A stretch of 64,000 nt of DNA from Methylacidiphilum infernorum V4 (GTDB lineage: Bacteria > Verrucomicrobiota > Verrucomicrobiia > Methylacidiphilales > Methylacidiphilaceae), in assembly GCF_000019665.1 (NCBI RefSeq), contig NC_010794.1:1116001-1180000 (forward strand), in the 5' to 3' direction. Under the pieces are notes generated by a model that saw nothing but the letters and a program-made list of their open reading frames with translations, did no database searches and was not told where the DNA came from. The position numbers were made by a program, and so were the translations under genes. Below are positions 1-64,000 of this stretch, piece after piece (within the stretch, counting starts at the first letter, position 1; every line of letters starts with the position of its first letter).

Positions 1-454
1 AGGGGGAATACCCATAAAGAGCTGTGATCTCTTCCAAGGTCAATCCCTGTTCTAAAAATTTTTCTATTTTCCGGTATTCTCTATATACAGAATTAGGTCT
101 TCGTACTGTTGTCCTACACGCATTGGCATAATTTCGAACCCTATTTTTCACATGATGAATAGCATAATCGAAAAACCGTATTTGCATCTGCTCGTCCCAT
201 TTTTCGAGAGCATCAAGAATGCCAAACCATCCTACATTTTCCGCATCAGGCCACTGATCGGCTAAATAAGGTAAATAAAATCGTGCTACCTGTTGTCTCA
301 TGGGCAAGGAATGGATGGCCAACCATTCCAAGGCTTTCTTTTCAGCCGCTTTTGCCGACTGAATAATCGGTAATTCTTCTTTAAACATTTTTTCATAATC
401 CAATCCCTTATTTTGAAGGTCAGAAGAAAAAGCTGCTTGGCGAGTCTTCATCAT
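1..454 (-). CDS. Sigma-70-like factor, partial (3' end outside window)
   Basis: The minus strand is open from an ATG-ATG start at 454/451 to the window edge. GGAAGGA lies just upstream as a ribosome binding site. The ~151 visible residues contain WFGILDALEKWDEQ, then RFFDYAIHHVKNRVRNYANA, then RRPNSVYREY and a segment ending LTLEEITALYGY. This resembles sigma-70 region 2 (core: GLLDAVEKFDPERG...FSTYA) running into region 3. It would direct RNA polymerase to particular promoters. It diverges from the secretion-like operon that starts at about 1006, so it could control that locus, but this is inference. Region 4 is not visible because the gene leaves the window, so it could also be a degenerate or plasmid-type sigma-like protein. 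Confidence 0.6.
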   Translation of the reverse strand, partial: MMKTRQAAFSSDLQNKGLDYEKMFKEELPIIQSAKAAEKKALEWLAIHSLPMRQQVARFYLPYLADQWPDAENVGWFGILDALEKWDEQMQIRFFDYAIHHVKNRVRNYANACRTTVRRPNSVYREYRKIEKFLEQGLTLEEITALYGYSP

Positions 455-479
455 CGTCCTTCCGCGTTTGAAACACCAG

Positions 480-817
480 CATTCAGCCGGGGGAAAAAAG
501 CGCGGCCTCCGTTGGTTGGGGCTTCCCTCAGCAGACCTGAGGAAGCCGTTTTTTTTGCCCTTACGGGCCTTGTTTCGCACCCCTTGCGGGGCGTATCCTC
601 TCGGGAATGTTGCATGATAGCCGTATGCCGGAGTCCGCCAGCGTCCTTGCCCTCGCGCCTGGCTACAGCTCCGGCTTCGAGAGGTTGGGACTTTAGGAAG
701 CATCCCAACGCCTGTCTTTTGCTCTCCATGCAAGGTAGCGGACTTGTTACCGCTTTCCCTGGTCAACCTGAGCCTGCGCTTACCCGCAAGCTCCGCCTTT
801 TAGGGCGGGGTGGTTGA
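480..817 (+). mobile_element. Remnant resembling an IS200/IS605-type right end
   Basis: This GC-rich, highly structured stretch sits in AT-rich surroundings. It contains several short inverted repeats and ends in a hairpin, CTCCGCC-TTTTAG-GGCGGGG, followed by TGGTTGACA at about 800-820. That arrangement resembles the structured right end (reRNA/omega-RNA region) of IS605/TnpB elements. No intact tnpA or tnpB is adjacent. A 134-residue reading frame crosses it, but its composition looks non-coding. The assignment rests on pattern resemblance only. Confidence 0.35.
520..556 (+). terminator. Rho-independent terminator-like hairpin
   Basis: GGCTTCCCTCA (520-530) pairs with TGAGGAAGCC (538-547) with one bulged base, and a run of eight T follows at 549-556. 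No plus-strand gene lies directly upstream, so it probably belongs to the mobile-element remnant around it. Confidence 0.55.
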
Positions 818-1005
818 CATTGAGAAGTAATTACAAAACGAATTGTAAAGAAAACATTAAAACCAGCAAGAATAAAATAATAATGTAACATAATTGTAAC
901 AATATATTAACATATATTTAACATACTATCTTGTATGTAATATGTATTAATCATGTTTATTATTGTTATGTATTTAGATTGCGGTTCGGATCACTTTCTT
1001 TGATT
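818..1005. promoter_or_regulatory. AT-rich intergenic region with a small palindrome
   Basis: This very AT-rich stretch lies before the secretion-like operon. It contains ACATAC-TATCTT-GTATGT at 921-938, a perfect palindrome with 6-bp arms. It could be an operator or part of the operon promoter. No clear -35/-10 pair could be assigned by eye. Confidence 0.25.
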
Positions 1006-2328
1006 ATGAAAGTATGTCGATATGTTAGCTCTCTACTCTTTCTTTTTTCTTTATTTTTCCTCTCTAATCTAAGAGCGGATGACTCGATAAATTATTTCCA
1101 TCTTGTCGGGGATAACGTCACGGAGAATGGAGTAGATGTAGAAACTAAAATTTTTTATCAATTATACGAAAATAGTGTTCAATTCTTTTATCAGTTTTTA
1201 GCTTTTCCCATTGCATTATCCTTGATTGCCTTGGGATTGGGCATAATAAAAAGAAAAAAATTACGGTCTTTAGTAGTTGATTGCCTGATCAGTATTTTGC
1301 TCTTTGTCCTGATTTTCTCAGGCATACTTCAAAAAGTTTTTAATCCCACTCGAGGTATTTTCTTTATGGGAATAGAGAGCTTTATTGGGCAGATAAAAAT
1401 GGGTGGAAATAAAATCAGGGGTAAATACCCCAAAGAATGGTGGGATAATTGGCTTTTTGATGGAGAGGGAACAAAGCGATCAAAACTTTCTATCGAGTAT
1501 AGCCAAAGGAAAAGCCAAGTTCTTGGAAAAAACTACGGCTGCTATGAAGAACTCGAATCTCAGCTTAAGGAGAAAATGGAAAAGTTCGTACCCTTTGCTT
1601 TCCCTCCTGAAAAAATAAAAAATCTATTGCTTTCTTTAATGATCGTTACGGGGAGGGGCATTTTTCATTCTCTCCTTTTTTTTTCTTATCTCATCTCTCA
1701 ACTTTCCCTTTTTTTCTACTTTTTGATCCCTCTTGTTCTTAATTTTCTCGAGCAATGCCTTTTTTATCTTTCTTTCCTGGGATTGTTTTGTTTTGCCCTG
1801 CTGTTACCCTCCAAACCCTGTTTACGGCTCCTAGGAAAATCTTTTTATCTGTTCCTTGGATCGGTTATCCCCATGGTTATCTGGATGGTTCTTTCTTATT
1901 TGAGTTTTATTTTTTTCACGACTCTCTATGACACCGTATTTGAAAATAGATCCAGTTTTTTAACCTTGTACCATTCGGCAAGTCAAGAGATCCACCATGC
2001 TTTGAGCAAAAGTTATCTGCTCGCTTCTTTTTTGGATCTTTTCCCGGAAACTCACAGGATCGTTTTCCTGGGTTTTTGGGAACTCTCATGGGAAGCTGGA
2101 TTTTACTGTTTGATCACTTTCAGCATTGCCCTCTTGCTTTTCTTGGGTATGGTGATCCCCCTGTGGGGATTGTTGAGATCCTTACGGCTGTTCAAAGATG
2201 CGCCAATGGTTGCCATTCGGTTTTTTAAAAAGGGCCGCTTGGCCTTGGGAAGAGCCCTCGGTAGGAAACGATTTTTAAAGGGTTGCTTTGGCTTTACAAA
2301 AAATCCTGAACCGGATTCCAAGTCATAA
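1006..2328 (+). CDS. VirB6/TrbL-like polytopic membrane protein
   Basis: This is a 440-residue protein with an N-terminal signal-like segment (MKVCRYVSSLLFLFSLFF, probable cleavage near LRADD). It is followed by about six to eight very hydrophobic segments: roughly residues 58-82, 88-108, several between 215 and 330, and 375-400. An in-frame ATG exists 25 codons upstream at 931, but the 1006 ATG gives a proper export signal and is preferred. Topology and position ahead of the VirB2/B3/B4-like genes suggest the VirB6/TrbL role, an inner-membrane channel component of a type IV secretion system. Sequence motifs for that family are weak, so the function is inferred from topology and neighbours. 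Confidence 0.5.
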   Translation: MKVCRYVSSLLFLFSLFFLSNLRADDSINYFHLVGDNVTENGVDVETKIFYQLYENSVQFFYQFLAFPIALSLIALGLGIIKRKKLRSLVVDCLISILLFVLIFSGILQKVFNPTRGIFFMGIESFIGQIKMGGNKIRGKYPKEWWDNWLFDGEGTKRSKLSIEYSQRKSQVLGKNYGCYEELESQLKEKMEKFVPFAFPPEKIKNLLLSLMIVTGRGIFHSLLFFSYLISQLSLFFYFLIPLVLNFLEQCLFYLSFLGLFCFALLLPSKPCLRLLGKSFYLFLGSVIPMVIWMVLSYLSFIFFTTLYDTVFENRSSFLTLYHSASQEIHHALSKSYLLASFLDLFPETHRIVFLGFWELSWEAGFYCLITFSIALLLFLGMVIPLWGLLRSLRLFKDAPMVAIRFFKKGRLALGRALGRKRFLKGCFGFTKNPEPDSKS

Positions 2329-2369
2329 AAATCATTCGACCTATTTCATAGAGAAGATAGAGGAGTAAA

Positions 2370-3116
2370 ATGAAAAAAGAACGGCATTGGATCCTTACGG
2401 CAATCAAACTGGGAATTATTTTATTGGTGAATGTTGTGGAAAGTCCTTTATCGGCTGGCGAAGGCTCTGAGCCAACAGTTCCACTAAAAATTCCCAATCC
2501 TTCAAGTCATTCTTCCCCGAACACCTACAAAGGAGGGGGTCTTAACAAAGAGAACAATGCGTTAAAGACGGAGGAGGCGAATCCCGAACCCAAGCGAAGT
2601 AAAAAGATTGCCGAGGATCAACAAAAGGAAAATAATTTAGGGACTCAAAATGAATCGTTCCCTCAACCTCTTGTTCCCAACAACGAATTACCCCAACCGA
2701 TTATTCTCGATTTCCGCATCAGGGAATTGATGGAGCTTAAAAAAATAGCCCGGGAGATAGGGGGCAGTTTAGTCATTACCATAGAACCCAAAGGGATCAC
2801 TGCTGCCGATCTCATTGTGCCGTTGAGAAACTCGGGCATGTTCAATGTGGAATCTAAAGATGGCAGGCTCTTTATAGTGACTTCCAATGGGGAACAACAA
2901 AAGAGGATTTATGAGGAAGAAATCGCTGCTCTTTCTCGCCGTCAATCCGCCTTGCTCCAAAATATATCCGTTTTGCAGAACCTGATGAATGCAAACAATG
3001 GGCCAAAGCCCAATTCTTCAGATTCTCCCAGTCCCTTAGGAGAGGAACAAAAACCGGGCATGCAACCCATGGCGCGTAATAACCCTTTTCCAGAAGAATA
3101 TCCTCTCCCAAAATGA
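2370..3116 (+). CDS. Exported protein of unknown family in secretion-like operon
   Basis: GAGGAG lies 4 bases before the ATG and supports the start. The 248-residue product has an N-terminal hydrophobic export signal (about residues 8-29). A low-complexity, charged, Pro/Asn-rich region runs to about 105. A compact domain of about 60 residues follows (around ILDFRIRELMELKKIA to GRLFIVTSN), then a short predicted coiled coil and a Pro-rich tail. The middle domain faintly recalls F-type TrbC pilus-assembly proteins, but I cannot establish that. It is probably periplasmic and part of the same complex as the flanking genes. Confidence 0.5.
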   Translation: MKKERHWILTAIKLGIILLVNVVESPLSAGEGSEPTVPLKIPNPSSHSSPNTYKGGGLNKENNALKTEEANPEPKRSKKIAEDQQKENNLGTQNESFPQPLVPNNELPQPIILDFRIRELMELKKIAREIGGSLVITIEPKGITAADLIVPLRNSGMFNVESKDGRLFIVTSNGEQQKRIYEEEIAALSRRQSALLQNISVLQNLMNANNGPKPNSSDSPSPLGEEQKPGMQPMARNNPFPEEYPLPK

Positions 3117-3131
3117 ATCTAGGCTAAACCC

Positions 3132-3881
3132 ATGCGTCACCGCCTTCTTTATGGTTGCTTGATTTTTCTCAACCTGTTTTCTTTAAAGGCAAAAGAAATA
3201 CCCGATTACTTGGGTAAGGGAGGCGGCTTTTTTTTCCTTTTTCCAAGAAAAGGGATAGATTTTATAAAGAAGGGGTTAAAGCCTCTCGACAAACAAAAGA
3301 TTACGGAAGCCGAACCTGGAAAAGAACCCCTGGCAAAGCCCAGTCCTCCATTAATGGAGACTCTATTCGAGAAGAGATACTCTTTTTGCACCGAAAAATG
3401 GGAAGCCGTCGGCTGTTGGCTTGAGCCCGGTGGAGGAGTGAGTCTACCCTTGCCTGTTTGGATAGACAATAATAAAGACGGCCATTTTTTTCTCAAAGCT
3501 TCGGCCCTTATTGGAGAAACACAGCCCGATGGAGGCAAGAAAATCGTCAGTTTATGTCAAACATTAAGCCTTTTTCATTTAGATGACGGAGGGATACTGC
3601 CTATAGCCTCACCTATATGGATAGTTGTTAAAACAGCAGAGGGCAAGGAAGAAGAAACCTGGACGGCAGAAGGAGGATGGGAAGCAGCCGGCCCGTTATA
3701 TGAACCCCGAAACATTTATTGCCCTTTTAAAGAGTTTTTGCGGCACAGGCAAGATGCCTTATCAAAAAAGTTGTCCCAATTTGAGTGGCCGGATATCCTC
3801 ATCCAACTCCATAAAGTGGAAAAACAAGAAGATAGGGATTGGGCCGAATCATTTCAGGCAATCCAGTTGCACTTTAAGTAA
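3132..3881 (+). CDS. Exported protein of unknown family in secretion-like operon
   Basis: This 249-residue protein has a signal peptide (MRHRLLYGCLIFLNLFSLKA, cleavage near KA|KEIP). The mature part is rich in aromatic residues and glycine, with three cysteines (SFCTEKW, VGCWLEPGG, SLCQTL) that could form disulfides in the periplasm, plus a fourth near IYCPF. It starts 15 bases after the preceding stop, consistent with one transcript. No known domain is recognised. Its position between the VirB6-like and pilin genes suggests an assembly or scaffold role, which is inference. Confidence 0.5.
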   Translation: MRHRLLYGCLIFLNLFSLKAKEIPDYLGKGGGFFFLFPRKGIDFIKKGLKPLDKQKITEAEPGKEPLAKPSPPLMETLFEKRYSFCTEKWEAVGCWLEPGGGVSLPLPVWIDNNKDGHFFLKASALIGETQPDGGKKIVSLCQTLSLFHLDDGGILPIASPIWIVVKTAEGKEEETWTAEGGWEAAGPLYEPRNIYCPFKEFLRHRQDALSKKLSQFEWPDILIQLHKVEKQEDRDWAESFQAIQLHFK

Positions 3882-3973
3882 GATCGGAAGGAAAGATTCC
3901 CCTGTTGGACGAGGCTATGTCGGATTTCCTCAATTTTTACAGCTCTCTTTTTTTCCGTGCCTATTATAAAGGT

Positions 3974-4318
3974 ATGAAAGTCAAGCTTTATACTTTTCAA
4001 TCCCGGTTGGTTCTAGCCCTTGTCAGCCTATTAGCTGTTTTCTTCGTCAGTTCTTCAGTTTCCTGGGCTGTAGGAGGTTCTGGGGTCTTAAATGTGACCC
4101 CTCTTAACGGAGCTGATGCCGAAGGTTTTACGACTTTACAGCAATTGCAAATGGCCTTTACGGATTATGGGTATCTCATTTCTCTTTGTTTGCTCGTATT
4201 TGGAGGGGTCATGTGGTTTTTCAACAGGCCGGCTTTTACCATAGGAGCTCTCGTTGCGGCTGCAGTGATTTATGGAGGTCCCCATCTTGCCAACGGACTG
4301 AGGGCGGTTTCCCAATGA
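3974..4318 (+). CDS. VirB2/TrbC-like pilin, copy 1
   Basis: This is a 114-residue preprotein with a classical signal peptide (cleavage probably after SVSWA) and a mature part of about 80 residues with two hydrophobic helices separated by a short basic loop: SLCLLVFGGVMWFF - NRP - FTIGALVAAAVIY. This is the layout of VirB2/TrbC pilins, which polymerise into the T4SS pilus. A longer reading from 3905 exists, but the 3974 start gives the clean signal peptide. The stop overlaps the next start (ATGA), so the two pilin-like genes are probably translationally coupled. Confidence 0.6.
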   Translation: MKVKLYTFQSRLVLALVSLLAVFFVSSSVSWAVGGSGVLNVTPLNGADAEGFTTLQQLQMAFTDYGYLISLCLLVFGGVMWFFNRPAFTIGALVAAAVIYGGPHLANGLRAVSQ

Positions 4319-4800
4319 AAAGAGGAAAAGGAAGGGGGCTAGATTCCATGAATAGAGCCGAGGTGGTGGGTTGCTTTTTGTGTGAGCCTTTGCAACAAGC
4401 CCTTGGGCAAATATGGGGATTCCAATCCTCCTTATTCCTTTCTTTCCTTTCTCTTTATACCGTCTACTTGGGCATCAATCATGCTCTTCACACGGTCGAG
4501 ATGGAAAGATGGGCGGCATTCGTAGCGGGATCGGTTATTCTCCTTACCGCTCAAACATTAGGCTCAATTTACTTTAATGTTGTAAACAGTTCTCCATCTT
4601 CGGCAAACGATAATCCCGTTGCTGGATTTATACCTTCCTTGCAAGATTATCTATACTGGGTCAGCCTGTCTTTGCTTGTGTTTGGAGCGATAATGTTTTT
4701 CTTTAGGCGTCCCGGTTTTGCAATCGGAGCTCTTGTTGGAGCTGCGGTTATTTACGCCGGACCCCATCTGGTTCATGGTTTGTTAAATAGCATAAAATGA
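4315..4800 (+). CDS. VirB2-like paralogue with extra N-terminal membrane domain
   Basis: This 161-residue protein starts at an ATGA overlap with copy 1. Its last ~50 residues match the C-terminus of copy 1: about 31 of 45 aligned residues are identical, including RP-F-IGALV-AAVIY-GPHL. The first ~100 residues carry two additional hydrophobic helices and no clear cleavable signal. The pair looks like a tandem duplication in which the second copy gained, or was fused to, another membrane segment. It may be a minor pilin, pilus-base subunit or anchor. The fold assignment follows from copy 1. Confidence 0.55.
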   Translation: MKRGKGRGLDSMNRAEVVGCFLCEPLQQALGQIWGFQSSLFLSFLSLYTVYLGINHALHTVEMERWAAFVAGSVILLTAQTLGSIYFNVVNSSPSSANDNPVAGFIPSLQDYLYWVSLSLLVFGAIMFFFRRPGFAIGALVGAAVIYAGPHLVHGLLNSIK

Positions 4801-5222
4801 CATCTTCTACTCGACCCCCTTCCTTTTTTATCCCATCCGCTCCCTATTCATCGATCAGCAAAAGCGCAGAAAAAGAGAGGGAGGGAGAGGGTTTGCCCGT
4901 TTGTAAATCGGTAGGACTCATTAATGAAAAAGAAACATTTTTAGGTCTAGAAGGTCCCCTTATTTTTGTTCCCGCTTTGGTTTTTTTCATCGTCCATCAC
5001 CAGACTCGCCATTTCTATTTTTCTGCGATAAGCTTTGTGGCGGTTTACCTTTTTATCCGGATTTTTTTAAGGGATAAACCTCCTCATTTTCTGCGTTTTA
5101 TTTTCGATTACCAGAGAATTCCCAAGATCTATGAACATCGTTTCTTTAACGTGCAGCTTACCTATAATCCCCTTTCCATTTTTGAAGAAGAGACTTTCCC
5201 AAAAGAACAACCCTTCTCTTAA
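4797..5222 (+). CDS. VirB3/TraL-like membrane protein
   Basis: This is a 141-residue protein with an ATGA overlap to the preceding gene. A polar N-terminus (about 55 residues) precedes a hydrophobic pair (PLIFVPALVFFIVHH and FYFSAISFVAVYLFIRIFL), then a conserved-looking RDKPPHFLRF segment and a soluble tail. VirB3/TraL/TrbD proteins are short, carry this kind of hydrophobic pair and nearly always lie directly before virB4, as here. The call rests on size, topology and position. Confidence 0.5.
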   Translation: MTSSTRPPSFFIPSAPYSSISKSAEKEREGEGLPVCKSVGLINEKETFLGLEGPLIFVPALVFFIVHHQTRHFYFSAISFVAVYLFIRIFLRDKPPHFLRFIFDYQRIPKIYEHRFFNVQLTYNPLSIFEEETFPKEQPFS

Positions 5223-5251
5223 AGGGGCAGGGAATTTATGGATTTATTGTT

Positions 5252-7921
5252 ATGAATTCCCTTGTTTCTCCCTTGCGGCTATTTATCCCAAGTCCCCTTT
5301 TTAACACCAAGAAAATGGCCGTTTTCAGGGATTGGGCTGACGCCTGTCCTTACGTGGGGCTTTACGATCGCTACATTGTAGATAAATTTGGCGGCGTTCA
5401 CTCCTTCTATAAAACCTATTTTCCACAAGTGGACATCGTTAGTCCTTCCCGGTTAGCCGAGCTCCAGGACCAACTTAGACTATTGCTCACCCAACTTCCC
5501 CATGAAATTGCCCAAACCCAGCACCTCTTTACCTGTAATGGGGACTACGGGCCCCTCCTTGAACAATTCGCCGCAGTCCCTTCTGATCCCTTGGTCGAAT
5601 CATTCCGAGAAAGAAAAGCAAAACGGCTCTTCCAAAAAATGGTCAAAAGAAAGCTGGTACGCATCGAAACCCATACGGTACTAACGGTGGCTCCACAAAG
5701 TAGGATTAAGCAGACCGAGTGGTTCTTGCGCATAGGGGGGAGAGAGAGTGTAGAGATTGAAAGGAGAAGAATTTCAAAAGCGCAGTTTGATTCCGCCGTG
5801 GCTAGCCTGCAAGCAGCCGAATCGGTCTTTGCAGAGATCATGAAAAAGGCTTCAGCGCGATTTGTTCCCTTGGACGCCCGTGAGATAGCGGACTATTTTT
5901 TTAGGCTATGGAATCCCGGTTTGGCTGTCGAGGAAGCCATGAAAGTCAATTATGACTATGAAAGGATGCCCTTCGTCGATTCATGGATGCTCCAGGAAGT
6001 CACGGTGCACAAGGACATGATCCAAATTGGAGATTATTATCATGGGCTTGTGTCCATGGTAGGTTTGCCTTTAGAAACTCGACCTAGGGACATGGAAAAA
6101 TTGACCGTCGGGTTGCCTTTCAGAGACGTTCGAGTCAGCCTCATAGTGAGAAAGACAGAGAAGACAAAAGAAATGGAAAAATTAAGAAAGCGGATCGATT
6201 GGGCAGATCAGCGAATGCGGCTGGGACTAAACTTGATTGATATGCTCTACAAGCCCCATGAAAATCGAAGGGAATCAGGAATCCAAAATATAGAGGCTTG
6301 GATGCAGATAGAAGAAGCCCAAAACTTGCTCAAGGACATTCGCTCCGGAGAAGATGATCTGCTCCAAGTTCAGCTCACCGTTCATTTTTGGCACAAACAG
6401 AAAGAGGAGGTCAAGAAAAGGGCGAAGATATTGCTCAATCGGTTTGGGGACCTTTCCCGGGCAAAAGGTTGGATTGAACAATCCAGCCTGCTTCCCGTCC
6501 TTATGAGTGAATTGCCCGCCGTTTATGCTCCGCTTACACGACCCCTTCTTGTCCGGGGAAGGATGGCAGCCGACTTAATTCCCCTATGCAGGGGGTTGGA
6601 AAGCGATGAGAAACCCATTCATCTTTTCGGCAACACCACGGGAGGGCTTGTGCCCCTGGATTTGGAAGATAAACGCAATGAAGGGGCCTCCATGCTTTAC
6701 ATCAGTGGAGTCAAGGGATCGGGAAAAAGTGCGCTGGCTCAAATTATCGTTTTAAGGCACCTCAGGCCAGATTCATGGCTTATTATCTTGGACAAGGGGA
6801 ACAGTTACGACAGGCTCGTAGAACTCAGTGGGGGAACCACCATCAGGCTCGATATGGCCACCCCCAAATGTTTTAACCCCTTTGAAGTTTATACCCAAAG
6901 AAACAGCAAGGGGGAGCTCATAGAGCCTTCAGATCACGAGCTTATAAAAGTTGTCAACTGCCTGGAGATCTTGGCTACTTCTCAAAGAGGAGAACCCCTG
7001 CGTATAGAAGAAAAGAATATTCTTGAATCTCTTACACGACAAACTTTTTCCAACGCGATCAAAAACCGGGCCACCTACGTTACCCTCGATGATTTTGCCA
7101 GGCAAATGGCCTATAGAGCCGATGCTCAGTTTTTGGCCGAATCCCTCAAAGCTTTTGTCGATGGCCGATATAAAAGATGGTTTAACGGGACGACCCAGGT
7201 CCATTGGAAAACAAAAGTGATCCATTTTGACTTTGAATATATCTCTAAAGACAAGGATTTAGCCGCTGCCCTTATTCCTATGGCCGTGCTTTTTGTTTCC
7301 GATATTATTTTATCCCATCCCCATGTATTCAAGATGCTCGTATTCGGGGAAATGTGGCAGCACGTTTCCAATCCTGCCACCGCAAACCTCATTATTGAAG
7401 CTTTTAAAACTTATAGAAAGAAAAGGTGTGCGATCATTGGAGAATCCCAGGCTATTTTGGACTTGGTCGACAATCCAGCCGTGGCCAAAGCGGTCATACA
7501 AAACGTCGATACGTGGATCCTTTTTCCCCAGGGCAGCGAACACCACATTGAGTTTGCCGTTAAGGAGTTGGAATTGACAAAAGGTCAAAGGGATCTTTTA
7601 ACCCATCTTCGCTCTTGCTCAAGGGTTCATCCCGATGGAGAGGTAGAACTTTGGAGAGAAGCTTTTTACCTAAGGGGAAGGGGGCCGGAAAGTCTTTCAG
7701 GAGTTATTCGGGCAGAAATTGAACCGGAAGAATATTGGTTAACCACCACGACTCCCGCGGATTTCCCAGCCTGGGATGCAGCAAGGAAAGCTTTCCCCGA
7801 AGAGATGAATCAAGCCCTAGAATCCCTATCCGCAAAATATCCTCTTGGAGTCAGGGAAGAAAAGCCAAAATCTCCTTTTCGCTCAAATCTCCAGCAATCA
7901 TTTTATGAAACGAAAAGCTGA
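5252..7921 (+). CDS. VirB4/TraC-family conjugation-type ATPase
   Basis: The 889-residue length fits VirB4/TrbE/TraC proteins, the inner-membrane-associated ATPases that power pilus assembly and secretion. The Walker A motif is clear (GVKGSGKS, residues 486-493), followed by LIILDKGNSYDRL as is usual after Walker A in this family. The Walker B region reads MLVFGEMW (about 695-702): the catalytic Glu is present but the preceding Asp of the usual hhhhDE is Gly (residue 699). IIGESQAILDLVDN and VDTWILFPQ match the conserved C-terminal motifs. The N-terminal ~400 residues correspond to the CagE/TrbE/VirB domain. The gene ends inside the next one. Confidence 0.82.
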   Translation: MNSLVSPLRLFIPSPLFNTKKMAVFRDWADACPYVGLYDRYIVDKFGGVHSFYKTYFPQVDIVSPSRLAELQDQLRLLLTQLPHEIAQTQHLFTCNGDYGPLLEQFAAVPSDPLVESFRERKAKRLFQKMVKRKLVRIETHTVLTVAPQSRIKQTEWFLRIGGRESVEIERRRISKAQFDSAVASLQAAESVFAEIMKKASARFVPLDAREIADYFFRLWNPGLAVEEAMKVNYDYERMPFVDSWMLQEVTVHKDMIQIGDYYHGLVSMVGLPLETRPRDMEKLTVGLPFRDVRVSLIVRKTEKTKEMEKLRKRIDWADQRMRLGLNLIDMLYKPHENRRESGIQNIEAWMQIEEAQNLLKDIRSGEDDLLQVQLTVHFWHKQKEEVKKRAKILLNRFGDLSRAKGWIEQSSLLPVLMSELPAVYAPLTRPLLVRGRMAADLIPLCRGLESDEKPIHLFGNTTGGLVPLDLEDKRNEGASMLYISGVKGSGKSALAQIIVLRHLRPDSWLIILDKGNSYDRLVELSGGTTIRLDMATPKCFNPFEVYTQRNSKGELIEPSDHELIKVVNCLEILATSQRGEPLRIEEKNILESLTRQTFSNAIKNRATYVTLDDFARQMAYRADAQFLAESLKAFVDGRYKRWFNGTTQVHWKTKVIHFDFEYISKDKDLAAALIPMAVLFVSDIILSHPHVFKMLVFGEMWQHVSNPATANLIIEAFKTYRKKRCAIIGESQAILDLVDNPAVAKAVIQNVDTWILFPQGSEHHIEFAVKELELTKGQRDLLTHLRSCSRVHPDGEVELWREAFYLRGRGPESLSGVIRAEIEPEEYWLTTTTPADFPAWDAARKAFPEEMNQALESLSAKYPLGVREEKPKSPFRSNLQQSFYETKS

Positions 7922-10391
7922 GCTGCTTGTCCTTTTTATTTTTTTATCTTTTAAACTGAGCCTTGTTCTTTTTCCTTCTTTAAAGGCAAAGGAACTTCCC
8001 GAAGAAGTCGATCTCAATCCTGTGTTGGCTGAATCGGGTTGGGCGGACCGTTCCTTAAAATGGATGATAGAAAGTGGAGAATCTCACCATTTTATCCGGC
8101 CCGATTGGATCGATACGGAAATAGAGGGATTTCTGAAAAATGAACAGGCTTTAAGCCTTATTCAAAATGATCTTCTCCGAGGAGACGGGCTTTTAGCTGA
8201 TGCCTTGACAGAAGCCTTTCATCAACTCAGGGTCGGAAGCGTAACGGCAAAAAAAGAAGTTCTGGAGATCGCCCATGAGGGAAAATCCAAGCTTTGGATT
8301 CCCTTGTTGTCTCATTCCCAGGCTTTATGGCCATTGAGAAATTACCTGTTGGACACTCCAAATAGTTATCCTCCGGTCCTCTTCGCCTTGAAGAACTGGG
8401 AAAATGGGTCGCCGGATGCTTTGCCCGACCTGGTTATGGAGACCCTCCTCAAGACCATAGATATAAAACCATCCAAGTCGAAGAACTTGGAAGAAAATTG
8501 GGAGATCGCCAGGAGGCTTGCTCGAATCGGCAATGATGGAAGGGGAGCCTATTTCTTGGCCTCAACCACCGTGAGGAATGAGGATAGCTTCTACAACGCA
8601 TTCTGGGATAAGGCGGAGGAACGGGTGAGAAAAGACCCTGTATTATCCCACGAATATACTTACCGGCTGGAAAGAAATAAGAAAAGTTGGAATGTTTTGA
8701 GCCGAACGTTAAAGGAAGCTTTGGGCTCATACGAGGGTAAAGATTTTTTCTTCCATTACCTGGTCGGCAGAACCGAAATCAAGCAACAGCTCCAAGGAAG
8801 ACCCTTGTGGTTATGGGAAGCCCTCATGGGCAAAAAGGTACCTTTTCGGATCGACTTGGCCGACGAGGCTTACAAAAGATTTTTGATACAGCTAGAAAAA
8901 GATCCAAAACTCCTCGATTTTATCCTGTGGCATCTCACGCGTCCTGCCGAAGCCGCCTCCGAGGCAACCAAAGAGGCCCTCTCCCAAGGCTTAAGCAAAG
9001 AAGAGCCTATTTGTAAAATAGCCATGGAATGGATTTGGGAGGCGGGTCCAAAATGGGAAGGGGAACTGCAAGCGAGCAGCAGTTGGAACATCAGTGAACA
9101 TACCCGGCATCTCGATCCTGCTTCCCTAAGGAAATCCTACCAAAATGGCCAATTCAGCCGGTCAGATCTTCTCGCCATTGGAGATGTTCTTGGAAGTTAT
9201 TTGATCCGTAGCGACAGCGCGTGGGCAGACCTCGTCTATTCCAAGACGGGGAAATTTCCTGTAGTAGAAAAATTTTTTCCCCTGCTCGTTCAATATTCAC
9301 CAGGATGTGCCTTGGCTTGGCTTGAAAGCCTTGCAAACAATGACCAGGAATCTTTTGAAGCCTTCGGTCGGTGGATCTGTAACCAGCCCGAGCATAAAGT
9401 TGCGTTGGAGCAGTATGATTCCTGGCTAAACAGGGCTGGAGATCAATTAAAAGAGGCTGTTGAAAAAAAAGAACCCCTTTTAGCCGAGGAAGCCCAGTAC
9501 TTCATCGATTCCTTTGTGAAATGGACGATGGGGCCGGGATGGGAATATATCCTCAATAGGCTTTGGTTTGAAACGATCATTCCTGAAATGTTGAGAAAAC
9601 TTATAAAAAATCGGTGGTTAAGTGATAAGGAACAGTTCTGGAAATGGTATAGGGGTATATGTGCTCTCCCCGCCGCCAAAACGGCTATTGAACGGGTCAC
9701 CAACATTCTTGTTACGGGAAAAGAAATGGAACTTATACTCCAAGGCATTGCCTCCTGGAATTACGAACTGGCCGATGTGTGTGCATCGAATTGGGACACG
9801 ATTTGGGAAGATCCCCAAAAAAGGACAAAAATTTTAGAGGCGATTCTTCATTGTGACGGCTTAAGTGAGCTCAACAACATTCTTGTTTTTGCTACAGAAA
9901 ATACTTTAGAACGCCCGGATGAAAGGAAGATCGCCCAGAAGATTGCTGCCGTCTACGGTCGAAGCTCCACGGAAGACATTCAAGAAATCATCGCCCAAGA
10001 TCCCGTAGTTATCCGTAGCCTTTTACCCCACTGGTTAGAAAGTCCTCAATTTGCCGAACACTGGAAAAGATCGGTTTTTCTTATCATTAAGTACGGGGGA
10101 CAGGCACCCATAATTGCCCAGTGGATGCTATCGAAAAAAGAGGCGATCGAGATGTGGACGGACTCGTTGGCTGAAACTATGCAAGAGAACCCTTTTTTGC
10201 TGCAGGCGATCATCACCCATATCGGCAGATCTATCGGGGGAGAAATCAGTTGGGCAAAAGAAGTAAGAAGAATAGAAGAAAGAGTGATGGAGGGCCTCCT
10301 TTCAGACAGAATTTTTTGGGAAAACCTATTAGTAGATAAGACAGGAGGAATAGAAAATGAGACCCAAAAAATTCTCTACGGATTGCCTTAG
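7905..10391 (+). CDS. Large exported protein of unknown family linked to VirB4-like gene
   Basis: This is an 829-residue protein. The start at 7905 (MKRKAELLVLFIFLSFKL...) gives a signal peptide ending near SLKAKEL and overlaps the virB4-like gene by 17 bases. A longer in-frame start at 7845 would bury the signal. The mature part is almost entirely alpha-helical in character, rich in Trp, Leu and Glu, with repeated W-containing helices (for example WNVLSR, PLWLWEAL, WIWEAG, WNYELA). This suggests a HEAT/TPR-like superhelix, although no repeat consensus was established. No known family is recognised. Its place in the operon argues for a periplasmic structural subunit or an effector. It shares the SLKAKE-P sequence around its cleavage site with the 3132 gene product. 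Confidence 0.55.
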   Translation: MKRKAELLVLFIFLSFKLSLVLFPSLKAKELPEEVDLNPVLAESGWADRSLKWMIESGESHHFIRPDWIDTEIEGFLKNEQALSLIQNDLLRGDGLLADALTEAFHQLRVGSVTAKKEVLEIAHEGKSKLWIPLLSHSQALWPLRNYLLDTPNSYPPVLFALKNWENGSPDALPDLVMETLLKTIDIKPSKSKNLEENWEIARRLARIGNDGRGAYFLASTTVRNEDSFYNAFWDKAEERVRKDPVLSHEYTYRLERNKKSWNVLSRTLKEALGSYEGKDFFFHYLVGRTEIKQQLQGRPLWLWEALMGKKVPFRIDLADEAYKRFLIQLEKDPKLLDFILWHLTRPAEAASEATKEALSQGLSKEEPICKIAMEWIWEAGPKWEGELQASSSWNISEHTRHLDPASLRKSYQNGQFSRSDLLAIGDVLGSYLIRSDSAWADLVYSKTGKFPVVEKFFPLLVQYSPGCALAWLESLANNDQESFEAFGRWICNQPEHKVALEQYDSWLNRAGDQLKEAVEKKEPLLAEEAQYFIDSFVKWTMGPGWEYILNRLWFETIIPEMLRKLIKNRWLSDKEQFWKWYRGICALPAAKTAIERVTNILVTGKEMELILQGIASWNYELADVCASNWDTIWEDPQKRTKILEAILHCDGLSELNNILVFATENTLERPDERKIAQKIAAVYGRSSTEDIQEIIAQDPVVIRSLLPHWLESPQFAEHWKRSVFLIIKYGGQAPIIAQWMLSKKEAIEMWTDSLAETMQENPFLLQAIITHIGRSIGGEISWAKEVRRIEERVMEGLLSDRIFWENLLVDKTGGIENETQKILYGLP

Positions 10392-10866
10392 TTCTTTTCT
10401 TTGCTTGTTTTTCCTATTCTGGGCGTTATTGCTGAGCGGTTGTTCTACCCAAGTTTATAATCGTTACGATGGACCGATGGCCCAGACGGGGGACAATCTC
10501 ATTCGTTATGGGAGCATTGGTGCTGCTGGAGCAGCAGGATTTTTTGCGGGCAAAGATATCGGTAAATCCAACGCAGCCGGAGCGGTAGGAGCAGGAGTTG
10601 GAGCGGTAGGGGCTTACGCCCTCAATAAATACTTTGACAAGAAGCGATTGAATGCTTATCAACAAGGGGTTGCCGATGGAAAAAACCAGGCTACGGCAGA
10701 AATTCTTAATGATAAATGGAAACGTGAAGCCGAATATGGATTGCCTCCAGAAGGTAAAAAAGTCAGTAGCCCCGTCTACAGAACAACCTATGTTCCTTCG
10801 AGAAAAGACGATTCCAGCGGGGTAGAGTATCCCGGGACTTATCAAACGATTCCCGTCTATCGATAG
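10357..10866 (+). CDS. Glycine-zipper lipoprotein at end of secretion-like operon
   Basis: This 169-residue protein has a lipoprotein signal and lipobox (WALLLSGC; Cys acylated). A Gly/Ala-rich stretch follows (GSIGAAGAAGFFAG, then AAGAVGAGVGAVGAYAL), typical of glycine-zipper membrane-associating segments, and the C-terminus is Tyr/Pro-rich. The start overlaps the preceding gene by 35 bases, implying cotranslation. A small outer-membrane lipoprotein in such a cluster would be the natural VirB7/TraV-position component, but there is no sequence proof. Confidence 0.6.
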   Translation: MRPKKFSTDCLSSFLCLFFLFWALLLSGCSTQVYNRYDGPMAQTGDNLIRYGSIGAAGAAGFFAGKDIGKSNAAGAVGAGVGAVGAYALNKYFDKKRLNAYQQGVADGKNQATAEILNDKWKREAEYGLPPEGKKVSSPVYRTTYVPSRKDDSSGVEYPGTYQTIPVYR

Positions 10867-10927
10867 GCATGATGACAACGGACTGCTGTCTTGAAAGGGA
10901 TTACTGAAGGATAAAAGCGGATGTCTT

Positions 10928-12319
10928 TCAAGGCGAAAAAGTGCGCGCCGCCTTGTTGATCCCTTCAGAAATCATCGGGTGTGGAAAGGCTACATGGGCA
11001 AGAGCTTCTGCATCGAGACCCTCTCGAATTGCCAAGGCGAGGGGAGCTATAAGCTGAGAGGCCTCAACGCCCGCAATGTGGGCTCCAAGTAGCCGTTTAT
11101 TTTCGCCGTCGAAGAGGAGCTTGATAAATCCTTCCGTCTCGCCTAAAATTTCCGCCCGAGAATCAACGGCATAATCGTATTTAACTATTTCAACGTGTTG
11201 GCCGTAAAGATGTAACGCTTCCTCTTCCGTCAATCCTACCCCGGCAATTTCAGGCTCAGTAAAAACGGTGTAGGGAACACTCTTCCAATCCATGCGGGAT
11301 ACGGGTTGACCGCCTGCGGCAATATTATGGGCGGCAATGATACTCTGCAAGACGGCCGAATGGAAAAGCATACTTTTTCCGTTGATATCCCCAGGTGCAT
11401 AAATATGAGGAAAATCATAAAGTTGGAGGAAGCTGGTTACAGGGAGGGGCTTGGAGCTTGGAAAACCTAGTTTTTCGATGCCTTCCGGGGTCAGGCATTC
11501 CCTTCCGGTAGCCATGATGACGAGATCACCCTCTAGAGTATGGGCTTGGTTATTTTTTTGATACACTACTTTGAATTTGTCTCTATCCTTTTCGATAGAC
11601 TCCACCTTCGCTCCCAATTCGATGTGTATCCTTGTTTTCAATTTTTCAGCCAAAAATAATGAAAGTTCCCTGTCGAGGCCTCCTACAAGAAGTTCTGTAG
11701 ATTCGAGTATAGAAGGTTTAGCTCCTAAATTTTCGAGCATGGAAGCCACTTCAACGCCGATATAACCTCCACCGATGATGATGGGTTTTGAAGGAAAGGG
11801 AACGGTAGCATTAAGCTTAAAAAGATCGTGGGAATTGACGGCTAAATCAGATCCGGCAATGGGAAGGGAGTGGGGACGACTTCCCGTGGCAATGATCAAG
11901 AATTTAAAGAAGACAAGGAAGTTTTCTTTATCGGTAATGACTTCGATCTTTTTTTCGTCGACGATTTTACCGACGCCTTTGTAAAATAGGATGTTGGAGC
12001 GGTTGATTTCCTCCTTGTGTAGAGCATATCGAGTGTTCTGTACCTTGTCTTTGTGGGCGAGGATGGCTTTCCAATCGACTTGGGGAACCATCCCTGAAAG
12101 ACCGAAAAAAGGGTATTTTTTGGCCGTTGCCCGCACAAGGCTTGCTTCACGAACCGCTTTAGAAGGAACACAGCCTTCGGCTAGACAATTTCCACCCAAA
12201 TTCCCGATAGGGTCCACCATCAAAACCTTAAAACCTGACTTATCCAGGAAAAAGGCTGCGGGATAACCACCGCCTCCGGCGCCGAGAATGGCGACATCAA
12301 CAGATAATTCGGTAGCCAT
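10928..12319 (-). CDS. lpdA: Dihydrolipoamide dehydrogenase-like flavoprotein
   Basis: This 463-residue protein belongs to the class I pyridine nucleotide-disulfide oxidoreductases. The FAD-binding motif GAGGGGYPAAFF is at residues 13-24. The redox disulfide is GGNCLAEGCVPSK (Cys45/Cys50). A second dinucleotide motif, GGGYIGVEVASML, binds NAD. ATGREC and APGDINGK are the usual FAD/NAD contacts, and the C-terminal FPHPMISEG supplies the catalytic His and Glu. It would reoxidise dihydrolipoyl groups of 2-oxoacid dehydrogenases or the glycine cleavage system. No E1/E2 genes are adjacent, so a related disulfide reductase role cannot be excluded. It faces the secretion-like operon convergently. 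Confidence 0.75.
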   Translation of the reverse strand: MATELSVDVAILGAGGGGYPAAFFLDKSGFKVLMVDPIGNLGGNCLAEGCVPSKAVREASLVRATAKKYPFFGLSGMVPQVDWKAILAHKDKVQNTRYALHKEEINRSNILFYKGVGKIVDEKKIEVITDKENFLVFFKFLIIATGSRPHSLPIAGSDLAVNSHDLFKLNATVPFPSKPIIIGGGYIGVEVASMLENLGAKPSILESTELLVGGLDRELSLFLAEKLKTRIHIELGAKVESIEKDRDKFKVVYQKNNQAHTLEGDLVIMATGRECLTPEGIEKLGFPSSKPLPVTSFLQLYDFPHIYAPGDINGKSMLFHSAVLQSIIAAHNIAAGGQPVSRMDWKSVPYTVFTEPEIAGVGLTEEEALHLYGQHVEIVKYDYAVDSRAEILGETEGFIKLLFDGENKRLLGAHIAGVEASQLIAPLALAIREGLDAEALAHVAFPHPMISEGINKAARTFSP

Positions 12320-12675
12320 AACTGCTTGATTCTAAAAGGTCCACTCCGATCATGGCAAACTAAAAATTGGACCGGGATTTGAAAATTGTTCCATGAGGAA
12401 CAAAAAAGGGGAAACGACAAAAGATAATCGCAAGGAAAATGGAGATAATGGAGATAATTATGACTTCGCACAATATATGTTATGTAAAATCAATAGGGAG
12501 ATCTTTTCTGCAGCGGGTTTATGAATTCTCCTTTCCATGGGAAATTCTTTTCGTCATGAAAGATTGGAGCCAAATACCGTAGAAAATCCTTGTCTTCGTC
12601 AATAAAATGGCCTAAATGTTACTACTTAATAATCTGAACATGAACGGGAAGAAAAAATTTCCTCCATTTGATCTA

Positions 12676-12691
12676 TGGCATGTATTATGCT
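12676..12691 (+). promoter_or_regulatory. Sigma-54 promoter upstream of glnK
   Basis: TGGCATG-TATT-ATGCT has GG and GC exactly 10 bases apart and matches the -24/-12 consensus TGGCACR-N4-TTGCW with one substitution (A for the first T of TTGC), the C-to-T change being allowed. It lies about 97 bases before the glnK start, a usual place for nitrogen-regulated sigma-54 promoters activated by NtrC-type enhancer-binding proteins. Confidence 0.75.
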
Positions 12692-12766
12692 TACATGTTG
12701 ATGTTTTTACGGATTTTTCGACAATTGTTGACCCATCATGATAAAAAAGATAATAAAAATTGTTAG

Positions 12767-13132
<366 letters not shown>

Positions 13133-13321
13133 ATTTAATTTTTACTTTCCTTTTCAACGAGACCTCGTTTTTATGTGAAAATAATTTCTTTCTAAGGCCT
13201 TTTTCCCACCAGTTAGACAAAAAGCAACTTCATTAAAGAGTCTTTGCTATGGGAAAAGGCTCTCTTTACGCAATTTCAAACTACAACAACTCAACCAATC
13301 AATGAATCAGAGGAGGAACCG

Positions 13322-14755
13322 ATGGCTGAATACTATAGAAGATGTGCAACGGGTGAAGAAGTGATTTCTTTTGCCTCAGAGCACAATGTCAAACTCGTAA
13401 ATTTGAAATTCTGTGATCTCTTGGGAACGTGGCAACACTTTACCATAGGGATCGATCTGTTAACTCCCGAGTCTTTTTCAGAAGGTATAGGCTTCGATGG
13501 GTCTTCAATTCGGGGATGGCAAGGAATTCAGGAATCAGACATGCTTGTCATGCCCGATCCTTATACCGCCTTTATCGATCCTTTTATTACCGAACCCACT
13601 TTAAGCCTTATCTGTTCTATATATGATCCCATTACCCTTCAAACTTATCCCAAAGATCCGCGAAGCATTGCTATAAGGGCTGAAGCTTATCTGAAAAGTA
13701 CGGGAATTGCCGATACCGCGTATTTTGGACCTGAAGCCGAGTTTTTCATTCTAGATAGTGTTCGGTATGATAACCAGGCGAACTTCGCCTACTACGAGGT
13801 CGATTCTATTGAAGGGATATGGAATAGTGGAAAAGAAGAAGGTCAAAACTTTGGTTACAAAATACGGCATAAAGAAGGATATTTTCCTGTTCCCCCAGCC
13901 GATACCTTACAAGATTTAAGAGATCAAATGGTATTAACTCTTGAATCCATGGGAGTTAAAGTGGAAAGACAGCATCACGAAGTGGCCACTGCCGGTCAAG
14001 CCGAAATCGATATCCTGTACAACACCCTTCTGCATATTGGCGATGACATGATGATGTACAAGTATGTGATCAAAAACACGGCAAGGAAATACGGTAAAAC
14101 GGTAACATTTATGCCCAAGCCCATCTTTGGAGATAATGGCTCGGGAATGCATACCCACCAGTCGCTTTGGAAGGAGGGCAAGCCTCTTTTTGCCGGGAAT
14201 CGGTATGCGGGATTAAGTGAAATGGCTCTTTATTACATTGGGGGAATTATCAAGCATGCCCCTGCCCTCACCGCCATTACCAATCCTACAACCAACAGCT
14301 TTAAACGGCTTGTGCCTGGATTTGAAGCCCCTGTCAATCTTGCTTATTCTGCAAGGAACAGAAGTGCGGCCATCCGTATTCCAACCTATTCGGCCAATCC
14401 TAAGACAAAAAGAATAGAGTTCCGTACTCCTGACCCATCTGCCAATCCTTATCTAGCTTGTGCGGCAATGTTGATGGCGGGTATCGATGGTATTCAAAAC
14501 AGGATAGATCCCGGAGAGCCTATGGAGAAAAATATTTATGAGCTCCCTCCCGAGGAGTTAAAAAATATTCCCAAGGTTCCCGATTCGCTCGGAGGGGCCA
14601 TAGAAGCCTTGGAAAAAGACCATGAGTTTCTTATGAAAGGCGATGTCTTTACCAAGGAAACTATTGATACCTTGATTGCTCTCCGGAAAAAGGATTATGA
14701 CATGCTGAGAATTAGGCCCCATCCCCTTGAATTTTATATGTACTTTGATATTTAA
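13322..14755 (+). CDS. glnA: Glutamine synthetase type I
   Basis: The 477-residue product matches GSI-beta size. GAGGAGG lies just before the 13322 ATG, which is preferred over a weaker start at 13244. Conserved GS motifs are visible: the Asp-50-type loop near the start ([11 protein letters not shown]), the ATP/metal region [33 protein letters not shown], and NRSAAIRIP. The adenylylation site is present (NIYELPPEE, Tyr406), indicating control by adenylyltransferase GlnE. It condenses glutamate and ammonia with ATP. The position after glnK indicates one nitrogen-controlled transcription unit ending at the hairpin downstream. Confidence 0.96.
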
Positions 14756-14775
14756 AAATAAAAAAGGGATTGAAA

Positions 14776-14837
14776 ACTGGGCCTTGCATCTAAAGGGATA
14801 TCTTTATTCCCCTGAAGAAGAAGGCCCAGTGTTTTTT
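14776..14837 (+). terminator. Rho-independent terminator after glnA
   Basis: ACTGGGCCTT (14776-14785) pairs perfectly with AAGGCCCAGT (14821-14830). The intervening loop contains a smaller hairpin (AAGGGATATC...TTCCCC), and GTTTTTT follows. It ends the glnK-glnA unit. Confidence 0.8.
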
Positions 14838-14922
14838 AAATCAAAGGTTCAAAAGAGCCCTATTTCTCTTTTATTTTGGATCTGTTCCTTTTTTCCGTTC
14901 TGTCAGACTTACTCACTGCTGC

Positions 14923-15189
14923 TCAAACAGGAACAAAGCTGACTTCCTCTTTCGCCCAGGTTGGCTTGGGCCGTCACTTGTATCTTGGGCTAAATCCCTT
15001 CGCTCCACGAATTGGCAGGGTGAAACTCAGGGCCATTTCCCTCAAATTGATTGCCGCATAAGCATTCGCGGTCATGCTCAGCAACGGAAGCCAGGCAGGA
15101 AAAGCCCTGCAGCATACCTCTAACGCCACACCTTCGAACTTCGCGGCCTTGCGAATGCCGACCGTCTTGGGGGAGCTAGGCACTCCCAT
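14923..15189 (-). pseudogene. Degenerate C-terminal fragment of a TnpB (IS605 OrfB) protein
   Basis: Read on the minus strand, MTANAYAAINLREM resembles the TnpB segment D-R-D-x-NAAINLR, where the catalytic Asp and the preceding CxxC zinc residues have been lost. Further downstream and in another frame, KPTWAKEEVSFVPV-stop resembles the usual TnpB C-terminus. Frameshifts separate the pieces, and no N-terminal RuvC portion is found. This is a scar of an IS200/IS605-family insertion. The rest of the 14838-15484 intergenic space is AT-rich and shows no further gene. Confidence 0.5.
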
Positions 15190-15484
15190 TTTATAAGGTA
15201 AGCATGATTAGCCATTAACAAGGAAGAAGTTTTTTAACTGCTCAACCCCCTCTTTTTCCTGCAAATTTTTTTCGACAATTTCTTTATTTGGCTGTAGAAC
15301 TTTACCAGCTTAGAAGAGATGCTTTTCGTTAACCAACAGATTATCTTTAGTTTAAGGCAAGCAAATTAAGAAAGAAGAAAATAATGTAAAATTTTAGAAA
15401 AATTGTTTTTTAAAATTGTTATCCATGAAAGATATGCCTAAAAAATGAAAGCATTAAATTCTTCTTTAATCCATTATAAAACTA

Positions 15485-16696
15485 ATGGGAATAAGAATTT
15501 GCGATATAACTCAGTTTTACGCTCCTAGTGGAGGAGGAGTCAAAAGATACATAGATGAAAAGCAGGAGTATATTCGGCAAAAAGGAGAAGATGAACATTT
15601 CCTGATTATCCCCGGTAAAAAAACCTGCTCCTTCCACGATCCCCCCATTCATACTTTTAGCATTCGTTCTCCTTTTATAAACCAGTTTTCCCAACATCGA
15701 ATATTGTTAAATCTATCCGAAGCGATTGATCTCTTGGTGGATTTAAAAGCTGACATCATAGAAGCGGGTGATCCCTATCAATCCGCTTGGCTATCTCTAT
15801 GGGTTGCAAAAAAATTAAAAGTTCCCGTAGTGGGATATTACCACTCTCATTTTCCAGATGCGTATGTGCGTACCTATTTTGGATGGAAAAATTCTTTGCT
15901 GGAGAAAGCTTTTTATTCCCTCTCCCGGTGGTATGCCGAAGAAATTTATAGCCAGTTCGATTTTACTTTTGTTCCCACCCTCTCTCTCTTGAAGTTACTG
16001 AGAAAATGGGGAGTCAAAAATGGAGTGCATGTATCCCTGGGTGTTGACGTAGAAACTTTTACTCCTGGGCCACCCAACAATCAACTCTGCCGTCTTAAAT
16101 TAGGAATTCCTGAAGATGCTTTTTTGCTCTTATACGTAGGCAGGTTGGCCAGGGAGAAAAATATAGGGCTTCTTATTGAAACCTTCCTTTACCTTCAGAA
16201 TTATTCCTCTAAAAAAGATTATTGGTTGTTGATCATTGGGGATGGACCTCTCAGAAAAGATGTCCTTAAACTGAAAAAAGACATTTCACGGATTTCCTGG
16301 ATTCCACAAATCGATTCCAAAAGGGAGTTAGCTGATTTCTACAGGTCTGCAGATCTCTTCATCCATCCTGGAATAGTTGAAACCTTCGGACTAGTGACCA
16401 TCGAGAGCCTAGCATGCGGTTGTCCCGTTATCGGCTTTAAGGGGACACATATGGAATCTCTAGTCGAAGAAGGATTTGCGGAATATTGGGCAGATAGAAA
16501 AGATTGCTATTCTTTGGCTAAGGCTGTAGATAAAGTGAGGTCGCTCGATTTGAGAAAAATAGGAGTCAATCTCGCGTTAAAAACCCGTCAAAAATATAGC
16601 TGGAAAAAAACCTTTGAACAGCTTTGGTGCTACTACTATGAAGCCATATCTCGGCCTTTCATTCATAAAGTGAAAAATAGAATAGTTTCCTTTTGA
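15485..16696 (+). CDS. GT4-type glycosyltransferase
   Basis: This is a 403-residue retaining glycosyltransferase with a GT-B fold. The N-terminal acceptor domain begins ICDITQFYAPSGGGVKRYI, the loop that contacts the acceptor. The C-terminal nucleotide-sugar domain has LLYVGRLAREKNIGLLI and the E-x7-E motif in ETFGLVTIE, followed by CGCPVIGF. Close relatives include mannosyl- and glucosyltransferases that build glycolipids or cell-surface glycans. The acceptor and sugar cannot be read from sequence. The gene stands alone on the plus strand behind a long AT-rich region. Confidence 0.8.
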   Translation: MGIRICDITQFYAPSGGGVKRYIDEKQEYIRQKGEDEHFLIIPGKKTCSFHDPPIHTFSIRSPFINQFSQHRILLNLSEAIDLLVDLKADIIEAGDPYQSAWLSLWVAKKLKVPVVGYYHSHFPDAYVRTYFGWKNSLLEKAFYSLSRWYAEEIYSQFDFTFVPTLSLLKLLRKWGVKNGVHVSLGVDVETFTPGPPNNQLCRLKLGIPEDAFLLLYVGRLAREKNIGLLIETFLYLQNYSSKKDYWLLIIGDGPLRKDVLKLKKDISRISWIPQIDSKRELADFYRSADLFIHPGIVETFGLVTIESLACGCPVIGFKGTHMESLVEEGFAEYWADRKDCYSLAKAVDKVRSLDLRKIGVNLALKTRQKYSWKKTFEQLWCYYYEAISRPFIHKVKNRIVSF

Positions 16697-16838
16697 TAAA
16701 ACTTTTCCAAGATTTCACTGTATTCAACTGACACCAAACGACTCAAACGTAAGAATTTTAAAATAGTCGGTCTCGATCAACCTCCCTACCCTCTTCTCCC
16801 CTATTTTTTTATACTTTTTATAAAATATTACCTTTTTT

Positions 16839-17618
16839 TTATTTTTTTACCTCTTGTTTCGATTTTTGAAGGGCGGTGGAAGTATTCCGATTTTGGAACC
16901 GACTAAACATAAGACCTGCAAAAAAACCCAGTAATCCTCCAGCTATAATATCTGAAAAATAGTGTCTACCTAGCGCCATTCTAGACCAACAAACAAAAAC
17001 AGCACAGAAAAGTAATAGATAGCCCAGGAGGGGCAAGGAACGCAAAAAACTTGAGGCTGTAGCCATAGAAGTAGCCGCATGACCAGAAGGAAAACCATGA
17101 AACATGGCCGTCCAGTGTATTCCATAAAACCCATCTACAAATGAACCTCCTGGATGTATTCTATGAAAGCTGACAATGGGCGTGGGGATATAACCTAATT
17201 GTTTGAAGGCTTCCTTAACATCGGCTGAAGGACGAGGTCGGCCAAGAACGTCCCGCCCTAAATCCACTAGACAACCGGCAATGAAGGCAGAAAGAAAACA
17301 TCCTATAGCCGCTTCTTTTATTCTCTCTTTTTTAAATAACAATCCAAGCAGATAAATTCCAATAGATAAAGGGACGGTCCCTTGAGGAAAATCCCCCCAG
17401 TAGCTTATTTTTTCAGCTAAAAAATGAAAAAAATCTCCTTCTTTTATTAAAAAAAAACTGTAAAAAGGCATGTCAAATTGAAATGCCAAGCCTACACTCA
17501 ATAGCCAAATTAAGGGTAAAGTCATTCTTGAAGACTTGATTCCCTCTTTGAAATCACCCCAAACACCGAAGAGCAGGCTTTTTGAAAATTCGTAAAGAAA
17601 CACAAACTCATTCTTCAT
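16839..17618 (-). CDS. PAP2-family membrane phosphatase
   Basis: The protein has about 259 residues from the ATG at 17618, which overlaps the end of the upstream gene by 11 bases. A longer frame to 17702 would run back over that gene. The three phosphatase motifs are intact: R-x6-RP in GRDVLGRPRP, PSGH in GFPSGHAAT, and SR-x5-H-x3-D in SRMALGRHYFSD. Several hydrophobic helices surround them. Such enzymes dephosphorylate undecaprenyl pyrophosphate, phosphatidic acid or lipid A-type substrates at the periplasmic face. The particular lipid is not predictable. Confidence 0.8.
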   Translation of the reverse strand: MKNEFVFLYEFSKSLLFGVWGDFKEGIKSSRMTLPLIWLLSVGLAFQFDMPFYSFFLIKEGDFFHFLAEKISYWGDFPQGTVPLSIGIYLLGLLFKKERIKEAAIGCFLSAFIAGCLVDLGRDVLGRPRPSADVKEAFKQLGYIPTPIVSFHRIHPGGSFVDGFYGIHWTAMFHGFPSGHAATSMATASSFLRSLPLLGYLLLFCAVFVCWSRMALGRHYFSDIIAGGLLGFFAGLMFSRFQNRNTSTALQKSKQEVKK

Positions 17619-18822
17619 TTTTACCTTGATCCGAAAGATATTTTTTCCATCCGATCGACATCTCTCTGAGTTTGGCGACAACTTCTCTATAAATTTTTGC
17701 AAACTTTTCGATCTCCTCTTTTGTAGTTGTTATTCCCAAGCTTATCCTCACACTGGATACGGCTCTGTGGTATCCCAGTCCCACGGCTTTAAAAACATGG
17801 GAGACTCTTAAATTTTTCTGGATACAACTCGGTCCACTGGAAATCATAATCCCTTTAAGATCACAGCTTAGAACTTGGGATTCTCCACCTATGAATTCCG
17901 GACTTACATTCAAGTTCTGTATAGACCGGCTAAAGCCTGGTTGAGGTCCATTGAGGGCAATTAAAGGGATGTGGGTTAAAAGGTCGTTCCAGAGTAATTT
18001 TTGGAGATAACTGACTTTTTCTATTTTTTCTTTAAATAGTTGAGAAGTAATTTCTGCAGCTTTTGCCGTAGCGAGAACAGCGGGTAAATTTTCTGAACCT
18101 CCCCAAAAACCAAAATCCCTGTTTAAGCCCGGGATGATTGGCTCTATTTCGAAACCTTTTTTAACACAAAGGATACCCACCCCTTTCGGTCCGTTAAATT
18201 GATTGGGATTGACGACGAGAAGGGAAATAGGAAGTTGTTTTAAATCTATAGGAACCCAACCTGCGGCATACGAACCGTCACAAAAAAAAGCTATTCCTTT
18301 GTTAAAACAGAGATGAGCCACTTCTTGAACGTTTTGTATGGAACCAATTTCGGGGTTAACCCACTGAACGCAACACAGGATAGTTTGAGAAGTAGACAGT
18401 TCCTCGATGGCCTTGGGGTCAACAAATCCCTCTTTATCTACGGGAATATAACTGACGGTAGCTCCTTCGTTTTTAAGCTTCTCAAAAAGAAGTAAGATAG
18501 GTTTTTGCTCTATGGGAGTTGTCAAAATATGCTTGCCTTTCGATGCATTTCTTCTCCAAAAACCTTCTATGCCAAGCACGATAGCTTCCCAACTTCCCCC
18601 TGTAAATACTATCTCCGTTTCTTCACAACCTAGGAAAGCGGAGATACATTCCAAGGCAGATTGCAAAACTTTTTTGGAATAAATTCCTCTCTGGTGAAGA
18701 CTGCTTGGAGAGAAGGGCTCTATTGAATGTTGCTTCAATATTTCCAAGGCTTCCGGAAAAACAGGAGCAGCGGATTGATGATCCAAGTAAATGGTGCTGC
18801 CGACTTCAGCCATTTTGTGCAT
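17608..18822 (-). CDS. NifS/IscS-like protein lacking the PLP lysine
   Basis: This 404-residue protein is collinear with cysteine desulfurases (class V aminotransferases): TIYLDHQSAAPVFPEAL at the start, TGGSWEAI, and a C-terminal SVRISLGITTTKEEIE. Key positions differ. The Schiff-base lysine in the S-x-HK-x2-GPKG motif is Gln208 (NPNQFNGPKG), and the PLP-stacking His is Gln106 (PIEQKP). The cofactor Asp (FFCDGSY) and the sulfur-accepting Cys333 (SSGPSC) remain. It therefore probably cannot work as a normal desulfurase; a scaffold, sulfur-transfer or regulatory role is possible. It is co-transcribed with the PAP2 gene. Confidence 0.7.
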   Translation of the reverse strand: MHKMAEVGSTIYLDHQSAAPVFPEALEILKQHSIEPFSPSSLHQRGIYSKKVLQSALECISAFLGCEETEIVFTGGSWEAIVLGIEGFWRRNASKGKHILTTPIEQKPILLLFEKLKNEGATVSYIPVDKEGFVDPKAIEELSTSQTILCCVQWVNPEIGSIQNVQEVAHLCFNKGIAFFCDGSYAAGWVPIDLKQLPISLLVVNPNQFNGPKGVGILCVKKGFEIEPIIPGLNRDFGFWGGSENLPAVLATAKAAEITSQLFKEKIEKVSYLQKLLWNDLLTHIPLIALNGPQPGFSRSIQNLNVSPEFIGGESQVLSCDLKGIMISSGPSCIQKNLRVSHVFKAVGLGYHRAVSSVRISLGITTTKEEIEKFAKIYREVVAKLREMSIGWKKYLSDQGKNEE

Positions 18823-18870
18823 GCCCTATTTTTAAAGAAATACAGAAGCGGGATCCAATATGAAAACAAT

Positions 18871-19671
18871 TTAACTTGAAGTATTGTCTAAAGCTAAATA
18901 AGAAATTTTATTTTTTTTTACAGATTTTGTATAAATAGGTCCGAACCAAGTATCCACTAAACAAAGGCCAAAGAATGCTCCAAAGGGAATCGTATAATAA
19001 AAAGCCATGGTCAGGGCGTTTACACCGAGAAGAAAAGTGGAAGCAATTAAATAATCTGTCTTGGCGAGAGAAAAAAGCCTAAAATTTTCAGAATAATTCA
19101 AGGCACAATCAAAAACATTGACCCCGTCAAGCCATCGACAGCAGGCCACCCCACAAAAAGGAATAACAAACCATAAAATAGGAGGAACAAAAAGAGAAAG
19201 AAGAGCTGTCGGCAATCCCAAGAGCTGAATAAAGATATAATAAACGACCCCCATCCATAAGATTGCAGGAAAAATGAGTGTTGTCAAAGCAATCATCAAC
19301 TTCGCCGCCCCTTCCCTGGCATAGTTCCAAAACAACGAAAGATTCCATTCTGGAAGTTGTTGCGGCTTGCCGTTTTTTGCCCTCCGTAAAACCTCAAAAG
19401 TAAATCCAAGGGGAAACCAGAAAGTACAGACATTGATGATGAGGAGTCCTAAAAATGTGCTGGGGAGCTTGCCTTCACCGTAGGAAGAACCTATTTTAGG
19501 AACCAGCGCTAAAAGGAAAGGATTGATAAGGAGAAAACCCCCAATGATGACTTTTATCCACCACCAAGGATCTGAAAAAACCTGGGAAAACCCCTTTTTA
19601 ATGTCTGTAAAAAAGTTGAATCGAAGTTCTTCAGATGTATCAGAAGGGTGAAAAGCTTCTTCATGCGGCAT
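18871..19671 (-). CDS. DUF4013 family membrane protein
   Basis: This is a 266-residue polytopic protein with about six hydrophobic helices and long Phe/Leu/Ile-rich segments. The stretch FEVLRRAKNGKPQQLPEW, followed by a Trp-containing helix and a basic loop, is characteristic of the DUF4013 family. The function of the family is unknown. It is likely to be in the inner membrane. Gene spacing is loose (48 bases to the NifS-like gene), so operon membership is uncertain. Confidence 0.65.
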   Translation of the reverse strand: MPHEEAFHPSDTSEELRFNFFTDIKKGFSQVFSDPWWWIKVIIGGFLLINPFLLALVPKIGSSYGEGKLPSTFLGLLIINVCTFWFPLGFTFEVLRRAKNGKPQQLPEWNLSLFWNYAREGAAKLMIALTTLIFPAILWMGVVYYIFIQLLGLPTALLSLFVPPILWFVIPFCGVACCRWLDGVNVFDCALNYSENFRLFSLAKTDYLIASTFLLGVNALTMAFYYTIPFGAFFGLCLVDTWFGPIYTKSVKKNKISYLALDNTSS

Positions 19672-19804
19672 CGGTTACACACTCCTCGTCATTTTATTTT
19701 TTAAATTTTTTCAATAGAAACGATAAAAATTGTAGGCTCTTATATTCTCTATTCAAGGAGATTCTATTAAAGCAGGCTATAACGATCCTTTTGCTTTTCA
19801 TCGG

Positions 19805-20161
19805 TCATTTATCCCTCATGCCTCCATGACCCCATCCCAATGGCTCACCCCCTAGCAGATGCAAATGGAGATGAGGTATGCTTTCTCCGGCATCTGGACC
19901 GTTATTAATGATGATCCGATAACCTGAATTAAATATGGAAAGCTCACGGGCAACCTTATTTGCGACTAAAAGCAAGTGTCCTAAGAGAGTGATATCGGTA
20001 GGACCGGCTTCTCCGAGTCGTGGGATTTCCTTCCTAGGCACAATTAAAACATGTACCCTGGCAACGGGATGGATGTCGTGAAAAACAACACAATGTTCAT
20101 CTTCGTAGATAATCTCGGCGGGAACTTTTCGAGAAATAATCTGACTAAATAAAGAAGCCAT
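19805..20161 (-). CDS. HIT family nucleotide-binding hydrolase
   Basis: This 118-residue Hint-branch HIT protein has the active-site triad HLHLHLLGG (H-x-H-x-H). The N-terminal part has FSQIISRKVPAEIIYED and the conserved V-x-VLIVPRKEIPRL. These enzymes hydrolyse nucleotide phosphoramidates such as adenosine monophosphoramidate. Its start lies 10 bases after nrdR, so the pair is probably cotranscribed. Confidence 0.88.
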   Translation of the reverse strand: MASLFSQIISRKVPAEIIYEDEHCVVFHDIHPVARVHVLIVPRKEIPRLGEAGPTDITLLGHLLLVANKVARELSIFNSGYRIIINNGPDAGESIPHLHLHLLGGEPLGWGHGGMRDK

Positions 20162-20171
20162 AAGTGGTTAC

Positions 20172-20672
20172 CTACTTTGAAGAGGCTTGAAGAAGCATGG
20201 GAACTGATTTCGAAGGACCTTCATTCATTTTAAGCTCCGATATTACATTCATAAAATCCTTGGCATCATGAAATTTGCAGTATACGGAGGCAAAGCGAAT
20301 AAAAGCCACTTCATCTATAGTTTTCAATTTATTCATCACTTTTGTCCCGATGACAAAAGAAGGAATAATGGGCGATTTTTCTGCGCTGCATTCTTCGATA
20401 ATTTGATCAACAAAATCTTCAATCTGGGATTGGGTAATGGGCCTTTTTTCTAAAGCCTTTTGTATACCGATCATTAATTTATTTCTATCAAATTGTTCGA
20501 TCGAACCATTTCTTTTTTTAACAAAAAGTTCAATTTCTTGAACTTCTTCATAAGTGGTAAAGCGATAACCACATCGCAAACACTCCCTCCGTCGGCGAAT
20601 GGACTTTCCTTCTTTTATGGGCCTGGAGTCGATAACCTTATCCTCCATATTTCCACATTTGATGCATTTCAT
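20172..20672 (-). CDS. nrdR: Transcriptional repressor NrdR
   Basis: This is a 166-residue NrdR. The N-terminal zinc ribbon has C-x2-C pairs in KCIKCGNMED and RRRECLRCGYRFTTYE. An ATP-cone domain follows (VKKRNGSIEQFDRNKL to about residue 135). NrdR represses ribonucleotide reductase genes when dATP is high. No nrd genes or NrdR boxes were found in the window, so the target lies elsewhere. The last ~20 residues form a variable tail. Confidence 0.94.
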   Translation of the reverse strand: MKCIKCGNMEDKVIDSRPIKEGKSIRRRRECLRCGYRFTTYEEVQEIELFVKKRNGSIEQFDRNKLMIGIQKALEKRPITQSQIEDFVDQIIEECSAEKSPIIPSFVIGTKVMNKLKTIDEVAFIRFASVYCKFHDAKDFMNVISELKMNEGPSKSVPMLLQASSK

Positions 20673-20819
20673 ACTTGAAATGACAATATTATCCTATTTT
20701 ATTTATAAAAAGAGAGCAATTACAAATAGATCTTTTATAACATTAATATCTTAGCCTTGATTTATCTTAGCCGATTTTATTCTTTGTATTCAAGATAAAC
20801 ATAATCCCCTTTTAAGCCT

Positions 20820-21272
20820 ATGAAAATCCTCACATCCATGCTTGCAGAGGAAACATTGGTCATCGATAATGATATCTCCTCTTCAATTCTTGATTTAAAA
20901 GAACCCCATCTCAAGGAGTCTTCGTCGATCCGGATCCATCTCACCGCCTACAAAGATGATCAAACCGTCTACGTTTATGGAACTTTAAAAACTTCCATTC
21001 TCATTCAATGTGGCAGGTGCTGTAATTGGTTTGAATATCCCATTGAAGTTCCTCATTTTAAGTTTCAGCTTACTCCTCCCTTACCTGTGGAGATCGATTT
21101 GACGGAAAGAATCAGAGAAGATATACTGCTTGCCTTACCCATGATTGGGTTTTGCGGTCCAAACGTAGCTAATGGTTGCTTTGGTAAAGATCTTTTCAAT
21201 GAACAAAACAAAGAAAAATCCATTCATGGAGAAGGTATATGGAAAGTGCTTGAAAAAATTAAAAAAAGATAG
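20820..21272 (+). CDS. DUF177/YceD-like protein
   Basis: The 150-residue product lies directly upstream of rpmF, as yceD does in most bacteria. Family features are visible: a beta-rich N-terminal half with TVYVYGTLKTSILIQCGRC, the conserved C-x2-C after the strand, then EIDLTERIREDILLALPM. YceD is reported to support 23S rRNA and ribosome accumulation. The usual second Cys pair is partly present (FCGPN...NGCFG). Confidence 0.75.
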   Translation: MKILTSMLAEETLVIDNDISSSILDLKEPHLKESSSIRIHLTAYKDDQTVYVYGTLKTSILIQCGRCCNWFEYPIEVPHFKFQLTPPLPVEIDLTERIREDILLALPMIGFCGPNVANGCFGKDLFNEQNKEKSIHGEGIWKVLEKIKKR

Positions 21273-21326
21273 ACTATTTCATTTTCAAAAAAATTTCTTT
21301 GATGAACTTAAACAATAGGAAATCCT

Positions 21327-21518
21327 ATGGGTGTACCCAAAAGAATTACTTCAAAATCTAGAAAAAGATCAAGAAAATCGGCTAACCGGTGGGTGCCACC
21401 TGCTCTTTCAAAAAATAAAAAAACGGGCAACTGGGTAAAGTCCCACCATGTGGACCCTACAACGGGAATGTATAAGGGCAAGCAAGTTTTAACCTTGAAG
21501 TCGGGTGAAGAACGCTAA
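21327..21518 (+). CDS. rpmF: Large ribosomal subunit protein bL32
   Basis: This is a 63-residue basic protein starting MGVPKRITSKSRKRSRKSAN, the usual start of bL32. The central part (GNWVKSHHVDPTTGMYKG) has HH in place of the common zinc-binding cysteines, so it appears to be a Cys-less type. It belongs to the DUF177-rpmF-plsX-fabH arrangement conserved across bacteria, coupling ribosome and lipid synthesis. Confidence 0.93.
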   Translation: MGVPKRITSKSRKRSRKSANRWVPPALSKNKKTGNWVKSHHVDPTTGMYKGKQVLTLKSGEER

Positions 21519-21541
21519 CTCTCATGCTCGAGACATCACCC

Positions 21542-22585
21542 ATGAAGATTGCTCTTGATGCCATGGGCGGAGATTTCGCTCCCGAAGCTCCTATAATGGG
21601 AGCGATTCATGCTCTAAGGGTATTTTCAGATATACAACTTATTCTTGTCGGGACTGAACCGACGATAAAAGAAATATTCTATAAAAAAGGCGGAAATGCC
21701 GTTGAGCAGCGTGTAGAATTTCTTCATGCCTCTCAAGTTATCAGCATGGAAGATCCTGCTATTGAAAGTGTAAGACATAAAAAGGATTCTTCCATCAGTA
21801 AGTGTGTAGAACTGGTTAAAAACGGCAAAGCTGACGCCGTTGTTTCAGCTGGGAACACGGGGGCTGTTGTTGCTGCAGCGACCATATTTTTAAGAACTTT
21901 ACCGGGTATATCAAGGGCGGGTATTGCCAGCGTAATCCCTACGGAAAAGAACCCTTTTATATTGATCGACTCGGGAGCTATCATCGACTCTACGCCTGAA
22001 AACCTTCTGGATTTTGGTATAATGGGAAGCATTTATTCGAAAAAGATTCTCGGGGTGGCTCATCCTCGGGTTGGGTTATTAAGCATAGGCACTGAAAATA
22101 TCAAGGGGAATGAGTTAACAAGGGGAGCTTTCAAGCTTTTATCAAAAACCCATTTAAATTTCGTGGGGAATATCGAAGGTCGAGATCTTTTTGAAAATCC
22201 TGTCGATGTCGTTGTCTGTGATGGGTTTGTAGGCAATGTGGTCTTGAAAACCTCTGAAAGTGTTGCTACAGCCATTGTCCGCTGGTTAAAAAGAGAGTTT
22301 AGCAAAAATCCCGTCCGCATATTGGGCGCACTTTTAGCCAAAGGGGCTTTCGAGTCTGTAAGGAAAAAAACCAATTATGAAGAATATGGAGGAGCACTTC
22401 TTTTAGGGATTAGAGGAACTTGTATAATCGCCCATGGTTCTTCCACTCCTAAAGCGATCTGCAATGCTATAAGAGTAGCCAGAGAAGCGCTTATTCAAAA
22501 TGTTAATCATATCATTATCGAAGAGATAAAAACCCATCATGAACTTATCGAATGCCAAAAATCCTCCTCTTTACCGGTTGCCTGA
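21542..22585 (+). CDS. plsX: Phosphate acyltransferase PlsX
   Basis: The product is a 347-residue enzyme from MKIALDAMGGDFAP, the canonical PlsX start. A start at 21524 would add six residues (MLETSP). Conserved stretches include SAGNTGAVVAAAT, VCDGFVGNVVLKTSE and the C-terminal YGGALLLGIRG. It converts acyl-ACP and phosphate to acyl-phosphate for phospholipid synthesis with PlsY. Its 3' end overlaps fabH by 47 bases, so the two are translated from one message. Confidence 0.93.
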   Translation: MKIALDAMGGDFAPEAPIMGAIHALRVFSDIQLILVGTEPTIKEIFYKKGGNAVEQRVEFLHASQVISMEDPAIESVRHKKDSSISKCVELVKNGKADAVVSAGNTGAVVAAATIFLRTLPGISRAGIASVIPTEKNPFILIDSGAIIDSTPENLLDFGIMGSIYSKKILGVAHPRVGLLSIGTENIKGNELTRGAFKLLSKTHLNFVGNIEGRDLFENPVDVVVCDGFVGNVVLKTSESVATAIVRWLKREFSKNPVRILGALLAKGAFESVRKKTNYEEYGGALLLGIRGTCIIAHGSSTPKAICNAIRVAREALIQNVNHIIIEEIKTHHELIECQKSSSLPVA

Positions 22586-23570
22586 AGTGGTGATCCAAGG
22601 TAGTGGAATCTATTTACCTTCCAAGGTATTAACCAATCATGACCTGGAAAAAATGGTCAACACTACCGATGAATGGATCACTGAAAGGACAGGCATTAAA
22701 GAAAGGAGAATTGCCGGAGAAAAAGAAACCCCATCAGAAATGGGAGCCATGGCTGCTATGATGGCCCTACAAAATGCAGGATTAACAGCTGAAGATCTAG
22801 ACATGATCATAGTGGCGACCACTACTCCAGACACCATTTTTCCTTCCACCGCTTGCTACATTCAGCATAAGATCGGCGCACGGACAATACCCTCTTTTGA
22901 CATCCAAGCGGCCTGTTCTGGTTTTATTTATGGTTTTATTTTGGCCTCACATTTCATTGCATGCCGAAGCGCTAGGCACATCCTACTCATCGGGGCCGAA
23001 AAGCTTTCAGCAATCGTTAACTGGGAAGACAGAAACACCTGTGTTTTATTTGGAGATGGAGCGGGTGCTCTTATTATTTCTCCTGGAGAAAATAGCCCTG
23101 ATCAGCTTTCTTTTGATATAGGAGCGGATGGCTCCCAGTGGCAAATCCTCTATATTCCTGCTGGAGGCTCCAAGCTACCTCTCACCGCTCAAAACATCAA
23201 TCACAAGCTGCATTTTCTTCACATGGTCGGCAAAAAGGTCTTTAAATTGGCGATCGATTCCATGGAACAATCTTTAACAAGATGCATAGAAAAAGCGGGC
23301 ATCTCAGCTGAACATATAGCTTGCATTATTCCCCATCAAGCTAACTTAAGGATTATAGAAGCCTTGTCTGAGCGGCTTGGAATACCCGGTGAAAAGTTTT
23401 TTGTCAATATGGAAAAATACGGTAATACCTCTTCAGCCTGTATTCCTATAGCTTTTCATGAAGCCGTAGCTTCTCAAAGAATTAAGGAGGGGGATATCGT
23501 TCTTTTTGTTTCTTTCGGTGCGGGGATAACCTGGGGAAGTGTTTTATTTAGATATAAAGCCAAGGCTTAA
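22539..23570 (+). CDS. fabH: 3-oxoacyl-ACP synthase III
   Basis: This 343-residue condensing enzyme starts fatty-acid elongation from acetyl-CoA and malonyl-ACP. The catalytic triad is visible: Cys in FDIQAACSGFIYG, His in IIPHQANLRI, and Asn in KYGNTSSACIPIA. The N-terminal TTDEWITERTGIKERRI is family-typical. It extends about 20 residues before the usual start because of the overlap with plsX; a later internal start cannot be excluded. Confidence 0.95.
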   Translation: MNLSNAKNPPLYRLPEVVIQGSGIYLPSKVLTNHDLEKMVNTTDEWITERTGIKERRIAGEKETPSEMGAMAAMMALQNAGLTAEDLDMIIVATTTPDTIFPSTACYIQHKIGARTIPSFDIQAACSGFIYGFILASHFIACRSARHILLIGAEKLSAIVNWEDRNTCVLFGDGAGALIISPGENSPDQLSFDIGADGSQWQILYIPAGGSKLPLTAQNINHKLHFLHMVGKKVFKLAIDSMEQSLTRCIEKAGISAEHIACIIPHQANLRIIEALSERLGIPGEKFFVNMEKYGNTSSACIPIAFHEAVASQRIKEGDIVLFVSFGAGITWGSVLFRYKAKA

Positions 23571-24655
23571 AACAGGCGATTTTCTTTTAATCTCTCGACA
23601 GCTTCTTGTTGGAGTGCAAGCATTCTTTCTTTTCTTTTTACAGCTAGAGTCTCAAGATCTCTTGGATAGGTCACAAACCACTCTAGAAAGGAACAAAGCT
23701 CTTCCCAATCCTTCATTGAAACAGATTCCATGGTAATGTGTCCGTCGCTACCCATGTTATGATAGTTTTCCAAAGCCAAGCAGAGAGCAGCACCAGCGTA
23801 GCCAAACTCCATAAACGGGGTCGTCTCGCAAGTTCCTCCTCCCATGTACTTTTTCTGGTAAACAAAACCGGATTGTACTCCTTTATACTCTTCCATGGCC
23901 TTTTGAAGCCAAGCAACGACATTGGCATCAAAAAGCCTTGTCTTATCTCCTACTCTTAAAACTGGACCTTGATCAATAGAACAATATCCCCGCGCTTGAC
24001 TTGTCTCGATTGAAACCATAATCGTATTTTGGGGATTTAAGGTTTTCTTCTTGAGGAAAGCGAGAGTTCCCCAAAACCCAATTTCTTCTGCCCTTGAAAA
24101 CAGGACCGCTATTTTCGTATTCAGCTTTTTGGAGGCAACCCGAATAAGGAGGTGGATTAAAGTACAAACCCCTACCAGATCATCACAGGCCCTGCTCAAA
24201 AAAAATCCATTTTTGATCTCATAAGGAGGAAGATTGAACATTCCCATGGAATTTGGAGGTGGAGCGGGCTTACATTCTACACTTTTCTTGTTTCCCGCGA
24301 TTTTAAAACTCTTTAGCTTACACTCGCAAACTTGCTCCCCATTATCTTCTCTATAAAAAGTCAAAGGGGCTTCTTTAAGATAGGATTCGTCGATACCTCC
24401 AAGAAGAAAAATACGGCCCTCTTCGTCAGAATAAAAGCCAGGATGATCCATGTGGGCGGTAAAAAGCAGCAAGGGAATTGAACGATCGTTTTGGGTAGAA
24501 TCGATGCTTACGTAAAGATTAGAATACTCATCGATTTCGATTTTCGTTTGCGGGTATTCCGATAAAATAGCATATATTTCCTTAGCAATGAATTGTTCAT
24601 GCAAGGGGACCGTGGGAACAGAAAAAATGCGTTTTATAATTTTATCCAAAGTCAT
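23567..24655 (-). CDS. M42 family metallo-aminopeptidase
   Basis: This 362-residue protein has the M42 (tetrahedral/deblocking aminopeptidase, also endoglucanase-like) metal ligands in order: FTAHMDHPG, RACDDLVG, SRAEEIGFWG, SIETSQ and a late His in LENYHNMG. Such enzymes form large dodecameric peptidases that trim peptides left by proteolysis in the cytoplasm. It overlaps fabH tail to tail by 4 bases. Confidence 0.85.
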   Translation of the reverse strand: MTLDKIIKRIFSVPTVPLHEQFIAKEIYAILSEYPQTKIEIDEYSNLYVSIDSTQNDRSIPLLLFTAHMDHPGFYSDEEGRIFLLGGIDESYLKEAPLTFYREDNGEQVCECKLKSFKIAGNKKSVECKPAPPPNSMGMFNLPPYEIKNGFFLSRACDDLVGVCTLIHLLIRVASKKLNTKIAVLFSRAEEIGFWGTLAFLKKKTLNPQNTIMVSIETSQARGYCSIDQGPVLRVGDKTRLFDANVVAWLQKAMEEYKGVQSGFVYQKKYMGGGTCETTPFMEFGYAGAALCLALENYHNMGSDGHITMESVSMKDWEELCSFLEWFVTYPRDLETLAVKRKERMLALQQEAVERLKENRLF

Positions 24656-24692
24656 GATCGAATAAAATGGGTACGGATATAAGGGTTAGCCT

Positions 24693-26186
24693 TTGAGAAA
24701 AGATCCTCAACAGCAAGCTTTAAAATTGAATATACAAGTTGATAAAATCCTTTGCAAAGAGAAAAGTATCAGGCCTAGAGAAGAATGCGGAGTTTTTGCC
24801 ATTTATGGTCATGCCAATGCGGCAGAACTGACTTATTATGGGTTATATGCTTTGCAGCATCGAGGACAAGAAAGTGCAGGAATAGCGAGTTTTAGTCCCT
24901 TAAAGCTTCACTTTCAAGTTTTTAAGGGCATGGGGCTTGTATCTCAAGTCTTTGACACCCATTCTTTGTCCTCGCTTCAAGGAACAATGGCTATTGGACA
25001 TGTACGTTATTCAACTACGGGTTCGAGCACTCTTCTTAACGCTCAGCCCATCGTCGTTTCTTGTTCAAAAGGAGAGCTCGCGTTAGCGCATAATGGCAAC
25101 ATCGTCAATGCTGCTTCTATTCGAAGGGAACTTGAAAACAAGGGTTCTATTTTTCAAACGACATCCGATTCAGAAGTCATTCTTCACCTGATGGCTCAAC
25201 CGACCAAGGAAGATATTGTCGGGAGTTTTATTAATGCTCTTAAAAAAATCAAGGGGGCTTTTTCCTGCGTCCTTTTGACACGCAAGGGAATAATGGCGGC
25301 AAGAGATCCTTTGGGTTTTCGTCCTCTCTCTCTTGGGACGATCGAAAGCGGTTATGTTATATCGAGTGAGACATGCGCGTTTGACCTTATTCATGCAGAA
25401 TACCTCCGAGATATTAATCCTGGAGAAGTTGTATTTATCGGGGAAGAAGGCCTACAATCCTATTCTCTTAATGAAAATGTCTCAAGAAAAGCCTTTTGTA
25501 TTTTCGAATATGTATATTTCGCCCGACCCGATAGCAATATTGCAGGGCTTAACGTCAGCAAAGCACGAATTCAAATGGGCCGGGAACTTGCTAAACTTTA
25601 TCCCGTAGATGCCGATATCGTGGTCCCTGTTCCCGATTCGGGTAATTATGCCGCCCTTGGCTATTCTGAACAATCTGCAATTCCCTACTATCCTGCCTTT
25701 GTCCGCAACCATTACATAGGAAGAACGTTCATTCAACCCACACAGCTTATTCGAGACTTCAGCGTCCGCATAAAGCTAAACCTAATTCAGCAAGCTATAA
25801 AAGGGAAAAGAGTGGTTGTAGTTGACGATTCGATTGTTAGGGGAACTACGGCCAGGGCTAGAGTGGTTAACCTAAGAGAAGCGGGGGCAAAAGAAGTCCA
25901 TATTAGGGTAAGTTGTCCTCCTCACCGGTTCCCCTGTCATTACGGCATAGATTTCCCCAACCCCAAGAGCCTTTTAGCTAACCAGTTGGCTGCGGAAGAT
26001 ATTTGCAAGTATCTTGGAGCAGATTCTATTGGCTACCTTTCTCATGAAGCCATGATCAAAGCTTGTTCAGAAGCTTGCACAGAATTTTGTACCGCCTGCT
26101 TTACGGGAAAATATCCTGTAGATTTTGATCCTGACCTAGACAAAATGATACTCGAAAGGCGACCCTTTTTTGAAAACTTTTCCTAA
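24693..26186 (+). CDS. purF: Amidophosphoribosyltransferase
   Basis: The 497-residue product catalyses the first committed step of purine synthesis. The start is a TTG. The nucleophile is Cys32 in REECGVFAIYG, so 31 residues would have to be removed as propeptide, longer than the 11 of Bacillus. The N-terminal glutaminase domain has YGLYALQHRGQES and GHVRYSTTG. The PRTase motif is VVVVDDSIVRGTT. Cysteines matching the four [4Fe-4S] ligands of the Bacillus-type enzyme are seen (KAFCIFEY, FPCHYG, CTEFCTACFTG), so this is the Fe-S, processed class. purM follows 18 bases downstream. Confidence 0.94.
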   Translation: MRKDPQQQALKLNIQVDKILCKEKSIRPREECGVFAIYGHANAAELTYYGLYALQHRGQESAGIASFSPLKLHFQVFKGMGLVSQVFDTHSLSSLQGTMAIGHVRYSTTGSSTLLNAQPIVVSCSKGELALAHNGNIVNAASIRRELENKGSIFQTTSDSEVILHLMAQPTKEDIVGSFINALKKIKGAFSCVLLTRKGIMAARDPLGFRPLSLGTIESGYVISSETCAFDLIHAEYLRDINPGEVVFIGEEGLQSYSLNENVSRKAFCIFEYVYFARPDSNIAGLNVSKARIQMGRELAKLYPVDADIVVPVPDSGNYAALGYSEQSAIPYYPAFVRNHYIGRTFIQPTQLIRDFSVRIKLNLIQQAIKGKRVVVVDDSIVRGTTARARVVNLREAGAKEVHIRVSCPPHRFPCHYGIDFPNPKSLLANQLAAEDICKYLGADSIGYLSHEAMIKACSEACTEFCTACFTGKYPVDFDPDLDKMILERRPFFENFS

Positions 26187-26203
26187 CCTTTTCCCCTTCG
26201 TTT

Positions 26204-27214
26204 ATGAACCTTTATTCCCAGGCCGGAGTTAATCTATCTTTAGCTCAAGATTTTAAATCGCAAATCCCTACAATCGTCTCCCCTTCTCTTCGAGCGGAGG
26301 TAATAGGAAACATCGGCGGATTTGGAGGACTGTTTTCTGCGGTTTTTCCCCATCTCCGGCATCCCGTGCTCGTTTCAAGCATTGATGGAATAGGGACAAA
26401 ATTGATTGTTGGCCAGATGGCCAATCGTTTTGAAAGTCTTGGAGAAGACCTCGTCAACCATTGTGTAAACGACATCGCCTCACTGGGTGCTGACCCCCTT
26501 TTTTTCCTTGACTATATTGGATGCGGCAAGCTTGACTCCTCGATATTTCTCAAAATTCTCCAAGGCATGGTTAGGGCTTGTAAAAATGCCGGATGTGCCC
26601 TATTGGGGGGAGAAACCGCCCAGATGCCCGGCATATACAAAGAAAAAGATTTCGATCTTGTTGGAGCTATTGTCGGGGTAGTAGACAAGGAAAATATTAT
26701 CGATGGGAAGACGATTTGCCCGGGGGATCTCATTGTTGGACTTCCTTCTTCAGGACTGCATACCAACGGCTATTCTTTGGTCCGGAAACTGCTTTTCGAA
26801 CAAAATAGCTTCGATATCTGGGATATTCCAGAAGGCTTCAATCGGCCTCTTGCCGAAGAGCTCCTCGCCATTCACCGATGTTACCTTCAAGAGATAAAAC
26901 TTCTTAGGGGACTGCTGCCGATAAAAGGGATCGCCCATGTAACCGGGGGAGGCATACTTGAAAATTTACCCAGGATACTTCCCGATCATGTTGATGCCCA
27001 AATCCATATCAATAGTTGGCCTATTCCCCCGTTGTTTCAATTTTTGATAAAATTAGGCTCTATTCCTAGAGAAGAGAGTTATACGGTTTTTAACATGGGC
27101 ATTGGCCTTTGCCTTATCATCGCTCCTGAATACCAAGCACAGTGCTTAAAGAATGTCGATGGATACCTGATCGGTCAGATTGTTCCTGGAAACCGAAAAG
27201 TCCATTTAAAATAA
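26204..27214 (+). CDS. purM: Phosphoribosylformylglycinamidine cyclo-ligase
   Basis: This 336-residue AIR synthetase is shown by SSIDGIGTKLIVGQ, GEDLVNHCVNDIASLGADPL, FLDYIGCGKL, GGETAQMPGIY and the C-terminal HVTGGGILENLPRILPD. It closes the imidazole ring (FGAM to AIR) in purine synthesis. It is in an operon with purF. Confidence 0.95.
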   Translation: MNLYSQAGVNLSLAQDFKSQIPTIVSPSLRAEVIGNIGGFGGLFSAVFPHLRHPVLVSSIDGIGTKLIVGQMANRFESLGEDLVNHCVNDIASLGADPLFFLDYIGCGKLDSSIFLKILQGMVRACKNAGCALLGGETAQMPGIYKEKDFDLVGAIVGVVDKENIIDGKTICPGDLIVGLPSSGLHTNGYSLVRKLLFEQNSFDIWDIPEGFNRPLAEELLAIHRCYLQEIKLLRGLLPIKGIAHVTGGGILENLPRILPDHVDAQIHINSWPIPPLFQFLIKLGSIPREESYTVFNMGIGLCLIIAPEYQAQCLKNVDGYLIGQIVPGNRKVHLK

Positions 27215-27301
27215 TCATTCTTAACCTGCACAAATATCTCAAAGAAGAAGAGCGCAAAGGCGGCCAAACAGAATAAGAAAGAGTTACTCTTGTAAAAAAA
27301 C

Positions 27302-27679
27302 TGGTGGAGGCGGAGGGAGTCGAACCCTCGTCTTCTCGGAAACTTAGAAATTGTCCTACAAGCTTAGCGGTTTTTTATTTTAACCGTCGTAGAAAAGAGG
27401 AACCGCGAACCTGAGTTTCCACGACGGGAACCTTGAAATTAAACATTGAATACAAGGTTCAAACTCTTCAATGTTTTCCGGCTCTTAAACACGCCCTTTT
27501 CTACTCTGCCGGAAAAGTAGAAAAGAACGCTTGCCGCTGTTTAATTAAGCAGCAAGAGCCAATTCTTCGTTGGCATTTATCAATTTATAGCAGGTTTTTT
27601 TACGAGGCCAACCTACTAAAGCCCTCGGCTTGCACAACTTCCAAGTTTAACCGGAGAATCGATCACCGGTAACGCCCCC
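27302..27679 (-). ncRNA. ssrA: Transfer-messenger RNA (tmRNA)
   Basis: The 5' end GGGGGCG (27679 down) pairs with the 3' CGCCTCC before an encoded ACCA at 27302, forming a 7-bp acceptor stem with one G-U. The T-arm GGTTCGACTCC is present. The tag frame reads GCC AAC GAA GAA TTG GCT CTT GCT GCT TAA, giving ANEELALAA, preceded by the conserved CCTCGTAAAAA region. Pseudoknot stems lie between tag and T-arm. With SmpB it rescues stalled ribosomes. The T-rich sequence just past the acceptor stem may end transcription. Confidence 0.93.
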
Positions 27680-27825
27680 TATTTCTAAATCCTTTTTTTA
27701 AATATATATAAAAAAAAGAAATTATCCAGAGAGGAAGTAAGGTTTTGAAATTCTTTGCTCTTTCATCCTTGAATTTTTTTTACTTTCATTTTCTCATTTT
27801 TTGGATCTCGAATTAAGTTAAGTTC

Positions 27826-27981
27826 ATGGTAGGAAATCCCAAATGGCCTCCTCAAGGAGATGATAATGATAAAAACATTATCCGACAGCTTCTCTATCTC
27901 TTCGCTCTCTTTTTCTTTCTTGCTCTGCTCAGAGTAGTCATGGGTATGATGATCGGTTTGCGCTTCTGGATGGGAGAATGA
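27826..27981 (+). CDS. Possible small single-pass membrane protein (51 aa)
   Basis: An ATG at 27826 opens a 51-residue frame: a polar, Pro/Asp-rich N-terminus (VGNPKWPPQGDDNDKN), then one hydrophobic helix (LLYLFALFFFLALLRVVMG) and a short tail. No clear ribosome binding site is visible. An 85-residue frame with a weak signal-like start lies antisense (27763-28020). The plus-strand product is the more protein-like of the two, but neither is certain. The rest of 27680-28201 is AT-rich. Confidence 0.35.
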   Translation: MVGNPKWPPQGDDNDKNIIRQLLYLFALFFFLALLRVVMGMMIGLRFWMGE

Positions 27982-28252
27982 GAGTGTTGATAAAAAGAGC
28001 CAACCAAGCCTAGCTAACAAGCTTTTTGGAGCTGCTCAGGTTTTTTTTCCTTTGTAATAGGGGAAAAGTCTCTGGGTAATCAAAGAGATTTTCTTATTCC
28101 TGTCCCTAAAAAATAGGTTCTTATAACTCAGAGATATTCTTATAAGGGCAAAATTATTTTATGTTTTACACTATGTTTACTAAAACATACACTCCAAGTT
28201 CATGGATACTTTTGTTTCCCGCCTGCCTGTTTCACAACCTCAGGAACATCCC

Positions 28253-28783
28253 ATGGCTTGTTGCTGTAAAGATAGAGAAAAGAAGACGGCAGAGAGCGGT
28301 TCTATTTGTGAAGCCCGTATAGATTTTGTTTTTCCCGAAGTAAAGTTTCCTTCGAAAAAAGTATATCTGGCGGCGGGTGAAGAACTCCTTCGAAAGCTTG
28401 TCGAGGTCCATCATGAAAACTTGATGAAAAGCAAGATTCATTATCTTTTCCCTACCTCACATGAACAATTACGATCTTTGGTAAAACGTAGCGCTGATTT
28501 CGTTGTCGAAATGTGCGGGGGACCACCTTATTATACCTTGACAAGAGGAGAGCCGAAGATGCGTGCTCGGCACTTTTCCGTGACCATAGATGAGAAAGCT
28601 AGGGAAATATGGCTTGCCTGTTATAAACATGCCCTTAAGGATGTTCATTTTCCCCTGTCTGTCCTTGAGGAATTTTGGCAATGGATCGAATCTTTTTCTA
28701 TCCGGATGATCAATAGGCGGACCACCCTGGAACCACCACGTAGGGTTCCCTATTCAGAAATCCAAGACTTTTTTGTTTCATGA
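28253..28783 (+). CDS. Truncated haemoglobin
   Basis: The protein has about 176 residues from the ATG at 28253, which has AGGAA six bases upstream; a start at 28202 would add 17. The core (roughly residues 45-150) fits 2-over-2 globins: a helix-B segment VHHENLMKS, HYLFP at the CD/E corner, MCGGPPYYT, the proximal-His segment MRARHFSVTI, and the invariant Trp in IWLACYKHAL. Spacing resembles group II. A Cys-rich N-terminal extension (ACCCKD) and a C-terminal tail (~30 residues) flank the core. Methylacidiphilum is known for heat- and acid-stable globins with proposed O2/NO roles. Function here is inferred. Confidence 0.72.
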   Translation: MACCCKDREKKTAESGSICEARIDFVFPEVKFPSKKVYLAAGEELLRKLVEVHHENLMKSKIHYLFPTSHEQLRSLVKRSADFVVEMCGGPPYYTLTRGEPKMRARHFSVTIDEKAREIWLACYKHALKDVHFPLSVLEEFWQWIESFSIRMINRRTTLEPPRRVPYSEIQDFFVS

Positions 28784-28886
28784 ACCGCTTTTAAGCTTCC
28801 TTCTCATCATAATCAACCGCTTCTAAGAATAATTCTATAAGCCTATTTAATCTATAAATATAAATAATAGATTTTAGAAAAAATTT

Positions 28887-29507
28887 CTATTCGGTAAGAC
28901 TAACTTCCCAACAGTTGACATCAATAAACCTTTGCCAAGCATCCTCGGTAGGTAATTTTCCGGAGACGAACAAAGGACGCCACTTCGGTTTCTTGGGCTT
29001 TTTAAGAAGCTTCATACCCGCTTCTTGGGGGGTCCGGTTACCCTTTTTACTATTGCACCAAATACAGGAACAGACGACATTTTCCCACGTGGTTTTGCCT
29101 CCCCTCTCCCTAGGAATGACGTGATCTAGGTTCAAATAGGTCGTCTCGTATTTCTCCCCACAATATTGGCATACATAACCATCCCTTTCAAAAACATTAT
29201 GTCTTGTAAATTTAACTTCCTTCATGGGTACTTTCTCGAAAAGGAGAAGCAAAATGACTTTAGGTACTCTTATTTTGAAAGAAACGGTGTGGACAACGTC
29301 ATTCCCATTATATTCTTGAGAATGTTCTTTCCATTCGAAAAAATCCAAAGTATAAAAATCGTCTTTATTTTTATGAACGACATAGGCATGTCCACAATAC
29401 AGAAGGTTAAAAGCCCTCCTGGCCGTGCACCAATTGACCGCTTGCCACAGCCTATTCAAAATCAGGACACTGGAGTTTAAGATGTCTCTTGAACTTTGTT
29501 GCAACAA
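28887..29507 (-). CDS. HNH endonuclease family protein
   Basis: This 206-residue protein has an N-terminal VLILNRLWQAVNWCTARRAFNL-type segment found in a widespread bacterial HNH family. The nuclease motif follows: VCQYCGEKY (zinc Cys pair), NLDHVIPRERGG (catalytic His) and NVVCSCIWCNSKKGNRTP (second Cys pair). The C-terminal ~40 residues are basic. It is likely to cleave DNA, but the biological role of the family is unknown. No restriction or phage genes are adjacent. Confidence 0.8.
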   Translation of the reverse strand: MLQQSSRDILNSSVLILNRLWQAVNWCTARRAFNLLYCGHAYVVHKNKDDFYTLDFFEWKEHSQEYNGNDVVHTVSFKIRVPKVILLLLFEKVPMKEVKFTRHNVFERDGYVCQYCGEKYETTYLNLDHVIPRERGGKTTWENVVCSCIWCNSKKGNRTPQEAGMKLLKKPKKPKWRPLFVSGKLPTEDAWQRFIDVNCWEVSLTE

Positions 29508-29729
29508 TCAAATTTGTAATGAGTGAACCTTGTGGTGTCAAGAGTCCTTTTAAAAAACCAATTTTTCCCCAAACCCGATTTTATGCTTGTTTATTTTTCC
29601 AAGAACAGTAAAAATTATAATAATTTTGAATAGAAATTATTAAATATATTAATAGAATCAATGAAATGATATTCTTTTTATTGGAAAAATTAACCTGATA
29701 GATTTAAAACTTTCTCACAGCCTTTCTTA

Positions 29730-32534
29730 ATGAAAAAGAACTTGGAAAAATTCCTGGCATGGGTTTTAAAAAAGAGCTGTCTGCATTGCCGGATAGTCAT
29801 TCTTTTGTTTCTAGCTCTCACGGTCCTTTCTTTGTGGATCCTTTCCACTAGGTTTAAAGTCATCAACGATACCAATGCCTTGATCCGAAAAGATTCACCT
29901 ATCCATAAATATTACTTGGAATATAGGAATGAGTTTGGAGTTGCAGAAGATTACGTCGTGGTCATCCATGGAGAAGATCCGGTCGAAAATAAGAAAGCTG
30001 CGCTTGAAGTAGGAGAAAAGTTGAGGAAACTCTATCCCCTTGTTCAAAACGTAAGGGATAAACTTGATCTATCCAAACTCGAACCCCATCTTTTACTTTA
30101 TCTTCCAATCGATGACCTCAAGAAAATCGAATCTGAAATTGACGGGTATGTTAAAACCCTCAAGCAAGAACCTCAGATAAAACTAGATTTGAACACCGTT
30201 TTAAATCAAGCAAATGAAAGGTTTCAAGAATCTTACCTGCGCAAGCAAGAAAATTGGAAAGAGTTTATCCCTTTTATCGACAAATTTATCGCTATACTCA
30301 ATCAATTGGCTGACCAACTTGAGCAGAAACCTACTGCCGACGTTAAATTGCAAAAGAACTCTTTGCAACTTCAGAATAAGGACATGTCTAACTTTAGGAT
30401 AGAGGATATCCGAGCCATTTTGGAAGATCATGAATTTCTCTCTTTTGAAGAGGGAAAGCTTGTGCTGGTGACGGCTTCGCCCGGAAGAGGAGCCAGTGAA
30501 GGGCAAAAAAGAACGGAAACGATCAAAAAGATCCGTTCCATTATTACGGACATTGGAATGGAATATCCCTCTTTGTCTATTGGATTAACCGGTGAGCCTG
30601 TACTAGAGGATGATCAACTCCAGGAAAGTTCAAAGGACAGTTTAAATTCGGCTCTGCTTGCTTTTAGCCTTGTCAGTATTCTTTTTTTTATCAGCTATCG
30701 TGAAATCCTTCGCCCTGCCATTGGATTGCTTGTGTTAGCGATGTCTTTATGTTGGGCATTGGCTTTTCCCATGGTTACTATCGGACATCTCAATATTATC
30801 TCTGAAGCTTTCGTAGCCATGGTCATTGGGATGGGAATCGATTTTGGCATCCAGTTCATGAGTAGATATGAAGAGGAAATTTCTAGCGGAAAAATCATTC
30901 TCGAATCCCTGCAAACTACGGCCAGCCATACGGGAGCTGCAATTTTTACCGGAGGATGTACAACAGCGATCGCTTTCTTTACGATGTGTTTTAATGATTT
31001 TATCGGATTGCAGGAATTTGGTGTCGTGGCGGGATTCGGTATTCTTTTCTGTCTTATAAGCAGCTTAACTCTGCTTCCCGCCATGTATTTTTGGGTTGAT
31101 TCAAAAATTGGATTGGACAGGATCAAACAATCCACGATCAAAACAACTTGGACGACTCCCCAGTGGTTTAACACCGTTTTATTTTTCTCTCCCCGGGGAA
31201 TGCTGACCTTGGCAACATTGGCTACCGTTTTCTTTGCTTTTATGATTCCCAAGGTGAAATTTGATTACAATCTTTTGAACTTGCAAAATCAAAATCTCGA
31301 TTGTGTTCAATGGGAGCTTGAGCTCCTCAATTCACCTTCTCGAGGAATGATCGCTGCGCTCTCTGTTGCCGATAATGCCGAAGAGGCAAAAAAGAGGGCA
31401 AAAGCTTTTGAAGCCCTTCCCACGGTGGCTGAAGTCAGAACAATCACGACTATTTTACCTGAACATCAAGAAGAAAAACTGCAGGTTGTCAGGCAAATCG
31501 TAGATAAGCTTAAAGAAGTTCCTCTAGACTCTTCAAAAAAGGAAGTTAATGCTGAAAGACTGAAAACTGATATTGACAGCCTTCTTCAGAAGTCTGAAGA
31601 GGGATACAAGACCGCGCAAAAATTTGTAGCTATTTCTCCCCAAGCTAAAGAAGCCGTGGATATTTTTTCAAAGCTTATTCCTGCTTTATCCCGTATCCAA
31701 AAGCAGATGAACAAACTGCCGAAGCCCGAATTGAATAAAAGGTTAAGCAGGGCACAGTTCGAAATTTTTGGCACGATGGAAAGTGGACTACTCTGGTTGA
31801 GATCCCAGGATACCTCCAGGGGAGTTGCCCTGGAAGACTTGCCTAAAGAGGTTTTAGAAAGGTTCCTTTCTCCTCATGGAAAAATCCTTTTAGAGATCGT
31901 TCCCAAAGAGAACGTTTGGGAAAGGAAAGCTGATGTGCAATTTGTTCAGGATATCCGCAAAATTGATCCAAAGGTGACCGGCACCCCGGTGCAAAACTAC
32001 GAGTATATCGAGCTTTTAAGAAAAAGTTATACAGAGGCTGCCCAATGGGCTTTTCTAGCTATCGTTATTCTAATCGTTTTGAGATTTCAGAACCTGCTTC
32101 ATTCTCTACTCGCTCTATTTCCCCTTCTTCTTGCAGCCGTATGGACTTTAGGATGGATGGGGTACTTCAACATCCCTTTTAATCCAGCCAATATTATCAC
32201 CTTGCCACTGGCGATTGGAGCGGGGGTAGCCTATGGGATTTACACTGTGGATCGATTCAGTGAAGATGGAAACGCCCAGCTCTTTTCTACGAGCACGGGA
32301 AAAGCGATTCTCGTTTCAGGGCTGACAGCTGTGATCGGTTTCGGTTCTTTATTAATAAGCTCCTATCAAGGATTATATAGCCTGGGATTGGTCATGACCA
32401 TCGCCATTAGTTTTTGTTTAACAACAAGCCTGATCATCTTACCTCAAATATTTTACCTCTTAAATACGAGAAAAAAAAAGACTAAGGGATTATCCGTTAC
32501 CATTCCTGTTGAAGAAACATTGGCCAACAAATAG
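29730..32534 (+). CDS. RND superfamily transporter, HpnN/MMPL-like
   Basis: This is a 934-residue membrane protein with two repeats, each of one N-terminal helix, a large periplasmic loop and a block of five helices. The first block has AFVAMVIGMGIDFGIQFMSRYEEE, the conserved RND helix-4 region, and the second has IITLPLAIGAGVAYGIYTVDRF. The N-terminal FKVINDTNALIRKDSP resembles the HpnN group, which moves hopanoids to the outer membrane, but no hpn genes flank it here. Lipid export in an acidophile is a plausible role. It stands alone between two AT-rich gaps. Confidence 0.72.
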   Translation: MKKNLEKFLAWVLKKSCLHCRIVILLFLALTVLSLWILSTRFKVINDTNALIRKDSPIHKYYLEYRNEFGVAEDYVVVIHGEDPVENKKAALEVGEKLRKLYPLVQNVRDKLDLSKLEPHLLLYLPIDDLKKIESEIDGYVKTLKQEPQIKLDLNTVLNQANERFQESYLRKQENWKEFIPFIDKFIAILNQLADQLEQKPTADVKLQKNSLQLQNKDMSNFRIEDIRAILEDHEFLSFEEGKLVLVTASPGRGASEGQKRTETIKKIRSIITDIGMEYPSLSIGLTGEPVLEDDQLQESSKDSLNSALLAFSLVSILFFISYREILRPAIGLLVLAMSLCWALAFPMVTIGHLNIISEAFVAMVIGMGIDFGIQFMSRYEEEISSGKIILESLQTTASHTGAAIFTGGCTTAIAFFTMCFNDFIGLQEFGVVAGFGILFCLISSLTLLPAMYFWVDSKIGLDRIKQSTIKTTWTTPQWFNTVLFFSPRGMLTLATLATVFFAFMIPKVKFDYNLLNLQNQNLDCVQWELELLNSPSRGMIAALSVADNAEEAKKRAKAFEALPTVAEVRTITTILPEHQEEKLQVVRQIVDKLKEVPLDSSKKEVNAERLKTDIDSLLQKSEEGYKTAQKFVAISPQAKEAVDIFSKLIPALSRIQKQMNKLPKPELNKRLSRAQFEIFGTMESGLLWLRSQDTSRGVALEDLPKEVLERFLSPHGKILLEIVPKENVWERKADVQFVQDIRKIDPKVTGTPVQNYEYIELLRKSYTEAAQWAFLAIVILIVLRFQNLLHSLLALFPLLLAAVWTLGWMGYFNIPFNPANIITLPLAIGAGVAYGIYTVDRFSEDGNAQLFSTSTGKAILVSGLTAVIGFGSLLISSYQGLYSLGLVMTIAISFCLTTSLIILPQIFYLLNTRKKKTKGLSVTIPVEETLANK

Positions 32535-32706
32535 ATTTTTTCTGTTTGAAAAGGCTCTTTTTAGCCGTTCACTTCTAGAACGTGATGGTGGGCTACTCCT
32601 TCCAGGCAGCCTTTAGCCTTTTAAAATGCCTTCAAGAACTTGGACGGACCACAGGTCCTTTCCCCTTTATACTATGAAATCTTCTTCTTGGAGTTTTGGG
32701 AAAAGT

Positions 32707-33363
32707 TCAATAAGGGTTAAAGGCTCTTTCGGAAGCCAATAGAGAGGGAGAAGGATCAGGCTCTTTATAACTCTTGGGTTGCTTAAGTCTTCTCCCAATC
32801 TTATTGTCTTCGGGTTGGGTTTGTTGAATCGAGACGGGAGTGCCGATTGCGACCAATTTATAAAATTTTTCTGCTTCTTTCCACTCAAGTCGAATGCAAC
32901 CATGGCTTCTTGGAATCGGCCAAACATAGCCTTGATGAATATAATAACCGGGAAGAAACTCGACCGCATAGGGCATAGGATAGCCTACGTATTTCCAACC
33001 TTCACCTGGACATCCCGAAATATCAGAAGAAACATAGCGATCGGCTTTGACCCAGAATCCATAGCTTGCAGACCTTTTTTTCATTTGTTTGTCTAATACC
33101 TTAAAATGCCCCGTTGGGGTCGAATTCCTTTTTCCCGTACAGACATGTGTGGCCAGAACAACTTTCTTTCCTTCTAAAACATAAAGAGCCTGGTTGTTCA
33201 ACGAAACCTTAACCGAAATTGGTCCTTTATTATGATTTTTATCCGGATTGTTTTTACCAAAAAGATCAAGAAAATCATCCAATGAAATAGCCTTCAGGGA
33301 ATGACTGGAACACAACGTAACACTAAAAAAGAGAAATACTTGAAACCATTTTGTCATGTCCAA
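32707..33363 (-). CDS. L,D-transpeptidase (YkuD domain)
   Basis: This 218-residue protein has a signal peptide (about residues 1-25, ending SHSLKA). The YkuD domain has VSLNNQALYVLEGKK at its start, TPTGHFKV, YYIHQG and the catalytic HGC in IPRSHGCIRL. It would make 3-3 peptidoglycan crosslinks or attach proteins in the periplasm. The C-terminal ~40 residues are polar and probably disordered. Confidence 0.88.
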   Translation of the reverse strand: MDMTKWFQVFLFFSVTLCSSHSLKAISLDDFLDLFGKNNPDKNHNKGPISVKVSLNNQALYVLEGKKVVLATHVCTGKRNSTPTGHFKVLDKQMKKRSASYGFWVKADRYVSSDISGCPGEGWKYVGYPMPYAVEFLPGYYIHQGYVWPIPRSHGCIRLEWKEAEKFYKLVAIGTPVSIQQTQPEDNKIGRRLKQPKSYKEPDPSPSLLASERAFNPY

Positions 33364-33477
33364 AGGACAGAATAATCGCCCTTTTAATGGAAAATACCAT
33401 AAGGGTAATCTTCAATCTTTATAAAATTAATCAGCGCTAAAAATACAATAAAAAAACCAACCTTCTTTAAGTATCTA

Positions 33478-33610
33478 ATTTTGTGACACTCCTCATCCGC
33501 TGAAGCGGATGGACTCCTAGTTGAGTGTCGCGGTTCATGGACTGTTCCCGGAGAGAACTCGCGGTAGAGTTGGGAAAAATGCTGCTTTCCCGATTTCAAC
33601 TAAGCCTATA
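33478..33610 (-). mobile_element. IS605-like right-end scar
   Basis: On the minus strand, CATCCGC-TTCA-GCGGATG forms a perfect hairpin followed by AGGAGTGTCAC, and the reading frame across it ends TRSPSASADEECHK, resembling the tail of TnpB reading frames that run into the element's right-end hairpin. No catalytic part remains. The 33364-33964 interval holds only this scar and a doubtful short frame. Confidence 0.35.
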
Positions 33611-33774
33611 AGGCTAGGGATTAAACAAGGCTTCAGCTACAAACCTAAACTCCGACTTGTGATTCATCCTCAAGCCATCTGTGGCAACCTCAAGGAACTA
33701 TTTTTAGCTTTGGAACCGTTAGAGACTGAACTCACTAGGAAGAAGCAACTCCTCTCATTCCTATTCCTTAAGAG

Positions 33775-34002
33775 ATGAAGCAAATATTTGATCTGAAAAA
33801 ACGCGTCGCAACCCTCTTTCTTCTGGAAGAGGGTAAGGTGCGTCATTCAATTACGGAATGGATGGATCTGCTCCCCTCGTTCCCATTAGCCAGGAGCTTA
33901 AGTAACCTCTTTGGTATGAATACTGATCTTGAATCCTATCTTTTCTTCTGCAAAAGCGAGCTTGTTATTTCTTTTCCCATACGAAACGTAAAGGCTTTTT
34001 AG
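33775..34002 (+). CDS. Doubtful small hypothetical protein
   Basis: A 75-residue frame with moderate protein-like composition ([20 protein letters not shown]) overlaps the 3' end of the convergent glycosylase gene by 38 bases. No ribosome binding site or domain is recognised. It may be a decayed remnant associated with the nearby IS scar. Confidence 0.2.
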
Positions 34003-34546
34003 CCCATTCTCCGGCATAGTCGACACCAATTCGAGCCGTATTCTTTATTTCAGTCTCAGGGATGACAATCCCCGAATATTCCACCCAGATGCGATCACCG
34101 ATAAGAGATACTCCATTATCCGAGTCATTAATGCCAAAGGACCGGGTGACTTTTCCCGGCCCGTCTGCCCAATGTTTTTCGGGTATGCCTTTTCTTCTCT
34201 CCCTTACCCTTTCCTTTCCTTCGGTAATCCATACTCCACGAATGAGAACCGCCATGGGAATACCTTCGGGCCCCAAGACAAAATTCAATAGATAGTGCAT
34301 TCCATAGCAGAAATAAACGTAAGCAATCCCTCCACGCTGAAATATGGTCTTATTTCTCGGGGTAACCCGGTTACCGTAACCATGGCAAGCCCTATCTTCT
34401 GCACCTCCGTAGGCTTCAGTCTCGAAGATAATCCCTGAAACTACTCCTTTATCATCCTTAACCGATAGTTTCTTTCCAAGAAAGAAAAGAGCGCCTTCTA
34501 TGGGGTTATTCGTTAAATAGGCATCCAGACTAATCTTTTCTCCCAT
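33965..34546 (-). CDS. DNA-3-methyladenine glycosylase (AAG/MPG type)
   Basis: This 193-residue protein has family motifs [20 protein letters not shown] (catalytic Glu), [22 protein letters not shown] (intercalating Tyr region) and [12 protein letters not shown]. It removes alkylated and deaminated purines from DNA by base flipping. It lies after the formate dehydrogenase genes on the same strand, 71 bases from fdsD, and may be transcribed with them without a functional link. Confidence 0.9.
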
Positions 34547-34616
34547 TTTGGCAGGTTGTTAAAAGGAGCAGCTTTAAAGGCATAGAGATCGGAAAGAAAG
34601 CCTGGGCAGGTCTTCG

Positions 34617-34835
34617 TTAGCTGCAGCGTTTAAGCTTTACGATCGCTTCTCTTACAAGGGGAGAAAGATCGCTTCCGCCGTTTTCTTCTACATAGCTGAT
34701 GATTCTTTGGCGCATAACCGGAGACCAAAATTTCTGAAGATGGTTTGTAATCCCCTCTATAGCTTCCTCTTTTGTGGGGTAATTTTTATAAAAATCCCCA
34801 ATCTGGTTAGCCATAAATACAAGATCCTTATACAT
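34617..34835 (-). CDS. fdsD: Formate dehydrogenase delta subunit
   Basis: The product is about 72 residues long. The ATG at 34835 is preferred because AAGGG lies 10 bases upstream and the resulting MYKDLVFMANQIGDFY matches FdsD starts; the frame could begin at 34859. Other family traits are YPTKEEAIEGITNHLQKFWSP and RQRIISYVEE. FdsD assists maturation or stability of the soluble NAD-dependent formate dehydrogenase. It follows fdsA by 53 bases. Confidence 0.78.
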   Translation of the reverse strand: MYKDLVFMANQIGDFYKNYPTKEEAIEGITNHLQKFWSPVMRQRIISYVEENGGSDLSPLVREAIVKLKRCS

Positions 34836-34888
34836 TGTTTTCATACCCTTTAAGCCCATTCAACGGAGGTGCAATAGCCAAAAGGTTC

Positions 34889-37792
34889 TTAACATTGCTG
34901 AAACGAACAGGCAACCACTTTACGAGCAATTTCTCTAGCAAGAGCGCTCACTTGCACTGCGGTTACCTTGTATTCAGGACAATTTGTCGCCCAGTCGGAT
35001 ATTTCCGTTGTTACTATGTTTGCTCGACTTTCGGGGAAATGAAAAGTCGCATATACCGTTCCGGGCTGCACCCTGTCAGTGATTTTACATCTGAAAATAC
35101 CGCTTCCTTTTCTACTTGTTACTTCTACGAGATCTCCTTCCTTTATTCCTCTTTCTTCAGCGTCTGAAGGATGGATTTCCAGTATATCCTCTTTTGACCA
35201 TAGGATATTCTGCGTCCTTCGCGTTTGTGTCCCCACGTTGTAATGATGCAAGATTCTCCCTGTTGTCAAGATAAGGGGGAATTGTCTCGTAGGTCTTTCG
35301 GGTGTAGGAACATAACCGGTAATATGAAATTCTCCTAGTCCTTTGAAGAATTTTTCCCGGTGCATGATGGGTGTTCCTTCGGCCGCTTCTTCTTCGTTAC
35401 ATGGCCATTGGATACTGCCCAACCTGTCTAGTTTTTCATAACTTACGCCACGGAAAGTGGGAGTAAGCCTTGCGATTTCATCCATAATTTCAGAAGGATG
35501 ATTATAATGCATGGGATAACCCATGGCTTGAGCAATTTCTTGGATTACTTCCCATTCCTGTTTGCCGCACAAAGGAGGCATCACCTGTCTCACCCTTTGA
35601 ATTCTCCTTTCAGCATTTGTAAAAGTGCCATCTTTCTCTAGGAAAGAACAACCGGGCAAAAAAACATGACAGTACTGAGACATCTCATTAAGGAAAATAT
35701 CGTGGAGGACGACAAGTTCCATCGACTTTAAAGCTTCGACAACATGATGACTATCGGGATCAGATTGAGTGAGGTCTTCTCCATGGACATATATTCCCTT
35801 AAAATTCCCATACACAGCTTCGGTCAACATGTTAGTGATCCTAAAACCGGGTTCTGGATCTAGGGGAACATTCCAGGCCTCTTCAAAAAGGTTTCTTGTT
35901 TGATAATCCGAAACATGCCGATAGCCTGAAAATTCATGAGGAAATGATCCCATATCACAGGATCCTTGAACGTTGTTTTGCCCTCGAAGGGGATTGACCC
36001 CGGCCCCATCCTTACCCACATTCCCCGTGAGCATAGCCAGGTTAGCAATAGCCAGTACCGCGGTTGTCCCTTGGGAATGTTCTGTTACTCCTAATCCATA
36101 ATAGATTGCCGCATTGCCTCCAGTGGCATAAAGCCTTGCTGCTCCCCTGATAAGCTCCGCGGGAACTCCCGTTATTTCTTGAGCTCTTTCCGGGGAATTC
36201 TCCTCTTTTCGGATAAACTGCAACCATTTTTTGAATGATTCTTGATTACATCTTTGCTCTATAAAAGCTCGATTTTCCAATCCCTCCTCAAGTATTGTGT
36301 AGGCAATAGCATTAAGCAGGGCTACATTTGTCCCCGGCCTAAGTTGTAAATGGTAATCCGCTTTAATGTGAGGAGACCGGACAAGATCGATTTTTCTTGG
36401 ATCGGCAACAATGAGCCGTGCCCCTTCCCTTAGCCTGCGTTTCAACTGTGAGCCAAAAACAGGATGTCCATCCGTGGGATTAGCGCCAATGACGAAAATG
36501 ACATCAGAAAACCGGACAGAGTCAAAAGGATTTGTGCCCGCTGAAGTTCCATAGGCTGCCTTAAGTCCATAACCGGTTGGAGAATGACAGACCCGAGCAC
36601 AAGTATCGATGTTATTATTACGAAAAACAGCTCTAACCAGTTTTTGGACAACAAAATCTTCTTCATTTGTGCAACGGGATGAACTGACTGCACCTATAGA
36701 ATACCTACCGTATTTGTCCGCTATGCGTTTGAATTCAGAAGCTACATAAGCTATCGCTTCTTCCCAGCTTACTTCCTTCCAAGGATCTTCAATACTTTTA
36801 CGCATCATGGGCTTTGTCACTCTTTCTGGACTTAATGCATAAGTCCAAGCAAACCTTCCCTTTACACAGGAATGCCCATGATTGGCATGGCCATTGTTGT
36901 AGGGAACAAGTCTTACGATTTCATATCCCTGGGTTTGAACTTCAAAAGAACAACCCACTCCACAATAGGCACAAGTGGTAATCGTTGATTTTAGGGGAAG
37001 CCCCTTTTCGATTACCGTATTCTCGATCAGGGCAGCTGTTGGACAAGCTTTCACGCAAGCTCCACAAGATACACACTCGGAGGAAAAAAATTCATGCGTC
37101 GGTCCTGGTGTTATGACCGAATCAAAACCTCTACGCCGAGCAGTCAAGGCTAATGTTCCTTGGATTTCATCGCAAGCTCTTACACATCGAAAACAGACGA
37201 TACATTTTGCAGGATCAAAGCTAAAATAGGGATTCGTTCTATCTTTTTCACTTTTGAGATGATTTTTCCCCGAAAATCCATAGCGAACATCTCTCAAACC
37301 TACGGCTCCAGCCATATCCTGAAGTTCACAATCGCCGTCAACAGGACACATCAGGCAATCCAGGGGATGATCCGATATATAGAGCTCCATGACATTGCGG
37401 CGAAGCTTGGCCAACTTTTGAGAAAAGGTCTTCACTTTCATCCCCTGCTCAACCAATGTGGTACAGGAGGCCGGATAGCCTCTCTTCCCTTCTATTTCCA
37501 CAAGGCAAAGCCTACAGGACCCAAAAGGCTCAAGACTTTCCGTTGCGCAGAGCTTTGGAATCATGATCCCGTTCAAAGCGGCAGCCCTCAATAAAGATGT
37601 GCCTTCAGGCACAGTGACTTCAATTCCGTCAATAGTTAAGGTGACGGTTTTGGACTTTAAAGCAGGGTTGAAATCAACTCGACTATATTCAGTCTGCGTC
37701 CGACATCCATTATTTTTGCCATTTTTGTAATACCGAGCCCATTCTCCTGGGCTTGCTGGAGTTCCTAGATCGATGCGTTTATCGGTCAGCAT
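34889..37792 (-). CDS. fdsA: NAD-dependent formate dehydrogenase alpha subunit
   Basis: This is a 967-residue catalytic subunit. AGGAG precedes the start. The N-terminal part carries a [2Fe-2S] domain (GSCRLCLVEIEG...), a His-Cys cluster (DHPLDCLMCPVDGDCELQ), and two [4Fe-4S] clusters (CIVCFRCVRACDE, CVSCGACVKACP). A further cluster (CAYCGVGCSFE) precedes the molybdopterin domain. The Mo ligand is a Cys in CARVCHSPTGYG, so this is the cysteine rather than the selenocysteine type. The C-terminal domain binds the guanine dinucleotide cofactor. It oxidises formate to CO2, the last step of methane and methanol oxidation, passing electrons to FdsB. Confidence 0.92.
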   Translation of the reverse strand: MLTDKRIDLGTPASPGEWARYYKNGKNNGCRTQTEYSRVDFNPALKSKTVTLTIDGIEVTVPEGTSLLRAAALNGIMIPKLCATESLEPFGSCRLCLVEIEGKRGYPASCTTLVEQGMKVKTFSQKLAKLRRNVMELYISDHPLDCLMCPVDGDCELQDMAGAVGLRDVRYGFSGKNHLKSEKDRTNPYFSFDPAKCIVCFRCVRACDEIQGTLALTARRRGFDSVITPGPTHEFFSSECVSCGACVKACPTAALIENTVIEKGLPLKSTITTCAYCGVGCSFEVQTQGYEIVRLVPYNNGHANHGHSCVKGRFAWTYALSPERVTKPMMRKSIEDPWKEVSWEEAIAYVASEFKRIADKYGRYSIGAVSSSRCTNEEDFVVQKLVRAVFRNNNIDTCARVCHSPTGYGLKAAYGTSAGTNPFDSVRFSDVIFVIGANPTDGHPVFGSQLKRRLREGARLIVADPRKIDLVRSPHIKADYHLQLRPGTNVALLNAIAYTILEEGLENRAFIEQRCNQESFKKWLQFIRKEENSPERAQEITGVPAELIRGAARLYATGGNAAIYYGLGVTEHSQGTTAVLAIANLAMLTGNVGKDGAGVNPLRGQNNVQGSCDMGSFPHEFSGYRHVSDYQTRNLFEEAWNVPLDPEPGFRITNMLTEAVYGNFKGIYVHGEDLTQSDPDSHHVVEALKSMELVVLHDIFLNEMSQYCHVFLPGCSFLEKDGTFTNAERRIQRVRQVMPPLCGKQEWEVIQEIAQAMGYPMHYNHPSEIMDEIARLTPTFRGVSYEKLDRLGSIQWPCNEEEAAEGTPIMHREKFFKGLGEFHITGYVPTPERPTRQFPLILTTGRILHHYNVGTQTRRTQNILWSKEDILEIHPSDAEERGIKEGDLVEVTSRKGSGIFRCKITDRVQPGTVYATFHFPESRANIVTTEISDWATNCPEYKVTAVQVSALAREIARKVVACSFQQC

Positions 37793-37851
37793 AACCTTTT
37801 CTCCTTTCTTTATATTAGAAGCTTCTATTTCTTGGTTTTTCCTTCTTGCTT

Positions 37852-39420
37852 TTAGCCGGCTGTGGCAAAGGCCAAAACCTCCGCTTTGCTATAGCCAAAA
37901 TCTTCTGGAAAATATCGTAAAGCACTTAACACGGGAAAGGGAGTCATCCCTCCTAGACCGCACAACGAAGCGTTCAGCATCGTGTCGCACAGGTCGAAAA
38001 GAAGCTCCAACTCCCTCCGCGAACCTTTGCCCATGATTATTTTTTCTATAAGCTCCATCCCCCTTGTTGAACCGATTCGGCAAGGAGTACACTTCCCGCA
38101 GGATTCTTCTGCACAAAATTCCATGGCGTAATGAGCCATATGGGCTAAGTTGGCTGAATCATCAAAGGCAACGATTCCTCCATGCCCTACAATACCCTTG
38201 ATCTTGCTTAATTCTTCATAATCCAAAGGAATATCCAAAAGGGAATCCGGCAAATAAGGACCTAGAGGACCTCCAATTTGAATGGCTTTTAAAGGCCTAC
38301 CCGACCGGGTTCCCCCTCCAAAGCCGTAAATGAGCTCCTTAAGGCTAATGCCAAAGGGAATTTCTACAAGCCCTGGATATTGGAGATTTCCAGAGAGTTG
38401 AACAGGCAAGGTTCCTTTCGACCGATTCACACCTAGACTTGCATAAGCCTCGGCTCCATGGGATAAAATCCAAGGCACGGAGGAAAGCGTGATCACGTTG
38501 TTGATCACGGTGGGCTTTCCCCACAGTCCCTTTACGGCAGGTAAAGGAGGTCTTGGCCTAACCATGCCTCTCTTTCCTTCAAGGCTATCTAAAAGGGCCG
38601 TTTCCTCTCCGCATACATAGGCACCCGCTCCAAGAAAAACTTCAAGATCAAAAGAAAAAGAAGAACCAAAAATTCTCTTACCCAAGAGCCCTGCCGATTT
38701 ACAAATAAAAATGGCCTCGTTCAATATTTCATAGGCGAGTGGATACTCAGACCTAAGATAGATATACCCTTTATCGGCTCCAACGGCAAATCCGGCGATC
38801 ATCATTCCTTCGATCAGAAGAAAAGGATCGCCTTCCATAACCATCCGATCGGAAAAAGTTCCAGAATCCCCTTCATCAGCATTGCAAACGATAAACTTCT
38901 GTGAAGAAGTTGCCTGCCAAGTCGTTTTCCATTTTATCCCCGTAGGGAAAGCCGCTCCTCCCCTCCCTCTTAGCCCCGATTTATAAACTTCATCGATAAC
39001 TTTACTCTGTCCCCATTCTATGGCTTTTCTAAGACCGATAAAGCCTCCGCACTCGACATAAGAATCTAAAGAAAGAGGATCATTACGACCTATTCGTTCA
39101 AAAATAAGTCTTTTTTGGTTTTTCAAATAAGGATGCTCTTGAATATTTCCCAAGTATAAAGGATGGTCCAACCCTTCAAGGAAGCCGGAATCAAACAAAG
39201 ACTGTACCTGCTCCACCTCCACGGGTCCATAAGCAACTCTTTTATTGCCCCCTAGCTCTACTTCAACGACAGGCTCAAGCCAATACAGCCCATAGGAACC
39301 TGTGCGTACAATCTTTAAAGGAATATTTCTGGAAGAAGCCTCCTTTTCAACGGCTTTAGCTACGTCATTCGACCCAACGGCCAATGAAGAATAATCTCTT
39401 GAAATATAAACAGTATGCAT
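37852..39420 (-). CDS. fdsB: NAD-dependent formate dehydrogenase beta subunit
   Basis: This 522-residue NuoF-like subunit has a thioredoxin-like N-terminal domain of about 110 residues, then the FMN site GLRGRGGAAFPTG, the NADH-binding segment GAGAYVCGEETALLDSLEG, and the [4Fe-4S] ligands ESCGKCTPCRIG with the late Cys in SLCGLGG. It transfers electrons from FdsA to NAD+. It starts 4 bases after fdsG. Confidence 0.92.
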   Translation of the reverse strand: MHTVYISRDYSSLAVGSNDVAKAVEKEASSRNIPLKIVRTGSYGLYWLEPVVEVELGGNKRVAYGPVEVEQVQSLFDSGFLEGLDHPLYLGNIQEHPYLKNQKRLIFERIGRNDPLSLDSYVECGGFIGLRKAIEWGQSKVIDEVYKSGLRGRGGAAFPTGIKWKTTWQATSSQKFIVCNADEGDSGTFSDRMVMEGDPFLLIEGMMIAGFAVGADKGYIYLRSEYPLAYEILNEAIFICKSAGLLGKRIFGSSFSFDLEVFLGAGAYVCGEETALLDSLEGKRGMVRPRPPLPAVKGLWGKPTVINNVITLSSVPWILSHGAEAYASLGVNRSKGTLPVQLSGNLQYPGLVEIPFGISLKELIYGFGGGTRSGRPLKAIQIGGPLGPYLPDSLLDIPLDYEELSKIKGIVGHGGIVAFDDSANLAHMAHYAMEFCAEESCGKCTPCRIGSTRGMELIEKIIMGKGSRRELELLFDLCDTMLNASLCGLGGMTPFPVLSALRYFPEDFGYSKAEVLAFATAG

Positions 39421-39424
39421 CGCC

Positions 39425-39904
39425 CTATAAAATTGAAGCTAAAAGTTTTTCCATTTTTTGGGTATTGACCCGGCCATAAAGCCTTCCGTTGAGAGAAACC
39501 GACGGACCATTAGCACAATTGCCAAAGCAATAAGTCGGCAGTAGGGTCAGCTTCCCATCGGCCGTAGTTTGTCCAAAGTCGATATCCAAGACCTCTTTTG
39601 CTTTTGTTATGATCTTATGGCAACCGTTAGCTTGGCAGGCTTCCGCCCTGCAAATCTTAAGTATATTCTTACCGGTAGGCTCTGTTCTAAAATCGGCATA
39701 AAAAGTAAGAACTCCATAAGCTTCGGCTTGAGAAAGATTAAAAGAAGAAGCTATCTGGGGTATGAATTCTTTAGGGATATATCCCAGCTCTTCTTGTAAC
39801 TTATGATAGAAGGGGATTAGCCCATTTGGCTTTGTAGAAAAGAAAGCCAACATATCCAATAGTTTTTGATCCATCTGTTTTGTCATTCTTTTATAAAATC
39901 CCAA
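39425..39904 (-). CDS. fdsG: NAD-dependent formate dehydrogenase gamma subunit
   Basis: This is a 159-residue NuoE-like subunit. The [2Fe-2S] ligands are in CRAEACQANGC (Cys and Cys) and YCFGNCANGPS. The helical N-terminal half contains ELGYIPKEFIPQIASSFNLS, typical of the family. Internal ATGs at residues 7 and 11 are alternative starts. It is the first gene of fdsGBAD. fdsC (fdhD) is not in this window. Confidence 0.9.
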   Translation of the reverse strand: MGFYKRMTKQMDQKLLDMLAFFSTKPNGLIPFYHKLQEELGYIPKEFIPQIASSFNLSQAEAYGVLTFYADFRTEPTGKNILKICRAEACQANGCHKIITKAKEVLDIDFGQTTADGKLTLLPTYCFGNCANGPSVSLNGRLYGRVNTQKMEKLLASIL

Positions 39905-40061
39905 ATCTATTAAAAAATTTTGATAGAACTCTTTGCTTTATTTCTTGATTATAAATACCCTCATTAAATTACTTATTTAAGTAGCCGATTTTCCCTGAGT
40001 AATCAATATGCAAAAATAAAAATTATTAAAATAATTTTATTGTATAATATATTAAAATATT

Positions 40062-41117
40062 TTATGGATTATCTAAACTCCCCTCGCTTGGGGGAAAGGT
40101 TACAATTCCCCAAGGGTTTTTTATGCCTTCGATGATTGCCCGCTTAGTATAATTATCCGCATCTAGAACAATAATTTTATCGGATCGCCCGCTGGCCACG
40201 AGTATTTTTTTCCCATCCGGGCTAAAAGTAAAATGCCAACAACGATCCCCCGCTATTGAAGCCTCGGCGATGAGCTTGAGAGTCGGCACTTCAAAGACTT
40301 GCAATTTACGATCCCGGAAAGCCAGGACAAACAATTTTTTGGATGAGGGATCAAAGCTGACTCCATAGGGACCAGAAGCCGTGGAAGTTTCTTTGAGAAG
40401 TACAAAATCTTTGTCAAAGAGGGCTACTTTGTTGCTGTTTTCAAAAGTCACGGCATAAATTTCCCCTGTAGGAGCTCTTTTTAAGCCTCGGGGCCTTAAG
40501 CCTATTTGCTGAACGTCTACTTTCTTTATTTCCTTCCCCGAAGAGATATCATAAATTCCGATGGAACTATCCCCTTCATTAGCCACAAGGAGTTTTGTGC
40601 CATCTTGGGAAAATTCTAAAGCTTCGGTTTCCATCCCGGCAGAAAACTCTTTTTCAACTTTTTCTCCGGCGATATCGATTTCAGCAATTTTGGCCGTTCC
40701 ATCTCCAGTAGCTTCTTTAACACTTTGCGGTTCATATGATACAAAAAGCATTTTTCTTTGGGGATGGATTCTAAGAAATTCAGGGTTCTGGCCTACCGGA
40801 ATCGATTTTTCTATAGCAGCCTTGTCGACATCGATAACGAAAACAGAGCCGGTTATTTTATCAACAGAAAAAAGGGTTTTCCCATCTCTACTCATACCGA
40901 GGCCGCGAAGGAAGCTGCCAGGCAAAGCTATTTCTTTAAGCTTTTGATCGCTATCTATATCAATGACGGTTATACCGCCTTCATGGCTTACGAAAGCTAA
41001 GTCATGTTCTTTGCCAAAGAGATTGTTTATGATAATAAAGAAAGATAACAAAGAGATCCGAAGAAAACGAACAAGAGAAGGAATGCCAGGGTTGTTGATA
41101 TCTAAAATGGTTTGCAA
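40062..41117 (-). CDS. PQQ-associated seven-bladed beta-propeller protein
   Basis: This 351-residue exported protein has a hydrophobic signal (residues about 15-34) followed by seven YVTN-type blades, each with a strand pair like VIDIDSDQKLKEI or KILVASGRSDKIIVLD. Such proteins are repeatedly found next to PQQ biosynthesis and quinoprotein alcohol oxidation genes (the PQQ-dependent catabolism-associated beta-propeller family) in the periplasm. It diverges from pqqA across a 134-base AT-rich gap that must hold both promoters. Confidence 0.78.
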   Translation of the reverse strand: MQTILDINNPGIPSLVRFLRISLLSFFIIINNLFGKEHDLAFVSHEGGITVIDIDSDQKLKEIALPGSFLRGLGMSRDGKTLFSVDKITGSVFVIDVDKAAIEKSIPVGQNPEFLRIHPQRKMLFVSYEPQSVKEATGDGTAKIAEIDIAGEKVEKEFSAGMETEALEFSQDGTKLLVANEGDSSIGIYDISSGKEIKKVDVQQIGLRPRGLKRAPTGEIYAVTFENSNKVALFDKDFVLLKETSTASGPYGVSFDPSSKKLFVLAFRDRKLQVFEVPTLKLIAEASIAGDRCWHFTFSPDGKKILVASGRSDKIIVLDADNYTKRAIIEGIKNPWGIVTFPPSEGSLDNP

Positions 41118-41251
41118 AATAAGCGACTTTTCAACCTAAATATGAAATATTCAATCAAAAAAAAATAAAAAATTGAAATTGCAATTTAAAAAAAATAGGA
41201 TTTGAATTGCATCAAAAAAAATCATAAGTTTTTAACTAAATAGGAGGATAC

Positions 41252-41332
41252 ATGAATTGGGAAAAACCGGTATTCGAAGAGCTGAATCTCTGCATGGAAG
41301 TTACAGCTTACGCATTTATTGCCGAGAATTAA
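41252..41332 (+). CDS. pqqA: PQQ precursor peptide PqqA
   Basis: This is a 26-residue ribosomal peptide, the backbone of pyrroloquinoline quinone. AGGAGG lies 6 bases before the ATG. The crosslinked glutamate and tyrosine are present in the spacing E-x3-Y (Glu16 and Tyr20 in MEVTAYAF). PqqE with PqqD joins these residues, and later steps release PQQ. It is the first gene of pqqABCDE. Confidence 0.93.
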   Translation: MNWEKPVFEELNLCMEVTAYAFIAEN

Positions 41333-41355
41333 TCTTCGGATGTCTTCAAAAGCTT

Positions 41356-41396
41356 GCAACAAAGGGCAAAGGGAAAAAAACCTTTGCCCTTGTTGC
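41356..41396 (+). promoter_or_regulatory. Hairpin between pqqA and pqqB
   Basis: GCAACAAAGGGCAAAGG (41356-41372) pairs with CCTTTGCCCTTGTTGC (41381-41396) with one bulged A. The tract after it is not T-rich, so it is not a typical strong terminator. It may partly end transcription or protect the pqqA message from decay, raising PqqA over the enzymes, as observed in other PQQ producers. Confidence 0.7.
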
Positions 41397-41402
41397 TAAA
41401 TT

Positions 41403-42299
41403 ATGGAAGTTTTAGTTCTTGGTTCGGGAGCAGGAGGAGGGATTCCCCAGTGGAATTGTCTTTGCCCAAACTGTGTCCGAGCTCGGTTAGAAATCAAAGA
41501 AAGGAAAGAAAGCTTTATCTTTAGAAGAACTCAATCTTCTATCGCCGTTAGGGAAACAGGCGAAAAATGGGTTCTTTTGAACGCTTCGATCGATCTGCCG
41601 GCGCAAATTTCTCGAGAATCTGAACTTTCTCCTCCTGGAGTAGAAATTCGTTCTTCACCCTTTTCGGCGGTCATTTTAACGGACGCTCAGATCGATCACG
41701 CCTCCGGTCTTCTTTCTTTGAGAGAAGGTAAAGAAATTGAACTTGTTTGTACCCAGCAAACATGGGATGTTCTTTCCGACTCCTATCCTTTGATCCGGGT
41801 TCTGTCTTCTTTTCTCAAAATTAAAAAAAACTTATTTCCCATCAAAATCGGCTCTCTTTTCTTTAATGCCATAAACTTGAGAAGTTCAGCTCCCCCCTAT
41901 GTCCAAAGGGAACCCCGCCCAGGCGATGTTATCGCCCTGAGTATTGAAGATGAATCGGGAAAAAAAATCGTTTATTGTCCCGCTTTGCCGGAAATAAATC
42001 CTGATCTGGAGGACTTTGTCCAGGACTCTTTGTGTTTCTTCGTTGACGGAACATTCTGGTCTGAAAACGAATTATCTCTTTGGAACATCAAAGACAAAAA
42101 AGCCTCACAAATGGGACATGTGGCCGTAGGGGGAGAAAATGGATCTTTAAGGTGGCTTTCTACCCTTAAAATTCCTAGAAAAATTTACATTCATATCAAC
42201 AATACTAATCCTATGATTGATCCTGATTCGGCACAGGCAAAAGCGGTGTTATCTTCAGGAGTAGAAATTGCTTACGATGGAATGAAGCTTTTGCTATAA
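41403..42299 (+). CDS. pqqB: PQQ biosynthesis protein PqqB
   Basis: This 298-residue metallo-beta-lactamase-fold protein starts VLVLGSGAGGGIPQWNC, diagnostic for PqqB, with C-x2-C in CLCPNC. The metal site includes ILTDAQIDHASGLL and MGHVAVGGENGS. It is thought to hydroxylate or oxidise the crosslinked tyrosine intermediate before PqqC acts. Confidence 0.95.
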   Translation: MEVLVLGSGAGGGIPQWNCLCPNCVRARLEIKERKESFIFRRTQSSIAVRETGEKWVLLNASIDLPAQISRESELSPPGVEIRSSPFSAVILTDAQIDHASGLLSLREGKEIELVCTQQTWDVLSDSYPLIRVLSSFLKIKKNLFPIKIGSLFFNAINLRSSAPPYVQREPRPGDVIALSIEDESGKKIVYCPALPEINPDLEDFVQDSLCFFVDGTFWSENELSLWNIKDKKASQMGHVAVGGENGSLRWLSTLKIPRKIYIHINNTNPMIDPDSAQAKAVLSSGVEIAYDGMKLLL

Positions 42300-42309
42300 T
42301 CCAACAGCG

Positions 42310-43101
42310 ATGAATTCACCCTTTTTCCCTCTCCAGTCCCTTTATCCTTCTTTTGTCCCTAAGGAAGAATTTATTTTGAAATTGCCTCTTCTGCCTTCTC
42401 AATTTGAAGAGGTTTTGAGGCAGATAGGCACTACAAGTTATCATGACAAGCATCCCTTCCATTTGCTTATGAATGAAGGGAAGCTCTCTAAAGAAGCTCT
42501 TCAAGGATGGGTAGCGAATCGGTTCTATTATCAAGAGCAAATTCCTATTAAAGATGCGGCTATTCTTTCCAATTGTCCGGATAGAGAGCTAAGACGTGCC
42601 TGGATTTCTAGGATTCACGATCACGACGGTTTTGGAGAAGACCCTGGAGGAATTGAAAGATGGCTTAACTTAGGACAGGCTGTTGGATTAAGTAGAGAAG
42701 ATCTACTTTCTCACCGTTACCTTCTTCCTGGAGTCCGTTATGCCGTTGATGCCTACATCCATTTTTGCAGGCAACAACCCTGGCTTATAGCCATGGCTTC
42801 TTCACTTACCGAACTTTTTGCTCCCTCTATTCACAAGATCCGCATTTCGGCATTCCCCAAGTATTATCCATGGATCGATCCCAAGGGTTTAAAATATTTT
42901 GAAAAAAGAGTCGAACAAGCCCCTCGAGATGTCCAGTTTACCCTTGCTCTTGTTCTTGAAAAATGCACGACTCGAGAACTCCAGCTATCCGTTATCGAAG
43001 CTTTACAATTCAAATGCGATCTGCTTTGGTCTATGCTCGATGCCCTCTACATCCATTACCAGCTGGGTATACGTGTACCAAGACCTCATTATGCACTCTG
43101 A
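42310..43101 (+). CDS. pqqC: Pyrroloquinoline-quinone synthase PqqC
   Basis: This is a 263-residue all-helical oxidase. Conserved stretches are SYHDKHPFHLLMNEGKL, WVANRFYYQEQIPIKDAAI and HRYLLPGVRYAVDAY. It carries out the final ring closure and eight-electron oxidation to PQQ without a cofactor. The N-terminal ~25 residues are an extension before the conserved domain. The end overlaps pqqD by 11 bases. Confidence 0.94.
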   Translation: MNSPFFPLQSLYPSFVPKEEFILKLPLLPSQFEEVLRQIGTTSYHDKHPFHLLMNEGKLSKEALQGWVANRFYYQEQIPIKDAAILSNCPDRELRRAWISRIHDHDGFGEDPGGIERWLNLGQAVGLSREDLLSHRYLLPGVRYAVDAYIHFCRQQPWLIAMASSLTELFAPSIHKIRISAFPKYYPWIDPKGLKYFEKRVEQAPRDVQFTLALVLEKCTTRELQLSVIEALQFKCDLLWSMLDALYIHYQLGIRVPRPHYAL

Positions 43102-43363
43102 AAAAATTCCCGAACTTTCCGCTAAAGCCAAGCTTAAATTCGATGAAGCAAGGGGAAAACCCGTTTTGCTTTTTCCTGAAGGCCTTCTATTCCTAAACCA
43201 GACAGCCTACAGAATACTCCTTTTATGCGATGGCCGAAGAACCCTTTCCGAAATTATCACCGAGCTGGCTAAAGATTTTTCTGCGGATAGGGTTGCAATG
43301 GGAAAAGATGTATGGGAATTTTTATTAGCCCTTCATGAAAAGGGGCTTGTCCAATTCCATTAG
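43091..43363 (+). CDS. pqqD: PqqA-binding protein PqqD
   Basis: The product has 90 residues from the ATG at 43091, overlapping pqqC by 11 bases; the frame is open further upstream within pqqC, but that reading is not plausible. The domain has KLKFDEARGKPVLLFPEGLL, LNQTAYRILLLCDG and a C-terminal winged-helix part. PqqD binds the PqqA peptide and presents it to PqqE. Confidence 0.9.
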   Translation: MHSEKIPELSAKAKLKFDEARGKPVLLFPEGLLFLNQTAYRILLLCDGRRTLSEIITELAKDFSADRVAMGKDVWEFLLALHEKGLVQFH

Positions 43364-43373
43364 AAAGGCCTGT

Positions 43374-44495
43374 ATGTCCGATAAAAGGTTGTTGCCTTTT
43401 TCCTTGCTTTGTGAACTGACATTTCATTGCCCTTTGCAGTGTCCTTATTGTAGCAATTCCACAAGCTACTTACACTGGTTAAAAAAAGAACTCAGCACCG
43501 AAGAATGGATAAGGGTGCTAAAAGAAGCCCAAAAACTGGGCATTTTGCAAGTCTACTTTTCAGGGGGTGAACCCTTGGTGCGGAAAGATCTTATTACCTT
43601 GATTCGGACAGCACATGACCTCGGTTTTTACTCAAACATGAGCACCGGGGGCACTCTTATCCATAAGGAGCTTCTGAAAAAGATAAAGGAAGCCGGCTTA
43701 GACAGTATTCAGCTGAGCATCCAGGACAGCAGGCCAGAATCGGCGGATTTGATTTCTGGGGGAAAACAGAGCTTTGAAAAAAAAATTAAAGCTGCTCGAC
43801 TCATCGTTGAACTCGAAATTCCACTGGGAATTAATGTCGTCATTCACAGACATAATATAGAGCGGATTTCTGAAATCATCGATTTCGCCGCAAATCTAGG
43901 GGCTCAAAGGCTGGAGCTAGCCAATACCCAGTATTATGGTTGGGCTTTACTGAACAGAAAAATGCTCCTCCCCAGCAAGAATCAAGTAGAAAAAGCGGCA
44001 AAAGAAGCTTCCAGGGCAAAAGAAAAATACAAAGGAAAAATGGAAATCCTTTTTGTGATTCCCGATTACTACAGTCCCTTTCCTAAACCTTGCATGCAAG
44101 GATGGGGAAAAATTTATATGACCGTTTCAGCCGATGGGACCGTTTTACCCTGTCAAAGTGCTCGAGACATCCGAAGCTTAAATTTTCCCAACATTCGATC
44201 GGATAACCTTGAAAATATCTGGTGGAATTCCGAGGCTTTCAATAAATTTCGCGGCACGGATTTCCTTCCTGAACCCTGTAAAAGCTGCCCTAGAAAAGAA
44301 ATAGATTTTGGGGGTTGTCGTTGCCAAGCATACTTACTTACTGCTGATGCTGCTGCCACAGACCCTGCTTGCGTCTATTCTCCTTTTCACTCCATTATAG
44401 AACGCATTATCCAAGAAAATGATTCAAAGGGGCAACCTTCTTCGGATACCCGCTTCATATATAGAAATCTTAAAAACTCAAAGGCTTTAAGTTGA
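43374..44495 (+). CDS. pqqE: PqqA peptide cyclase PqqE
   Basis: The product has 373 residues from the ATG at 43374, preceded by AAAGG. A longer frame begins at 43335. The radical-SAM cluster motif is CPLQCPYC (C-x3-C-x2-C). YFSGGEPLVRKDL is the GGEP SAM-binding segment. The C-terminal SPASM domain has Cys ligands at LPCQSARD, CKSCPRK and GGCRCQAY. It forms the C-C bond between Glu and Tyr of PqqA. A terminator follows. Confidence 0.95.
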   Translation: MSDKRLLPFSLLCELTFHCPLQCPYCSNSTSYLHWLKKELSTEEWIRVLKEAQKLGILQVYFSGGEPLVRKDLITLIRTAHDLGFYSNMSTGGTLIHKELLKKIKEAGLDSIQLSIQDSRPESADLISGGKQSFEKKIKAARLIVELEIPLGINVVIHRHNIERISEIIDFAANLGAQRLELANTQYYGWALLNRKMLLPSKNQVEKAAKEASRAKEKYKGKMEILFVIPDYYSPFPKPCMQGWGKIYMTVSADGTVLPCQSARDIRSLNFPNIRSDNLENIWWNSEAFNKFRGTDFLPEPCKSCPRKEIDFGGCRCQAYLLTADAAATDPACVYSPFHSIIERIIQENDSKGQPSSDTRFIYRNLKNSKALS

Positions 44496-44498
44496 AAT

Positions 44499-44533
44499 AA
44501 AAAAAGCCAAAGGATAATCCCTTGGCTTTTTTT
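44499..44533. terminator. Bidirectional terminator between pqqE and convergent gene
   Basis: AAAAAAAGCCAAAGG (44499-44513) pairs with CCTTGGCTTTTTTT (44520-44533), allowing one unpaired A in the left arm. A- and T-runs flank the stem on both sides, so it can end pqqE and the convergent small gene at 44555-44761. Confidence 0.82.
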
Positions 44534-44554
44534 AGCGAAAAAGAAATTAAAAGT

Positions 44555-44761
44555 TTACTCGGTGGTTTTCTTTTGTTTTTTTTCTTTCTTGCAGGAAGGA
44601 CACTCTCCTGACTTTCCCAAGTAATTATTCCCCTGCTTGCCCACAATCACCATGTCTCCTCTTGTCGTCTGAATCATTCTTCCATGTCCCTGGGTAGCAA
44701 AGAACGAACCGCAAACAACAAGAGAAAAGAAAACGGTAAATGCCTTAAACCATTTCTTCAT
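44555..44761 (-). CDS. Small secreted protein with C-x2-C and Lys-rich tail
   Basis: This is a 68-residue protein with a signal peptide (MKKWFKAFTVFFSLVVCGSF, cleavage near FATQGHG). The mature part of about 45 residues has MIQTTRGDMVIVGKQGN, one CPSC pair and a Lys-rich end. AGGAGG is well placed before the ATG. No family is recognised. The C-x2-C could bind metal or haem, or form a disulfide. Its nearness to PQQ genes may be coincidental. Confidence 0.6.
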   Translation of the reverse strand: MKKWFKAFTVFFSLVVCGSFFATQGHGRMIQTTRGDMVIVGKQGNNYLGKSGECPSCKKEKKQKKTTE

Positions 44762-45002
44762 ATTCTAAAGCCTCCTTTTAGATTTTTTTATATATTACTG
44801 TGTTAGGCTAAGCTTTAAAAATCAACTCTTGGTCATTTTTACAAAGCCTTTGCCTAGAATACCAGCTCCTTTCCCTGGTCTGGCTCTGAGTCTACTCACA
44901 ATATTAACCTAATGATATCTATCGGCAAGTCCTTTTTCTTTATCATTCTTTCGAATCTAACCTTTTTATAATGTTTTACTTTTTAAAATAATTATAGTAG
45001 TA

Positions 45003-48000
45003 ATGAAAGAAGGCATGGCTACCAAAAGCGTCATAGCAAGAGCTGATCCGAGATTTCTCAAGGAGGAGGGCCTTGAAGTTTTTACCGGCAATGAAGCGAT
45101 TGTTAAAGGCCTTCTTGAAACCCAGGGAGGTATCCATCTTATAACCGGTTATCCAGGCTCTCCTATTTCGGGAATTTTTGATGCGATCGAAGCCATATCC
45201 GGTCTTCTTAAAGAGCATGGCATTCAAGCGGTTCTTGCAAACAATGAAGCACTTGCCGCAGCTATGCTCAATGGCTCCCAGATGGCAGGGTTAAGAGCCG
45301 TTGCAGCCATGAAAAGCGTCGGTTTGCATGTGGCTGCAGATGGACTTGCCTTGGGCAACTTGTCTGGAAGTCATCCCGAAGGAGGAGCAATCGTCATTAT
45401 TGGAGATGATCCGTGGAATGATTCGACTCAGACTCCGGCTGATTCCCGTTTTCTTTGCAAGCATTTACACATGCCTTTCTTGGAGCCTTCTACTGTTCAA
45501 GAAGCCAAAGATTGGATCAATGCGGGCTTTATCCTTTCTCGAAATTCCAACCTTTTTATAGGCTACTTAGTCACGACTAACCTAGCGGATGGAGGGGGCA
45601 CGGTCAGCGTCAAACAAAACCACTTCCCTCTACAAAATTCTCTTAATCCTTTTTCTCTCGATAGTTCAGCCATAGACTTAGAAAAGAGGGTTATTCTTCC
45701 TCCCAGGACTTCTCAAAGAGAAAAGGATTTTCTATTTCGCTACCAGCTTCTTTGGTCAAAGTCTAGAGAACTGGGAATTGATAAAATTTATTTTGGCGGC
45801 CAAAATTCCAAGATAGGTTTTATCAGCTCAGGGCTAGCCTTTGGTTACTTGGCCCAAGCACTTGATTTTCTGGGTCTTTATGGCAAAATACCCATTTTAA
45901 AAGTGGGTCTCCCCTACCCTTTAAATCCCGAGGTTATAGTCGAGTTTGCAGAAGCTGTCGATGAACTTTATGTTGTAGAAGAAAGAAGGGCCTTCATAGA
46001 AGAATCCCTGGTTCTTCTTCTGAACCAATTAGGATTGTCTAAAAAGATTTATGGCAAACGATTCCCTTTAGGGTTACAGGGTATTCCTTCTACGGGTGGA
46101 CTCGATCCCTCTCTTCTCGTTCAGATCTTAAATGCTCTTTTTTCCAAGATGCCCATGCCGAGAAAAAAAACCTGGAGCTTGAACGACCTCCAGGAAAGGA
46201 GTCAAGCCGCTTTTCCTTTCCAATTGCCCTTGAGAACCCCCACTTTTTGTCCTGGATGTCCTCATAGGGATTCAGCAGCCCTACTTCTTGAAATCCAAAA
46301 AGCCTTTAAAGATCCTCAATACATGAAAAACCGATACAAAACCGACCCAATAGAGCTGGTTTTTCATGGAGACACCGGTTGTTACACCATGCTGATGTTC
46401 GAACCCTACCAAAGCTTAATGCATAACTACAGCGGCATGGGCCTGGGTGGGGGAACGGGAATGGGGATCGACCCTTTTATCAAAAATAAACAAGTGGTGT
46501 TCATGGGTGATTCTACCTTTTTTCATTCGGGAATGATCGCCATATCCAATTCCGTAAAAAACGGGCAGGACATAACTTATATCATCCTAGACAATCGGAC
46601 CACGGCCATGACAGGGCACCAAACTACTCCTGGAGTGGACAAAGATCTTCTTGGGGAAAAGACCACTTCTCAAAATATCGAGGAAATTATCGCTGCGGTA
46701 ACAGAAAAAACAGGGGTTTGCGTATATAGGATTAATCCGTCACAGAGAGAACATTACAAAATGCTCCTGGAACAAACGATACTTAAAGAAGGAGTCAAGA
46801 TCATCATCGCCGAAAAAGAATGCGCCATTATTTCTCAAAGACGACAGTTGAAGAAAGAAAGAGAGGAGATAAGACATAAGGGATTCCTATCCCAGAAGAA
46901 ACATGTTTTCATTAATCCCGACGTTTGCGAATTTTGCCTTGAATGTACATTATCTACGGGATGTCCCGGTTTGACTTTTATCGATACCGATTTCGGTAAA
47001 AAAATGGCTACGGATTTATCCTGGTGCATTGCCGATGGAGCTTGTGCAAGGGTTGGAGCCTGCCCGGCTTTTGCCGAGGTTACCGTTTTCCGATCGTCTC
47101 CCCGTTCACCGTTTAGAAAAGAAAATATAAAACTCGATCTTCCCCGAAAAGAAAGGTTAGAGAGGCCGTTTAGGGTTTTTATAGCCGGGGTTGGAGGAAT
47201 GGGGGTTGCCAGCCTAACGGCCGTTGTTGTTAGAGCGGCTCACAGAGAGGGATACTGGGTACAGTTCTGTGATCGAAACGGGTTGGCTATTCGCAATGGT
47301 TCAGTTGTATCCCAAATAGTCTTTTATCCGAAACCTATTCAAGGAGAAGATCCGCCTATAACCCCGATCGGTAACTATGGGGAAGGGGACTTAATTTTAG
47401 GATTGGATCCTTTAGAAACAGCGCGGATCATAGATCCCGGAGGTCGATACAGGGTGGGTTCTCCTCAAAAAACCGCTCTCATCCTGAATGAAACGCTCAC
47501 TCAAACGGTTCGTTCCTTGCTCGGCAAAGACAGCCTGGATTTTCCCGAAATAGAAAAGAAAATTCTTTCGAGGATCGATCCCAAGCGCTATATGAGATTT
47601 CCTTTTGCAGAACTTTCCGAAGAGTATTTCGACAATAAGCTTTACTCGAATCTCATGGTATTTGGAGCATCTTTCCAGGCTGGATTTCTCCCCTTTTCGT
47701 TAGAGAGCATAGAATGGGCGATCCAAGAAACATTAGGCAAGAGAAGCCCGGTAAACATAGAAGCATTTTCCCTGGGACGGGCTCTCGTGGCAAATTCCTC
47801 CCTCGCATTCGCTCCTCCGGATCAAGAGGAGAATCCCTCCCTTGTTCAACACTGGAATGGTTTCATAGACCAACTTCAGAAATCCAAGAAAAAGGAAGCA
47901 CAAAAACTTTGGAAATGGAATTCGGAGATTTCTTCTTTCCCCCTGGATAAACCTACCCTAGAAGCTTTCAGCTTAAGGCTTAAAAACATTTACCTTTATG

Positions 48001-48584
48001 AAGATATTGATTATGCCCAGTTGTATTATGAGGCCGTAAAAATGATCCTTTTTAAGGATAGCCTGCAATTTGGCTTTGCTGCAACTAAAGCGGCAATAAA
48101 AAACATTTACAAGCTCATGGCCATTAAAGACGAAGTGGAAGTAGCCAGGCTTTTGACAGATAACCAGGCTATATCAGGGGATTTAAAACGGCTTCATGTT
48201 CAACCGGGCCGCGGGGATCGAGTAATTTATAGGCATTGGACGCGCCCGGAATTTGTGCTCGGAAACTTCAAGATTAGGTTCCGTTTAAAATCCTCTCCAT
48301 GGATGCTTAAGATCATGAGCAAAGCAAAATTCCTAAGGAAGGTTTTGCCAGGATGGCACCGGCAAGAAAAAGAATTTAGGGATTGGTTTCTTTCTTCTTG
48401 CAGGGAATTTGAATATTCCACCGCTGAAGCTTACAAGCTTTGGGTAGAATTTTTTGAACTCCCTGAGGGAATAACAGGATACCGTGAAATACGATACCCA
48501 AAAATGGAAAAGGCCAAAGAGAGGGCCTTAAGAATCCTTTCTGAAATTAAAGCCAAGGATAAAGAAAGCAAGACTCTCTTTTAG
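45003..48584 (+). CDS. Indolepyruvate ferredoxin oxidoreductase, fused form
   Basis: This 1193-residue single-chain 2-oxoacid:ferredoxin oxidoreductase has, in order: a pyruvate-binding domain (LITGYPGSPISGIFDAIE), a thiamine-diphosphate domain (CPGCPHRDSAALL, HGDTGCYTML, GDSTFFHSGM), a ferredoxin-like part (CEFCLECTLSTGCPG, CARVGACPAF), a gamma domain (VFIAGVGGMGVASLTAVV) and a C-terminal DUF6537-like region. Fused enzymes of this kind occur in aerobic proteobacteria and act on arylpyruvates from aromatic amino acid breakdown. Start at 45003 or 45015 is undecided. Confidence 0.87.
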   Translation: MKEGMATKSVIARADPRFLKEEGLEVFTGNEAIVKGLLETQGGIHLITGYPGSPISGIFDAIEAISGLLKEHGIQAVLANNEALAAAMLNGSQMAGLRAVAAMKSVGLHVAADGLALGNLSGSHPEGGAIVIIGDDPWNDSTQTPADSRFLCKHLHMPFLEPSTVQEAKDWINAGFILSRNSNLFIGYLVTTNLADGGGTVSVKQNHFPLQNSLNPFSLDSSAIDLEKRVILPPRTSQREKDFLFRYQLLWSKSRELGIDKIYFGGQNSKIGFISSGLAFGYLAQALDFLGLYGKIPILKVGLPYPLNPEVIVEFAEAVDELYVVEERRAFIEESLVLLLNQLGLSKKIYGKRFPLGLQGIPSTGGLDPSLLVQILNALFSKMPMPRKKTWSLNDLQERSQAAFPFQLPLRTPTFCPGCPHRDSAALLLEIQKAFKDPQYMKNRYKTDPIELVFHGDTGCYTMLMFEPYQSLMHNYSGMGLGGGTGMGIDPFIKNKQVVFMGDSTFFHSGMIAISNSVKNGQDITYIILDNRTTAMTGHQTTPGVDKDLLGEKTTSQNIEEIIAAVTEKTGVCVYRINPSQREHYKMLLEQTILKEGVKIIIAEKECAIISQRRQLKKEREEIRHKGFLSQKKHVFINPDVCEFCLECTLSTGCPGLTFIDTDFGKKMATDLSWCIADGACARVGACPAFAEVTVFRSSPRSPFRKENIKLDLPRKERLERPFRVFIAGVGGMGVASLTAVVVRAAHREGYWVQFCDRNGLAIRNGSVVSQIVFYPKPIQGEDPPITPIGNYGEGDLILGLDPLETARIIDPGGRYRVGSPQKTALILNETLTQTVRSLLGKDSLDFPEIEKKILSRIDPKRYMRFPFAELSEEYFDNKLYSNLMVFGASFQAGFLPFSLESIEWAIQETLGKRSPVNIEAFSLGRALVANSSLAFAPPDQEENPSLVQHWNGFIDQLQKSKKKEAQKLWKWNSEISSFPLDKPTLEAFSLRLKNIYLYEDIDYAQLYYEAVKMILFKDSLQFGFAATKAAIKNIYKLMAIKDEVEVARLLTDNQAISGDLKRLHVQPGRGDRVIYRHWTRPEFVLGNFKIRFRLKSSPWMLKIMSKAKFLRKVLPGWHRQEKEFRDWFLSSCREFEYSTAEAYKLWVEFFELPEGITGYREIRYPKMEKAKERALRILSEIKAKDKESKTLF

Positions 48585-48664
48585 ATCAACATCGCTTTTA
48601 TTATAGATGAGCTTTTAATCGATTCCCCATTAGCCCGTTATCGATCAATTGCTCGAAACCATGG

Positions 48665-50038
48665 CTAACCGATCTTTTCTCTGAAAAAGTCGACCAGGTC
48701 ATCAACGGCTATCCGATCTTGCTTCATGCTGTCCCTATAACGAACCGTAACCGTGTCTTTCTTTCCTGCAAGTTTTCCTTCCCTTACCCCTTCAAGGGTT
48801 TCGAAATCCACCGTGACGCAAAAAGGGGTACCAATTTCATCCATGCGGCGGTAACGCCTTCCTATTGCTCCCGATTCATCATAAAAGGACTTGAAATGTA
48901 TCTTCAATAAAGAAAATATCGCTTGAGCCTTTTGGACAAGTTCAATCTTATTTTTTAAAAGAGGGAAAACCCCAATTTTAATAGGGGCTATTTTTGGAGT
49001 AAACCCAAGAACAACTCTTTTTTCTTTTTTCCCCCCCTCATCAATGATCTCTTCTTCCCTGTAAGACTCACAGAGAAGGGCTAAAAGCGTTCTATCCACT
49101 CCTGCACTTGGTTCTACGACATGGGGAATGTATTTACACTTCCTTTCCTCATCATAATATTCCATGGATTTACCGCTGAAAATTGCATGTTGTTTCAAGT
49201 CAAAGTCCGTGCGGTATGCTATGCCTTCAAGCTCCTGCCTGCCAAAGGGAAAATCGTATTCTAAATCATAAGTTTTTCTAGAATAAAACGCCCTTTCACT
49301 CTCAGGGACATCTCTCAAATGAATGTGTTCCCTTGCTATTCCAATGGACTCATACCAGGCAATTCTTTCTTCTTTCCACTGTTCGATATACTCAAAACCT
49401 GTGTCCGGAGGAATAAAGTATTCGAGTTCCATCTGTTCGAACTCCCTGGACCGGAAGATAAAATTGCGCGGGTTGACTTCGTTGCGGAAAGCCTTTCCTA
49501 TCTGGGCTATTCCAAAAGGAATCTTCATCCGGGAGCTTTCCAGAACATTTTTGAATTGTACGAAAATAGACTGAGCTGTCTCCGGTCGAAGATAAGTCAA
49601 GGCACCCTCTTCTTCTAAAGGACCGACATAGGTTTTAAAAAGGAGGTTAAACCGCCTGGGCTCGGTGAGTTCGCCTCCGCATTCCCCAGGGTGTTTAGAA
49701 GGCTTCAACGGACAACTACTTTCCTTTAAGTGATCCAACCTGAATCGAGCACGGCAGACTTTACAATCGACGAACCAATCGACAAATTGATCTTCATGGG
49801 TGCTCGCTTTCCAAACCTCCCTGTTCATCAGAATAGAGCCATCCAAACCTACCACATCTGTTCGCAACTGGGTCATGGTCTTCCACCAAGACTCTTTAAT
49901 ATTTCTCTTCAGTTCTACTCCAAGCGGTCCAAAATCCCAAACCCCATTAATTCCTCCATATATTTCGGATGAAGGAAAGATAATCCCCCTTCGCTTGCAA
50001 AGCGCAACAATCTTTTCTAAAAGCGTTAATTCTGTCAT
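48665..50038 (-). CDS. glyQS: Glycyl-tRNA synthetase (alpha2 type)
   Basis: This 457-residue class II synthetase of the single-chain dimeric type is not the separate GlyQ/GlyS form. Motif 1 region: SSEIYGGINGVWDFGPLGVELKRN. Motif 2: FRNEVNPRNFIFRSREFEQMELE, with the TYLRPETAQ loop. Motif 3: EPSAGVDRTLLALL. The C-terminal anticodon-binding domain has PIKIGVFPLLKNK. It charges tRNA-Gly. A zinc-binding insertion is suggested by CKVCRARF and SCPLKPSKHPGECGG. Confidence 0.94.
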   Translation of the reverse strand: MTELTLLEKIVALCKRRGIIFPSSEIYGGINGVWDFGPLGVELKRNIKESWWKTMTQLRTDVVGLDGSILMNREVWKASTHEDQFVDWFVDCKVCRARFRLDHLKESSCPLKPSKHPGECGGELTEPRRFNLLFKTYVGPLEEEGALTYLRPETAQSIFVQFKNVLESSRMKIPFGIAQIGKAFRNEVNPRNFIFRSREFEQMELEYFIPPDTGFEYIEQWKEERIAWYESIGIAREHIHLRDVPESERAFYSRKTYDLEYDFPFGRQELEGIAYRTDFDLKQHAIFSGKSMEYYDEERKCKYIPHVVEPSAGVDRTLLALLCESYREEEIIDEGGKKEKRVVLGFTPKIAPIKIGVFPLLKNKIELVQKAQAIFSLLKIHFKSFYDESGAIGRRYRRMDEIGTPFCVTVDFETLEGVREGKLAGKKDTVTVRYRDSMKQDRIAVDDLVDFFREKIG

Positions 50039-50067
50039 AACTTACAAAAAAGAATAGTATATCTTAA

Positions 50068-52506
50068 TTGCACGTGCAGAAAAAGACATCAAAATCTCAT
50101 TCCCTCATAAAAAAAGAAAGAAAGTCTTCTGCAATTATTCCTTATAGCTTTCCCAATGCTTTCTATTGTTGTCTTTGTTCATTTTTAAAAAAGCTCCTCT
50201 TCTCTTTTATTCTTTCGCTTTCAGGCATTATCTTGGGAATATTTCTCTATCTCCGGTTTTTTGGATTTCCTCCCCAAGTAAAGCAGCTTGTTCTCTCTGA
50301 GCTTGAGTCTCGGGGGATTATCATATCCCTAGATAAGCTTTCGATAGATCCCAGGGGAAAACTTGTGGCCAACAGGGTCGTCGTTTTCCGCTCAAAAGAT
50401 AAACAATCCATTTGGCTGCAGGTTGATAAAGTTCATCTATCGGTTGGTTGGTATTCCTGGTTCAGGGGCGATCCTTTTATTCAGAGTGCCGTGGTTTCAA
50501 ATGCCACGATTGCCATTCCCTTGACTCCCCATAACGAAATGGAAATTCACCAGGTTAATGCTTCGGTTAATTTAGTCGCCAACGAGATAGTGGTTAAAAA
50601 AGCTAAGGGAAGGGTGTTGAATGTAAATTTTGATTTAAAAGGAAAAATCGTTGTTGATGGGCTTCCCTTTTTCAAGCCCCAAACTGAGGAACAGATACAA
50701 TTTATTGATTCTCTCTGGAACAAGGTTCTATCTACTCTTGACCTCCTTGAAACCCAGAAACCACTCCAACTTGAAGGGAACTTCAGCCTCAATACCAAAG
50801 ATCCTGAAAATGCAACGGCATCCTTTCAAATTTATTCTAAAAAATTCTGGTTCAAGGATATCCCCATAGAAAACGCCTTTGCTCAACTCAAGCTTGCCGG
50901 GGGAGCGTTAAAATGCGAAGAACTTACTCTTGAACTCTCCCGGGGCCAGATCTCGGTATGGGGAGAAGTGGATTTTAAAGGATCGAGCTCCTTTATTGAA
51001 TTTCTCAGCAGTGCCGATCTATCCTTGATGAAGTCGATTATACCGCAGAACTTTCAATTCTTGATCGACGGCCTAAAGTTCACAGACCTTCCGACTTTCA
51101 GCGGAAGATTTACGACAAAGTGGGGAATCCAAAAGATGACGAACCTGGTCGTTGACACGCACTGCCATAATTTTTCTTTTCAAGGTCATGCCCTCGAAGA
51201 ACTCTCCTTGCCCGTGGCTTACGATGGAAAAAAACTGTTTGTTCCGGAGCTTAAGCTAAAGATGAATAACGGCCTACTTTCCGGAGAAATACTCTGGGAT
51301 AAACAAAATGCCAATTTCTGGGCAAAAATCAACAGCCACCAGGTAAATCCGAAAATTTTCAAAAAAATATTTGGAGTAGAATTTGACCGTATCCTTGACG
51401 TCACTGACTTTAAAAAAGATCTTCCCATAGTGAACCTTGAAATCCGGGGCAACTCTCTCGATCCCCGACAGTGGACCTATTCGGGACACTATCTCCTTAA
51501 AGATTTTGTCCATCAAGGTGTTTTTATCCAATCCGCCGAATCTGATTTTAATTTTTCTAATTATGAACTTTTTTTACCCAATTTGCATGTGAGCCGTCCC
51601 GAGGGAACGGTCAGCGGAATGGTTCGCCATAACTTTCAAAAAAAACTGGTTTGGATTACAGGCTTGTGCTCTTCGGTAAACGTCATAGAATCTGCACCAG
51701 CTCTAGGTCATGAATTTTTTTCTTACGTCAAGCCTTACCGGTTTCATTCTCCTCCTTTTTTGAAAGTCAACGGGGTTGTGGACCTTGATAAATATTCAAA
51801 AGAACCAAGAACGGATCTCCATATCGAAGTGGATTCCGATTCTGTTATGGATCTGGATGTTTTTAAAGTTACCTTCCCTTTGACTAAACCCAAGGGAGAA
51901 ATCTTTTTGAGAGGTAGGGAGTTGACGGTCAAAGTGCACAAAGGTTTCCTCTTTGATGGACAGATTCAGGGAGTCTATGAATCCAGCTTATGGAAGAAAA
52001 ATATTCCCTTCAAAACGCATTTCCACATCAATAACGGAGATTTTCATAAAGCCATGCACACGATATTCAACAACAACAAGGATTCAGGAAGATTTGATTT
52101 CCAGACGACTTTTGGCGGCTACTTGGGTAATTTATACTCCCTGCAAGGCGATGGAAAAATAGAAATTCACGATGGCTACATTATGTCGATTCCTTTCCTG
52201 GGTGTCATTTCTACCGCTTTGAGTTCAAAGGATACCGATTTTGCCATGGCTAAGGCGGACGAAGCCTCCGCCCATTTTAACATTAAAGATGGTTTTATTT
52301 TCACCCGGGATTTGAAAATTTCGAGCTTTACCTTTTCGGTCCTGGGCTCCGGAAAATATAACTTTGTCAAAGATAATTTAGACATGGACATGAAAGTCAG
52401 GATGCGCGGACCCATGGGTTATCTTTTTTATCCGCTGAGCGAACTTTTCGAATACCATGGAACGGGCAAGCTGGCTTCCCCGGTATGGAAATCAAAAGTC
52501 TTTTGA
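50068..52506 (+). CDS. AsmA-like envelope protein
   Basis: This 812-residue protein has one N-terminal transmembrane segment (about residues 43-65, LLFSFILSLSGIILGIFLYL) and a long beta-rich periplasmic body with repeated amphipathic strands, as in AsmA/TamB-type lipid-transfer proteins. The C-terminal part (GDGKIEIHDGYIMSIPFLGVI, YNFVKDNLDMDMKVRM) matches the AsmA-like C-terminal domain. No ATG is available before the membrane helix: the start must be TTG at 50068 or GTG at 50074, with weak initiation signals. It may take part in phospholipid or outer-membrane homeostasis. Confidence 0.68.
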   Translation: MHVQKKTSKSHSLIKKERKSSAIIPYSFPNAFYCCLCSFLKKLLFSFILSLSGIILGIFLYLRFFGFPPQVKQLVLSELESRGIIISLDKLSIDPRGKLVANRVVVFRSKDKQSIWLQVDKVHLSVGWYSWFRGDPFIQSAVVSNATIAIPLTPHNEMEIHQVNASVNLVANEIVVKKAKGRVLNVNFDLKGKIVVDGLPFFKPQTEEQIQFIDSLWNKVLSTLDLLETQKPLQLEGNFSLNTKDPENATASFQIYSKKFWFKDIPIENAFAQLKLAGGALKCEELTLELSRGQISVWGEVDFKGSSSFIEFLSSADLSLMKSIIPQNFQFLIDGLKFTDLPTFSGRFTTKWGIQKMTNLVVDTHCHNFSFQGHALEELSLPVAYDGKKLFVPELKLKMNNGLLSGEILWDKQNANFWAKINSHQVNPKIFKKIFGVEFDRILDVTDFKKDLPIVNLEIRGNSLDPRQWTYSGHYLLKDFVHQGVFIQSAESDFNFSNYELFLPNLHVSRPEGTVSGMVRHNFQKKLVWITGLCSSVNVIESAPALGHEFFSYVKPYRFHSPPFLKVNGVVDLDKYSKEPRTDLHIEVDSDSVMDLDVFKVTFPLTKPKGEIFLRGRELTVKVHKGFLFDGQIQGVYESSLWKKNIPFKTHFHINNGDFHKAMHTIFNNNKDSGRFDFQTTFGGYLGNLYSLQGDGKIEIHDGYIMSIPFLGVISTALSSKDTDFAMAKADEASAHFNIKDGFIFTRDLKISSFTFSVLGSGKYNFVKDNLDMDMKVRMRGPMGYLFYPLSELFEYHGTGKLASPVWKSKVF

Positions 52507-52507
52507 A

Positions 52508-53422
52508 ATGAGATCTCTTCACAGCAATCAAAACAACGAAGTGTGCACCCAACCTCTTTTACCGGGAGAACTTAAATCTACACTTCTTGGAGCGCATGTC
52601 TCGATCGCGGGAGGTTTTTCCTCGGCGGCTAGGCGAGCTTGTGCTTGCGGTTTTAAAGCCGCTCAAATCTTTTTAAAGAACTGCCGGAGATGGGAAGAAC
52701 CCAAAATAGATGAAAAAGACATCGTAGCCTTTGTTTCATTAAAAGAAGAAAATAATATCTTTTTTTTCGGTCATTTTAGCTACCTGATTAACCTCTGTTC
52801 TCGATCAAAAGAAATAACTCAAAAATCCCTTAATGCATTGGTCCAGGAAATTATTATGGCTGAAAAACTCACCTTGCCTTTTGTTGTTCTTCATCCCGGA
52901 ACAATAGCCTTAGGCAAGGCTGAAATTTCTCAGGCTATAGAAGTCCTTTGTGGCTACTTAAACCAAGCCGTGGAATTAACTAAAAATACAGCGGTGAAAA
53001 TAGCCTTGGAAACGATGGCTGGACAAGGAGGGCAACTTGGATGGAAGCTTGAGCAACTCAGAGAAATTATTGAAAGAGTAGATAGCCCCGAGAGATTTTG
53101 TTTCTGCTTGGATACCGCCCATTTGTGGGAAGCGGGTTACGAGTTAAAAACCGCCGGGGGCTATCAAAAAACCATGGAAAAAATCGCCTTGGAACTTGGT
53201 TTATCCAGGATTGCGGCCATCCATCTTAACGATTCTTTTAGTCCATTCGGTTCCAAGGTGGATAGGCATGCCCATATTGGGGAAGGAACTCTAGGAGTAG
53301 AGCCTTTCCGCCGCCTGGTCAACGATAGCAGGTTTTTGGGCATACCCATGGTCCTGGAAACTCCAAAAGAAAAGGGTCTAGACGATGATTGTAGAAATTT
53401 AAGAAAAATTTTATCCGATTAA
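52508..53422 (+). CDS. nfo: Endonuclease IV (AP endonuclease)
   Basis: The protein has 304 residues from the ATG at 52508, directly after the asmA-like stop; a longer frame from 52457 lies inside that gene. Zinc ligands are visible: GAHVSIAGG, GHFSYLINL, VVLHPGT, ALETMAGQGGQ, CLDTAHLWEAG, HLNDS and DRHAHIGEG. It cuts DNA at abasic sites, following the glycosylases encoded in this window. Translation is probably coupled to the upstream gene. Confidence 0.93.
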   Translation: MRSLHSNQNNEVCTQPLLPGELKSTLLGAHVSIAGGFSSAARRACACGFKAAQIFLKNCRRWEEPKIDEKDIVAFVSLKEENNIFFFGHFSYLINLCSRSKEITQKSLNALVQEIIMAEKLTLPFVVLHPGTIALGKAEISQAIEVLCGYLNQAVELTKNTAVKIALETMAGQGGQLGWKLEQLREIIERVDSPERFCFCLDTAHLWEAGYELKTAGGYQKTMEKIALELGLSRIAAIHLNDSFSPFGSKVDRHAHIGEGTLGVEPFRRLVNDSRFLGIPMVLETPKEKGLDDDCRNLRKILSD

Positions 53423-53466
53423 AAAAATTTCTAGTCAAAAATTCTAAGTTGAATATAGTGTATGTC

Positions 53467-53811
53467 ATGAGTAACCTACGTATCGTTGCCTACTTAAAAC
53501 CCTCTTGTGGATGGAGTAATGGGGTAAGAGCAATTTTAAAAAAATACAATCTTCCTTATGAAGATAAGGACATCATTAACTTTCCTGAGTACAGGGAAGA
53601 AATGATAATGAAAAGCGGTCAACCTTTTTCTCCGTGCGTGGAAGTTAATGGAGAGATGCTGGCGGATATCAGTGGCCAAGAACTAGAAGAGTGGCTCATC
53701 GCTAAAAATTACGTCCAAAGGATTGATCAACCCGTCGATGTTCCTATTGACCAGGCTTGTTCAGGAGAACATTACCATAGTTATCCCATACGGGTAAATT
53801 TCGAACTCTAG
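53467..53811 (+). CDS. Glutaredoxin-like protein
   Basis: The product has 114 residues from the ATG at 53467; upstream in-frame TTG codons are unlikely starts. The thioredoxin fold begins RIVAYLKPSCGWSNGVRAIL, with a monothiol active site (CGWS, Cys14). PYEDKDIINFPEY and GQPFSPCVEVNGEMLAD match the rest of the family, with C in place of the usual TVP/VP context. A C-terminal extension of about 30 residues ends in His/Tyr-rich sequence. It may reduce glutathione-mixed disulfides or carry Fe-S clusters. Confidence 0.8.
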   Translation: MSNLRIVAYLKPSCGWSNGVRAILKKYNLPYEDKDIINFPEYREEMIMKSGQPFSPCVEVNGEMLADISGQELEEWLIAKNYVQRIDQPVDVPIDQACSGEHYHSYPIRVNFEL

Positions 53812-54518
53812 CCAATTGTAATCAGAGTATTGATTCGAGAAAACACGGAATCGAACATGCTTTGAGTCAGTTTTCCCGTAAAAGTATTTTGCTGGCTAGG
53901 ATGAAAAGAACCGATAAGGACTTTCCCATCGGGAAGCTTCTGTTCGATTCCGTGTGAAAAAGAAGGTTTTTTACAAGCGAAGGACTTTCCTTGGCTTTGG
54001 AAGGTAAGCTTAACTGTCTGCCAGACATTGTCAAAGGCGATGCGTCCTAGGGCCAAAATCACCCGTATATTCTTTAGAATCCTCAACTCCTCTATCAAGT
54101 ATGGCCTGCAATGAGCGATCTCTTCTGGGCTGGGTTTGTTATTTGGAGGGGCACAGCGTACGGTGGCCGTGATATACACTTTATTTAAAACCAGGGAGTC
54201 CTCTCTACTGATAGATCTTGGACTGGAAGAGTATCCAAAACGATGCAGTGTTTCAAAGAGAAAATCTCCACTTCTATCTCCTGTAAAAATGCGTCCTGTG
54301 CGATTTCCTCCATGAGCCGCAGGAGCTAAACCCACAATGAGGAGTTCGGCCAAAGGATCGCCAAATCCAGGAACAGGTCTAGACCAATAAGACTCGGCTG
54401 CAAATCGTTTCGGCTTTTTTTTTAAAATCTCCTCTCTCCAGGCTACTAATCGAGGACATAGCCGACAAGCAACGATTTTTTCATTTAAATAAGAAAGCTC
54501 TTTGGCTGGTGTTGGCAT
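53808..54518 (-). CDS. Uracil-DNA glycosylase, family 5 (UdgB) type
   Basis: This 236-residue member of the UDG superfamily has N-terminal Cys ligands of a [4Fe-4S] cluster (CRLCPRL plus later Cys in RCAPPNNKP and AHCRPYL). Motif A is GLAPAAHGGNRTGRIFTGD, where Ala replaces the catalytic residue of family 4, as in UdgB. The C-terminal motif is GSFHPSQQNTFTGKLT. It removes uracil and other deaminated bases, important at high temperature. The end overlaps the glutaredoxin gene by 4 bases, tail to tail. Confidence 0.88.
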   Translation of the reverse strand: MPTPAKELSYLNEKIVACRLCPRLVAWREEILKKKPKRFAAESYWSRPVPGFGDPLAELLIVGLAPAAHGGNRTGRIFTGDRSGDFLFETLHRFGYSSSPRSISREDSLVLNKVYITATVRCAPPNNKPSPEEIAHCRPYLIEELRILKNIRVILALGRIAFDNVWQTVKLTFQSQGKSFACKKPSFSHGIEQKLPDGKVLIGSFHPSQQNTFTGKLTQSMFDSVFSRINTLITIG

Positions 54519-54532
54519 CTCAGCTTTTTCTT

Positions 54533-54994
54533 CTATATTTTTCCAATATCTTCATTCCACAATTCTGGGTTTGATGCTATAAACGAGGAAAGCAATCTTG
54601 TGCATTCCTCGTCATCGAGGTGAATAATTTCTACCCCGTTTTGAATGAGAATTTCTTCCGGTCCTTTAAAATTGCGATTTTCGCCTATGACCACCTTTTT
54701 TATACCGTAGAGTAAAATAGCTCCAGAACACATCCAACAGGGAGAGAGAGTGGTGTAAAGGATGGCCTCCCGATAAATTTTTGCCGTGTATCTTCTCGCA
54801 TTTTCTAAACAATCAAGTTCCCCATGCTTGATTACACTGCCAAGCTGAACCCTGCGGTTTCTTCCTCTACCCAGAACCCTATCCTTATATGCCAAGCACG
54901 CTCCAATAGGGATGCCTCCCTCTTCAAAGCCAATTTTTGCTTCTTCAAAAGCGATGTGCCAAAATGGATCCAATTTATAGTTGAGGCTTTTCAT
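54533..54994 (-). CDS. Cytosine deaminase of yeast FCY1 type
   Basis: This 153-residue zinc deaminase has ligands HGE (in KHGELDCLENA) and PCWMC (in TLSPCWMCSGA). Beyond the motifs, the whole chain resembles yeast cytosine deaminase: AFEEAKIGFEEGGIPIGACL, LYTTLSPC, IKKVVIGENRNFKG, and a C-terminus ending LWNEDIG like the yeast WFEDIG. It would deaminate cytosine to uracil in pyrimidine salvage. A TadA-type tRNA adenosine deaminase is less likely given the C-terminus. It lies 14 bases upstream of the uracil glycosylase gene on the same strand. Confidence 0.82.
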   Translation of the reverse strand: MKSLNYKLDPFWHIAFEEAKIGFEEGGIPIGACLAYKDRVLGRGRNRRVQLGSVIKHGELDCLENARRYTAKIYREAILYTTLSPCWMCSGAILLYGIKKVVIGENRNFKGPEEILIQNGVEIIHLDDEECTRLLSSFIASNPELWNEDIGKI

Positions 54995-55210
54995 TGTTTT
55001 TTTTCAAAAATCTTCGCTCCAATAAAAAGGGATTGCAAGGATAGTTTAAATCAATGTTTAACATCTAAAACACCTAAAGAAAAGGAAAACACTGGTTATG
55101 TCCTTTCCTGTTGAATTCGGGTTAAATTTTTATGCTGGCTGTAAAGTTTTTTATTTCCTCATTTTTCTTGACTTTGTTGGCTTTTATTCTATCTGTTATT
55201 TCTTAAAAAA

Positions 55211-55325
55211 CTCTTATCGAGAGCGGTGGAGGGACTGGCCCTGTGAAACCGCGGCAACCGGAAAAGAGAGTCTTTTCGTCAAGGTGCCAATCCCAGCCCT
55301 TTGAAGCGTAAGGGAAGGATGAGAG
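55211..55325 (+). ncRNA. SAM-I riboswitch (S-box)
   Basis: CTCTTATC (55211-55218) pairs with GATGAGAG (55318-55325) as P1. Between them are the core S-box elements GAGAGCGGTGGAGGGACTGG, CCCTGTGAAACCGCGGCAACC and AAGGTGCCAATCC, spaced as in the consensus. It senses S-adenosylmethionine in the leader of the threonine-synthase-like gene and shuts it off when SAM is plentiful. SAM-I aptamers almost always control methionine, cysteine or sulfur genes. Confidence 0.93.
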
Positions 55326-55352
55326 GAAGTCATGATTTTCTTTCTCTTTTTT
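55323..55352 (+). terminator. Riboswitch expression-platform terminator
   Basis: GAGGAAG (55323-55329) pairs with CTTTCTC (55340-55346) with one G-U, followed by six T (55347-55352). The 5' arm shares its first three bases with the 3' arm of P1, fitting SAM-dependent transcription attenuation. Confidence 0.7.
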
Positions 55353-55405
55353 ATCCTGTAGCTCTTCAACGTTTTTCTCGATAAGCTCCATAAAGGAAAA
55401 AAACT

Positions 55406-56638
55406 GTGAAAGAATTCTTTGATTGTCTGAAATGTAAGGAATGCGGTAGAACATACCCTAAAGAAGCCCAGCATGTTTGTGAATTTGATTTTGGGCCCCT
55501 TGAAGCTACCTATAACTACCACAAGCTCAAAAAATATGTTTCCAGGCAACTCTTAGAATCTGGGCCTCATTCGATGTGGCGCTACGAGGCTTTTCTTCCT
55601 TTAGAAGAAAGTCCAACGGTGGGATTGCACACGGGAATGACTCCCCTTATCCGCGCCCAAAGACTCGGCAAAATACTAGGTGTAAAAGAACTCTACATCA
55701 AGAACGACGCTATCAACTACCCTTCTCTTTCATTCAAAGACAGGGTTGTTTCTGTCGCTTTATCGCGAGCCCGAGAACTTAATTTTTCCATTGTATCCTG
55801 TGCATCGACGGGAAACCTTGCCAATAGCTTGGCTGCTAATGCGGCAAGCAGTGGATTTAAAAGCTATGTCCTTATTCCTGCTGATCTTGAACCGGCGAAA
55901 GTGATCGGGAGTCTCGTTTACAAAACAAAAGTGATCGGCATCCGGGGTTCATACGATAAAGTCAATCGCCTCTGTTCAGAAATAGCGGGTAAATACAGGT
56001 GGGCTTTTGTAAACGTCAATTTTAGGCCCTATTACGCTGAAGGATCTAAAACCATGGGATTTGAGATCCTCGAACAGATGGGATGGGAAATTCCTGATCA
56101 CACCGTGATCTGTATGGCCAGTGGTTCTCTACTCACAAAGATCGATAAAGCTTATAGAGAGGCGATTATTTGTGGGCTGGTCGAAAACAAGCCCTATGCC
56201 ATTCACGGCGCCCAAGCCCTGGGTTGTAATCCTATTACGGCTGCCTTTAAAAAAGGAACAGATTTAATAAGACCAGTCCCCAATCCCAGCACAATTGCCA
56301 AGTCTCTAGCTATAGGTACTCCGGCAGACGGCTTTTATGCCATACAAACGATTCGCAGAACAGGAGGCTTTTCTGAAGATGTCAATGACCTTGAAATTAT
56401 TGAAGGGATAAAAATTTTAGCTGAAACCGAAGGCATTTTTGCTGAAACCGCTGGAGGAGTAACGGTCGGATGTGCGAAAAAACTGATTGAAAAAGGCCAT
56501 ATACCTCCATCAAGTAAAATTGTATTGTGCATTACGGGCAACGGCTTAAAGACTGCAGACGTTCTTAAAGATCATCTGCAACCCATACAGATTATCGATC
56601 CAACCATCCAGGATTTCGACAAAATTGTGGCTTTATAA
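55406..56638 (+). CDS. thrC: Threonine synthase-like PLP enzyme under SAM control
   Basis: This is a 410-residue fold-type II PLP enzyme with a GTG start and GGA 11 bases upstream. The PLP lysine is Lys111 in PSLSFKDR; CASTGNLANSLAANAA binds the phosphate; GTPADGFYAIQTIRRTGG and CITGNGLKTAD are family-typical. A CLKCKEC motif near the N-terminus, with Cys25, resembles a zinc ribbon. Its relatives make threonine from O-phosphohomoserine. The SAM-I riboswitch upstream and the sulfur-carrier and NIL genes downstream suggest it may use the same substrate for homocysteine synthesis instead. Either role is possible. Confidence 0.82.
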   Translation: MKEFFDCLKCKECGRTYPKEAQHVCEFDFGPLEATYNYHKLKKYVSRQLLESGPHSMWRYEAFLPLEESPTVGLHTGMTPLIRAQRLGKILGVKELYIKNDAINYPSLSFKDRVVSVALSRARELNFSIVSCASTGNLANSLAANAASSGFKSYVLIPADLEPAKVIGSLVYKTKVIGIRGSYDKVNRLCSEIAGKYRWAFVNVNFRPYYAEGSKTMGFEILEQMGWEIPDHTVICMASGSLLTKIDKAYREAIICGLVENKPYAIHGAQALGCNPITAAFKKGTDLIRPVPNPSTIAKSLAIGTPADGFYAIQTIRRTGGFSEDVNDLEIIEGIKILAETEGIFAETAGGVTVGCAKKLIEKGHIPPSSKIVLCITGNGLKTADVLKDHLQPIQIIDPTIQDFDKIVAL

Positions 56639-56670
56639 ATTAAACAAGAAAGGAAATAATAGAAAAGATT

Positions 56671-56961
56671 ATGAATACAACTCTCAATAAAATTGCGGTG
56701 AGAATTCCCACTCCACTTCGTGGATTGACTCAAAACCAAGAAATCGTATATCTTTCAGCAAACTCGATAAGGGAACTGCTCGCAAGCCTTGAGGCTGAAT
56801 TTCCAGGAATATTAAACCGGATTTGCGATGAAAAAGGCGAGATCAGGCGTTTTGTCAACATCTATCTTAACGGAGAGGATATCCGCTTTTTAAATGGACA
56901 GGATACTTTACTTCATTCCCAAGACGAAGTAAGTATTGTCCCCGCTATAGCTGGGGGATGA
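56671..56961 (+). CDS. MoaD/ThiS-like sulfur carrier protein
   Basis: This is a 96-residue ubiquitin-fold protein. IRELLASLEAEFPGILNRI is the conserved helix, FVNIYLNGEDIRFLNG matches MoaD, and the chain ends in an exposed Gly-Gly (IVPAIAGG), ready for adenylation and conversion to a thiocarboxylate without trimming. It lies 32 bases after the threonine-synthase-like gene and one base before the NIL gene. It could serve molybdopterin or thiamine synthesis, but the context favours sulfur delivery to the neighbouring PLP enzyme. Confidence 0.85.
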   Translation: MNTTLNKIAVRIPTPLRGLTQNQEIVYLSANSIRELLASLEAEFPGILNRICDEKGEIRRFVNIYLNGEDIRFLNGQDTLLHSQDEVSIVPAIAGG

Positions 56962-56962
56962 C

Positions 56963-57205
56963 ATGAGCAAACAACGCTACTGGTTAAGTCTAGATGGAAA
57001 CCTCTGTAAAAGGCCATTAATTTGGGAATTAAGCCGAAATTTTGATCTTATTTTTAACATTAGAAATGCCAGTATAACAGGAGAGATCGGAATCATAGGC
57101 ATTGAACTTGAAGGGGACGTCGAAGTTATCAAGGAAGCGGTGAGCTGGCTAGAAGCACAGGGGGTTCAGGTAGAACCCGTTGAAATAAGCACAATTGAAG
57201 GTTAA
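56963..57205 (+). CDS. Stand-alone NIL domain protein
   Basis: This is an 80-residue protein consisting only of a NIL (ACT-like) domain: RPLIWELSRNFDLIFNIRNASI, GIIGIELEGDVEVIKEAVSWLE and a final beta strand QVEPVEI. NIL domains occur at the C-terminus of methionine ABC transporter ATPases, where they bind methionine, and in ferredoxin fusions used in homocysteine synthesis. As a free domain next to a sulfur carrier it may bind methionine or homocysteine, or dock the carrier. It belongs to the SAM-controlled unit. Confidence 0.82.
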   Translation: MSKQRYWLSLDGNLCKRPLIWELSRNFDLIFNIRNASITGEIGIIGIELEGDVEVIKEAVSWLEAQGVQVEPVEISTIEG

Positions 57206-57230
57206 AACTTTCCTTGGGGACAACCCCGGA

Positions 57231-57265
57231 AAAAAATAATCAAGAAGGGTTTTGATGCCCTTCTT
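57231..57265 (-). terminator. Terminator after fmdB-like gene
   Basis: AAGAAGGG (57242-57249) pairs perfectly with CCCTTCTT (57258-57265) and, reading the minus strand, is followed by GATTATTTTTT. It overlaps the stop codon of the minus-strand gene and ends that unit. The plus side lacks a strong T-run. Confidence 0.65.
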
Positions 57266-57572
57266 AGGTCTTTGATGATGAGGAATGATGAGTTGATGAA
57301 CCCCCATCAGAAGCAGAAGCTTTTGATCCAGCTTCCTTTTCGGCTTTAGCGGCTTTTAAATAACCTGGACTACGATAATCCGTAATATAAAAACCCGAAC
57401 CTTTAAAGAGAAGCCCCATGCCTCCGGAAATAATCCTTTTTACTTTACCTTTACCCCAAGGCTTTCGGGGACAACATTCCTCTGCACAATGGATTAAAGG
57501 TTGTTCGGTAATAGGTTGAAAGATTTCAAACCGATGAGCACATTGACTGCATTCGTATTGATAGGTAGGCAT
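57264..57572 (-). CDS. FmdB family zinc ribbon protein
   Basis: This 102-residue protein starts MPTYQYECSQCAHRFEIFQP, the standard FmdB start, with a C-x2-C and a second Cys pair (HCAEECCP). GMGLLFKGSGFYITDYRSP is the conserved end of the domain, followed by a low-complexity Ser/Ala/His tail. FmdB proteins are small regulatory-type zinc ribbons of uncertain function. The gene lies 43 bases after the greA-like gene. Confidence 0.88.
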   Translation of the reverse strand: MPTYQYECSQCAHRFEIFQPITEQPLIHCAEECCPRKPWGKGKVKRIISGGMGLLFKGSGFYITDYRSPGYLKAAKAEKEAGSKASASDGGSSTHHSSSSKT

Positions 57573-57615
57573 AAGTATTCCTTTCGTTAGAAACCGCCGT
57601 CTTTCGTTTAGAAGA

Positions 57616-59460
57616 TCAGCTTCCTTGAGACTTGGTGTTCCACCGGCTTATCTTGTCTATTCTAATTTCGGTGGTTATTCCATCCTCTAAGGATACTTGG
57701 AGCACATCACCGGTTTTATGACCTAAGAGGGATTGACCGAAAGCAGCAAGATAGGAAATGATTCCTTTGGAGGGGTTACTGTCCCAAGCTCCAAGAATAG
57801 CTACAGAATTTGTTCTATTGGTTTTTAAATCCGTATAACTTACAACCGTTCCTATATTCACCGTAGTGGTATCCACGTTGGAAAAATCTGTAGCCCTGGC
57901 CCTACTGATCATCGACTCAAGCTCAGCTTTTCTTCTCATTAAAACAACCTGCATCTCTTTTGCTGCTTTATATTCATGATTTTCCCTGAGATCTCCATAA
58001 GATCGAGCATGAGCAATATCCTTACTATTTTCGGGTATTTTTTTCCTCACCAGCTCATCCAGCTCTTTTTTCTTTTGTTCCAAGCTTTCCCAGGAAACTA
58101 TGAGCAAGCTTTCCCCCTCATTTCCCCGGTTGTTGCTGATAAGTTCTTGAACTTCAGGGGTAATCTTAACGATGGCTCCAAGCAAGGATCTTTTATCCAG
58201 TTCTTTAAAAACGGGACTCAGAAGAATGGTTCGAGTAATGTCTTTAACATCATCCAAGGAAGCATGAGAAAGCAGGCTGTAAATAAGCTCTGTACCAGAA
58301 GTAAGGAGATCGTATAATTTTTCCGCTTTTTTCCCCACAGCTCCTAGCTCTCTTTCCAGGACATAAAGGATACAATAAAACAGATGGATATTGAACAAGG
58401 GCTCGAATAGTTTATCCCTGTTTTTACATAACCAATATAACAATTCAACGGATAATGCTCTTTCTCTAATCAGCCGATTAAATCTTTCGACAAGGAGCTC
58501 TACTAATCCGGCCTGTACAAAAATCTTGACTATATTATCGGCCAGCCTGCCGTCCGCATCGTTCAGAAGATTGAAAAAGAGATCAACGGGCTTATTTTTT
58601 CTTTCCCAAATTAAAAGCAGAACTTTTTCTTGATTGGCTGAAGAGAGGGCAAGGAGAGAACCAAGCAGAATTTCAGGCTGTTCGGGAATATAGGGGTAAA
58701 GATCGGAATCGTTGGATTGGGAATGGGCAATTTTAGCTTTCTGGAGTATCTCCTCTTTCAAAAGAGCAAAATCCAAGCATGGAAAAGAATCCTTGTTGGA
58801 CTTCGCCAACAAATCGTCAATGGCTTGAACCGCTTTCAAAGCCAGTTTTTGATCATCCCAGCTTTCCATTTCCTTCAGTATCTTGTTTAATGATTCCACC
58901 TTTTTTCGCGAAGGCAAGCTAGCCTCTAGAGTATGCATAAAGGAGGAAACAGGATCATGGGCTTTTTCTAAAATAAGAAAAGGTTCCGACTTCCTCGAAG
59001 GAACATGGATGTAAGCCGATTTTTTTAATACCTTTTTCGTATTTTCCCACCACTTTTTCCATAGCTCGGCCTGGATGACATCAGGACATAAAACGGTTTG
59101 CAGCTTTTCTAAAGTAGCTTTTTCTTTAAAAGAAAAGATAAAAATTTTTATAAGCTCTATGGGATTTTCCAGTGAAAGTTTTTGAACATAGGAAAGCTTT
59201 TCCTCCTTCAAAACAAGGAGATGATCAGTCGAAAGGAAAACCAAGGAACTAGAGGCAAACTCAAGATCCATCTGGTGAGCAGGTTTCTCTTTAAAATCGA
59301 TGAGAATAAAGCCTGAATGCTCGTCAACCTGGCGGACCTTTCCTAGTCCCCAACTCTTGTGTAAACAAAAAGCCCCTTCTTTAAGATTATTTGTATTAAT
59401 ACATTGTTCATCCTCTAGATCTTCTTTATTAGAAATAATAGTAAATGTTTTGCTTGTCAT
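57616..59460 (-). CDS. greA: GreA-type elongation factor with long N-terminal extension
   Basis: The product has 614 residues, far longer than the ~158 of usual GreA. The C-terminal ~160 residues are Gre: a coiled coil with the catalytic acidic tip (YGDLRENHEYKAAKE) and the FKBP-like domain (IGTVVSYTDLKTNRTN, FGQSLLGHKTGDVLQV). The N-terminal ~450 residues contain a CarD/Tudor-like start (GAFCLHKSWGLGKVRQVD) and a helical repeat region. Chlamydial GreA is likewise extended, so this looks like a PVC-group architecture. It would rescue backtracked RNA polymerase; the role of the extension is unknown. Confidence 0.82.
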   Translation of the reverse strand: MTSKTFTIISNKEDLEDEQCINTNNLKEGAFCLHKSWGLGKVRQVDEHSGFILIDFKEKPAHQMDLEFASSSLVFLSTDHLLVLKEEKLSYVQKLSLENPIELIKIFIFSFKEKATLEKLQTVLCPDVIQAELWKKWWENTKKVLKKSAYIHVPSRKSEPFLILEKAHDPVSSFMHTLEASLPSRKKVESLNKILKEMESWDDQKLALKAVQAIDDLLAKSNKDSFPCLDFALLKEEILQKAKIAHSQSNDSDLYPYIPEQPEILLGSLLALSSANQEKVLLLIWERKNKPVDLFFNLLNDADGRLADNIVKIFVQAGLVELLVERFNRLIRERALSVELLYWLCKNRDKLFEPLFNIHLFYCILYVLERELGAVGKKAEKLYDLLTSGTELIYSLLSHASLDDVKDITRTILLSPVFKELDKRSLLGAIVKITPEVQELISNNRGNEGESLLIVSWESLEQKKKELDELVRKKIPENSKDIAHARSYGDLRENHEYKAAKEMQVVLMRRKAELESMISRARATDFSNVDTTTVNIGTVVSYTDLKTNRTNSVAILGAWDSNPSKGIISYLAAFGQSLLGHKTGDVLQVSLEDGITTEIRIDKISRWNTKSQGS

Positions 59461-59556
59461 AGGATAATCTATCTTAATAAGATAAGCTGTTTATTACAAG
59501 TATAAAATAATTTAATTAATCTTACAAACGTAAATCTCTTTTTTTATTGCCCTTTT

Positions 59557-60243
59557 TTATCCTGCTGAAGTCGGGTTGTTAAACGTAAATGTACAATAAT
59601 AACTTCCATAAGATCTATCCTCTATACGTTTCACGGGAACCCCTAATACTTTTTCAAACATTTGCTTCTCAAAAATCCTTATTTTTGGATACTTGTCTAA
59701 AAGGGGCAAAATAGGGTTGTGAAATTCTATAATCTTGAATTCCTCTCCACTTTCTCTAACAAGCCTTCCCATGTATCCCCTTTCTTCTCTAAAACTCATG
59801 AGCTCTTTAGCCCTATCTTCCAAGGTTAAACTACTGACAGATTGGCTCAACTCTTCCCCATCCTTTCTAAAAACCCAGTATATCAGCCGATCCAAGGCCA
59901 AAGAACCGTATAAAGTTTCTATTCCACTCAAAAGCCTTTCAACGAAAGAGGAATAATCTTTCGGAAAAAAGATATCGGCCTTTTCCGTTAAGCAATAGAC
60001 GATTTCGGGTCTTCCAATCGATTTTTGTCTTTTTTGCGTCTCAACGAAACCCTCCTTTTCCAATGCCAGGCAGTGTTGCTTTACACCCATGTACGATAAA
60101 TTTATTTTTTTAGTTAATTCCCCTATGGAAAGTCCTGGATTTCTTTTCAATTCAAAAAGTATATTATAACGAGAATCTTTTATCAGGTTGGATAAAAGGT
60201 CGTTCATACTTTGTGGATGGAAAAAGGGTTCGTTGGATATCAA
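59557..60243 (-). CDS. SufR-like winged-helix regulator
   Basis: This is a 228-residue regulator. The DNA-binding part (residues about 15-80) has LSIGELTKKINLSYMGVKQHCLALEKEGFVET and GRPEIVYCLTEKADIFFP, as in SufR/DeoR-type repressors. The C-terminal part aligns with the SufR sensor region, including MFEKVLGVPVKRIEDRS, but most Cys ligands of the [4Fe-4S] cluster are missing: FHNPILPLLDKYP has none, and only YYC near the end remains. It may sense something else. It diverges from serA across 167 AT-rich bases. Confidence 0.68.
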   Translation of the reverse strand: MISNEPFFHPQSMNDLLSNLIKDSRYNILFELKRNPGLSIGELTKKINLSYMGVKQHCLALEKEGFVETQKRQKSIGRPEIVYCLTEKADIFFPKDYSSFVERLLSGIETLYGSLALDRLIYWVFRKDGEELSQSVSSLTLEDRAKELMSFREERGYMGRLVRESGEEFKIIEFHNPILPLLDKYPKIRIFEKQMFEKVLGVPVKRIEDRSYGSYYCTFTFNNPTSAG

Positions 60244-60410
60244 AAAAATGTTTTTACGCCGATATTAAAAAAATGGCACTCTCTTTTTTTATTGAAAAAA
60301 TTTAAAAATTTGAGAATTCTTTTGCTTTTACCCTTTTTCAATGAAAAAAATAAAAGTCATGTTTCTTAGTTGTTTAATTTTTATCTGAAACTTCAAGAAA
60401 GTATAAGCCT

Positions 60411-62006
60411 ATGTCTGTTTTCTATCACATTCTTATTGCGGATCCGATTTCCAAAAAAGGAATAGCTGAACTCCAAGCCTCGGCTCAACTCATAGTCGAT
60501 GAAAAATACGGCTTAAAGGAAGACGAGCTTGCTCGGGTCATAGCCGACTACGATGGAGTTATTGTAAGGAGTCAGACTAAAATAACTCGAAAAGTTATCG
60601 AAGCGGGAAAAAAGCTCAAGGTCATCGGAAGGGCTGGCGTAGGGATCGATAATGTTGACGTTGATGCGGCTACGGAAAAGGGAATTGTAGTCATGAACAC
60701 TCCGGGGGGAAATACCATAGCGACCGCAGAACACACCTTTTCTTTGCTTTTGGCTTTAGCAAGAAATGTAGCCCAAGCCCATGCTTCGATGCAGTTAGGA
60801 GAATGGAAAAGGAAAAACTTTGAAGGTATTGAACTCTACGGGAAGATTCTAGGCATCATAGGTCTTGGAAGGGTCGGTATGGAGGTAGCCAAGCGGGCCC
60901 TTGCTTTTGGGATGAAGGTCAAATGTTTCGATCCCTATCTGTCACCAACAAAAGTGAAGAACCTGCAAGTCGAACTTGTAAACAGCCTCGATGAGCTTTT
61001 CCAAGATATTGATTTCCTTTCCCTGCACGTTCCCCTGACCCAAGAAACCGAAGGGATCATCAACAAAGATAATTTAAAAAAGTGCAAACGAGGAATTCGA
61101 ATAATCAACTGTGCCCGAGGAGGGTTAATTCGCATCGCCGATTTAGAAGAACTCCTAAAATCGGGATGGGTAGCAGGAGCCGCCCTCGACGTCTATGAAC
61201 CAGAACCTCCGCCGGCTGATTTTCCTTTACGCGGCCTGCCCAATGTTGTTCTCACTCCCCATCTTGCCGCTTCCACCATTGAAGCGCAAGAAAATGTGGG
61301 AACCGAGATAGCGGCTATGGTCATCGATGTCCTTTGCCATAATATTATCCGCAATGCGGTTAACGTGCCCAGCGTGGATCCCAAAATCTTGTCAATCCTT
61401 AGACCTTACATGGCCTTGGGAGAAAAACTGGGAATTTTCATGAGCCAGTGGGTTGTGAATCGAATCGATAGCCTTACAATCTATTTTTCAGGAAAGGTAA
61501 ACGAATACGATACAAGCCCTATCACCCGAGCGGTCTTAAAAGGATTTTTAAGAAAGGTCGCAGGCAAAGAAGTTAACGAGGTTAACGTTATATTCTTAAT
61601 CAATACCCTGGGTATAGATGTCAAAGAAGTCAAGATGAGTAGTGCTGGAGAATTTGCTGAAATCATCGGCATAGAGGCCAAAACGGATGGACATACTTAC
61701 CAAGCCGCTTCCACTTTCTATGGCAGGTCCCATAGGCTTGTTCAGCTTAATTTCAATCCTATTGAAGCTTCCATGGAAGGGATTTTGCTCCTCCTTGAAA
61801 ACAAGGATAGGCCGGGCATAGTCGGAAAAGTTGGAACTATACTGGGAGAACACTCCATAAACATTGCGGCGATGTCCCTTGCCAGGGCAAAAGCGGGAGA
61901 AAAAGCCATCAGTATACTTAATCTTGATAATATCCCCTCCCCCGATATCCTCGTAAAGATACGAAACATTGAAGATATCTATAATGTCCAATTAATTTCG
62001 TTATGA
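60411..62006 (+). CDS. serA: D-3-phosphoglycerate dehydrogenase
   Basis: The 531-residue length matches the long SerA form. The catalytic and NAD domains have VIGRAGVGIDNVD, LGIIGLGRVGMEVAKRA, INCARGGLIR, ALDVYEPEPP and LTPHLAAST (active-site His). An intervening ASB domain (about residues 320-455) and a C-terminal ACT domain (ILLLLENKDRPGIVGKVG) bind effectors such as serine. It starts serine synthesis; serine also feeds one-carbon metabolism in this type of organism. Confidence 0.95.
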   Translation: MSVFYHILIADPISKKGIAELQASAQLIVDEKYGLKEDELARVIADYDGVIVRSQTKITRKVIEAGKKLKVIGRAGVGIDNVDVDAATEKGIVVMNTPGGNTIATAEHTFSLLLALARNVAQAHASMQLGEWKRKNFEGIELYGKILGIIGLGRVGMEVAKRALAFGMKVKCFDPYLSPTKVKNLQVELVNSLDELFQDIDFLSLHVPLTQETEGIINKDNLKKCKRGIRIINCARGGLIRIADLEELLKSGWVAGAALDVYEPEPPPADFPLRGLPNVVLTPHLAASTIEAQENVGTEIAAMVIDVLCHNIIRNAVNVPSVDPKILSILRPYMALGEKLGIFMSQWVVNRIDSLTIYFSGKVNEYDTSPITRAVLKGFLRKVAGKEVNEVNVIFLINTLGIDVKEVKMSSAGEFAEIIGIEAKTDGHTYQAASTFYGRSHRLVQLNFNPIEASMEGILLLLENKDRPGIVGKVGTILGEHSINIAAMSLARAKAGEKAISILNLDNIPSPDILVKIRNIEDIYNVQLISL

Positions 62007-62047
62007 TTTTTCTTTATTCTTTAAAAGGTTTGTGACATATTCACATT

Positions 62048-62434
62048 GTGAAAAGAGGATTGGGAACTGTTTGTTTCATTCTCGTTGTTGCCGGTTCCTT
62101 ATTAGCTTTATCCGCTGCCGAACCCCAGAAGAATGATCCAGAAGTAGCCCAAGCCAAAAAGATTGAAAAACATCCTAAAGCGGTTCCCTTAAAACCTGTT
62201 CCTGAAAAAGCTCGAAAGCCCCCCATGGCTCTTCCTCCAAGGGCAACAGGAATTATTCCTGAAGGGATCAGGCAAGGGCCTCAACTGATCAATCCTCTAG
62301 CTCCTAAGGAACTGGGATATGGACAGAAGTTTATGGCCAAAGATCCAAGACAGCCCCATCCCACATGGACAATCAACAGTACTGAGGTCATGACTCCTGG
62401 AGGTGGCCTTGAACTTTTTAGCTGGGAATGGTAA
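62048..62434 (+). CDS. Small exported proline-rich protein
   Basis: This 128-residue protein starts with GTG and has a signal peptide (MKRGLGTVCFILVVAGSLLALSAA). The mature part is low in structure, rich in Pro and Lys (VPLKPVPEKARKPPMALPP), ending GGGLELFSWEW. No family is recognised and no good ribosome binding site is seen. The 3' end overlaps the DUF488 gene by 7 bases, so it is probably translated with it. Confidence 0.5.
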   Translation: MKRGLGTVCFILVVAGSLLALSAAEPQKNDPEVAQAKKIEKHPKAVPLKPVPEKARKPPMALPPRATGIIPEGIRQGPQLINPLAPKELGYGQKFMAKDPRQPHPTWTINSTEVMTPGGGLELFSWEW

Positions 62435-62796
62435 AACATATTTTTATCAAGCGGGTCTACGATGAGCCTGCTCCCCAGGATGGATACAGGGTTCTAGTCG
62501 ATAGGTTATGGCCTAGAGGAATTTCCAAAGATAAATTAAAGATTGATACTTGGGCTAAAAATTGGGCGCCTTCTTCGGCATTAAGAAAATGGTTTTCTCA
62601 TGATCCCCAAAAATGGGAAGATTTTAGAGAAAAATACCAAGAAGAACTTTTGTCCAAAGAAAAGGAAATCGGAGAGTTTCTTAAAAATTGCCCTTCAACG
62701 ACAATTACCTTCCTCTACAGTGCCAAAGACAGCATCCATAACCAAGCGGTTGTTTTAAAATCTTTTATAGAAAATAGGATAAAAGATAAAACCTAA
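62428..62796 (+). CDS. DUF488/YeaO-like protein
   Basis: This is a 122-residue protein of the DUF488 family: FIKRVYDEPAPQDGYRVLVD, RLWPRGISKDKL, WFSHDPQKWEDFREKYQEEL and ITFLYSAKDSIHNQAVVL. The function of the family is not established; members are small soluble proteins. Its end overlaps the convergent HAD gene by 4 bases. Confidence 0.88.
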   Translation: MVKHIFIKRVYDEPAPQDGYRVLVDRLWPRGISKDKLKIDTWAKNWAPSSALRKWFSHDPQKWEDFREKYQEELLSKEKEIGEFLKNCPSTTITFLYSAKDSIHNQAVVLKSFIENRIKDKT

Positions 62797-63503
62797 TCCT
62801 CAAGCAGGCTTTCGAGGAGGGCAATATTAAGCTTGGATAAATCGGGGATAACTAAAGAGGCCCCTGTAAAATCCTGCTTGTTTGTATACTCATTAGGGGC
62901 GGCGATACACTTGATAGCTGCTTTGAGTGCGGCATGCAACCCCACCCTTGAATCTTCTATTGCAATAATCTCTTTATTCTTCAGGTTGAGAATCTTCAGG
63001 CAGTTGTTATAAAGGGGAGAATCAGGGGCGGTCTTTTTCCCCGCGTTTTTACCCAAAATAGGATGAATATAAGCCTTTGCTTCGGGAATATGCTTATCCA
63101 AAAAAGCCTCGATTTGTGCTTCAATGGAAGTCGACACTATAGCCACAGCTATATTTTGAGCAAGGGCTTGCTTGATCAACTCGGCTATCCCTTCTCTGAG
63201 ACGGGCCTGGTGCACGTACTTTTTGATATAAAGCTCCTTTTTTATTTCTATCCATTTTCCAGACAGTTCTTTTATCGTTTTTTCCTCAACAAAAGGATAA
63301 AGTTTTTGATAAGCCCATTCCATTCTCGCTTGATTGCCGGGCAACTCCAAAAGGGAGACAAATTCTTCCCAAGACCACTCAATAGGGATGTGCATTTTTC
63401 GAAAAGCCTCATTACAGGCGGGCAAATGAGCTTCTTTTTCGGTATAGGCGATCGTTCCGTCAAAATCCAAAATGATCGCCTTTAGCAACCCTCTTGCCAT
63501 CAC
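62793..63503 (-). CDS. HAD-family phosphatase, CbbY-like
   Basis: This 236-residue HAD hydrolase has a helical cap. Motif I is ILDFDGTIAYTE (nucleophile Asp and acid Asp), motif II Ser/Thr is in AIVSTSIEAQ, motif III Lys is in GKKTAPDSPLY, and motif IV is AIEDSRVGLHAA. The spacing and AIEDSRVGL resemble CbbY and beta-phosphoglucomutase. CbbY removes the inhibitor xylulose-1,5-bisphosphate in organisms using RuBisCO, which Methylacidiphilum does. That specificity is inference; general sugar-phosphate phosphatase is the safe call. Confidence 0.75.
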   Translation of the reverse strand: MMARGLLKAIILDFDGTIAYTEKEAHLPACNEAFRKMHIPIEWSWEEFVSLLELPGNQARMEWAYQKLYPFVEEKTIKELSGKWIEIKKELYIKKYVHQARLREGIAELIKQALAQNIAVAIVSTSIEAQIEAFLDKHIPEAKAYIHPILGKNAGKKTAPDSPLYNNCLKILNLKNKEIIAIEDSRVGLHAALKAAIKCIAAPNEYTNKQDFTGASLVIPDLSKLNIALLESLLED

Positions 63504-63562
63504 TTTATTCTCCGGAGAACTGAGGGAATAATCCTTTTTGTCAACCGCTCATTAAATCTATC

Positions 63563-64000
63563 TTATTTCTTTGGAAAGACAAAAGCTTGGAAAAATTCTG
63601 GACTACTGACAGCTAGATCCTGGGGTAAGGTCGATTCGATGATTTCATTCTTAAAATGACTCAGTTCGAAATTTTGCAAGGCACAACGTAAGAGTGAGCA
63701 GATGTATTTATGGAGGATAATTAAAACATTAAAAAGCCTGGCTTCTTTAAAATAAATTTCCTTAACCGCCTCGACGATTCTTCTCTGTGCACTGTACACA
63801 TCTTCTTTACTACCCGGGACCAGGGGAACGAGTCGAGGATCTTGAATCCATTTTAAATACAGTGAAGGGCTAAAAAGGGAAAGCTCTTGAGCTGTTTTCC
63901 CTTCCCACTCTCCCATGTCCATTTCTATAAGATCTTTTCGAATTTCCTGGGGAACACCCAAGTATTGGGCGTAAATTTCAGCCGTCTGTCTTCCCCGAGC
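63563..64000 (-). CDS. Histidine phosphatase family protein, partial (5' end outside window)
   Basis: The frame is open from the stop at 63563 to the window edge, giving 145 residues of the C-terminal part. ARGRQTAEIYAQYLG is the conserved R-x-x-QTA segment, EMDMGEWEGKTAQEL holds the proton-donor Glu, and IILHKYICSLLRCAL has the second catalytic His. The N-terminal RHG motif is beyond the window. Relatives include phosphoglycerate mutase and alpha-ribazole phosphatase; the substrate is unknown. Confidence 0.78.
   Translation of the reverse strand, partial: ARGRQTAEIYAQYLGVPQEIRKDLIEMDMGEWEGKTAQELSLFSPSLYLKWIQDPRLVPLVPGSKEDVYSAQRRIVEAVKEIYFKEARLFNVLIILHKYICSLLRCALQNFELSHFKNEIIESTLPQDLAVSSPEFFQAFVFPKK

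Follow-up and report, generated by a model that had tools for sequence, protein, structure and literature searches.

The window, by which we mean the whole 64,000-nucleotide stretch of the Methylacidiphilum infernorum V4 genome (2,287,145 bases) that was analysed, encodes a protein of the IscS/NifS type in which the lysine that forms the Schiff base with PLP is missing. The gene lies on the minus strand at 17608..18822, is read from an ATG at 18822 down to 17608 and gives a product of 404 amino acids (P0001); the plus strand of the same interval is crowded with stops. Desulfurase chemistry has almost certainly been lost from this protein. Judged by the residues that define the family, it is not a cysteine desulfurase, and it may act like the non-catalytic half of one. 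Our preferred reading, to which we give an even chance, is that it is a PLP-independent IscS derivative which would keep only the function of its Cys loop, as a cluster ligand or a persulfide acceptor, in Fe-S metabolism. It is also not alone, as the same lysine is missing from a large clade of relatives in Verrucomicrobiota.

The first-pass annotation, made from the sequence alone, described the protein as collinear with cysteine desulfurases, and profile searches agree. The class-V aminotransferase model (PF00266) matches residues 11-374 with 149.9 bits against a cut-off of 21.5, and the NifS and IscS models match over the whole length. Yet the latter scores are about half of the equivalog cut-offs and fall far under them (280.7 against 530.75 for TIGR03402; 231 against 643.2 for TIGR02006). 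A structure modeled with AlphaFold2 from a 20-row alignment (pLDDT 85, pTM 0.85) is least certain at the Cys loop, residues 332-338, as is expected of a mobile loop. The best structural matches of this model in the PDB are IscS and NFS1 chains, many of them in complexes with IscU (Z 46-48, about 2 A), and the full-length IscS fold is predicted to be kept.

What sets the protein apart is its cofactor pocket. With E. coli IscS (L200) as the active-site reference, the Schiff-base Lys206 corresponds to Gln208 (codon CAA, 18199..18201, minus strand) and the stacking and acid-base His104 to Gln106 (18505..18507, minus strand), two replacements that had been pointed out at first sight and that hold in the alignment. 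The remodeling goes further. Thr76 of the PLP phosphate loop has become Trp78 (18589..18591, minus strand), Asn155 has become Pro157, Gln183 Tyr185, Ser203 Asn205 and His205 Asn207. These seven positions likewise distinguish the protein from human NFS1, while the fold (Z 47-48, about 2 A), Asp180 and Arg354 of E. coli IscS (here Asp182 and Arg359) and the Cys328 loop are shared with both enzymes. The loop cysteine, which the first-pass annotation had also reported as retained, is Cys333 of SSGPSC (17824..17826, minus strand); every sequence of the 20-row alignment and each of the 80 loci of our genome-collection scan has a cysteine at this position. Arg354 is the substrate carboxylate site; it is lost in the ISC members of the clade, and its retention as Arg359 could mean that a site for a small ligand has been kept.

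Mutants of the E. coli enzyme indicate what such changes cost. Each of the substitutions H104Q, Q183E and K206A abolishes desulfurase activity on its own, and the K206A protein retains some PLP (PMC9978102). All three residues differ in the window protein, in one case by exactly the same substitution (H104Q), so that three independent needs of desulfuration are unmet. A PLP Schiff base would not be possible at the normal site. Would another lysine take over, as the first-pass annotation allowed for? No substitute lysine is conserved; Lys213 of the GPKG motif was considered and rejected, being also present in canonical IscS and replaced by Val in the sister genus g3 and by Gln or Pro in family f8. 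Nor is the glutamine a local accident. Gln208 is found in all five genomes of the genus, encoded by CAA or CAG, and no member of the genus or of the family has lysine at the site; with five genomes in agreement, a local mutation or sequence error is ruled out. All seven replaced pocket residues are identical in the five genus members, among which only 232 of 402 columns (58%) are invariant, and pairwise dN/dS is about 0.05-0.15 where synonymous sites are unsaturated. From these patterns, the pocket is best described as rebuilt and then maintained by purifying selection rather than drifting.

The wider distribution of the change emerged from a residue-unbiased search of 60 relatives. The best matches in the rest of the order, at 33-41% identity, nearly all lack the Schiff-base lysine, and every Lys-less relative among the 60 has the loop cysteine. 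Arginine occupies the site in families f9, f8, f2 and f6 and in genome G005, as it does in further f2 members and in f4; histidine is found in one locus (L034) and glycine (FRGCGG) in genus g3. Only Lys-bearing homologues were read in f3, f5 and G012. In genus g3 (L017, L018, L020, L021, L023 and L024) the stretch that normally holds the PLP lysine reads HFRGCGGPVG, so that lysine has given way to glycine and a new cysteine stands just ahead of the GP motif; the stacking histidine of this genus is a serine. In a maximum-likelihood tree, the 57 rows of the Lys-less clade, window protein included, form one group (bootstrap 100, SH-aLRT 99), outside which fall E. coli IscS, Archaeoglobus fulgidus IscS and the Lys-bearing paralogues that these genomes also encode. 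The window genus groups with other Methylacidiphilaceae and f8 (99/97) on a long branch of 1.23 changes per column, which leaves its exact sister uncertain.

How often each residue occurs had to be read from a different sample, since one pattern of the genome-collection scan required Arg or Gln at the lysine site and its 79 arginines in 80 loci are no estimate of frequency. We therefore rely on an unbiased survey in which 286 genomes of the class were searched with the IscU protein and the adjacent IscS was read. It gave arginine in nearly all cases, histidine in one and lysine in three genomes of family f65 (G285, G421 and G417, with the ISC-operon IscS genes L311, L314 and L323). These three proteins retain other features of the clade, namely His for Asn155, Ala for Gln183 and a replaced Arg354, and are nested deep inside the Arg clade on the tree; the lysine was most simply regained, in what looks like a natural reversal. 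As a control, the NifU-linked NifS found elsewhere in the phylum has lysine in all 26 readable cases. On the tree, the lysine was lost once, at the base of the IscS-like clade of Verrucomicrobiota, and is missing throughout it save for f65. We found no report of a Lys-less IscS from Verrucomicrobia in the literature searched, which is not proof that none exists.

The neighbors of these genes are informative. In f9 the Lys-less gene stands in an operon with IscU, an Rrf2 regulator and Mrp, an ATPase of the ApbC/NBP35 type that carries Fe-S clusters (PF10609 and PF01883), and the IscU is bona fide by its motifs (CGD, FGCGSA and LPPVK-IHCS). IscU lies beside the Lys-less gene in 68 of the 80 genome-collection loci, and Rrf2, IscU, the Lys-less IscS and Mrp are all present within the fetched stretch in 38 of the 80, some loci ending early. 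Families f2, f4 and f6 have no ISC-type IscU and have SUF in most genomes; their Arg-type gene still adjoins Mrp in most of the loci read, which makes Mrp the most widely retained neighbor of the Lys-less gene in the order. The f8 copy is an orphan beside yebC. At one locus (L146, 6352-7359, plus strand) the Lys-less iscS and mrp are separated by an ORF that has CxxCH motifs and resembles a di-haem cytochrome c peroxidase; at several other loci the two genes stand equally far apart.

Genomes that carry the IscU mostly do without SUF. No match to the SufB/SufD core was found in 24 of 25 such genomes, or in 23 of the 24 that are at least 90% complete; in a second set of 30 genomes, which were selected by locus and have no completeness values, SufB/SufD are absent from 21. 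G025, G033, G277, G285 and others, with an estimated completeness of 91-98% and no SufB/SufD match, have a sole IscU-type operon that carries either a Lys-less or a Lys-regained IscS. All 20 genomes tested from the set of 30 also encode a separate NifS that shares 62-100% identity with the G033 protein; the motif was read for 19 of them and has lysine in every case. In SUF-less genomes, then, the Lys-less IscS looks like part of the only ISC/SUF-type system, other scaffolds being possible, and with a separate Lys-bearing NifS present and SufB/SufD absent, the desulfuration of cysteine is probably the work of another protein.

The situation in M. infernorum itself is different in its surroundings. 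The first-pass annotation had recommended looking for a separate, intact iscS or sufS, and the genome has four Lys-bearing homologues, a SufS (L001) as well as L002, L003 and L004. Together with the SufB and SufD that are also encoded, they should make ordinary sulfur mobilization independent of the window protein. An ISC-type IscU was not found in this genome, the only candidate being a weak NifU_N/SufU match that lies beside SufS and is unlinked to the Lys-less gene; Mrp is encoded at position 1278743, away from it. As in the rest of its family (f1), the Lys-less gene adjoins neither IscU nor Mrp. Upstream of it is a DUF4013-like membrane protein gene (18871..19671, minus strand; family named on homologue L058), and downstream a membrane phosphatase gene of the PAP2 family (16839..17618, minus strand). 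The listed ORF of the latter begins upstream at a TTG (17702), and the likely start is the ATG at 17618, which overlaps the stop of the NifS-like gene by 11 bp. This pairing with PAP2, remarked on from the outset, recurs within the family, for the order of the three genes is kept in two genera of Methylacidiphilaceae with overlaps of 4-11 bp into PAP2. The pairing is real, and nothing connects it with sulfur. The DUF4013-like protein has invariant cysteines within PFCxVACCRxLDG(x5)CA, which we considered as a mark of sulfur partnership; that idea is weakened by homologues in other families, where the cysteines are equally conserved and the gene is not linked to a NifS-like gene. A scan for promoters and terminators gave no more signals than shuffled sequence.

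A precedent for an IscS of this kind comes from the archaea. A. fulgidus IscS is described as having Asp for Lys, no desulfurase activity and a cysteine that serves as a ligand of the IscU cluster (PMC7585200). This protein (IscS2; PDB 4eb5 and 4hvk; D199 for Lys) is also the best natural match to the window protein among PDB sequences (E 3.5e-66, 35% identity). Both have lost the Schiff-base lysine, have a replaced Gln183 and keep the loop cysteine; the archaeal protein retains the phosphate Thr, His104 and Ser203, whereas the window protein does not. Like the archaeal IscS-IscU complex, relatives of the window protein pair a Lys-less IscS with IscU in operons, f9 and the wider class among them; unlike the archaeal system, the window protein itself has no IscU encoded with it. 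A. fulgidus IscS branches outside the Verrucomicrobiota clade and a joint clade is not rejected (p-AU 0.635), so that tree and topology test neither show nor reject a single origin. The IscS1 of Methanosarcina acetivorans is also reported to lack the essential lysine, and a mode of action like that of the A. fulgidus protein has been suggested for it (PMC7585200). It is archaeal and encoded with its own IscU1, and its likeness to the window protein is one of description. A further comparison is with the Arg-type IscS of the Rrf2-IscU-IscS-Mrp operons, first described here, which fall in the same clade (100/99) and likewise have lost the lysine and kept the cysteine. However, in these the pocket still has the shape for PLP (Thr, His, Asp, Ser, His) and the linkage to IscU and Mrp persists, whereas the window protein has lost both.

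How might such a protein work? The neighbors of its relatives (IscU, Mrp and Rrf2) point, by analogy, to Fe-S assembly. The first-pass annotation, which thought of a persulfide carrier, a dimer partner or a regulator, had not anticipated this direction, and its interpretation is borne out in part, for the loss of PLP chemistry. Across the clade in general, the Lys-less IscS may dock IscU, and perhaps Mrp, with the loop cysteine acting as a [2Fe-2S] ligand or relaying a persulfide that another protein has loaded onto it. Structures of the A. fulgidus IscS-IscU complex suggest such a mode of action for that Lys-less IscS (PMC7585200). The dimer would serve as a docking and Cys-loop platform from which, in the window protein, Cys333 would swing over to the Fe-S site of a partner. 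There it might ligate the forming cluster through its thiolate, in the way of the A. fulgidus IscS-IscU complex, or it might carry a persulfide loaded by a Lys-bearing desulfurase or from sulfide. In E. coli, the region in contact with IscU includes a C-terminal segment with SP(L/M)W (PMC2854127). In the window protein this segment reads SIGWKKY, which counts against a role of the IscU type; with the pocket rebuilt as well, the partner has probably changed relative to the clade. Candidates in Methylacidiphilum would be Mrp, SufU or the Cys-rich DUF4013 protein of the same operon. There are counterpoints to this proposal. The role is taken over from relatives across a long branch, to an organism where the gene has neither an ISC-type IscU nor Mrp as a neighbor, and neither of its operon partners, DUF4013 and PAP2, is known to be an Fe-S protein. 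We infer that the window protein does not desulfurate cysteine and, from the same comparisons, what it does instead; that Cys333 is used in an Fe-S or sulfur role is a proposition we consider about as probable as its opposite.

Other explanations account for parts of the evidence. The loss of catalytic residues could be the mark of a decaying pseudogene or a sequencing artefact, but the gene is intact in all five genus genomes with the low dN/dS given above and its pocket substitutions are fixed; the data refute this idea, and its probability is close to nil. Serine palmitoyltransferase has a Lys-less subunit that acts as a non-catalytic partner, and the window protein might in the same manner pair with a Lys-bearing NifS of its cell as a heterodimer, tuning or completing the active site of the latter. 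The retained fold and length, the four Lys-bearing homologues in its own genome and the position of Thr243, which one subunit contributes to the other across the dimer interface, kept as Ser/Thr, would all suit such a partner. However, a Lys-bearing NifS adjoins the Lys-less gene in no genome examined, and the ISC-operon relatives have a single IscS gene, which makes heterodimers of this kind unlikely.

Slightly less unlikely is a role at the envelope, in which the protein of Methylacidiphilaceae would have been recruited from Fe-S work to DUF4013 and PAP2, where it could, for example, regulate a membrane-lipid enzyme as a soluble protein or serve that enzyme as a thiol sensor. The conserved three-gene order with its short overlaps, the lost linkage to IscU and Mrp and the remodeled pocket would fit this. 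Against it, the DUF4013 homologue with its cysteines occurs unlinked in other families and the f8 orphan has no DUF4013/PAP2 operon, so that the operon is not needed for the protein to be retained. It could also be asked whether the protein is a PLP or PMP enzyme that manages without the Schiff-base lysine by using another base, as GDP-4-keto-6-deoxymannose 3-dehydratase has His in place of Lys. Asp182 and Arg359 are retained, the phosphate-binding Thr, Ser and His and the stacking His are all still found in the Arg-type relatives, and even K206A IscS still binds some PLP (PMC9978102). In the window protein, though, Trp, Asn and Asn stand at the phosphate contacts and Gln has replaced the stacking His, a change that by itself kills the activity of E. 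coli IscS (PMC9978102), and we regard an enzyme of this sort as very improbable.

The preferred reading, a PLP-independent derivative working through its Cys loop, extends to the phylum as a more tentative proposal, which we hold at somewhat below even confidence. Many Verrucomicrobiota would assemble Fe-S clusters without SUF, through an ISC operon whose sole IscS is Lys-less and would be a Cys-loop platform for IscU and Mrp, the sulfur coming from another enzyme or from sulfide; Methylacidiphilaceae would have a fully PLP-free version with a new partner. The Lys-less IscS of A. fulgidus was long an oddity whose representativeness was doubted, and it now has a monophyletic and widespread bacterial counterpart, with IscU and Mrp as conserved operon partners and SUF mostly absent. 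An essential function of IscS apart from desulfuration thereby becomes testable by genetics and biochemistry, and the natural variants at the lysine site (Arg, Gln, Gly, His and Lys regained) are a ready-made experiment, of which the window protein, with the cofactor pocket itself rebuilt, is the extreme case. If the proposal is true, a bacterial lineage would have divided desulfuration and scaffold docking, normally combined in one protein, between two proteins.
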